From: Liolophura sinensis
Taxonomy: Eukaryota > Mollusca > Polyplacophora > Chitonida > Chitonidae
Reading direction: 5' to 3'
DNA length: 64,000 nucleotides
Assembly (NCBI RefSeq): GCF_032854445.1
Contig: NC_088300.1
Location: 53,232,984 to 53,296,983, forward strand
Shown piece by piece: positions 1 through 64,000 of this stretch. Under the pieces are notes generated by a model, which did not search any database, was not told where the DNA came from, and saw only the letters and a list, made by a program, of their open reading frames with translations. Both the position numbers and the translations under genes were made by a program. Positions within the stretch are counted from its first letter, which is position 1. Every line of letters begins with the position of its first letter.

Positions 1-197
1 ATACATGCATCAAAAACATTAAAAGGAAGCTCAACAATACGTGTAACAGTTTTAATTCAAAATAAAAGTTTATTTTGTGAAAACCACTGAAAAAAAATAT
101 GTCACTCTGAAATATAGTTACTTGGAGAAACTTCAGAGCAAGGTAAAAACAATAGAAAACTGAAGAAACAAATAAGCACCAAATGGGCATTTCCTAC

Positions 198-6636
<6,439 letters not shown>

Positions 6637-6683
6637 TGTTACACAACTTATCCCTATAAATGACAACATGTTAAGAATTATAC

Positions 6684-7217
6684 AGCCCCGAAAGACTCAA
6701 ACTCATTTTCTTATATTCACCTAGTGTCTCTGGAGTCTCACCGCTAACAGTATTAATTTAATACTCAACGAAGGTCTGGGCTGATTCTCTTTGTTATCAA
6801 ACGAGTATCGTGCAAATAAAAGACACCAACTTAAAGACCTGCTTTCTGCACCCATGGCACTGCCACCATGTGTCCCTGCTTGAAGTAAATTAAGATTTAT
6901 TATAGCCATGAATCCAGGGTACATGCTCGTTGGCTGTGGCTGCCATGTTGAGCAGATAAATGTAGACCTTCCACATATGCCGTGGAAGCCTTCATGACTA
7001 TAATAAATCTATTCTAAAACAAGTGGGGGCATATGGTCGTGGTGCAGTGGTACGGGAAGCAGATCTTTAGGTTGGTGTCTTTTATTTGCACGAGCCTTGT
7101 TTGATAACAAAGAGAATTGGCCTGGACCTTCATCGAGTACAAAATTAATACTGTCAGCATAGAGGCTCTAACAAGGCTATGCCAATATAAGAAAAGGAGT
7201 TGGAGTCTTTCGGGGCT
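6684..7217. mobile_element. Foldback (long-terminal-inverted-repeat) element, copy 1
   Basis: The left arm begins agccccgaaagactc and the right arm ends gagtctttcggggct, its exact reverse complement. Beyond the ends, about 200 bp of each arm are inverted copies of one another. Shared blocks include the 'tctctttgttatcaaac' and 'gcaaataaaagacaccaac' segments, separated by a spacer of roughly 100 bp. No coding capacity is seen, which fits a non-autonomous foldback/MITE-like DNA element. No clear target-site duplication was found. It sits just upstream of the HELQ start, in the divergent promoter region. A second copy lies at 30161-30603. Confidence 0.75.
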
Positions 7218-8142
7218 AGAAATTATAATCACTTTTCACAAAATGCCTTTACAAAAATGAAATGTATTCTTGAAAATACTAAAAACAAAAGACTGATATG
7301 TCGTATAATTGTCAGCTTTACACTTACACTTCATATAATTGTTTTATATGCGTTTTAAGCCGTATAAGTTTATGTTGGCTGTTCAAAACAACGAAGGGGG
7401 GAAATTGTCGCGCAACGTTCTTTCAAACCATGAAATACCATGATATTAAAATCAACTTACACCCAAAGTTTCATCTCTTGATAGCTAACTTTGCAGTCAC
7501 AGCGCACACCTAACAAACACAACAACAACAACAATCACCATTCTGACAGCACTTGACATTTTCGACTATCACTTGGTCCTCTATTTTCGCATTTACCAGT
7601 AAATTGAGTACTTATAATTACCAGGTTAGGTAACAAGTTAAGAATGAATTTGTCCCAAAGCTACAATTTCCGATAATAAGGGGTAGACAAAAGAAAATAT
7701 ATCGGAGATAATCCATCAGAAAATCAAAACTACGCGCCCACATTGGTTACTAAAAAATCATAACCAGTCATTCAAGCGAATGTGTATCTTGCAGATTGCT
7801 CAGCATTATGGTTTCACCAGGAATTGTTTCTAAGGAAATATATATTCAATTTAATAAAAGTAATATTTTACAAGTATAGAAGTTATAAAATCACAATTAA
7901 ATGTTACATTTTTTAAATAATTATTTGACCGACTTTTTTCAGGTTAAGATTTTTCTTCACCCGGCTCAGTTGTAGCTCATTAGTTTGACAACATTTGAAT
8001 AGTGGAAGATGTCAAATTTATCTCATTTCACTCGTTGAAGCTGTAGTTGCGGCATATTCCGAAGAATGTAACAACAGACCTCTGTCGGATGAAAGACGAA
8101 TAAGATGTTGACAATTACAGGCGCGGTAGAGGGCTACAGATA
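7218..8142. other. Intergenic, divergent promoter region between HELQ and the P-loop kinase-like gene
   Basis: AT-rich, non-coding sequence between two genes transcribed away from each other. It must hold both promoters, but no convincing core element could be assigned. Apart from the foldback element just to its left, no repeat family was recognised here. Confidence 0.5.
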
Positions 8143-11100
8143 ATGAGCGAATTCCCTGAGTTGGTCCTGCTGTGTGGCCCTCCATTTGTTGTAAATTGAA
8201 ACTTCAATTGAACTCCAATACATGTAACTGAGAAAAGGCCTGCCTTGAAATTTCGTACAACAAGTAATGAGGATAGGTATGCGTTTTTTGTTACTTAAAT
8301 ACCATATATCATCCCCTTTCAGTTACACTTTCGATTACCGTACTGTTTGATAAATAATACGGTGTATCAGAAGTGTTATGATTAATTATGGTTAATCGTT
8401 GCGAGACTTTTGATAATATTCAGGCGTTACGTTGCCTTTCATAATTTTCATTTGCTAATTGGCTATGAATTATGAATACATAATAGTAGCTTTAAAAAGC
8501 ACATTCCCTGTATTTCTTTGTTCGTTATAGTTTGTTTTTAATACAATTTATCATCATGACTGAGTAGGCCTATTACCGGTAAGGGATTATTGTTTATACT
8601 GATACCACATGTACATGTGGGCCTAACCAACTCTTTTATGTATGTCCCAATTTCTTTTTGTTTTTAATCAGGGCAAATCTGAGTACTACATGAGACATTA
8701 TCAGAGGACACATCGTAGAATTTGCCCAGCAGAGGTTTTTGAGAAGGATCCCTCTTCAGGCCTGCGCAGTATTATCTTGCAAGCTGTGGAGATTCTGTTA
8801 AATGTGATTATTATAATATGTGTCAACCATTTTCATAGGATCATTTGCTGAGCATTGTTTGCATCATTTGTCTGGTTATTGCATTAGTGTTCATATAACA
8901 TGAGTCACAGTGTTATATATTATATTTATTTATTTATTTATTTATTTGATTGGTGTTTTATGCAGTACTCAAGAATATTTCGCTTATACGACGGCAGCCA
9001 GCATTATGGTGAGGGAAAACCAGGCAGAGTCCCGGGGGAAACCCACAACAATCCGCAGGTTACTAGCAGACCTTCCATGCTGGAGAGGAAGCCAGCATGA
9101 GCTGGACTTGAACTCACATCGACTACATTAGTGTGAGGCCCCAAGGTGTTCCCTTATAGTCCATCCTTTTTGGAAGTAAGTGAAGTGTATTGTAATTTAA
9201 TATTTTAAAGTTTAATAGGACACTGGTATATAAAGAGAACACTGGCAATTAAGCAACAATCAGATAAATAAAATAAATATAAATAATTAAAACATGTTAA
9301 AGTTTTTCAAGACCTAAAAATAGCGGCAAAGTTTACATTTATTATACAGAACAGAATGAAATAAGTTATGAAATGTTTAATACCCCAATTTCCCAACCTT
9401 TTCACAAAATTAAAGAACAATTTTCCGTTGCTATTTATCCACATTTTTCGTATGATTTTGAAGGACGACAAAACTACATTGGTTGCATTGGCAAAAGATT
9501 CAACAATTACAGTACACTGCACTTTGCACCGTGAAATGTAAAATGGGTGAAGAATGATAGTAATTTACTGAATCACTAATTAATCTTTCATGATGTGATG
9601 CATCTTTTATATACGTTTGTTTTGTAGTAGTAAGTTAGTTCAGGGTATTTTGTTACAATTTAAACCTTCACTTAATATGTTTACCCTTAATTGCCTAAAA
9701 CTAAATTTGGTATGAAGTATAAGCTGTTTGTTTAAAAGGTGTTGTTTGAATCTGGTTAATAGGGTAATAATGTTGTGATTGATGATGAAAACCAGCTCAA
9801 GGAAAGCAGATCTTCATATATCAGAGTTATAAAGAAGAAGTAAGTTAAACTTTATTGTTTGTTTTTTCTATGTTTTGCTACTCAGGTGTTCAATCTTTGC
9901 GTCTAAACTGGCTTGAATGATCAGTTGAAACATGTTGTCATGGTTTGTGTTGGTACAATTAAAAGGACATGTTAAATACATTTGTTCCAAATAAAAATTT
10001 AACCTAGACTTTAATACTTATCTAAGACAAATAGCCCAAACATTTATTAGAAATGGTACTTTTACATGTACTCCTAGGCCTCCATTCCCCCTCCAAACCA
10101 CACCTCAGATTCACACTCTCATATGTTTTAATAAAGCACCCCATTCACCTGGAATGTAAAATATAAATATATATATATTCTCTGTGGTTTGCAGGTTCCT
10201 CATTGCAAATTTACCCTAGTTGATTGATGCCCCAAATATGGAATACAACAGCTGTGCTGGACAAGAGAGTTTAGAGTGGCATCCCATGCAGAAAAGTGTT
10301 TTCATCAAAAATTGCAGGCTGTTGGCTCGAAGAAGACAGATTTCAAAGTTAAAAAGTGGTTTAACGAGGATTCTCCGACAAAGCTGTGGTTTAATACAGG
10401 CATGTTACGGTACCTATACTTTCATTATTTAATTCGTAATTTTCAATGCATCATTTTCTTAAATTAAAACGAAAATCATCTAAAATGGGAGTTTCTCTGG
10501 ATATAACCGGCCTTTGATTCAGGATCTCTCACCAAGGCGATTGTTGTCAATACAAATCCAGCTCATGCTGGCTTCCCTCTCCAGTCATATGTGGGTTTCT
10601 TGCCCCTGGCTCTGCTCAGTTTCTGTCATCATTTAAATGAAATATTCATGAGTATAGCATAAAACACCAACAAAGTGTGGTAAATAAATTAATAAGTAAA
10701 TAAACTTCACCCGGTGACAAAGTCACCTTTAATGTGAGGGATCAGAACCTTCAGCTATTTGTAGATACGCCACTGATCTATGAGGTTGCATGTTGGAATC
10801 CACCTCCCCTGTTGTTTGACTGCAGCTTTTATTTGTTGGTCCGTCAGTGTCCAGGTAAGGTCAGCCTGTTCCCCCAAACTTTGTCGCACTTACCTTAACC
10901 CATAAACTTATACATCTGTATATAAATACAATACCCTTCCATGTACATTGAGCAAGAAAATTGCCCAAAAAAATGATAAATAGAAAAAATAAGACATAAT
11001 AAATAAACAAATAATTAAGTCTTCATTTCAGATCATGACAGCTCAGAAGGGTGGAGCTTGTTGAAAAGAAGACTAGTCTATCAGTTGATGTACACTACAA

Positions 11101-14100
11101 GGTAAACTGAACATTGCTGCTTTGAAAATGTTTGATCAGTGGTTCTCTTGCCATACATGCGATGTGTGAATTTTTGCTCATTTTCATATTACTTCACCAA
11201 TTAATAGATTTTCTCATATAATAATGGCATGGCTTGATTTTTACTACGCCCTCTCCCTATTCATCCATCTAATTTATGCATATTAGAACTACTGTGTTCA
11301 AGTCAACTGGTGTAGCTCTGTGTCAGGAGGGTTGTTAGGCACTTGGGCAGCTCTTTCCACCAGGTTTCTGCCCTGGATATCAATCCACACATACGGTAAA
11401 TGACCCAAAGTTTCACACGTGAGTTACTGTGATTTACTTTCGCACAGTCTGAGTTGGCCGGTAAGATGACAGAAGAGAGTGGTTAGCTCCCCCCCCCCCC
11501 AACTGTACCCTGCATGGGCAGCAGCTCTGGTTGCTAATCGTCGCCACATGGGGTCAAGTCACCAGCAGCGAGGTGTGCTCGTCTCCTGACTAGTAGGCCT
11601 ACATGTACATCTCTAAATATACCCATGAATGAAGTCCCAAGAAGTATTAAGACAAACCTTTAAACTCCAAAAAAGCATGGAATTCCAGAAAGCTTGGAAT
11701 GTACATGCGCAATGTACATTTCAGACGAACTGATTATTCGGGTTAGGCCTTACGTGGAAGTCACCTCACACCATATCAGTTATTTGGGTAGACCTACGTG
11801 GAAGTCAACTCAAACCGTATCAATTATTCGGGTGTAAACCTATGGAGAAGTCACCTCACAGGCTCACACCGTATCGACTTTTCGGGTTAGACCTACGTGG
11901 AAGTCAACTCAAACCGTATCATTTATTCAGGTTAGATCTTCGTGGAAGTCACCTCACACCGTAATCAATTATTCGGGTTAGACCTATGTGGAAGTCACCT
12001 CACACCGTATCAATTATTCAGGTTAGACCTATATGGAAGTCACCTCACACTGTATCAATTATTCGGATTAGACCTACGTGGAAGTCAACTCATATCGTAT
12101 CAATTATTCGGGTTAGACCTATGTGGAAGTCACCTCACACCGTATCAATTATTCAGGTTAGACCTATATGGAAGTCACCTCACACTGTATCAATTATGCG
12201 GATTAGACCTACGTGGAAGTCAACTCATATCGTATCAATTATTCGGGTTAGGCCTATGTGAAGTCACCTCACACCGTATCAATTATTTGGGTTAGACCTA
12301 TGTGGAAGTCAACTCAAATTGTATCAATTATTCGGGTTAGATCTACGTGGAAGTCAACTCAAATTGTATCGATTATTCGGGTTAGGCCTATGTGGAAGTC
12401 ACCTCAAATCGTATCAGTTATTCGGGTTAGACCTATGTGGAAGTCAACTCCAACTGTATCAATTACTCAGGTTAGACCTATGTGGAAGTCACCTCACACC
12501 GTATCGACTTTTCGGGTTAAACCTATGTGGAAGTCACCTCACACAGTATCTGGTGAATGATGGTCTCAGGGAGCCCTCATTGTGCAACGAATATGTATAC
12601 AAATGCATTTTAGCTAAATACGAATTTCACTGAGAAAAATCTGTCCTTGGCTTCCATGTCCATGTAATTCAATTTAGCACCTCAGTCTACATGCACATTT
12701 TGTTTGTTTACAGCTGGAACTCTCCTCCTATGCAGAAGAGTTCCTATTCCTGCGTTTTTTATATCTGAGCCTCCATTAAACACAGTAAACATACTTCATG
12801 CAAGGTTTCCTAAAAACTACCACAATATACTTTTACCCCTTTTCGGTAGCACTGTGTGCTAGCTCAACATATCAGAAGACAGAATTTATTTGAGTTGTTA
12901 TCAGATTAGGAGTTTGCACAACTGGCTTTATAAAGAAAATGTTTTATGACTTCCTGTATACAGTTTTGCCCAGACACGTGTCTCCAGAGACAAATAAGGT
13001 TATTACTTTGCCTTGCGCCAGCAAAAATTCACTTGATCATTGGGTAGACATGTGGAAATTTCAAGTCCTGTGATTGGAAGTGGCTTGTATCTACATGTAG
13101 ATGAAACCAATCTGTATGACCAAAATTTGATCTGAGAGGACTGGAATAAATATTTATTTAATTTAAGTATTCAGATATATGAAATTGGGTGGAAGTTGAC
13201 AGTCCTTTCAAATTTCGCCAGAATGAAATAAAAATGTTTAAATGCAGTGTTGCAAACGCACGTGTGTAGGTGTCAATTTGATCGCAAGTTGACATCATCT
13301 CTTCTGCTGGTAGGCCTAGTAAAACAATCGACCTGTTGCGAAGTCTTTGTACTAAAATTATTGGTGGTGTTGGTGCATAGACTAACTGTTCAGTGAAGCG
13401 TGAGCTTGTTTATTACATTCTTGATCTGTCAATGTAATCCCCTGACCACCCGTGATGCTCTTCCATGGAACTCAGTCAGGAACAACCACAACCAGTGCAA
13501 TGAATCCTGGGAGTGCCAAGGTGAAACTTTCTGTCATTTATCGTACAGCTGATAGCTGTCACATTGTGGAAAAAAAGTCTTGGGTAGGATGTTAAACTCC
13601 AATGACAGAAACACATGTAAGTAAATAAACCTTTTCAGCTGGAACTGCCTGGACTGTTCATTCAGTGGGACTCTGTGACTGGGGAGCAGTCGGCTCTACT
13701 CCCCAGGGTAGCTGAGGTGTGCTGCACGTGGTACAAGGTCAACCCCTGTGGAAGGGTTCTCTTCGTTGCTGATGGTGCCAATATTAAAACAGGTACTCCA
13801 GAAAAACAGGAACTAAAAACTTTTAGATTATACATGGCTGGGTAGAGAAGAGCACCCTGGGGCTGATTTCATGAAGCTCACTGAGCTAAGTAAGGCAGTA
13901 ACGGCCATGACAACATTTGTTGTGGAAATATAAAGTGCACTTAGCTAAGGACAACTTAACAATAAGTACTCATGAAATGTACCCCTGCTCCAGGTTGAAG
14001 TAAGGTATTGTCCCAAGAGCAGGTCCTAGAGATAAAAGCAGAAGAGCAAGACTACTGTTAGAAATGTGCAAAATGATCAGCATTGGAATTGGGCCAGTCA

Positions 14101-17100
14101 TCAGACAAATGTTAAAGGCCACTTTTTTGGAGTAACTCACTTTTCAAAACCGACAATTTCATCGCATGATTTATAGAGATGCACCATAAGTATGTATCTG
14201 TATTGCAGTATAGTTGTTGTTATGGTAACCATATACCTGTGTGTTCTGTCTTTTAAGGCGTTACTTCCTCTGCCCAGGAAAAAGCTGAACTGATCCAGTC
14301 TCTCACTAAACTTGTAAAAATGGTAATTATAGGCAGTTTTATGCTAACACCATGTTTCTTGGGTTACATTCATACATCATACCTTATACCATGTTTACCT
14401 GATTACAAGAATTATTTCGTCAGATACTGTACAAAACTGTATCATCAATAATGAATTGCCAGGGGGCCATTAGTAACACATTGACTTTGTTACATCAGTA
14501 CATTCCTGTTCATGATGGTTACATTTACTTGTTTAAACTGGTTACATTGTTGGCATGTTCATAAGGTTACATTAAAGTCATGTTCACCTGGTTATGTTAA
14601 TACCGTGTTTACTTGGTTGCATCAATATCATATTCGCTTGGTTATGTTTATGCCATGTTTACTTGGTTACATCAATACCATGTTCACCTGCTGTGTTAAT
14701 ACAGTTCTTAAAACCTGTTCTGGTTTGTGTTACACCCTTACACCCGGAAAAAAACACTTATCTGATGTAAGAAATTACCTGAATCCTTAACACAGAACAT
14801 TCTAATTTATATTTTCAGTTACTTGCACACAAACTTACATAAATCAGTAATCTTCATGCAAATCTACTGTTTATTTTGTTTGTAGTTAGATTTTCCTATC
14901 TACGCTATACATTTGGAAAACCCATCCCTGGCCTCTAGTTTCCTCAGCCCACCCAACCCAGGCTTGATAGCTTACCTACAGAGGAGACATTGTGTGGAGC
15001 TAACAAACAAGGTACAGTGCCTTTTATTAAATCTGCTTTAACCCTTAAGAGACAATGTTCTGAACATTTAACCCTTAAGAGACAATGTTCTGAACATTTA
15101 ACCCTTAAGAGGCAACATACTTCTGAATTCATTAACACTTGAATTACTGTCATATTTTATGGCAGGTCTAACTGTGTTTTGTTATGTACCATCTGCACCC
15201 TTAGCTTTTCATTTATGGAACATAGATGTAAAATATTAAACAGCTTTTGCCTGTTCTGAATTGCTTTTAATATGGGATTTTATAAAATTTCTTTAAAGAT
15301 ACTACTATGGTCCATTAGTTTTACATTATTCACATTGTTGAAATTAGTGCAACTTTTTTTAATGAAGAAAGTGTTAGTTTGTCCTTTGAGTGATGTAGCA
15401 GACTTTTATATTGAACACATTGCTGTATAAATCATAATGTGGAACAAATTGTTGAACTGTTCACCAAGTAGCGTTTTGTTCCATGAAACATTTAGTTAAG
15501 CAGTTTGAACTCTACGAAGTGAATCTTGTATGTATTTTCAGGCTACCATGTACCTTTGCACCACCCCAGTTCATGAAACCATGGCCGAAAAAGCAGGGGT
15601 ACAACACTTAAAGGTGAATAAAACAAGCCTCTGGCATTAGATCCTGTAAATAGATAATTGAAGTGATTGTAGCTAATTTTATTTTAATTTTTTAAACGTC
15701 AGTTCTTTAAATTCAAAGGTGTTAGAGTTACAAATGTTTTCTTCCCTCCACAAGAAAACTATCCCTAGCCTAATTACATTGATGATGTGAATTGGTGGAA
15801 TCCAACTCCTGCTAGTTTGGTTATGGCCCCTGATCTCTGGAGGTTATGGCCATTGATCTCTGGAGGTTATGGTCTCAGATGTCAAGATGTTATGTTCCTG
15901 GAGGTTCAGCACTTGTCTCTGGAGGTTCAGGGCCTGTCTCTGGAGGTTCAGTACTTGTCCCTGGAGGATCAGCACTTATCTCTGGAGGTTCAGTACTTAC
16001 CTCTGAAGGTTCAGCACTTATCTATGGAAGTTCTGTACTTGTCTCTGCAGGTTCTGCACCTATCTCTGCAGATTCTCCACTTATTTCCACAGGTTCAGTC
16101 CTTATCTCTGAATGTTCAGTCCTTATCTCTGAATGTTCAGTCCTTATCTCTGCAGATTCTCCACTTATTTCCACAGGTTCAGTCCTTATCTCTGAATGTT
16201 CAGTCCTTATCTCTGCAAGTTCAGCACATCTCTGCAGGTTCTGTACTTATCTCTGGCAGTTCTGTCCATATATGCAGGTTATGTTAACTTTGGGAGGTTA
16301 CACCCTTAACTTTGGAGGCTATGTCCTTATCTGTGAGAGTTTTATCTCGGAATGTTCTGTGTATCTTTGAATGATTTGCCTCTTTCTTTTGAGGTTCTGT
16401 CCTTATCTCTGGAGGTTCTGTCCTTATCTCTGGAGGTTCTCCCTCATTTCTGAAGGCTCGCCTCTTATATCTCTGTGTTTGGCCATTACCTATGCAGGTT
16501 TATCATTATCTTATTATCCCCTTAAATCCCAAGGCTCTGTTCATGGAGGTTTTGCCCTTATTTCTGAAGATTCAGCCCTTATCTCAGGAGGTTTTACACT
16601 TATTTATGGAGGCTCTGTCTTTATAAGTGTAGGTTCTCCACTTATCACTGGAGGCTCTCCTCTTACATCTGTATGTTCTGTCTTTCTCTCTGGGTTTTTT
16701 TTCCTCTGACTGTATTTCATGTTTAGTAATAGTTCAGTTGTTTGCAAAGTGTATTCCATCATTCCTTGGGTCTGGTTGTCATTTTTGGTAATGGGATACA
16801 GCAGGGTGGCAGTGGGGTAGGGGAAGTGTGTTCACAGAATTATGCCTATATGTGACAAAACCAATAAACACACCCACGCTTCAGTGAACAATAAAATGTT
16901 AGCACTAGTACCTACAATCTCTACAATCCTCTACCAGAATGTATGTTTCACATATGGTCTGCGAGAGTATGTCGTGCTAAAACAGGCAGATTGAGCTTAG
17001 ACGGAGGACTGGTAACAAATAGGCTACATTGATAAGCGTGCAGGTCTTTCAAAACATCACCGAATGACGAATATGTGTCTAGTCTTAAGTAAAATAAATA

Positions 17101-20100
17101 TCCACATGTGTTTAAGAAGCTAATGTACAAATATAAATACAACACTTAACTACTCTGACTAACTGCGATTAGGTTCAGCTTTACAGGTTTGCCTTTGTTG
17201 GAGTAAGAAAATTCGTTTTCACGCAGCTTGATTTTATTAGAACTCGTGATCACACCTTACCAGTGAAAGCCTTGATTATCCAACTATACCATTCATTATA
17301 TGGAAATTTGGGGGAAGAAGATGCCAAACTATAACCTGTTGAGTATTCAGATATAAACAGCTATGTGGTATTGATATCATGGCTAATTCCAACCTTTCAC
17401 ACAGGTCTGATTTAGGAAATCTGTATTTGCCCTTATCTTTAGAGGTCATGCCCTTATATCCAGAGGTTCTCTGGATCTTCTATGTCCTTATCTGGAAGCT
17501 CTGCCTCATCTCTTGAGGTTCTTATCTCTGGGTGTTCTCCCATATCTGGAGGTTTTACACTTATCTACAGAAGTTCTGTGATTGTCTACAAATTTTCTGT
17601 CTATCTCTTTAAGTTCAGCTCTTACTGTTCAGGTTCACATGAGCAGCTGTTTATAAATATGTTAAATATTCAATTTTTTCAGACATCAAAGGTCTTCCAA
17701 AAACCAACAATGGTAAGTCAGTATTTAGGCAAGTAAATTATATAGTCTAAAGGTGTTTATTTATGTCCTGAACACAAGTCATGGTGTACACTTGAAAAAT
17801 TTGACTTACAGTAAATACTGTCAGGTAACCATGTCTCTTTAATGCCTGTTAAGTGCTCATATGCTGGCCACTGGTCCTAAGTGTAGCACTTCAGATCAAG
17901 ACCTGCCTACCAATGAGATCACATGTTCAGATACAATGTATGTTGGATTTCACATGGCATTCCATTTCCCACTCTACTTCTGTAGGTGCTGGGTATAACA
18001 CCAGTGAAATTATAAATAGGTACATTTGTAACACCTAATGTATTCTATTAGTATCCTCTCCAGAACTTACAAAACCATTCTGTCCTGTAGATGGTTTTGG
18101 GTTTCCCCCGTGTTGTGCCTGGTTTCCTCCCACCATAATACTGGCCGCCTTAGTGTAAGTGAAATATTCTTGAGTATGGTGTAAAACTCCAGTCACATAA
18201 ATACAGTACCATTCTTAAACATGGAATTTTCCCTATTCCCCAGTTCGAATTGTTCTGGAGTCCTTGGTGGCAATAAGTGGCCAATGGTTCTCTCTTGTGT
18301 GTCCTTACATGAAGTTTGCTAGTGACCACTTGCTTTCCTCTGACAGGATGTGCCACATGTGGAAAGATTCACCTGGATAAAGGTTGGTGGTTTAGTTTGA
18401 GCATTATGGTTTTCTCCACCCTTAATATACTGCTCGCCATCTTATAAGTGAAAAATCTTTGTGTATGGCATAAAAAAGCAAGAAGAAGAAACCCAGGGCA
18501 TATATTGATGTAGGCTTCCCCTTCTGTCATGTCAGGTTATTGTGTTAAAGTCTAAATGTGTGTAGTTTTATAATCCTCTGATGTGTTGGACAGGTGAAAA
18601 ATAATGTGATGACAGTGAAATGTCGCAGCCCTGAGCTCCTGCATGACCTGGAGATCAGAGAACCAGTAGATGCTGTCCCAGGGGGAAGGGATCCCTCTGA
18701 CCCACACATCCCTCTCTTGCAGGAGGTTATCAGCGAGGATCTCTGTGATCACCAGGTGTCGGCAGATCTGGGTAACGGGCGGAGAGAATATCTGTTTGTG
18801 AGAGATCGAAGCATTCTGACAGAGTAAGTAAGAGATCTGAGTAAGTTTCTTCCATTTTAATAAGGTTTTCCTTTTTCACCCATTATATATTGTCATATCA
18901 TCTCCGTATAATAGGTGTGAAGTGTGTGATGTCTTTTACCACCAACAAGAAACAGAATAATAATGAGTTTTGTTTTTTAAAAAGCTTGTCACCTTTGTGT
19001 TCTTCTGTTTCATTTAAATGAAGTTTTCAGTGAACATTTGCAAAATCATGAATGATTGGTGATTAGTATTCAGTTTCAAAACAAAGTGTTGCAATGAATG
19101 CTTGGGGTTCAATATCGGGCCTATCAGTCCTTGCTCTAACCTCTTAGTGGTGAGCGCCGAGTACAATATTTAAAAGTCTTCCGTATGGCCCGACCAGGGT
19201 TTGATCCCGGATCTCTCGAGTCTCCTGACTTCAAGGTGGATGCTGTAACCATTAGGCCACCAAATTGGTCTACAGAAAGTGTTGGATTTCTTGTTATCTT
19301 TGGCACAGCGTACATGAACAAACACTTAAATGTTACACTGGATGCGTGCAATTTTGTACCTTACCTGTCCTTGACTAGATATGCAGAGCTTTATAAGAAG
19401 AATGCCACTCACATTGGAGAAAGTGCGAGTAAAGTGGCCAAATTGTGCCAGATGTCACCAGTTGATCCAGACAGATCCCCTGCCTCCTCCCCTACTGCCA
19501 CACTAAGACCGTGCAGTACCCGAAGTCCCAGAAAAATACCAAGCTGGATGTTCAGCCAAAAGGCATTGAAAACCCATGCTTCCTCAACATCACAGAACAG
19601 TCCCAGTGACACCTACAGACACAGGTACATGTGTTCTAGAGTTAAATTTCTCACCAATATGGGTATGAATGTTTTCAGCATCTAACTAGCACAGAGGGAC
19701 TGTTTCTCCACAACCATTCTTCGATTTCACACTTTCCATGTGCAGTCCAGACGATCTAAAGGAAGCGCAGGATATTTGAATGCGCATGTCATCAGGAGAT
19801 GTCATCTTGAAACCAAGGTTTATTTCCCTCACCTAACTAAGTATCTCTGCTTTGTTTACATGTAGTCGATGTAAGTAGTGTTTGTGTATCCCGCTAGGTT
19901 CTAGCAGGTTGAAATCCTGATCAAGTTAGATCAACTGATGATAAGTATGTACCAGCTGATGATAAGCAGATGCAGGCTGATGATAAGCAGGTACCAGCTG
20001 ATGATAAGCAGGTACCAGCTGATGATAAGCATGTACCAGCTGATGATAAGCATGTACCAGCTGATGGTAAGCATGTACCAGCTGATGGTAAGCATGTACC

Positions 20101-23014
20101 AGCTGATGATAAGCATGTACCAGCTGATGATAAGCATGTACCAGCTGATGGTAAGCATGTACCAGCTGATGGTAAGCATGTACCAGCTGATGATAAGCAT
20201 GTACCAGCTGATGATAAGCATGTACCAGCTGATGGTAAGCATGTACCAACTGATGATAAGCAGGTATCAGCTGATGGTAAGCAGGTACCAGCTGATGGTA
20301 AGCTTGTACCAGCTGATGATAAGCAGGTATCAGCTGATGATAAGCAGGTACCAGCTGATGGTAAGCATGTACCAACTGATGATAAGCAGGTGGAGGCTGA
20401 TGATAAGCAGGTACCAGCTGATGTTAAGCATGTACCAACTGATGATAAGCATATACCAGCTAATGGTAAGCATATACCAGCTGATGAAAAGCAGGTATCA
20501 GCTGATGATAAGCAGGTGGAGGCTGATGATAAGCAGGTGGAGGCTGATGATAAGCAGGTACCAGCTGATGGTAAGCAGGTACAAGCTGCTGATAAGAAGG
20601 TACAGGCTGATTGTAAGCAAGAACAAGCTGCTGATAAGCAGGAACCGGCTGATGGTAGGCAGGTACAAGCTGCTGATAAGCAGGTACCGGCTGATGGTAA
20701 GCAGGTACTGGCTGATGGTAAGCAGGTACCGGCTGAAGGTAAGCAGGTACAAACTTTTGCTAAGCAGGTACCGGCTGATGGTAAGCAAGAACAAGCTGCT
20801 GATAAGCTGGTACTGGTTGATGGTAGGCAGGTACAAGCTGCTGATAAGCAGGTACCGGCTGATGGTAAACAGGTACAAGCTGCTGATAAGCAGGTGCCAG
20901 CTGAAGGTATGCAGGTTCCGGCTGTTGCTAAGCAAGTACCAGCTGATGGTAAGCAAGAACAAGCTGCTGATAAGCAGGTACCAGCTGATGGTAAGCAAGA
21001 ACAAGCAGCTGATAAGCAGGCACCCGCTGATGGTAGGCAGGCACAAGCTGCTGATAAGCAGGTACCGGCTGATGGTAAGCAGGTACAAGCTGCTGATAAG
21101 CATTTACCGGCTGATGGAAAGCAAGAACAAGCTGCTGATAAGCAGGTACCGGCTGATGGTAAGCAGGTACAAGCTGATGATAAGCATGTACCAGCTGATG
21201 ATAAGCAGGTGCAGACTGATGGTAAGCAGATACCAGCTTCAGGAACTTAAAACGACATTGTTTTCTGTTGTCTAAAATTATGTTCCTCATCTGTATTTAG
21301 TAGACCCTCCAAGAAGACTATGTATGTGATGACAGAGGCAGAACTCGTGGATGTAGCGAGTAGGATCCTAAAGGAGGTATGTAAATTATGACAGTCTGTC
21401 GAAACATAGGTTTGAAACTTGGTAATTACAAGAAATTTAGTGTCTTCCGTTACACCATTACAAAGTTCCTGGGCCCAGTTGCTCAAAAGTGTATTAAAGG
21501 TTAATATAGGCTTAAATCTTAATCTTAAGCATAATTTCAAGAATGTGTGAAAAGCTCCTAGATCCTCAATATTTTTTAAAATGAAAGTCCCAGGATGTAT
21601 TATACTATCATATCTGTACATTTTAAATGAAAACTTGTATTATTAACTTGTGGGTCAGCATCGTTCATTTGTTCTTCATCTGTTCCAGGCTGGGAAGCCC
21701 CTTCCCTCGGAGAGATTGGAAGCCAGTCATTTTGGGGTAGCTCCGCTCCCTGCGGATGATGTTAGACCGACTGTTAAGGATCAACTTACCCAGTATCCTG
21801 ATCAGCCCGTTATTGATTCTGTAGCTGAAGAAACTGCTGATAGGAGAGATGTGACTGGTTTGAATACCCAGGTCAGCTCTCAACCAGTGGGAAATGTTTT
21901 GGATGATCTCTTCTCGTGCGGAAAGAGTTCAACCACCCGAAAGAAAAGAAAAGTTAAACACAGGTATAAAAGATGGATTAGAACTGGAATTTGTAGATTC
22001 CCCCGCTCGCTCTTCAGGGGTCCTTTGTGTTAATATACAGCCTTGTGTGGTATATGATTTGTGTAAGGTTGCTTCTTTACACAGGCACTCCACCCATAAA
22101 CTGACTGTCATCTTATAAGTGGAAAAAATCTTATTTAAACAATCAGATAAATACTAGTACATGCACATATACTAGTAAATAAATAGAACAGATGGATACA
22201 ACGCTGGCTGTCACTGGATAAAGATGTCACAGTGGATAAACATTTGTTTTTAATTACAGAGGCAGCGTAATGACCCAGGAGCCTCTCATCAATGCGGTTG
22301 CTGTGAGTTTAAGTTCAGCTCATGCTGGCTTCCTCTGTGGCCATATATGGGAAGGTTTTGCGGCAACCTGCGGATAATCGTGGGTTTCCTCCCACCATAA
22401 TGGTGGCCGCCGTCGTATAAATAAAATATTCTTGTGTACAGCATAAAACAACAATCAATTAACATAAATAAATTACAAAGTTTCGGAAATGAGATTGTTG
22501 CCATAACTGAAAATATCTGATGATTTGATTAGATCATCGCAAGCTAATTAGAAAACACAGACCTTTTACCAGTATGCTGTGGGTTTCTTGCTGATTCTGG
22601 TTCATTGGAATAAAGTGTTGTACTGTAGTCAGCCAATTTAGCCTCTGCCCAATGACATCACGGGTTCAAATCCAGCTCTCCCTGGTTAGGCTTTTGAGGT
22701 TTGTCAGGTGGCTTTGTCAACCCATTAACCTGACTGTGTCTTACGTTGTGGCAGTGAAATAATCCCTGCAGTGTTCAACAGCAAACAGTAATACCTCTGA
22801 ATCACGAACTTTTTCTTTCAGTACTTACAGTAACAATTCCCTTTTCAGTCTCAAGTTACATAATGATTCCCCAGAGCAGGATACCGGAGATGTCAGTTTT
22901 GTGCCAGACACAGTTACCATGGTACCAGAGACTATTACATCATCAGCTCAGAGACGTTATTCCAGAGACGGGACATCTCCTGACTTGTCTGTGTTAGATG
23001 AAATCTTCTCCTGA
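8143..23014 (+). CDS. P-loop polynucleotide-kinase-like / HAD-like nuclear protein, 15 exons, with a frame break and in-frame TGA
   Basis: Exons: 8143-8190, 8672-8803, 9763-9839, 10195-10409, 11047-11101, 13639-13792, 14258-14322, 14886-15011, 15542-15613, 17683-17712, 18594-18823, 19379-19624, 21301-21376, 21689-21963, 22822-23014. The predicted product is about 664 residues. Walker A GPPFVGKS (residues 12-19) spans the exon 1-2 junction. The 'NVVIDDENQLKESRSSYI' segment resembles the P-loop kinase lid region of T4 PNK/PNKP-like enzymes. Residues about 200-300 (VLFVADG...GVTSS...DFPIYAI...PNPGLIAYL) look like a HAD 3'-phosphatase core without the DxDGT nucleophile motif. The tail is Ser/Pro-rich, with the basic NLS-like KKRKVKHR (about 593-600) and the ending SVLDEIFS. 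A DNA or RNA end-processing role is inference only. Breaks: exon 3 is one base short for the exon 4 phase, and TGA interrupts exon 4 at 10225. All other junctions are in phase. No orthologue name is recognised. Confidence 0.78.
8923..9148 (-). repeat. Near full-length tRNA-derived SINE (reverse orientation)
   Basis: Lies in intron 2 of the kinase-like gene. Reading the minus strand, it begins with a degraded tRNA-like head, carries a B-box-like 'gagttcaagtccag', continues through 'ctcatgctggcttcctctcc' and 'ccataatgctggctgccgtcgtataag', and ends in an (aataaata)n tail. It is one of the best preserved copies in the window. Confidence 0.8.
10225..10227 (+). other. In-frame TGA within the kinase-domain exon 4
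   Basis: The reading frame of exon 4 is VPHCKFTLVD-TGA-CPKYGIQQL...FRVASHAEKCF. Both sides read as one continuous conserved-looking protein segment, so the TGA is a single interruption and not the edge of an exon. It could be an inactivating substitution (for example from TGG), a sequencing error, or a recoded codon. No selenocysteine insertion element was identified. Confidence 0.8.
10535..10705 (+). repeat. tRNA-derived SINE, 5'-truncated
   Basis: Intron 4 copy of the SINE in sense orientation: 'ccagctcatgctggcttccctctcc', 'tctgctcagtttctgtcatcat', 'aaatgaaatattcatgagtatagcataaaacacc', then an AT-rich tail. Confidence 0.75.
11745..12550. repeat. 45-bp minisatellite, about 18 copies
   Basis: Unit of 45 bp around 'ggttagacctatgtggaagtcacctcacaccgtatcaattattcg' type sequence, with two main variants (cacctcacaccg and caactcaaaccg/catatcg). 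It lies in intron 5 of the kinase-like gene. Because 45 is divisible by three, reading frames stay open for about 100 codons through it. That is a property of the period and not evidence of coding. Confidence 0.9.
14515..14700. repeat. Degenerate tandem repeat, about 30-bp period
   Basis: Successive variants of 'catgtttacttggttacatcaatac' in intron 7 of the kinase-like gene. The units are diverged and the period is approximate. Confidence 0.6.
15039..15115. repeat. 30-bp tandem repeat, 2.6 copies
   Basis: 'acccttaagagacaatgttctgaacattta' begins at 15041, 15071 and 15101, exactly 30 bp apart, in intron 8 of the kinase-like gene. Confidence 0.85.
15835..16710. repeat. Degenerate 21-bp minisatellite, with an outlier block at 17430-17640
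   Basis: Units of about 21 bp such as 'ggttcagtccttatctctgga' fill intron 9 of the kinase-like gene. They are strongly diverged, with local higher-order duplication (16075-16220). A further degenerate block of the same unit lies at 17430-17640, separated by about 700 bp of unrelated sequence. Confidence 0.8.
18095..18205 (+). repeat. tRNA-derived SINE, 5'-truncated
   Basis: Sense-orientation 3' half of the SINE: 'gggtttcccccgtgttgtgcctggtttcctcccaccataatactggccgcc', then 'aagtgaaatattcttgagtatggtgtaaaactccagtcacataaata'. Lies in intron 10 of the kinase-like gene. A more decayed copy follows near 18390-18480. Confidence 0.75.
19186..19275 (-). repeat. Second tRNA-like SINE-type repeat
   Basis: On the minus strand the sequence reads as an A-box-like 'tggcctaatggttacagc' followed about 35 bases later by a B-box-like 'gggatcaaaccctgg'. 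These are the two internal promoter boxes of a tRNA-derived SINE. It does not resemble the common SINE of the window. It lies about 100 bp upstream of exon 12 of the kinase-like gene. Confidence 0.5.
19930..21240. repeat. 21-bp minisatellite, about 62 copies, open in several frames on both strands
   Basis: The unit is 'gtaccagctgatgataagcat' and variants. From about 20,580 onward it becomes a 42-bp alternation of 'gtacaagctgctgataagcag' with 'gtaccggctgatggtaagcag'. Register is kept throughout 1.3 kb. One plus frame reads 426 codons of V-P-A-D-[DG]-K-[QH] heptads, another 445 codons, and minus-strand frames also stay open. Splicing of exon 12 (phase 2) to exon 13 (AG+T) is in phase without it, so it is treated as intronic. 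Many units contain gatg/gtaag and cag/gta donor-like sequences. Confidence 0.9.
22262..22470 (+). repeat. tRNA-derived SINE, nearly complete
   Basis: In the last intron of the kinase-like gene: 'gacccaggagcctctcatcaatgcggttgctgtgagttt' head remnant, 'agctcatgctggcttcctctgtggcc', 'gtgggtttcctcccaccataatggtggccgccgtcgtat', and tail. Confidence 0.8.
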
Positions 23015-23059
23015 CAATTAGCCATTTATCTGTTTGAATATCAAGTGGCATACGATACA

Positions 23060-23065
23060 AATAAA
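23060..23065 (+). other. Polyadenylation signal of the kinase-like gene
   Basis: Canonical AATAAA 46 bp after the stop codon of the plus-strand gene. Confidence 0.6.
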
Positions 23066-24507
23066 AATAGTATTATAACAGACTTCATCGCCTGATCTCA
23101 TAACAGGCTTTTTACAGAAAAATATTCCCGTGTTGTTGGTTCATTAATGGTGGAGGACAAGAAAGGTCAGGACTGATGTTGGATATGCGTGTGTAAGAAG
23201 ATTGATGTAGTCTGCTCTCGCATAACTGTATTGTCTAAAATGGCAACATCAAAGCTTGAGCATGCTGTGGGTAAGACTTTGCCACAGTCCATTAGTTACT
23301 TTCCAAATTATTTCCTTATTACCAAATGATGCTAAATGATGAGTGACACATCTAGTGATATTCTAACCATCAGCATTTTTAGGCCAAATTAGACTTGTGC
23401 AATACAGATGTATCTTGTAATTTGATACATACCACAGTTATTCAAGTTTCACAATCAATACAAGATGCTGTATTTTTGTGAGAGCAAGAACTCATTTCTG
23501 TATTTCTCTCTACACTGAAATAGTTTTGTCTGAACACCAAATGCATAATAAAATATCGACAAAAGACTTCCTTTCTCAATTTTAACACAATACATGAGGG
23601 ATGAAGCAAAGCCATGACTGCAGTTCTGAACTGAGCTCTATTACTTAGAAAGGTCTAAAAAGTGGACAGTTCTGTGTAGCAGCTGCTTAATACTATTTGA
23701 CGATTTCAACAGAGACACAGCACAGTTAATGACTACGGTACATGCTGTCTGGAACCTTGCCACACTGTAAATCATTGCCCAGACACCTTGTGGCAGCTGC
23801 TCAACACTTTACGGTTGTGAGACATGTACAAGGTTTCAAACACTTTCTGTTCATTGCAGAGCTTAACCTGGTATAGTCCTGTGCGTTGAATCTTTTTGTT
23901 GATGACTGCAGACATGGTAGGAGTTAATGCAGGAAATACAAACTCCATTGTCAGCAAATCAGGGTTGATTCCGTAATCCTTTATTAAGAGTGCATAAATC
24001 ACTTTCGAAAAAGCTTTAATGTGGGAAAATTTTCAAGATGTTGTTTATTTCATAACATGAAAGGTGCACACTTTAAACGTAGATCAAATTTGTTGCACTT
24101 CAATACCTAATGTACAAAAGTACCCATTAATGACCTCTTGCTTGACTCCTATGAGAGAATTCTGCCAGAGCAAATTGGTACAAGAGAGTGTAAAATGGTT
24201 CTTTGGATAAACTTTTCTTAGTTCGAATGTTCCATTATTATAGTCGTTGCAGTTTTTAATAAGTGCTAAGTTTGAAAGTGAAAGATTGTAGCCAAGCCTC
24301 TTGAATACAGGAACTCCATGCTACTATATCTCAGTCACAGTACCCCGATTCTTTGTCAGTAATGTTCTTATCCAGGTAAAGAAGCAAACGGAACCATATT
24401 TTCCATGTTAAGTTCATGACCTGCCACACTTGTTAAAAGTTTTTCAAGGTAGGAAAAATCAAGGACAAAAAAAAACAAAAAACATATATGCTCAGTTCTG
24501 AGATCTT
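23066..24507. other. Intergenic, tail-to-tail region
   Basis: Between the 3' ends of the plus-strand kinase-like gene and minus-strand MRPS18C. One 76-codon open frame on the minus strand (24002-23772) has no recognised similarity and no splice-site support. No repeat family was recognised. Confidence 0.4.
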
Positions 24508-24513
24508 TTTATT
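24508..24513 (-). other. Polyadenylation signal of MRPS18C
   Basis: AATAAA on the minus strand about 315 bp downstream of the MRPS18C stop codon. It is the nearest clear candidate. Confidence 0.45.
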
Positions 24514-24828
24514 TCAAAATTTCAAAATGGACATCTCGACACTTCAATTTGACAAGTCCAGTGTAAGCCTTGTCCACTTGTGCTTGCTAAGAGCTGTAAT
24601 TGTGCCAACAACAAAACAAGCCAGACAACCTTTAGATTGTTTTTCTCTCACACAGCTAATGAGACCCAGATGGAGGGCTTGTCTTAAAACCTTCAGAGGC
24701 TGGTTGAAAAACTCTTAGTGATCACGTCGAGCACATGACAGTCCTGAACAGGCCAACCATAATCGCAAATTCCGCACTCAATGGGCTGTGCTATATTCAA
24801 GCCAACAATTTTCTACCCCGCCTTCTGT

Positions 24829-27800
24829 TCAATGATACTTTTTCTGATTCCCTGGTTTAAATGGATCAAATAGTTTGGGATCATTCAGATAAACGGTTTC
24901 CTTCAACAAAAACGGCATGAAACCTGTAACAAACAAACAGCAATGTGTATACAGCCCTATTTAAACATAATACAAGCTTTTCTGTATGAGCTGATATTCC
25001 TAGCACAGTTTTATAATCATTTGTTTTGCAATATATTATTAGTTTTGTCTATTTCATATAAAAACTCTAGATCAGCACACTGGAAGAATCTTGAAATAGT
25101 ACCTGGGTACTCGGGGTAGTATAAAGTTCTAGTACAAAATTGTAGTAGTTTTATCTATAAGACAGCCCCATGAAAATTACCACGAAACCTAACTGGTCCA
25201 AACTGCCAAATTAATATATATTTGTAAAGAAGTTGAAGCGGAAATAGATGACATGAAAGGCTTTGGAGGTTGTCAGCTTTCCACAAAGGGAAGCAAATCT
25301 TGTACCTGATGGAACAGAGTTGCTCATTACACCTACTTCACCAGTGATGAAGTATAACCATTATGTCTCCCCCAATTCGGTCGCTGAGAGTTCATGTCCA
25401 GCTCATGCTGGCTTCCTCTCTGGCTGTATGTGGCAAGGTCTGCCAGCAACCTGTGGATGGTCATGGGTTTCTCCCAAGGCTCTGCTCAGTTTTCTGCCAT
25501 CATAATGCTGGCCATCGTATAAGTGAAATACTCTTGAGTACTGCGTAAAACATCAATCAAATAAATAAATATAACCATTATGGGTTCAGTTATTAAACTA
25601 GGTACAAGGCAGCACTGTTGTGTGAGTTTTTTCCCACGGTAGAGGGCTAATGAGCCTCGTTACATTGCCATTTCTCTTTTACCTGTTTAAGATATAAATT
25701 TTTTTACCTGCTTTCCTGGATCTCTGAATAAGCTGACTGATTCTCCTCTGCATGGGTATACATAACCCTGTGATGTGCCTGCCGTATATCCTGCCAGTGT
25801 AGGGTGATGTGAACTGACTCAGAAGTTGGGTGTTCTGTAACACAATGAGATATATATTGTCAGTGTACAGTGATGTGAACTGACTCAGGAGCTGGGTGTT
25901 CTATAACACAACAAGATATATCTTGTCAGTGTACAGTGATGTGAACTGACTCAGGAGCTTAGTGTTCTATAACACAACAAGATATATCCTGCCAGTGTAC
26001 GGTGATGTGAACTGACTCAGGAGTTGGGTGTTCTGTAACACAATGAGATATATCCTGCCAGTGTAGGGCGATGTGAACTGACTCAGGAGCTGGGTGTTCT
26101 ATAACACAATGAGATATATCCTGTCACTCTGTGGTGATATGAACTGACTCAGGAGTTGGCTGTTCTATAACACAAGAAGATATATCCTGTCACTCTGTGG
26201 TGATATGAACTGACTCAGGAGTTGGGTGTTCTATAACACAACAAGATATATCCTGTCAGTGTAGGGTGATGTGAACTGACTCAGGAGTTGGGTGTTCTAT
26301 ACCACAACAAGATATATCCTGTCAGTGTAGGGTGATGTGAACTGACTCAGGAGCTGGGTGTTCTATAACACAACAAGATATATCCTGTCAGTGTATGGTG
26401 ATGTGAACTGACTCAAGAGCTGAGTGTTCTGTAACACAATGAGATATATCCTGTCACTCTGTGGTGATATGAACTGACTCAGGAGCTGGATGTTCTGTAA
26501 CATAATGAGATATATCCTGTCAGTGTAGGGTGATGTGAACTGACTCAGGAGCTGGGTGTTCTATAACACAACAAGATATATCTTGTCAGTGTACAGTGAT
26601 GTGAACTGACTCAGGAGCTTAGTGTTCTATAACACAACAAGATATATCCTGCCAGTGTACGGTGATGTGAACTGACTCAGGAGTTGGGTGTTCTGTAACA
26701 CAATGAGATATATCCTGCCAGTGTAGGGCGATGTGAACTGACTCAGGAGCTGGGTGTTCTATAACACAATGAGATATATCCTGTCACTCTGTGGTGATAT
26801 GAACTGACTCAGGAGTTGGGTGTTCTATAACACAATGAGATATATCCTGTCAGTGTAGGGTGATGTGAACTGACTCAGGAGCTTAGTGTTCTATAACACA
26901 ACAAGATATATCCTGTCAGTGTAGGGTGATGTGAACTGACTCAGGAGCTGGTTGTTCTGTAACACAATGAGATATATCCTGTCAGTGTAGGGTGATGTGA
27001 ACTGACTCAGGAGCTTAGTGTTCTATAACACAACAAGATATATCCTGCCAGTGTAGGGTGATGTGAACTGACTCAGGAGCTGGGTGTTCTTTAACACAAT
27101 GAGATATATCCTGTCAGTGTAGGGTGATGTGAACTGACTCCGGAGCTTAGTGTTCTATAACACAACAAGATATTTCCTGCCAGTGTAGGGTGATGTGAAC
27201 TGACTCAGGAGCTGGGTGTTCTATAACACAATGAGATATATCCTGTCAGTGTAGGGTGATGTGAACTGACTCAGGAGCTTAGTGTTCTATAACACAATGA
27301 GATATATCCTGTCAGTGTAGGGTGATGTGAACTGACTCAGGAGCTTAGTGTTCTATAACACAACAAGATATATCCTGTCAGTGTATGGTGATGTGAACTG
27401 ACTCAAGAGCTGAGTGTTCTGTAACACAATGAGATATATCCTGTCACTCTGTGGTGATATCAACTGACTCAGGAGCTGGATGTTCTGTAACACAATGAGA
27501 TATATCCTGTCAGTGTAGGGTGATGTGAACTGACTCAGGAGCTGGGTGTTCTATAACACAACAAGATATATCCTGTCAGTGTATGGTGATGTGAAATGAC
27601 TCAGGAGCTGGGTATTTTATGATCAAAATAGGGATGTTGGCCAGTAACCATGCAGTTATCAGATGAAATTAGTGACAAAGACTGACTCGTGTCTAACAAA
27701 TGAGTTATACTGTAATTATCTCCACACTAAACAGTTACCTTGTAATCCAGATCAACATTGTATTTACAAAGTACACATCTTCTCCTGGGTTTCTTGTAAG

Positions 27801-30800
27801 GACTTTCCATCTCTGTTAGAGGCTGAAATAACGGAATCACATAATTAGTAAATGGTTTCAATGAATACATGAAAAACATTACCATGGTCTTTCTTGTGAC
27901 ATGACAACAACGCCATGCCCTTGCATGGTCCATTAACATCACTTTACAGTACAGTGTATTCATTACAACATGTTTAACAGGCGGCGGTTATAAACAATAA
28001 GGGCAAGTTTGTTCTGTCATGTTAATAACATATATATCCTGAATTAACATCTTTGCACATGCAGGAGATTATACAATCCACAAAAGATAAAGAACACAGA
28101 CCAACACAGACTGAAAATCTACAATGTTAAAACACAAAGCTATTCTTTCAAACTCAACATATATAATAACAACTGTACCAGATCTGCCTGCATCTGCTGT
28201 TGAAGCACAAGGCTGTCAAGGAGTTCTGGGTCAAAGGTTGGTTTCTCCTCAGGGATCTGCTCTGGGATGTCTTCTGTGTAATCTGTGATGTCTGTTTCCA
28301 TGGTAACAGACTGTGACGAGTCTGCTACCTTGCTGGAGCCTACATCTGAACTTAAAGTTCTTCTCTCTGAATAGGAAGATGAAATGAACTTAAAATCGAT
28401 GCCTTTTTTCATGAGCAAGATATTGGTACTACAATTTCTCAACTGCAATTCTGTGTAGTAGTATAGAAGCGTGTAAAGCCATATCACTCATTCAATTCTT
28501 CACCTTCAATCTGGAGCCCGAGGGTATAACTTTCAGTTCTTTTCAGATGGATTTAGACATGGCTTAAAATGTGTCGGTTTATTTATTTGATTGCAATTTT
28601 ACACATTACTCAAGAATATTTCACCTATACCAGACCCCTAGCTTCAAACAAAAATGGGCTGAGGGGCATTTTTCCAAAAGGGGCACTTTTTAGCATGAAC
28701 TAAGCTTTAAACGACATTATTTTCTGCTTGCGTCTTTAATAATGAATGTGATAACTAAATATTCAAAAGATATATAGCCAACTCAACTATCAACTATGCA
28801 TTTGTAAACTGTAATCCTTCTAATTTTCAGGACATATTCATTGGAAGTGATTAAAACAGACAATTGCCGTTCTCAGTATTTCAGAAAAGTAAAGACATTT
28901 ATGTGTTGTTCCATGGATGTACTAACCATGTGGGAAAAACATATTTATTCCTGTTACAATTACAGTGTAAACTGGTTAAAAAGAGCAGACAAAATGTCCC
29001 ATAAATAGAAGAATTGCAAAGTGTGTGTTCACAGCAAGTGTTTGTTGCTTTAGAAGATGATCCTAAATGGACAAACAAATAATTTATAAAAATACTGATC
29101 ATTACAGAGGCTTTATTTAGAGTACTGAAAAAACAACTAACAAAAGGACCTTTACTTCTAATTTTAAATTACAGACATTAGTTACAGATGCTAGTTGTAT
29201 TATGTTGTTGATCTTTCAGCAGTAAAACAGCTGAGCTTAACTCAACAAATCAAAAGTACTCTAACTTGCCTTATCTTAGTCATTTGTGGTAATCTGCAGT
29301 CTATTCTAGTTTTAATTTTAAACCAACCATGAGCAAACGAGCATTTTATTATACGACTTTGGACCCATTAGACGGACTCAACTGACCCTGTGGAAAAATT
29401 TAAGTAATGAAAACAAGGCTGTGATGGGTGCACTTCTAAATGGTTTACCCACTGGTCCAAATGAGCATCGCTGTTCTAATTATATCTATTAAACAAATAT
29501 TGTGAATACATCTGACACCTAACCACCAAGCGTGAATTGATTTGGTGATGAATTTATGGTGGTCAAAAGACAGAAAATTAACAGTAACAGCTTAAAGTAG
29601 GTATCAGTGAACTACATCCCTCTATGAGCCTAACACAAACTTCAGTAAACTGAACCGGTGCTTGATTACAAACAAATGTTATGACAGTGGATTTTGGAAG
29701 TCAGGTATAGGCTAGTTGACATCAGACAGATAAAATGAATACAGTCTGACTGGACAGCAGCCACTGGTTAATAGGGCTCATCAGCCCATCTCCCGAGGGG
29801 CAGGGCGCATACTGAGAGGGGCGTAGCAAGGCGTCCTTCTGTTCTGTATAACACGGCGGCCAACATTATGATGGGAAGAAACTGGGCTGAGCCCCGAGGG
29901 AACCATCTGGATCTTACTGGCATAGCTTCCTAAGTACTAAGATGTATGAAGTCAAAACTATAAAAACAGAGATAAGTCCCAAAGAACCACATAAAGGACA
30001 TGTAGATACAAGATAATTGTGTGGTTCAAACTAACTGCCTTAGCTGCATCAAATATTTAAAACAGAGCATGGTCTGACCTTCGTTATTGCTTTGCCAAAC
30101 AAATGTCGATTCCATATTGGACTAAGCCTATATACCAGGCTACCATATATACACCTACTTAGCCCAGAAACACTCCAATTCCTTTTCTTATACTGGCCTA
30201 GCATCATTGGAGTCTTGACGCCAACAGTGTTAATTTCATACTCAACAAAGGTCCAGACCGATTACCTTTGTTTTCGAACAAGCCTCATGCAAATGAAAGA
30301 CACCAACCTAAAGATCTGCATTCCACACCCATCGTACTGCAACCTGGCCATGCATCTCGGCTGTGATCTTTTAATATGGAGTTAGGCATGGATCACAAGA
30401 GAGGCCAGTGGTCCCCGCATATCAGTATGTATAGGTTTCTGAGGTTTCAGGCTAGCTGCAACCATATGCCCCTACTTGCTTTAAAATATGTTTGATAACA
30501 AAGACAATCCACCTGGATCTTAGTTGAGCACAAAATTTACACTGTTAGCATCGAGGCTCTAACGTACAACGCTAGGCCAGTATAAGAAAAGGAGTTTAGG
30601 GCTAATGCCCATCTACTACCTAGCCTAAGGAATTAGTCTTATCTGCTAATAATAATGAAAGTGATTAATCTACCTAATTATGAAAGTCTTGAAATTTAAT
30701 TCCGTCCTGGTATCATACTAAACTATGAAATGTATATTTCTGAGCACATGAAGTGTTGACAGTCGACACTTCAAATTTAAGGGATATGACCTTAGCCAGT

Positions 30801-31041
30801 CATATCGCTCTCAGTGCTATAATAATTTATATGTTGTTGTCGTAATTGTACTATTACGGTACAGTTACAGTAACGGCTAACGCCGGTTGTAAAAACACTG
30901 CATTCATTCCTGGTACCTACGGCTTTTACTCGAGGCCCTCAAGTTGTGCATACACACAGCCCGTGTAGAAACTAACTGGCGTTGCAGACAAATGACAGAT
31001 TTCAAAGTTCTACACACATCACGAAATATGGGGGTCGCCAT
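24829..31041 (-). CDS. MRPS18C: Mitochondrial small ribosomal subunit protein bS18m (MRPS18C), 5 exons
   Basis: One of the bS18-type proteins of the mitoribosome small subunit. Exons: 31041-30930, 28366-28179, 27822-27739, 25834-25708, 24923-24829. All phases agree and give 201 residues. Exon 1 encodes a presequence-like N-terminus rich in Arg, Ser and Leu with little acid, which fits mitochondrial import. Exon 2 is a poorly conserved acidic linker. Exons 3-5 hold the S18 core: [24 protein letters not shown], then [25 protein letters not shown], then [15 protein letters not shown]. Cysteines of the CVLC pair and the later GLC match family positions. It is longer than human MRPS18C (about 140 residues) because of the exon 2 linker. 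Intron 3 is filled by 27 upstream tandem copies of the acceptor and start of exon 4. The fit is unambiguous for exons 3-5; exon 1 rests on phase and composition. Confidence 0.95.
25368..25570 (+). repeat. tRNA-derived SINE, nearly complete
   Basis: In MRPS18C intron 4, antisense to the gene: 'ccaattcggtcgctgagagttcatgtccagctcatgctggcttcctctc', 'ctcagttttctgccatcataatgctggcc', 'aagtgaaatactcttgagtactgcgtaaaacatcaatcaaataaataaata'. Confidence 0.8.
25788..27615. repeat. 66-bp array of 28 copies made from the acceptor and 5' part of MRPS18C exon 4
   Basis: The anchor 'gaactgactca' recurs from 25811 to 27593 at exactly 66-bp spacing (27 intervals, 1782 bp) with no indel. On the gene strand each unit reads ...tctcattgtgttayag, then AACACCCAGCTCCTGAGTCAG..., i.e. 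a 3' splice acceptor followed by codons for [13 protein letters not shown][GD]RI. The copy at 25834 is the functional exon start; the other 27 lie upstream of it in intron 3. Units ending ttatag carry an in-frame TAG after VL. Units ending ttacag stay open into the next copy (66 bp is 22 codons). Confidence 0.97.
28577..28640 (-). repeat. SINE fragment (reverse orientation)
   Basis: 'tttatttatttgattgcaattttacacattactcaagaatatttcacctata' tail region of the common SINE in MRPS18C intron 1. Confidence 0.65.
30161..30603. mobile_element. Foldback element, copy 2
   Basis: In MRPS18C intron 1. The left arm agcccagaaacactccaattccttttcttatactgg and the right arm ccagtataagaaaaggagtttagggct are inverted copies of each other. 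Internal blocks ('gcaaatgaaagacaccaacctaaagatctgc', 'gataacaaagacaatc') match copy 1 at 6684-7217. More decayed than copy 1. Confidence 0.7.
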
Positions 31042-31141
31042 GCTGTCAAGGCAATGTACGCGATTACGGCGTGCTGGTTGATCAAAAACTCAAACCAATG
31101 CAAGGATTGAAAAGCAAGATTACTTCAACCTAATGTACTGC

Positions 31142-31365
31142 CGGGGGCCTCCGTGGCCGAGGGACTTAGCACGGCGCAATGACTCATAAGCCTCCCACCA
31201 ATACGGTTGTTGTGAGTTTAAGTCCAATTCACACTGGCTTCCTCTCTGGTCACACGTGGGAAGGTCTGGAAGCAACCTGCGGATGCCCGGTTTCCTTCCA
31301 CCATAATGCGGACTGCCGTCGTATAAGTGAAATATTCTTGACTGCGCCGTAAAATAAATAAATTG
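31142..31365 (+). repeat. Full-length tRNA-derived SINE with recognisable A and B boxes
   Basis: Starts 'ggggcctccgtggccgagggacttagcacgg', whose 'gtggccgagggacttagc' resembles a tRNA-Leu/Ser A box. The B-box-like 'gtgagtttaagtccaa' is near 31213. The body and tail match the other copies. This copy gives the 5' end of the family. It lies about 100 bp upstream of the MRPS18C start codon. Confidence 0.85.
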
Positions 31366-32544
31366 TACTGTAAGGTGTATGGAGCTAAAACCAAGACTTA
31401 ATCCGACAGTCATGAACTTCTCATACATTTGTACTTCTTTTCCAAATGGCGTTAACATAAACACGTCGAGTGATTTTTTTTTTTCAGTGGACGAGAGGAA
31501 TTACATTTCTATTTTATGAAAGCTTGTGATGAGTTTTCCGGCCTGAAACTTGATGAATTTATCCGCCATGTAAGAATGACAATATCTGTTTTTATGTCTA
31601 CATTGCTAGGTCTTCAGTATTGTGTTTTCATGTGGACGAGACAGTTTTTTAAACTTTAAACTGAAGTGTGTCATGTTGTTGGTTTTGTATCATGTGGCGC
31701 ATGTGTACACCAGTTTTCAGTATTATGTTAACTCATTGTAAATCTTAGCCACATGTAGGTCGCTACTCTCCGCCTGTCGTGAGGAGAGTACTAGGTGGCG
31801 TGTTCGGCTCTAGCTGCCTGGAATGGTACGTTTCTAACCTATTTGTTGCAGCCGATGTGACGGTTTCATCTTGGCTATACACGTTGCTGTCTGGTCATAT
31901 ATGTCTGCCTCAGTATAAGTAAAGTATTCTTGATAGTCGGGTGTTAAAATACCAATCAAACATATAGGCCTAAATATATAATTGTTGTTGATCGCTATCG
32001 CCGTTCTCTCTGAAGGAAGTGTACATAATAACGATATGCAAATCAACAGGGAATCCCACAAGAACACAATATTATTATAGGATTATGATAAGTATAATTT
32101 ATGACATAGTAAAATATATGACAAAGGGACAATGATTGAACATGTAGTTATGTTCATATTTAATGTTTTGAATTAATATTTTATTTTCAAAAGCATATGG
32201 CACAAATTATAAAGTATACTCATCACAAATGAAAGAAAACGATATACACATTGCACAGTTATGCTAACCTCCTGATGCATTCCTGAGTAATCTATCTACG
32301 TCGTAATCTCAAGTTATACTTCATGGCTGTTATACCAGCCACACTCGCGTGTATGGGGAAGGTGTGATTCACGTGGGACAGATAAGGAATGTGCAAAGAA
32401 AATGATAAATGCGATCAGTTTTTCTGAATCCCACCCGATCTTTGAACCTATTAATTAATTTATAGCCTTTTCGGAGAATTCGAACTACTAAGACTGTGGC
32501 CAGGTTGCCACATTATACTTCACTAAAATGTCAAGTAATAGTTT
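31366..32544. other. Intergenic between MRPS18C and POMK
   Basis: Should hold the MRPS18C promoter side and the POMK 3' UTR. A decayed sense-orientation SINE is visible at about 31838-31975 ('aagtattcttgatagtcgggtgttaaaataccaatcaaac'). No other gene or repeat is supported. Confidence 0.4.
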
Positions 32545-35157
32545 TTAAAGCCATGTGATGTACGAATCCATAATTTGTCGATACTTCTGTAGTACCTCAC
32601 TGGCAGTAGGACGGAACTGTGGGTGAAGCTCTTTACAACTCTGGTGAACTGTAAGAAGACGTAACCTTATTCCTCTTGAATCCTTAACGTCCTGTAAAAA
32701 GTAGTTACAAACGTCTGGGATTTTCCAAATATCTGTTTTTTCGTCGTAAGGAGGCATCCGTTCCTCATCAAATGTCTCATTTTCATACGGCCATGTTTGT
32801 TCCGGAGCTGCAAACTCACCAAACACTTCTCTCCTACCACATTTGACCAGCGTGCCATTTGAGCGGATCACTTCCGGCAAGGCGTCAAGATCATTGACCA
32901 CGAGATGAAGGTCGTCTGTTATCAAATATTGGTCTAACGTCTTCTGAAGATCATTCGTATCGCACATCACCCTGACGCCTAATGGGCTATTGTGAAGAAA
33001 ATGTATAATTTCTACATAGTTTATGCATAAATTAAACCTGGTCGCTACTTCTCTCTCAGAAGACGTTGCCGCATCTTTGAAGAAGTCTTGGAGGACAGAG
33101 TGGATGTTCCTTGCGGATTGGCGCTGATGGTATTCACTTAAGAAAGTGTTGTTACATCGGCCAACAGCCTGGACGACTAGTGGAGAGGGTTGAAAACCAG
33201 TGAGCATGCGCCAACCGTGATCAAAGTCAGACTGGTAGAGGTCGTCAGAAAGTTTGTTAGCCACTATATCGAAGTCCTTCCATCTTCCCTTGTATACCTA
33301 AATGAGGTGAGAAATACTGACACGCATTATCAAAAAAAATAACATCACTGTATTTTTTTAAACCTGAATTAACTCTTCTTGGGTCATGGTGCTAGGTGAC
33401 GTGTACGTTGCTACTTTTTAAGCATATGCATGAGCAGATAGAATAAAACACTAACTGAAGTAAACTGAAACGAGGCCGGATTTCACCATTACTACGTGTG
33501 GCCATATACCAATTATCACACTGTCGTAGCTGCTCTGCTTTTACTCTCTATGTTTCAGTCTTGTATACTGTATACCTGCATAAACCAGAATTCTGTCGCT
33601 GGATTATGCATCCCCGAGTCCTGGCCCTTTGCATTGTTTTAAAGGAGAAGAAAACTTAAATTACAAAAAAAATACCACTGAAAAGAGTATGCATTACCTC
33701 GCAGGTGCATGCCATAAAAAATTGTAATATGTACCTCAAGATGATAAATTATAAATAAAGTCAGCGCCAAAATCCGCTGTGGGCGAATCCATTTTGCCTA
33801 AGAACTAGTCCTGAAGTCTTCTGTGTTAGGAGGAGAATTTCCGTAGGAAACCGCTGAAATGCAGTTCGTATATTTCCCGCAGAACTATTCTTCCCAGAAG
33901 GTAGCGAACAATACAGTTCGTTTTCCACTTGACGAGCGGGAAACCGGAATGTTGGACGTAGCTTCCGAGCTTACACGCACAAGCGGGCAGTTTTAAAAAC
34001 TCTCGTTGGCTGAGAGGTAACACACCCCTAACATAAATTACAGGGTGTTAAAGATGGAGGTCGAGATGGACTCAACGATTTATGCCAGCTTTGTCGTTTT
34101 CAGACTTTACGTGTATGCCGAGGAAAAATCGCAAAATTATGCAGCAGGCACCACCAGATGCTCTTTTCAGCCCATTGTGTCATGTTTTTAAGTTTTCTTT
34201 TCCTTAAATGTGTGACACCATATGCCAATTATCACACTGTCGCCACTGCCTGCTTTTACTGTCTGTCCTCTAGTTCTTTATATTTCAGTAGCGCATATAG
34301 CCCATTCAAGAATATTTCATTCAATGGTGGTTATAGTTCATCGGTGGAAGAAAGTGGACAGAGCTTGGAGAAAAAAACATCGCATTTTGTCAGGTATGTA
34401 CATAACAAACTTGCTAAGTTAAAGCACGATAGCCGAACGGAGCGAAGGAGCTGCATGGACATTCCGTGTTATCAAAGTACTCATATCATCGAAATAAGCA
34501 GTCATCGGTACATCTGATTTCGATACATACATCTTACGATTTCATTTCAGTACCGCGACTTCTAACCGTTTACGTCCAGCTCCTGCTGGCTTCCTCTCCG
34601 GCCGTGCGTGGAAAGGCCTGTCAACGGCAATATGCGTGTGTTTCCACCGTGTTCTGCTCAGTTTCCTTCCACCATAATACTAGCCGCCGTCGTATAAGTG
34701 AAATACTCTTGGGTAAGGACTAAAACACCAATCAAATAAATAAATAAACCAAACTATACAGGTTTCCAACTCTTTTTAGCGTTGTTTCAAGAAACAAACA
34801 TCACCATACAAGCATCGAGAAACTAATAGCGGATAGTATATCAAAGATATATAATTAAGTCCGATTAACACTGACCTATTAAATTCTCACCTTTTTCACA
34901 AGGCCATGACCGATAATGTCCTCTTCGTCTATTTTAACGTCACTCCAATCTGTACACCTAAGCATCGCATGGCAGCTATGCATTCCCGCCAATCCAAACC
35001 ATCCGGACTTACACCGTGGTTTACATTTTATAACACCCTCTCCAGAGATCGTATCTTGCCAGCAAGTATCGTTTGTTTGATCATATGGAAACACGATGTA
35101 AGAAATAAACGCTATAGCAAGGGTCAGACCTGAAAATATGATCCCAGTCTGCAACAT
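32545..35157 (-). CDS. POMK: Protein O-mannose kinase (POMK/SGK196)
   Basis: POMK phosphorylates the 6-position of mannose in the O-mannosyl core M3 glycan of alpha-dystroglycan, in the ER lumen. Two exons, 35157-34891 and 33297-32545, join in phase for 339 residues (human 350). A short cytosolic N-terminus is followed by a signal anchor at about residues 4-26 (IIFSGLTLAIAFISYIVF). A cysteine-rich segment follows (KCKPRCKSGWFGLAGMHSC...LRCTDW), then the kinase fold. Family-specific blocks: HGLVKKVYKGRWKD, LSEYHQRQ, FLHNSPLGVRVMCDTNDLQKTLDQYL, VVNDLDALPEV, VKCGRREVFGEFAAPEQTWPY and PPYDEKTDIWKIPDVC. The first in-frame ATG after the upstream TAG was chosen; it places the anchor as in vertebrate POMK. 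The 1.6-kb intron has no obvious genes. Confidence 0.96.
34553..34748 (+). repeat. tRNA-derived SINE, 5'-truncated, in the POMK intron
   Basis: 'gtttacgtccagctcctgctggcttcctctccggccgtg', 'gttctgctcagtttccttccaccataatactagccgccgtcgtataagtgaaatactcttgggtaaggactaaaacaccaatcaaataaataaataaa'. Typical tail. Confidence 0.8.
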
Positions 35158-36296
35158 CTGCTTTTGTTTACGGAGTACTAGCAATACTATTTCACAAACG
35201 TACTACCACTTCACAAAACCCTGGATCTGTACAGCGATGCGGGTACGGAGCATTCTCTAATACCCAAGTGTAACAGGAAGACGGCACTGTACTGTTTTCG
35301 GTTATCTCCCCTGACTTGCATTGCGCTATTTGTTTCATGTGGCTTCGGAAGTAAACTCAAGTCACAAAATTTAACGAGTCGTAACCAGACGGGTGCCTTG
35401 GGTGTTTAATTTCCAGCCAAACAAAACACATTCAACTGTATGAATATTTTCGACCACTATGGCCCATGTTTACAGTGCTGATACGCAATGGCCCTACCTG
35501 GCCATAGGTTAATACAATCGACAAGACTTCAGTAGGCCTACACTTACAGGATGTGTGGTGGGTAGTCTTGTGTCATCTGCATGTCACTACAATAAATTTA
35601 TTAATTTAAATGGTGTTTTATGTTTTTTAATTATATGACGACAGTCAGCGTTATGGTGATGAGGATCCCGGCTAGAACTCACTGGGGGAAACCTAGTGTC
35701 ATAGTAAGGCAACATTGACAATAAATCGCCACTGGGAGCCATCTGCTTCAAGGATAAATGCGTGCTGATATTACCCAAATAATATTTAAATAATGTTCAG
35801 GCTTGCAAACAAATCAATCTTGAGCTAGCCGTATTTCATGAACCATGCAGTGGATCAGTATTACCAACCAATGAAGTCACAACCGTCCACATAAAGATAA
35901 ACATGGAAGGAATGTGAGGTTTAATTCATGAAATATGCATGTTTCAAGTAGTCTTTATAGATACATGTATAAAGAGTTGAAGGGTTAAATACTATGTCTG
36001 CATTTTGCCGTCATATTGCATGGAATACAATGATATAAACATGTCAAAATATCCGTAAAAATGTTGAAGGTAGCTTCAGATGCTGCTTCCGCCATTCGAC
36101 TCATCACTTCAGTTTTCAATTTCTTTGCATTTTCATTACCGGATATGATATCCATCTTAATATTTTTTCACGCTGATATCAACAGAATTAAAGTTCTCCA
36201 GAAAGTAAAGCGCAGCGGATCGCTTACCATTGGTATAGGCACACTGTTTTATGTTCTATAGTAATTTGTTATGTTTTTCAGTATGTAGCGGAGAAC
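35158..36296. other. Intergenic between POMK and the fucosyltransferase
   Basis: Upstream of POMK and downstream of the fucosyltransferase. A decayed reverse SINE is suggested at 35596-35700 ('aatggtgttttatg', 'agtcagcgttatggtgatg'). No coding sequence is supported. Confidence 0.4.
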
Positions 36297-38065
36297 CTAG
36301 TCAAGCCCAATCCATTCTGGAGGCATATAGTCGGACAAAACGAAACCTTTACTAAGAAGTGACCTCTCCGCGGTTTGGTGTTTATAATAGATGGTCATCC
36401 CACCAGCTAACCAACCCGCCCACCACCCAAACGACCCCACGCTCATGATCATGTGATTACACAGAGATAACACCGCCAGATCCTTTTCAGCAGAACGTGG
36501 GGATATAAAAACTGCACGATCATGTGGTATGAATGAACGAACCCATTCCTGATCTTCGGAACATACTATGAAAACCACTACTGGAAATTTCCTCAGAAAA
36601 ATATCCATGGCGCGTAAGAAGTAGTCCTGTGGTGCGGTTTTATACCCAGTGTTAACATATTCTTCCATCAGCATGTCACCTCTCCGTACGTGAATCCCAA
36701 CGAGCGTCTGTTCCGGAAATTTGTCAAAGCCTTGTTGTCTTACCGCGTCAGACAATGTGGATCTAGCTTCATCCAAGATGTGTTGCCTAAAGGCAAAATG
36801 GTGCCGAAGTTCTTGTTCGACATGTCGAAAATAACGCCATGATTGGTAAGAACCGGACAATATGGTGTTGACCCTGCTGTCAAAAGCAACGGATTCATTA
36901 TCAAAAGCTGCGTATCTTTTTCCACGGTGAACCAGATATCTTAGGCATTCCCGGTCGTCGATCAGTTTAGCGCCAAGCTCAAACGTTTGCAATTCAGGGT
37001 GATCCTTCTGAATGACAGGGACCATGTTCTTCTCTGTGGCAATGCCAAGAACTGCTGCGTATTGAAACATGCGATTTCCAAGTCGGGCGTTGTACAAGAA
37101 GCAGAGATTGGCTTGAGGTTTGTTTTTCTTGTAGAGAGTGTTGGCTTTAAATGCCTTATCTGTTTGGTTGTTGCTCTCGCTGTGTGTGAGTGATACCGCC
37201 ATTTTGTCACGTTTGTCGCCGTCTTCAAATGAACGACTTGTTGATTTCGGCACACGATGGAAATCATGTAAGTAATGCGCGAGACTGCAGAATACCAAAA
37301 CTCCTGAAAAACAAGGAACACTCTGGTTTTAAGTATGTTAATAAACCAAATCACTGCATCTGAAAGCATTATACATAGGTTGAATCATCAATGCTGAAGA
37401 TGTAGTATGATTTAATACAATAGAAAAATAGTTTTCAACAAATTACGGATTGTGACGATACTCCCAAGTACTGTATGTACTCCAAGTGAAGTTAATGGGA
37501 AAGGCAACAAATAATTTAGGGAACTGGCCTAAAACAGCCACGGCCATTGTTTTTGTGCTTGGCAACTTACGAGGCCATAAGATACACCATAGTTAAGGAA
37601 GCCGGATGCGGGCATGCTCTCTCCTCATACATAATAGGAAAGGGAAACTCGATATCGCATACTCGTTCCATTCTAAGATCGTTATTTTATCTGTATGCCA
37701 AGAAGACACAACACGAATCGCCTGACGTCATATCGGAAACAGGTGCCTTTTCGGGGTATAGCAAAAACTCGTGCCTGATTGATTAAATTGATAACATAGC
37801 AGCGTTTTCAATTTTCTTGATGTTCGTAGTTTAACTGACTTTAAATTACGATTTCTCGGTTGTATCGGATCACTAAAATATTCCGTAATGCTTTTTAATC
37901 TTTTGGTGGGGTATTTTATCAATACATGTCATATATACATTTGGTCTGGTGTTTTTTTTAAAACTATCGACAAACTAACAAACGTACAAGTTAGAAAATA
38001 TCTACTAGTACTTGCTTACCTATTCCTAACAAGAATATAGCACAACAACGTATTTTGATTGTCAT
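36297..38065 (-). CDS. GT11 galactoside alpha-1,2-fucosyltransferase
   Basis: Transfers L-fucose from GDP-fucose in alpha-1,2 linkage to galactose-terminated glycans, as a Golgi type II membrane enzyme (GT11, FUT1/FUT2-like). Exons 38065-38020 and 37303-36297 join in phase for 350 residues. The short first exon and the start of the second together make the signal anchor (IRCCAIFLLGIGVLVFCSLAHYL, residues about 5-27). A polar stem follows to about residue 80. The catalytic part has ARLGNRMFQYAAVLGIA, the GDP-fucose-binding motif I GIHVRRGD at about 218-225, and the C-terminal motif DLAVLSLCNHMIMSVGSFGWWAGWLAGG. The length matches the family. The ATG in exon 1 is chosen because it creates the anchor and an in-phase junction. 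Acceptor fine specificity cannot be read, and the family is often expanded in invertebrates, so no FUT number is given. Confidence 0.93.
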
Positions 38066-40187
38066 TACGGACGGGGGTTGCCTCGCCTGCCTGGTAGAAC
38101 GCGACTGGAACGAACAAAATTTATTGAAATAGTTAATAAAAAGTTAAGAAGATTATGGAAGAGCGGCACTTACAATTCAATTGAATGTGAAAAAGAGCAT
38201 GCATGAATTGTTTGTTTTTATGACTTTCGTGCTCATTTTGATTGTCCTTTAGGCCTAGAGTCTTGGGTTCAATTGTTAAATTAAACATGCGAGCAGTTCT
38301 AACAGGGTTAAGTATTTAGTATCGCGCGATATTTTCGGTTCAAAGAAGACTTACCTCCTAGATGTAGTTGCTCAAGCAGTTTATGAGGACTAGGACCTAT
38401 CGTCTTACACCGCGCATGTTCCCACAGATCATTTGTGCTCAAAAGCAGATCACGCGCTTAAGATAAGATATCGAGCACAATGTCATCGCTGCTTGGAATT
38501 GTTGATTTATTTAAAGTCCAATCAACCTCCCAAGAGCTAATTTTTCCTACACTGAACAAAATTAAAGATATACCTGTGTTGATATAAAATATCACCTGTG
38601 CGTTGAGTCAATAAATGTGCATAAAATACTTATAAATGCTTAAAAGCAGGGTAGGTATCGTTCAAGTCTGGCAAAAAGTAAAATCCATAAGGTTGTATCG
38701 ATCTTTGCTTTAGATCCGCCTGAATTTGTTCCCTATGTCATTTCAAATAATTTCTTTGTGAATAGCAAAGCCTGAATCCATTGAAGTATAAATTATTTGA
38801 ATCTACGACCTTATTTCTAATCATAGATATATAGTATAAAACCTTCGGTGTACTATAATGCATATGTGGAAACTTTTGTACATGTGTAAAAATCTTTTGC
38901 ACATTTGTACATTAAATATTTATTTGTACAAATATAAAAACGTTTTCTGCATTAAATTGAACGTATGTATAAATTACGTATGTTCAATAAACGTTTACTT
39001 TACATATGTGTAAAGGGACAGTACATATGTACCGGTATATCTTTTACACATGTGAAATTAGAGAATAAATATCGGAACAGCTTAATATACTGGCTATCCG
39101 TAAGGCAGGACAAAAATAACTGGAAAATTGTGATGGAATTATGGCACTATGTATTTTCCTGGGTGTCGAAATACCCCCCAAATCCCAAATTCCAGGTGAT
39201 GTGAAAATAAAGAAGCCGAATGCTGTGATGAGGTTTGCAAAGGTTGGACTGAAAAGTGGAGTGACAGCAATACGTGTATGCTTGATAATGAAGCTATCCA
39301 TTCCCCAGAAGTGAGAAAGTCTCTGTCCTCGAAACGTTTATATGGAAGCGATGTTCTTTTTATTTAACAGGTAGTTATCATTTCGATATCAGTCTGTGAA
39401 CTTCGCTCATTAATTACTCAGTAAAAGCACTGGTCATTGATTGGTATGTATGTATGTTTGCCTGGGGTTTTATGTTGCATTTAGCAATGTTCCAGTCGAG
39501 AAGTCATTAGATATGTGTAGCTTTATCTTCTTAATTGTGCCAGACCGAGTCCATGCCGCCAATTACATGCGGCCGACATTCACTAAAGTATCATACCTAA
39601 GACACCAGACATGTCACCCCACCCAGTCACATTATACTGACACCAGGCCAACCAGTCACGTTTCCTTCCTATAACCACTCTGTGAGCGCCATACAAGGCA
39701 GCAACAAGTACCATTTTTAAAGTATCTGGCAAAACCAGACCAGGTTTGATTCCAGGTAGAACGACTCAGAGGCGGAAGCTCTATCATTACGCCACTGATT
39801 GTTCAATCCTGTGTCGCTATGCTGCAGTCAGGGGCTATTTATGCCATTAATCCTCAGTCAGCCTCAGAAAATCTTTTCATGGAAACAGTTTCAAGGTCTA
39901 CTCTGTTTCAGAAAACCCACACTATAGCTCATTCTGACTGAAAACCAGAGGTTTGTTAGATGTCACATAGGGGGGAAACTTGTCAGTGTCGAGAAAGTCG
40001 TATGCACGCTGTTTATAAGCCACCCTTCCACCCAAACGGTGACAGAAACAAACAACAAGTTTTGTAATACTTTTAATCACGAGAAAAATCTGTACATGTT
40101 GCTGACGATTGATTAGTACCCGGCTGTCTGCTCTGGATGAAGTTTTCGGATGACTAGAGACTTGAGACCTGTGGAGAATAGAAAGGT

Positions 40188-40265
40188 TTATGTTTTAGTA
40201 CCACACTATGTTTTAGTACCGCAATTTGTTTTTGTACCGCACTATGTTTTAGTACCACACTGTGC
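40188..40265. repeat. 18-bp tandem repeat, about 4 copies
   Basis: 'ttttagtaccacactatg' repeated four times with point differences at 18-bp spacing. Confidence 0.85.
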
Positions 40266-40375
40266 ATATCTGTATTTCAAGCGAGGTAAAATAGTTAGAG
40301 AAATATTCCTGCTGAAAATCTTCTCTATATATAACAATTATAAAACGCAACTGTAGCCCAGTTTAATTTACTTCT

Positions 40376-40668
40376 TATAGTCTGAACTGTTTACTCATGT
40401 ATGCAGTATTCGGGATCATAGTCTGAACTATTTACTCATATATGCAGCATTCTGGGTCATAGTCTAAACTGTTTACTCATGTGTGCAGTATTCGGGATCA
40501 TAGCCTGAACTGTTTACTCATGTATGCAATATACGGGATCATAGTCTGAACTTTTTTCTCATGTATGCAGTATTCGGGATCATAGCCTGAACTGTTTACT
40601 CATGTATGCAGTATACGGGATCATAACCTGAACTGTTTACTTATGTGTGCAGTATTCGGGATCGTGGT
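40376..40668. repeat. 41-bp minisatellite, about 7 copies
   Basis: Unit 'tcatagtctgaactgtttactcatgtatgcagtattcggga'. Anchors at 40380, 40421 and 40462 show the 41-bp spacing. It ends about 200 bp past the cellulase stop codon. Confidence 0.9.
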
Positions 40669-40862
40669 AGTCTTACATGAAGTTCGTCTACCTTCTACGA
40701 ATATCACACATGCCACACGTGGAAAAGTTCTCCAGTAATTTGCCACAGGTAGATGGTTCACTTAATGGACATCGGTTTCCCTCCACCCACAAAATTTGTT
40801 GCCACTTTGAGAGTAAAAAAATTCTTGGATACGAAGTTAAAACAACGAAATACATCAAATCG

Positions 40863-48688
<7,826 letters not shown>

Positions 48689-48934
48689 CTGAAAACAAAT
48701 GGTGAACATCTACAGCTGTATTGTATGATTATTGGACTAAGTGATTGTTCTTGTTAGAGACCTACATGCACTCCTACAAAGTGGATCTAGATTAGCTGGT
48801 ACATTGTTTCCAACGGCATAGATGAGGTCTAAGCTACGGCGTAAATTACTTGCCAGCGACATATGAACACTACAAACTTGTAATTTTCACCAAATGGTAT
48901 CTAGAATCAGGATCCTTTGACTAATTCCACTTTA

Positions 48935-48993
48935 TTACGACTGTGCACACTGATCCAGATTCACGAAGAAGTTGAGCAAAAATAATTTTTGAG
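48935..48993 (+). repeat. Left imperfect terminal inverted repeat, about 58 bp
   Basis: TTACGACTGTGCACACTGATCCAGATTCACG... to ...TGAGCAAAAATAATTTTTG. It matches the reverse complement of 50389-50446 at TTAC, CCAGATTCA and a 19-bp exact block. Part of that block is near-palindromic, so only the flanking matches are strong evidence. Confidence 0.5.
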
Positions 48994-49320
48994 TGAATTG
49001 AGTTCAAATCCACATGAAAAGGATCTATAAGCATAAACATGACTGATTTTCTACATTTTACCTCAAAAACCGAAAATAACGAGTGATTTTAGTTGGCCAA
49101 CTGTAACAAAAACACTGATTTGTAACCAAACTGTTTATAAGTCACATCATAACACAAACTGAAAGTTGAGGAAAGAAAAGCATTGAATGTTGACACATTT
49201 CAAACTGCAAGGACCATTACGTGAACACGACTCATCTGCAAATTTCTCCTCTGGAACTGAAAAAGAGTAATATTTTCTCGAACAACAACAGAAATGCCCG
49301 AACTCGCTCCTGAACTACAA

Positions 49321-49893
49321 CTAACAAAACAGGAAACGATCCAAAGAAAGATCAAACGCCAAGTCCGCGACCAGAAAGACAACCACCACCACCACCCAGG
49401 GTCTACAGCTCCACCGATTGAGCCCGGAGGAGGGCCAGGACTCCTTCCTCAGAGTCATCTGAGCCGCGTACGCCAGCTGCTCGCCGGTGAATCCTTGGTC
49501 GAGGAGCTCGGACACGTTGCGGCGCCGGGTGGGGGAGGAAACGCGGGTGAAGGCAGCCGGCATCTGCGACGGTCGTCCGCGGCCATCCTTCGGATCGTCC
49601 TTCTCGGGAGCTGGAGGTGCCAGGATCGCCACTGGAACAGATACGAGAAGCCAGACTGCATGTTTTTCGAGCATCTTTGCGAAGATCCGTCGAACTCCTG
49701 GAGCATCCCAGCGTCGATGCATCCTCTTCCGGAGATCAAGGACGTCGTCCCGGATGACAGATCGGTCAGGCACACGTCCAGGAGGAACCGAGAGACACAG
49801 GAACTCAACACCAGCTTGCAACGCCTCGTCCGACATCAGGGAACCAGCTCCCAGCATCGCCTCCAGAAGCTCCCGACGGGTGGGGGACGTCAT
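49321..49893 (-). CDS. Unidentified intronless ORF, 190 codons, GC-rich
   Basis: The ORF runs from an ATG at 49893 to a TAG. It is clearly more GC-rich than its surroundings, and overlapping open frames exist on the other strand, so the choice of strand is tentative. The minus strand is favoured because TTTATAAG lies about 380 bp upstream (50279-50272) as a candidate TATA box. The product contains two related segments: SPTRRELLEAMLGAGSLM...LQAGV near the N-terminus and SSPTRRRNVSELLDQGFTGEQLAYAA near residue 120, suggesting an internal duplication. A hydrophobic run (VVVVVVFLVADLAF) near the C-terminus could be a tail anchor. No family is recognised. It lies between the inverted repeats 48935-48993 and 50389-50446 and could be cargo of a small transposable element, or a host gene. 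Confidence 0.4.
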   Translation of the reverse strand: MTSPTRRELLEAMLGAGSLMSDEALQAGVEFLCLSVPPGRVPDRSVIRDDVLDLRKRMHRRWDAPGVRRIFAKMLEKHAVWLLVSVPVAILAPPAPEKDDPKDGRGRPSQMPAAFTRVSSPTRRRNVSELLDQGFTGEQLAYAAQMTLRKESWPSSGLNRWSCRPWVVVVVVFLVADLAFDLSLDRFLFC

Positions 49894-50388
49894 CTCATGG
49901 AGTGGATTTGAAACGGGAAAATCCAATTTTCTCCTTAAGTAGCAAAAAGTAGCAAAACCTTTTCCAACCAAGTAAAGAGTGATGTCATAGGTATCAAATG
50001 ATGTGGGTTTGAGTTTGTACTTTGCTGTCCTTCTGTACGATTTGACCCGATGAACAAACAACAAGCGACTGCACGACCACATGTGAGTCAAACCAAGGTA
50101 ATTCTCCCAGTATTGGCTCAAAAGGGGAAACGATCACCTGGTTGGGCAGTTGCCATCCTTGGGTGACTGGAGGAACCACAAAAACTTGGAGACACGCACG
50201 TTCACTGGTGAGCACACGAGCACAACTTGTCACTTGCTGGGAAGCGGCACAAAGAGGAAAAAATAACCTCACTTATAAACGCGCACTGCTCCTGATCAGA
50301 GGGCTCGGGAACCAAACTAAAAGCATATCTCGGTTCCCCAGGGATAGAACAAAAGAAAAATACCCCTGAAATAATTAAAATCGAAAAT

Positions 50389-50446
50389 CACAAAAATTAT
50401 TTTTGCTCAGGTTTTACTTGAATCTGGACGACTGTGCTGTGGTGTA
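50389..50446 (-). repeat. Right imperfect terminal inverted repeat, about 58 bp
   Basis: Reverse complement partner of 48935-48993 (reads TTACACCACAGCACAGTCGTCCAGATTCAAG... on the minus strand). No target-site duplication could be established. Confidence 0.5.
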
Positions 50447-52147
50447 AAGCCGTTATTTGCTTCTAGCCGATCACTTTTGGTGTGCAAATGCATGCTTAGT
50501 ATCAAAATAATAGAAATTGTCCAAACTTAAAGCAGCTATAAAGTTTTATTGATGACGGTTTGAAAATCTTGGCGAGAGGACACAAGGTTTTCAGGTAGAG
50601 ATGACGCTGCAAGTTAAGTCCACTTGTCGTTGAAAGTTACCCGTACATAGATGCTTGCATCGGAAGATCCATATTGGTTAACCTATGTCAAGATTTTTAT
50701 GGCTACTTTCGCAGAGGTCGGGAAAGCTAGGTCCAAATGCTTATTGGCCATGGAATGTTTCGGACTGAGTTAAAGCACTCAACGTTGACATTGTCGCTTT
50801 AGATTAGGGATCTAAAGAAAGCTAATTAGGTCTAAGATTATGTATGCATCGTTCTTCTGCAAACATGTGAACAGTCCAAGTGTTATCAAATGGCAACTTG
50901 GGTGTAAGCAAAGCTGTACATTGCTGAGCGAATGTTTTCATTGTTTTCCAATGATAGACACGCAGACGCATCACTATGTTGAATACTCTGACATTCATCC
51001 TCCGGAATCTAATGGACTTACCTTGGTGACGTTGATGATCAGGACTGACTGACTACTACCTGACTTAGATATTAAGTAGTTCATATCCACCAGATGCTTC
51101 CTTCACATGGTTCCAAGCCAACAAAATGACCGAGATCACCCTAACAGGTCCTTTGCTGTATTTTATTACAGTAGTTAGCTTACTATCACGTGGGAAACGT
51201 ATGGTCATTGGCGTTATCAAAGGGACAGCTGATGTCGTTCCGTTAGTACATGAGTAAGAAATTGGTTGTATAACGAATGTACATAACCTCAAGATTATTT
51301 TCTAGCCAGAATAAGTCTTATCTCTTTCTGTCAATGACGCTTCAAAAACAACTTATGAATGGAGCTGGCCTCTTTAGTACCGTGTCTATTTTTATTCAGT
51401 CAGTCAGCCAAACAACCAAATAATGTTTCAACATTTTATCTGGTAACGAGATCAATTAAACTGAACGGAATGGGGAACACTGTCAATCTAAAACTATACG
51501 ATTTTGTACTTTTCTTTAATTTTTCACCTGTGGATAGTCGTGAGTTCCCACGAGCTCTGTCCAGTATCCTCCCACCATAATGCTGTGTCCATAAACCAAA
51601 GAGGTAGTTCACATGCAATGAACGTTAACAGTAGAGAATGATGTTTTTATTTACAGCTTGGACCCAACTTATGTACGCGGGAAATATTGAGGGCATTTCG
51701 TGCATTACAACGTGTATGTTCCAGGTTACATTATTTGTCTGATGCTGTTATTGAGACTTCCCGTATTCCCACATTCTACAGCAGTCAAAAAGGCCAATCT
51801 TTCGTTATAACGTACAAACAATCAACTCAGCTGTTGTGGATTAAGTAGGGCTACCTGTTTTACTTTGTCGGTTTCTCAAATCCCTGCACCGCAGACAAAG
51901 GCAATCTTCTTCTTCGCCATTAAAAAAGATCCCATTTTCTGAAGTCCATCTCTTCCTACTTTAGGGTTGTCACGGAGAGATTACGCGGCACTTTTCTCCT
52001 CATCCATGTTTTATCCAGGAGTTTGCCTAATAATATTGACTGCTGTTGAAAAAGTCACCCCACCCTACCGGTTTCGCGGTTCTAGGCAACAGTTCATTGC
52101 TTGATATAGCTTGGGATGAATCTCCTGTTTCTATATTCCTTATTGTA
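50447..52147. other. Intergenic, no gene seen
   Basis: Non-coding sequence between the unidentified ORF and the 65-bp minisatellite. A short sense SINE remnant is visible at about 51535-51590 ('gagttcccacgagctctgtccagtatcctcccaccataatgctg'). Confidence 0.4.
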
Positions 52148-52745
52148 AATAAGGAATCCGGGTTCAAGTGAACGACATCAAAATGCCCCTTAAGTGCGCT
52201 TCTTGGTTCAACATGGACTGCCCCGGGTTCATGTGAGCGACATCAAAATGCCCCTTAAGTGTGCCTCTTGGTTTAGCATGGACTGCTCCGGGTTCACGTG
52301 AACGACATCAAAATGCCCCTTAAGTGCGCTTCTTGGTTCAACATGGACTGCCCCAGGTTCATGTGAGCGACATCAAAATGCCCCTAAAATTTCGCCACAG
52401 GTTCAGCATGGACTGCTCCGGGTTCACGTGAACGACATCAAAATGCCCCTTAAGTGCGCTTCTTGGTTCAACATGGACTGCCCCAGGTTCATGTGAGCGA
52501 CATCAAAATGCCCCTAAAATTTCGCCACAGGTTCAGCATGGACTGCTCCGGGTTCACGTGAACGACATCAAAATGCCCCTTAAGTGCGCTTAAGTGGACT
52601 GTTCTGAGTTCATGTGAGCGACATCAAAATGCCCCTAAAAATTTGTTACAGGTTCAGCAGGACTTCTTCAGGTTCATGTGAGCGACATGTGCGCCTCCTG
52701 GTTCATCATGGATTGCTTCTGGTTCATGTGAGCGACATCAAAATG
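52148..52745. repeat. 65-bp minisatellite, about 9 copies
   Basis: 'gacatcaaaatgcccc' recurs at 52174, 52239, 52304, 52369 and 52434, i.e. 65 bp apart. Two alternating unit types (cttaagtgcgcttcttggttcaacatgg and ctaaaatttcgccacaggttcagcatgg) form a 130-bp higher order. Later units are truncated. Confidence 0.9.
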
Positions 52746-53167
52746 TCACAACAACCGATAATACTAAACGTAACAGGACGTTAGGTGTTCTAATATAAAC
52801 AATAAGACACATGTTATTGTAAGATGCCAGTATAAAGACATTTTAATGAAAAACAACCAAATGCCATTAATTTCATATTTTTTTTATTAGGCGAGATCTT
52901 GACACCACATCACTGATATAACAATAGGAAATGAAAACACAAATGTTGGAGAAGAAATGAAAACCTCAGAAAAAAATAAGTCTGGTGAGGAGTTTTTCTT
53001 AGACCAAACATACATGAGCACAAAGGCGCCAAATAAATAATCTGAAAGAGTGACTTAAAACTCTGAGATGACAGAGAGAAAGCAAAGCTAAGAAATAATT
53101 TAGAGTATGCCTTGAATATATGTTATGAGCTTCCATCTGAGACGTGGAGCTGTCACTTGGATATGAT

Positions 53168-53320
53168 TCAACACAGTCTGCAAGAGAAGAAAGAAATTTT
53201 GACACAGATGTAAATTAACACAGTCTACAAAGGAAGAAAGACGATCGGCACGGATGTAAATTAAAACAGAGAGAGAAAAAGAAATTTTGACACAAATGTA
53301 AATTTAATTAGTCTACAAAT
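53168..53320. repeat. Tandem copies of the CAP-gene terminal exon acceptor, about 3 units
   Basis: On the gene strand 'ttttcttctcttgcag/ACTGTGTTGA' (real or first choice), 'ctttgtag/ACTGTGTTAA' (acceptor near 53225) and the more decayed 'atttgtag/ACTAATTAA' (near 53315) follow one another. 'atttacatntgtgtcaaaatttc' lies between them. The first two each give the same ending, A-CTG-TGT-stop. Confidence 0.75.
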
Positions 53321-56300
53321 GAAGACGACTGTTATCCAATAGATTATTCAGCCAATTAAAGCCGGTAACCTGGCACGCATGTCACTCAACAAGTCAGTCT
53401 GCAAGAAACGCTCTTGGCGAGAGTCGAGAATACTTAAAATCTTTCCTCTTTCGTGTTATTTTAGAATTTTTATCACACATATCGGACGTATCCATGATTT
53501 ATAAGTTATACTATCCAGTAGTGCCTCTATCTACTTACCCGCGAGTCTTGCACAGTTTGGCTGCTTGGCCGCAACAACTGACTACTTACCCAAAAGTCCT
53601 TACACAGTTTGACTTTTTGAAACTTTTGTAAGCTCCTTGGCCGCAATAACTGACTACTTGCCCACAAGTCTTTGCACAGTTTGACTTCATGAAACCTTTG
53701 TAAACCGCTTGGTCGCAATAGCTGACTACCTACTCACAAGTCTTGGCACAGTTTGAATGCTTGAAACCCTTGTTAGTTGATTGGCCGTAATAAATGACTA
53801 CATACCGGCACGTCTTTGCACAGTTTGGCTGTTTGAAACCTTTGTTAGCTGTTTGACCACAAATATTGACTATTTGCCCACAAGTCTTTGCACCGTTTGG
53901 CTGCTTGAAACCTTTGTTAGCTCTCTGACCGAATATACTGACTACTTACCCACAAGTCTTTGCACAGTTTGACTTCATAAAACCTTTGTAAGCTGCTTGG
54001 CCACAATAGCCTTTCCAGTGAGAGCAGAAAGTAGACTTGTCCTTACAACCCACTGAAATTATCAAAAGCACATAAATAATTCATATTAACCATATGGATA
54101 GGACGGGGAAATGGGAACCTGAGCGACTAGTCCAGCGGCGACTATTTCTCCAGTTCAATGTATGTGTAAAAACAAGAATGAAAAGACCAGGAATCATATT
54201 CTAGACTATTTGTTTTTATTGAAAATATGCACCACATTATATATACTATGTAAACATTTCATATGCTTACCATAATACAGACGTCCATTTCATTACGTTA
54301 CCAAACATTGTAGTTATGAATAAACACCAAGACGAGCTTATTAAGTGTAACAGAAATGTGCTTAAAAACGAAACACTTATTTCAGTGAGCCGCAGAATTA
54401 ATCATTTATCGCTGAACGAGAGGCCCCATCAACAAACATAAACAGACAGACAGACAGACAAGCAGACAAGGCACGGCATTAAACGAACACATACAGCATC
54501 TGACAGTCTTTATACAATGAACGCCAAACAAACAAAACCCAAAAGGCTTTTAAAAAGGAAGCACTCAGGATGACGTAAACTTACAGCTACAGTCCTGTCC
54601 GTAAAAACCATCCGGGCAGCTACACTCACACGTGTCCATGTTGACGACACCACCATTTGCACACTCGGACACTGGGCATTCTGTCCGACATGCATCAGAA
54701 GGGAAAATCATGTGCATGGGACAGCATGACATCGATAGAACCAATAAACACAAAGCAATTACAACGTAAAAGTTACATCTAACATCATGTCTTACATTAA
54801 AACTCCTTAGATCACTGTCGTGAAGCCAGTTAATATTCGGTAAATTTCCCAAAAATTATTTCATGCTTGACCAATAAGCATTATCACTGCACGATTAGAA
54901 CCACGTATGATCAGCTCACTTACCACATGCCGGGTCGAGCTTAGGAATACAGGGGACTGTGGATATAAGCATAAAGTGCACATCATACACACCAGAAAGA
55001 CAAGAACAGTGCATGTATATTATCTTCCCATCATATCATCATGATCATGCTAAGACGTAAAATGGAATTTTAAACGTTAATTAACATTATGTTAAATTCA
55101 CACAGGCGGGAAGTATTACATAAAAGAAATAGTGCGCTTTTATGCCATGCCCTTCCCTGTATGTTGCTTTCAAAGTGAAACTTGTGAGAAATAAACCGTT
55201 GTAAAGCTGCTTTTTGTATCCTCCACTGGCCGTCGGGAGAAAATGAGAGAGGTTGGGGGGGGGGACATATATTGGTCATTTCATAAAAGATGTTGGATGG
55301 AATTTCTTATTATCACTAGTATGTGAAAAGTAAGACAAATGATTACTAGAAATAAAAATACGCTGCTTGGTGGTAATTGTATCTTTTAAATATTAGTATT
55401 ATCCAATCATGACGTGACCCTGTTTCTATGCTGCCTCAACGCAAGTACATGGATCCCAGCTAGCTTATGTTTCGCATGATGGGTTAGCTGCAATTGAAAA
55501 TGTCAGCTTTCTTGCAGTATGCGTGATTTTGCTCAACGAATACTAGGAAGCATGTATTTTGGAGGGTGTTCATGAAGAAATTATTACATAAGAGGGGATG
55601 TTTTTAGTACTGCATAACCTAAAGACTATCATGGTAGCAAGACTTACCACATAGGTTATTCTCGCATTTGAAACCGCCATCTTTGACTTTACACTGAGAG
55701 CAAGAGGACCCAGACGTGTAGGGTCGGGCGCCAATATAGTTTCCTCTGGTAATGAAAATGAAAGATATCAGTCGTCTTCATTTTTTGACCATGTCTGTGG
55801 GTTTTTTGTTAAACGCTGCCTCACTCGAGCGTACACTTTTGCCCCCAATCATTGGAATAAAATGAGTTTTTTACATCCAGTCAGACGAGTAATATTTTAT
55901 AACTTTGTTGACGGTTTTTTCTCTCTCCAAATTACTCTGGACCTTTGTGAAAACAGTTGTTTGGCATAAATAATTTCCTTGAGCAGAAATTCCTATCAAC
56001 ACATGTCCACTGTCTATCGCGTCTACTTTCGCCATGGGGTACAAATGAAATATGTCGTAAGTAAACGGACGTTGAACCTATTCCTGCAATTGTCTGTTCA
56101 TACAGGTTTATTGATTTAATAATAATTATGGCAGCAGCAAGGGTCGACGAAACCTGGGAAGTCCCTGAAGAACCTTGCCTCCCCAGATACTTGATAAATC
56201 TCCTGTTTAAAAAACCACAGGCAAACCAACTGGAAATGTATTCCAGCAATATTCCATTCTAACGACACAGTTATTTAACTTACGGCGGATCGTAGTTACA

Positions 56301-59300
56301 GACTACTAACGCTGCGTTGGTGTGATTCTTATACCCAGGGTTGAACAAAGTCTTACAAGCAGCGATGCCACATCCAACAAGCCTGGTCTTCGCCCAGACA
56401 ACCTGTTCAAGAAATAACACAACATAATGCACTCAGGGTTGACCAAACTATTACAAACGGTCATGCCACATCCAACCAGTCAGATCTTTGCCCAGACAGC
56501 CTGTTTAAGTAATAACACATAATATACTCAGGGTTGGCGAAACTCTAACAAACGGCGATGCCACATCCAACTAGTTGATTCTCCGCCCACACCACCTGTT
56601 CAAGTAATAACTTTGAGATACACTCACGGTTAACCACACTCACAAGCCGAAATGAAATATCCAACCAGGATGATCGTTGCCCGGACAATTTAGCATTTTC
56701 AAGGAATAGAATCATATAATACAGCAGACAAACGCTTTGTGGAAGAGTTTGGACAGATAATTATCTGGATTCAGCTGCTTTCAATGTTTTTCGTGGCCTT
56801 GGCGAAAGTAAGCTGTGACGGGTGTTCTCTGGTGTCGTCTTGCATGACGTCCGCAGCATGAAGACCAATAGCTTTCTACCATAGCATATGCCAGAGACTT
56901 CGCCAGTTACCTCCGGCAAAGGTCGGTGATTTAATGCCCACACTCTTGTTTAAACTGGCTGTCAGCATTTAGACGACAGATTGGCTATCGATGGTGTTTT
57001 CAGCCAATCACTGGCTTTAATTCCAAAGTACTTATTGATGAAGAAAACGTCTTCATATGAAGACAGTAGGGGCGGAGCCAAAGAAATGGTGCGCCGAGTG
57101 AGCAGACATTGATTGACAGGTCACCGACCATGTGACATAGCAACGGCTGTTGGATTGACACACTGACAGACCAGTGACAGGAAGACAGGGCGTGGCTTTG
57201 CATGAAATAGCCAATCAGTCGTCTAAAACGGGTAGCGGTCATTATATAGGACCTCTATCCTATGCTTAGGTGAAGAATTTATGAATATGGCGTTAAAAGA
57301 ACAATGAAATGAAATTTGAATACGCCTACGGCTGACCAAATTGTCACATCCGGGCGATGACAACCAGCCATACCTTTGTCCAGACAACCTGTACAGTTGA
57401 TAACACAACACATTAGGTGGAATAGGGGTTTAATGGGACAAAACCTGTTACTGTTCAGAACACAATGTCAAGACAACACAGGCCCTATTAAGGCGAACCT
57501 ATATACACCCATAATAATTCCCAATTTGTCATTTTGGATGTGGAAAACGGGTTTATACAAGAATCAAAGGTGACGGGACATACTTGCGTGTAGTGGCCGC
57601 ACACTTTGCCTGCCTGACAAGTGTTAGAAGAGTATTGGTAAAATGGCTGCTCGTTGTACCATTCTTGAACTACTTCCTGGGGGTCAACATCCGGGACATT
57701 GTGTGCGGCAAAAGCCGTGTACAGGTTTTGCCCCATGTAATTCCCTTTACAACTGAAACAGCAAGGTCATATTTCTGAAGTTTCTGACTAAATTTGCAGC
57801 TGATATTGATATAAGCCTGACGACATGCTGCAGTTTGAATCAGAAATCACTCCATTCAAAATGATTAAGAGTTTAAGTGTGTATGAAGCGTGTGACTCAA
57901 GCATTCTGTGTGTCACACAATGACTGGCACAAATGAAAGCGTGAATGGAGAAGAGGTGTCGAAGACTTTGTTCCTCAAAATAATATTCAAAATGAACTTA
58001 CAAGGCACATGACTAACTGTGGACGACGAGATAATGACTGTGAATGCTTGGACGTTGGTGAAACAAGAAGATGAAGAGTGAAAATTAGCGTTCGCAACGT
58101 TGTTTGGAAAGTCATAATCATGTTAAATGGAGCGACTTCTGACTAGAACTACAGCATGCCGACAATCCCATCTCATTATCTAGTGAGAAAATTCGGACTA
58201 ATATTTGAGTTATCAGTTTCTAGTCTCGTGCAGATATCCAGAAGAAAAAAAATCAATCTTCCTTACGCTAGCATTTACGATTCACCTATTCATTTTATGC
58301 AGAATGCAATATTTATCACCAGAAAATTCAAACGGCATGTTACTCGTCAAAATTATGTTCAAATGAATCGCTGAGTGTGTGCAAATAAAGAACTGAGATT
58401 TATACATACATGTAGAAAACATTTATATAATTTCGTACACTAACCCTAAACCAAAATTACTGCAACCTAAACTAGATGAACCCAGCTGACAACGATAAGT
58501 GGTGTGAACTTACCGTGTGTAACTGTTATCAACTTCAAACCATCGTCATAACTCAGAAAACAATGGAATTTTCCGATAAAACAAGCTCATCACCTTCTTA
58601 GGTATATGTTTTCTTATCCAAACAATGAATGAAGCAGGATAATTGTATAGATACTTACTCAGTAAGAAAGTCGTGTTTAAAGGTACACTTGTTCGCCCAA
58701 GCTTGGGCTCTTGCCGCGAGACGGTCGTCCCATTCCTGTTGTAGAAAATATAAAACTATCTAAAATAATATCTAGAAAACACTGGACGATATTTTATACG
58801 GCCTTGTGGCACAAAGACAGTCGAATTCATGTTTTTGTTTTAATACAAGAAACCAGGCAACCGGACCCTGACCAATGAGATCGCAAGAATACAAAACTTG
58901 CTGATTTGACAACGGCTTCTAGTCAGGAGTTTTGTCATGTAAAGCTAGCTGGTAAAGAGCGGTGATTTACGCTAAATATATCGGTGTCCTCTTCCCATTA
59001 ATTATATACCGCGTTAAACACCTACCGGTTGAGGACCGGTTGTAATTAAGTTAATTAGCATGAAATACGGCTGCTGTTCCATATAAAATAACACTTGCGT
59101 TTAGCCTTTAAGATGTCAGTGAAGCCGGCTGCTGTCGCTAATGATTCGTCTGCTTATTACCAGAGGTAACCAGTCGTCAGACCTGGGAGAATATTATGTT
59201 GAATAAAACTTTCCGCGATTCATTTGCCGCATTTCTGCACTAAAATAAGTTTTAAATAGTTCATTAATCGTAATCTACCTTATTTGTATCACATAATCAA

Positions 59301-60263
59301 CAAACTGCTCAAAGATTTCCTAGTATTTTCTGTTTTTATAGCTGGCCTATTTGCAGCCTAATCCTTGGCACGTTAAACACGAAGACCTTTTCCCTAATTA
59401 TCTCATCTGACTTCAGACTTACCACCTGCACTTTGACAGGATTGTCCTTTCCCTCACGACCTCGCCATATACCTACATATATAGACCTTAGACTTACCAG
59501 ACGTATTTCGTCGGCCCCTGACGGCTGTACCGACCCCCTTAAGGTGTTGTGCTTGTGTAGGATGACTTTCTGCTCCTGAGGGGTCAATTTGGAAGGCGCC
59601 ATTTCACATGCACTACGGCGGTTACCTGATGACAAAATCGATATAAAGTGCCCTCGGTACCGTGAGTCTCAAAGAACTGTTTTTCTTTGGTAACATCCAA
59701 TATGCTGTATTTGTTCATGCTGACATTTTAAAACTATTTTAATGGATTTGTTGCACTGCTAAAGGTTGACAACCATTGATCCATACCATGAAAATGAAAA
59801 TAATACGGACCCAGGCCAAAATGACAATTATAAATGAACAAAATGTCTTCATTTATAAAATCCATATCGGAATCTCTTGAAACAAATACTGCAAATTCCT
59901 GACAGAGAATGCTATCAACACAGTTTCAATCATGTTGAAAATACTGCCTCAGTTCAGCAAACAACTTGACATTTCGGTGCCAACAATCGATGGTTTACTT
60001 GACATTTCGAGTAAATAGGAATCACTGCATGACCTTACGCTGAATGGCTAACTGACTGGAAATATGACAAAGGACACATTCAAACAACACCCAGTCATGT
60101 GTCTATTATAGTTAGCATAGTGAAAATGGTTATTGGAAAACTCACGTGATACCCATTTACCAAGCTGGAATTCATCGGTCGGCTCTGAATTGCAATGGCA
60201 CCAAAAGACACATAAGATCAAACCAACAATTAACCTCACCATTATCATTTTTGTCGAGGACAT
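53168..60263 (-). CDS. Secreted CAP-domain (CRISP-like) protein with EGF-like and ShKT modules, 10 exons
   Basis: Exons: 60263-60146, 59625-59498, 58735-58659, 57752-57584, 56402-56284, 55745-55648, 54956-54924, 54680-54585, 54052-53950, 53177-53168. The total is exactly 317 codons (316 residues). A signal peptide (MVRLIVGLILCVFWCHC) precedes the CAP domain: HKHNTLRG; EWDDRLAARAQAWANKC; MGQNLY; CGHYTQVVWA (CAP1 signature across the exon 4-5 junction); CNYDPPGNYIGARPY (CAP2). Usual CAP proteins have GENL/GENI at the third block; here the Glu is Gln. An EGF-like module follows (CPVSECANGGVVNMDTCECSCPDGFYGQDCS), then a ShKT module (GCKDKSTFCSHWKGYCGQ...NCAKTCGLC), completed by a last coding exon of only 10 bases (A CTG TGT TGA). 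Function is unknown beyond being extracellular. The first ATG is used; a second Met at codon 6 is possible. Three exon boundaries are tandemly duplicated. Confidence 0.94.
53530..54020. repeat. 72-bp array of ShKT-exon 3' parts with donor sites, about 6-7 copies
   Basis: The block 'cacagttt' and its variants start at 53551, 53603, 53675, 53747, 53819, 53891 and 53963: one 52-bp interval, then five of exactly 72 bp (24 codons). The copy at 53950-54020 is the 3' half of the functional exon, ending ...AAGACTTGTGG/gtaagtagtc. The others lie downstream in the last intron. They keep versions of AACAAAGGTTTCAAGC...CAAACTGTGCAAAGACTTGTG, and several retain a donor-like site (for example near 53590 and 53530). 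Others have lost it. Confidence 0.92.
56284..56705. repeat. About 95-bp array from the acceptor and 5' part of CAP exon 5, four copies plus one at 57340-57400
   Basis: 'catccaac' or its variant recurs at 56371, 56469, 56564 and 56658 (spacing 98, 95, 94). On the gene strand, copies read 'gttattacttaaacag/GCTGTCTGGGCAAAG' and 'gttattacttgaacag/GTGGTGTGGGCGGAG', next to the real 'ttcttgaacag/GTTGTCTGGGCGAAG'. A fifth partial copy with an acceptor ('caactgtacag/GTTGTCTGGACAAAG') lies at 57340-57400, separated by about 640 bp. All extra copies lie upstream of the functional exon, in intron 4. Copies 2 and 3 acquire early in-frame stops. Confidence 0.88.
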
Positions 60264-61782
60264 CAGGAACTAAGTCTTCGGCCCTAAAGTGCCTTTTATA
60301 TATATGTCCTAAAGATATCATTTTAAAATTCTTAACCCTAAAGAAGGTTCCTGATATTGATTTTTTATTTTAGAAAATCATTAAGCAATCTATCAAATTT
60401 ACTCGGGAGTTTCCGTGTTCTGTCCTAAGGTGGGTAAGGTAAACACCATTACCACTGGACTTGAAGGACGACAGTCGGAAATCTGAGACATTCGTGTGCT
60501 CAAGTCGGAAGTCAAAAAAGGCAATCCATTAAAACTTATACGATGTCCATATGTATGATGTCAATAATTCAGTTCAGAAATATTTAACCAGTCACAAGTG
60601 TTTATGGCCTACTCAATCTTTTGTAGCCAGTGGACATTTCGTTAAATTTGGTGCCTAAATGAGAGCCAAGCAATTTACATTGTTAGCAAATCTGCAAAGC
60701 CTCACTGCAGGTATTATTTCATCTATCACAAACCCTTCATCAGTAAATACAATTCAAAGAAGCTGGAATTTATTTATTTGATTGAAACCAAACACAGTAC
60801 TGAAGTCTTCAGATTGCGGTCATTTTTATGGGTTAAAAGCCAGAGTGCCCGGGGTAAACCTTTGGCAATTTACTGACGAACATTCACACGTCTGATGTAT
60901 ACACATATACTTGCATGCAATAATGGCGGAATACAGGTCTTCAATTCAGTTTCAATTCAGAATAACCAGCCGATTTGAAAAAAAAAATCCCATAACTGTA
61001 CAAAAGCGGCTAGGATTTCATCAAAACTGGACGAATCGGCTCGAATCTCCAAATTGTCGCTTTATTCCGATATTGGTAAGGTAAATAGAAATTACTTGAA
61101 ACTCTTAATACTTGGTGCGGTCTATGAGGATATCATAAACACACACGTTAGTCGGCATGGAAAATTCATAATATCCACACTTTCAGTGATGTCAAACCTT
61201 CCACACGCAGCACAAGGATCCAGAAGATCGACGACTGAGTCAGGAAGGGAGACGACTCCTGCAACTGTCGAATCACACACGGTTTTAACCCTGAACAAAT
61301 CTGTTCCCAAAACTTTAAACGAGCCGGCTTCATTAAGCCTAAGTTAACTGGATTCGAACACCTCACGTTTCTACTGATGATGGATGACAAACATTCTATT
61401 ATAGCGCAACACCTTAAGTTAGTCGAAAAGTACGTAAATAAAAAAGCAAACAACCTCATGGGAAATTTAATATAATAAACTTAAATAACTTGGAGTGAAG
61501 ACTATTTATATTTTTTAGCCTTTCACTGTTCCGATAGGCCTACTTCCAAATTGTCTAATTACAAAATAACCTCACGCAACCCCTTGCCAAGAAATGACAT
61601 GAACTGGAAAAAAGTTTCAAAACAAATTTCATAGATTTTGATGGAACACACAATTTATTTCCTAGTACACAACAAATTCACACCATAAATTATTTTGCCA
61701 TACATGTTATACAATCTATAGGACACAACCATAATCTCAGTTTTGAATACTATTATGTGGGGCACATGGTAGGTCCACGTTC
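60264..61782. other. Intergenic between the CAP gene and the SMYD4-like gene
   Basis: Non-coding. A decayed reverse SINE or related repeat lies at 60765-60890 (ttatttatttgattg..., 'gattgcggtcatttttatgggt', 'caatttactgacgaa'). Its second half is shared with 63905-63990 at the right edge. A minus-strand AATAAA is noted separately. Confidence 0.4.
61654..61659 (-). other. Polyadenylation signal of the SMYD4-like gene
   Basis: AATAAA on the minus strand, about 125 bp after the stop codon. Confidence 0.6.
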
Positions 61783-63789
61783 TCACGAGGGTGCCCCTTC
61801 CCCGGTGTTTTGAGTAAAGCAGTTACCCATAGTGTTGTAAATCTGCTTGATGGCCTCTTGGCAGTCATTATATTCCCGCCAAGGACGACACACCGTGTCC
61901 TCAAGCAGCCGCAAGTGACCAAGAAGTAGAGGAAGCGACTCTAGGAGATCTTCTCCTTGCAACACTTTCTGCAATGCCCCTTGGAAAATGTCTCCAGAAT
62001 GCTTCAGACAAACGATAGTGTGTGTTATGTCTTGTTCCATCTGACAATCTGAGCAAACCGATTTATCCGTTAAACCGTCCATCGGCACAAAAACACGACC
62101 ACTACAACTCTTGCATTTGATCACAGGCACCTCGTTGGGGATATCAAAATACTGAGGCCAGTTTTTCACGCACGCTTCACAAGAGCATTCAAAGAAATAT
62201 TGTGAACTGAGATGTGCGTTTCTCTCCAGGCGTGTTGACAAAGCGCACAGCGCACCATAGTTGTCGGCAATTTCCTCCCCTCGGCGTATGAAGCGAATCG
62301 CCCTTGTTACACAACGCCGTCCATAAGACTGTCTCATGACGGACGGATCGCACGAGTGGTTGACCAAACTTAACGTGTTGTACAGGCCTGACCCTATTTC
62401 TGCCGTTCTGGAGGTGGCAAGCTGACCCGGCACAAGAACTAACTCTGATATCTCATGAGCGTTACAGGGCAACATCATAATATGGCGGAGAATTTGGCTA
62501 CCCACGTAAAAAACATTGTCCTCAGACAACTGAATACCCGATACAGAGTTTAAGAACTCCGTTTGTTGCAAAAGTTTCAAAAGCATAGTGGCCATGACTG
62601 TCCTTCGGAAAAGATCTCCAACTGTCCTGTTGTCCTGATGATTCACTAAAGCGTAAGCTGCCCAATAGTCGTCCGATCTGTAGACGCCATCTCTGTTGCA
62701 GCCCATGAACGTTTCGTCTTTAATGTCCATCTTCTTGTTCTTCAAACTAAGCACCTGTTCCAAGCCAGCCGTCAGTACCATTCTCAGGGCTAAACGTCCC
62801 AGCCCGATGTCCGCTTCGAGTAACACTTCCAAGTAATTACACTCGGTTTTATGGTAACTAGACCATGCGCAATCTCGACAATGTTCATTACAATACACTA
62901 CTCCACTGCAGTATCGACATGGTACGGGCGCTACGGATCTTACCAGGCAGAAATCACAGTGGGTTTTAGTATAAGGCTTTAGAAGCATGGCAGCGTAGGG
63001 TTCTTCAGTAATCACCACTTCGCCAATCTCAATATCTCTCGTTGCCACAGCGTAACGTCCCTTCTCTGGAGTATACACAAGATCAAAAGCAGCAGTGGCA
63101 CAAGGGAATTTAGTATTGGTATCTTTGCGCTCGGGAAGTGGCCAGAAATACTTGGGTTCATTACTGGAAGATTCGTCTGCGTTAGATGTTTGGAACAAAG
63201 CACGTTTTAGATCCTCTGACCATTTCGATCTTTTCGGAATGTCCAAATTGGACTTTTGGAGATCATCTTCTACATCCTTTGCGGCTGTGGTCGCCTCCTC
63301 GGTCCTGCCTAAACAAAAACAGCACCGAGCCTTCCTATCTAGCAGTTTGTACCTTAGTTCGTCAGGGTATCCGTACTTTAGAGATGCAGCAATGTCCTCC
63401 AGGCATAACCTATACATCCGTATGTGATACAGCACTGCTGACCTATTAGCAAAAGCTAGTGACAGTTCCTTACTCTGAAAAGGAGCGAACAGGATGCTTT
63501 TTGTATAGTAGTGGAGGGCAATTTGGTAGCGTTTCTTTTTGAACAGATCATTTCCTGTTGATCTTAAAAGATTTGATTCTTCGGTTGATTTGGCCTCGGA
63601 TTTGGCAGGGACTTCAAAGTACCTTTGAAAAGCAGGCAGTCCGTACGCAAACTTTATCCTCTCCTCATTATTTTTCAGTTTTCCGAACTTCTCCGACAAA
63701 GTCACGTGATCCCCGCCATCTTGGAGTTCCTGGCACAGCTGGGTAAACCTTCTGGAAAAGTCAAAGGCCTCACTCCATCCCTTAGACAT
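61783..63789 (-). CDS. SMYD4: SMYD4-like protein (TPR, MYND zinc finger, SET domain), intronless
   Basis: SMYD-family putative protein-lysine methyltransferase, 668 residues in one exon. A TPR-like region at about 70-190 (LLRSTGNDLFKKKRYQIALHYYTKSI; LAFANRSAVLYHI...CLEDIAASLKYGYP) precedes the SET N-part (VYTPEKGRYAVATRDIEIGEVVITEEPYA). The MYND finger (CDFCLVRSVAPVPCRYCSGVVYC...C...H...C) is at about 273-313. The SET core has NHSCDPSVMRQSYG (about 475) and GEEIADNYGAL. The post-SET cysteines CSCEAC and a second zinc ribbon-like CKSCSGRVF...CSDC follow. The TPR-before-MYND order is typical of SMYD4 and not of SMYD1-3/5. The first ATG after an in-frame upstream TGA is used (63789). An upstream non-coding exon cannot be excluded. 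The gene symbol is by family resemblance; lineage-specific SMYD4 paralogues are common, so exact orthology is uncertain. Confidence 0.9.
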   Translation of the reverse strand: MSKGWSEAFDFSRRFTQLCQELQDGGDHVTLSEKFGKLKNNEERIKFAYGLPAFQRYFEVPAKSEAKSTEESNLLRSTGNDLFKKKRYQIALHYYTKSILFAPFQSKELSLAFANRSAVLYHIRMYRLCLEDIAASLKYGYPDELRYKLLDRKARCCFCLGRTEEATTAAKDVEDDLQKSNLDIPKRSKWSEDLKRALFQTSNADESSSNEPKYFWPLPERKDTNTKFPCATAAFDLVYTPEKGRYAVATRDIEIGEVVITEEPYAAMLLKPYTKTHCDFCLVRSVAPVPCRYCSGVVYCNEHCRDCAWSSYHKTECNYLEVLLEADIGLGRLALRMVLTAGLEQVLSLKNKKMDIKDETFMGCNRDGVYRSDDYWAAYALVNHQDNRTVGDLFRRTVMATMLLKLLQQTEFLNSVSGIQLSEDNVFYVGSQILRHIMMLPCNAHEISELVLVPGQLATSRTAEIGSGLYNTLSLVNHSCDPSVMRQSYGRRCVTRAIRFIRRGEEIADNYGALCALSTRLERNAHLSSQYFFECSCEACVKNWPQYFDIPNEVPVIKCKSCSGRVFVPMDGLTDKSVCSDCQMEQDITHTIVCLKHSGDIFQGALQKVLQGEDLLESLPLLLGHLRLLEDTVCRPWREYNDCQEAIKQIYNTMGNCFTQNTGEGAPS

Positions 63790-64000
63790 TATATTGTGAA
63801 GTACAGACTTTTTCACGAACAGACTTCATTGGTGGTCTACAAGGAAACAATTGTTTTTAGTCACAACAACTTGTATATTTGCCTGTTGTTTAGCGAGTTT
63901 ATAACTTGAACGATTGCGGTCAGTTTTACGGGTGGAGGAAACCAATGTGTCTTGGATAAACCAACGACCTTTAACAAATTACTGACGAATTTACCCTATT
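63790..64000. other. Right edge: SMYD4-like promoter side and repeat remnant
   Basis: Upstream of the SMYD4-like start. 'gattgcggtcagttttacgggtggaggaaacc' and 'aaattactgacgaatt' (63912-63990) match the repeat remnant at 60815-60890. Confidence 0.4.

Follow-up and report, generated by a model that had tools for sequence, protein, structure and literature searches.

A mirage minisatellite across the intron 3/exon 4 boundary of MRPS18C in the chiton Liolophura sinensis

Intron 3 of MRPS18C in the chiton Liolophura sinensis contains a row of near-copies of its own 3' splice site, carried by a 66-bp minisatellite that runs across the boundary into exon 4. By its boundary-spanning unit, its exon-adjacent authentic copy, which is identified from the encoded protein, and the retention of splice signals in 26 of the 27 remaining copies, this array is a mirage, a kind of structure already known from amphioxus. 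It is probable that the mirage arose by local duplication, that the exon-adjacent site is chosen mainly through exon definition, and that the array is most likely tolerated rather than selected. Positions below refer to the window, the whole 64,000-nucleotide stretch of contig NC_088300.1 that was analyzed, unless another locus is named. The published Liolophura assembly comprises 609.5 Mb in 632 scaffolds (PMC11068029); the species was first named L. japonica, which a later correction changed to L. sinensis (PMC12441733).

Joined minus-strand exons predict a protein that matches mammalian mitoribosomal bS18m with an E-value of 4.9e-30, compared with 1.4e-8 or worse for S18a and S18b, and its alignment to bS18m crosses the exon 3/4 junction (DYK/N) without an insertion, both of which support the gene assignment made in the preliminary description. 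Exon 3 occupies 27739–27822 on the minus strand, with its donor AAG/GTAACT at 27738 (8.75 bits). Exon 4, at 25708–25834 on the same strand, is 127 nt long and encodes the Pfam Ribosomal_S18 domain (PF01084, 51.5 bits); its donor, GTAAAAAA, lies at 25707 (6.75 bits). The last coding exon ends in a stop codon and occupies 24829–24923, also on the minus strand, behind a 14.3-bit acceptor whose last intron base is 24924. The exon 4 start and exon 3 donor given earlier, 25834 and 27738, are thereby confirmed, and the exon 4 donor is added to them. From protein conservation we infer that the functional acceptor is the one at 25835.

Three Ribosomal_S18 exons were found in the genome. All three S18 genes have an AG of normal strength (8.1–11.6 bits) at one shared codon boundary with a phase-0 intron, and the acceptors of the two paralogues at this position are ordinary ones of 8.1 and 9.6 bits. 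The shared position implies that the intron predates the split of the three genes. Tandem Repeats Finder (TRF) found no array comparable to that of MRPS18C around the two paralogues, which, given the age of the intron, marks the MRPS18C array as a late addition. Near MRPS18C, also on the minus strand, are DEAD-box helicase ORFs of HELQ/POLQ-like appearance (1415–5369, with a PF00270 match at 5037–5369). HELQ adjoins MRPS18C in human, and the location of the helicase ORFs and MRPS18C on one strand may represent old synteny.

TRF reported the array at 25785–27620 with a 66-bp period, 27.8 copies, 90% matches and 0% indels. Registering the units by hand gave 28 copies on the minus strand at 25791–27638, indel-free and without N, so the registered 28-copy array of the preliminary description holds. 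The spacing is exactly 66 bp, and the copies themselves are not identical: identity averages 90% between decoys and 88% between the authentic unit and the decoys. Each unit joins 22 nt of intron end to the first 44 nt of exon 4. The register and the bS18m-compatible junction also substantiate the earlier reading of the unit as the 3' splice site plus the start of exon 4, with the functional copy downstream. This authentic unit, k0 (25791–25856), carries the functional 3' splice site ttacag/AACACC, with 25835 as the last intron base and 25834 as the first exon base. The nearest decoy, k1, follows at 25857–25922 with its last intron base at 25901, and units k2–k26 (25923–27572) all retain an intact AG. 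Farthest upstream is a degenerate copy, k27 (27573–27638), which matches the unit at 41 of 44 exon-derived positions and at 10 of 22 intron-derived positions, and has no AG at the former acceptor (ataa/AA). The number of decoy acceptors is thus 26 rather than the 27 counted previously, and the 28 units consist of 26 intact decoys, one authentic copy and one degenerate copy.

Several features of the array bear on its origin. The genome contains at least 12 matches to the unit, and all 12 of those listed fall inside this array; a dispersed satellite or transposon was rejected on these grounds, and the matches point instead to birth of the array at this locus. GATATA, a 6-nt direct repeat, occurs once at each end of the 66-nt segment, at intron -22 and at exon +45, and the exon reads on as GATATACGG at the point where the unit reads on as GATATATCT. 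The repeat bounds the presumed seed segment and therefore fits replication slippage or microhomology repair. Under the favored account, a segment across the intron 3/exon 4 boundary would have been tandemly duplicated in place by one of these processes at GATATA, and the array would then have grown by unequal exchange or block duplication, lengthening the intron from ~122 nt, its length without the array, to the present 1,904 nt. Units 2–4 are identical to units 12–14, and mean identity is highest between units 10 or 15 positions apart, which suggests block duplications and past instability of copy number. Such duplication joins only the last copy to the remainder of exon 4, so the original mRNA can be recovered only through that copy.

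Splice-site strength offers little to distinguish the authentic acceptor from its copies. We scored 3' splice sites with a position weight matrix whose training set comprised 46 acceptors belonging to myosin and kinesin exons of this genome; domain matches combined with an EM procedure, rather than cDNA, supplied these sites. Decoy acceptors scored 7.5–11.6 bits, corresponding to the 22nd–65th percentile of real sites (leave-one-out median 8.3), while the authentic acceptor scored 11.63 bits and was tied by six decoys. The decoys therefore look competent as acceptors by this measure, and the site score cannot single out the authentic one. Three further possibilities were considered and rejected. 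RNA structure hiding the decoys was not supported, as two-unit folds gave unremarkable z-scores of -0.5 to -1.2. Nor can the units act as tandem alternative exons, lacking as they do a usable donor: no GT in the array exceeds 2.95 bits and most score at most 0.3, against a real-donor median of 9.6. Recursive splicing was ruled out by the AA, not GT, that follows the MRPS18C acceptors.

The preliminary description left the choice of the last acceptor to an unknown rule or to the production of isoforms. A published rule already predicts that choice, which makes an unknown one unnecessary: in human exons with long flanking introns, the splice sites closest to each other across the exon are preferred, and in minigenes with two equal donors the exon-proximal donor is used exclusively (PMC9225289). 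The effect is weaker for 3' sites, where human exon-defined sites show merely a reduced preference for the upstream site (PMC9225289). Exon 4 has a long intron on either side (1,904 nt and about 780 nt), and decoys from k4 onward would create exons of at least 391 nt, longer than 94% of 36 sampled exons. We infer that exon definition, a rule drawn here from human data, is mainly what picks the authentic acceptor of MRPS18C, with the donor at 25707 probably pairing across the 127-nt exon with the nearest acceptor despite equally strong decoys upstream.

Use of a decoy would have one of two outcomes. The 66-bp unit amounts to 22 codons and stays in phase, and the earlier expectation that upstream acceptors add 22-residue blocks is correct for k1, the sole decoy with an open frame. 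It fails for the other 25 of the 26 decoys (k2–k26), each of which meets an in-frame stop (TTATAG) once 21, 43 or 65 codons have been read. Nonsense-mediated decay (NMD) is expected where a stop precedes a later exon junction. The decoy stops lie upstream of the junction at 25707, and such transcripts are therefore expected NMD targets. Under the favored account the decoys would seldom be used, k1 yielding a protein with 22 additional residues and the others premature stops and probable NMD.

Three further mirages were identified in this genome. The first lies in a kinesin gene (L055:773–1529, C8 near 682.2 kb), where a 64-bp unit in ~12 copies carries the acceptor ggttgtacag/GAAGCC, retained in eight decoys. 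Its authentic acceptor scores 9.13 bits, below seven of the eight decoys (10.4–12.2). Site strength as a general rule is rejected by this result together with the ties in MRPS18C. The second, in a myosin gene, is a 5' splice-site mirage (L037, donor at 1688 of the turned locus, C12 near 686.7 kb) in which eight copies of a 66-bp unit provide six decoys and the authentic donor at 11.11 bits each. Another 5' mirage (L030, donor at 2097 of the turned locus, C12 near 684 kb), with 18 copies of a 31-bp unit, probably belongs to the same myosin gene, ~2 kb from the first. In all four mirages, the coding-compatible site is the exon-adjacent one, at the downstream end of the array for acceptors and the upstream end for donors, although this regularity partly follows from tandem duplication and is by itself silent on the behavior of the spliceosome. 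Strength fails to separate the sites in L055, L037 and MRPS18C, so position rather than strength is what the four have in common, as the cross-exon proximity rule predicts.

We surveyed 46 acceptors and 44 donors of myosin and kinesin genes for overlap with tandem arrays. Minisatellites make up 16% of non-exon bases in the surveyed loci, and only two of the 90 boundaries, those of the L055 and L037 mirages, overlapped one (binomial P ~2e-5, with boundaries treated as independent). The avoidance of splice sites by minisatellites assumed in the preliminary description is thus evident in these genes. The corresponding mirage rate of 2.2% (95% CI 0.3–7.8%) must be extrapolated with caution because it derives from two gene families in one genome. 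L030 falls outside the 90-boundary sample, and the count of four is not a full census, as a scan of array edges missed the kinesin mirage.

Could local sequence, rather than position, pick the acceptor in MRPS18C? Here the authentic site alone is preceded by both CTGAC and an AG-free zone of 43 nt, compared with zones of 19–20 nt in all 26 decoys; the longer zone results from the loss of the internal AG of k1 at the unit junction (CTGACAA). The branch-point-like CTGAC, only a candidate, lies at 25859–25863 on the minus strand within k1, and its A (25860) is at -26 relative to exon 4. The AG of k0 is also the first to follow either of the two candidate branch points upstream, and the exon copy reads CTGGC (Gly) where 16 intronic copies read CTGAC. 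Against this, CTGAC occurs at -26 in 14 of the 26 decoys as well, zones of 19–20 nt are common among the 46 training acceptors (median 33 nt), and a feature unique to one site in 27 is weak evidence. No such contrast is seen in the kinesin mirage, where the AG-free zone is equal in authentic acceptor and decoys. Learning a branch-point consensus proved impossible with 46 introns, of which 7 contain CT[AG]A[CT] against a background of 11%. We regard control by local sequence as rather unlikely, though the AG-free zone and CTGAC may make a minor contribution in MRPS18C. A distinctly improbable alternative is that the array is a regulatory device, in which acceptor choice yields MRPS18C extended by 22 residues or NMD transcripts and copy number tunes mitoribosomal dosage. 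It draws support from the intact AG of all 26 decoys and their scores within the range of real acceptors, from the open frame of k1 and the position of the other decoys' stops ahead of a later junction, and from the precedent of a human minisatellite whose extra donors are used in mRNA (IFI6, discussed below). The stops reached from 25 of 26 decoys weigh against it and narrow the idea to a single in-frame decoy product, and two independent mirages, one whose 64-bp unit would cause a frameshift and one with intronic decoy donors, lack a comparable frame logic. Moreover, the AG is invariant in the decoys, but so are 44 of the 66 unit columns, and the avoidance of boundaries in the survey is the expectation for something tolerated. 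Neither column invariance nor variant counts revealed selection on the decoys, although both tests are weak ones, applied as they are to related copies. Coding selection was likewise set aside for the array, with stops in most units and no clear constraint. The exon-derived part of the units holds 12 nonsynonymous and seven synonymous distinct variants, and 7 of 19 slightly exceeds the expected synonymous fraction of 0.25, which leaves room for weak coding constraint. Neutral tolerance appears to be the best reading of the array.

Two other explanations can be given still less weight. That the array serves as a homotypic enhancer is very improbable: the AP-1 consensus TGAGTCA does occur in 27 of 28 units, and the window holds 35 TGASTCA sites where 12 would be expected, with 27 falling inside the array, but the motif consists of the exon codons CTG AGT CAG (Leu-Ser-Gln) and was copied automatically when these were duplicated. 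Least likely of all is a false expansion or collapse of the array during assembly. HiFi coverage is just 14x (PMC11068029), and contig C99 (108,685 bp) carries seven COX1 copies at ~15.5-kb spacing, apparently a head-to-tail mitochondrial concatemer, so the assembly does hold repeat artefacts. Yet the mean HiFi read, at 8,347 bp (PMC11068029), greatly exceeds the 1.85-kb array, the units of the array diverge by ~10% with neither indels nor N, and similar arrays are present at other loci. Local duplication followed by tolerance is the account we retain.

Mirages have been described from amphioxus in Adh3 and the globin genes BflGb6 and BflGb9 (PMC3087553, PMC3902484), with lancelet PGBD5 and troponin C (TnC) as further cases (PMC3902484). 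They reportedly leave splicing undisturbed (PMC3087553, PMC3902484), and RT-PCR suggested normal splicing (PMC3087553). The chiton arrays resemble them as minisatellite-like tandem duplications of a 3' or 5' intron/exon boundary, with unit lengths of 10–160 bp, splice signals in many copies, the authentic boundary at the exon end and the most divergence in boundary copies. They differ in their mollusc host and in copy number, with 28 in MRPS18C versus 3–6 in BflGb6, and the chiton case is known from sequence. No report of a mirage in molluscs or chitons was found in the open literature searched, coverage of which was incomplete. Human IFI6 (6-16) also has a minisatellite with repeated splice sites within a gene, and two of its repeat units act as donors in mRNA (PMC4526556, citing Turri et al. 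1995). In contrast to the donors described there, MRPS18C repeats acceptors, among which only one decoy keeps the frame, and is characterized at the sequence level. Closer in logic are constructs with tandemly duplicated splice sites (Reed and Maniatis; PMC9225289), where equal-strength sites compete in cis and proximity sets the outcome; the known examples are minigenes made for the purpose or annotated pairs of human sites, whereas MRPS18C presents 26 naturally occurring decoys lined up within a single intron. Tandem alternative exon arrays likewise copy exon sequence within one gene, but their units have the usable donor that is missing here.

Mirages have so far been treated as an amphioxus oddity, and four are now found in a mollusc. 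The finding suggests that a high density of minisatellites will, in any genome, place some of them across splice sites, where they are tolerated. Each mirage constitutes a natural splice-site competition, with up to 26 near-identical decoys, in which strength, transcription order and cross-exon proximity can be set against one another. Mirages are also candidate intermediates toward longer introns and new intron positions. It is possible, though clearly unlikely, that chiton mirages occur at a percent-level share of exon boundaries and that some, such as that of MRPS18C, use a few decoys, with array length adjusting output or isoform.

Elsewhere in the window, a 42-bp array of 31 copies (19935–21238) has several open frames on each of the two strands, the longest ORFs reaching 456 aa, and contains recurrent CAG/GTA motifs. 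Two long single ORFs on the minus strand encode a glycosyltransferase family 11 protein (36297–37328) and a SET/MYND-domain protein (61783–63825). In the mitochondrial sequence, with genes read from translations, one strand has the order cox3-nad3-nad2-cox1-cox2-atp6 and the other nad5-nad4-nad4L-cob-nad6-nad1, an arrangement we take to be ancestral for molluscs.
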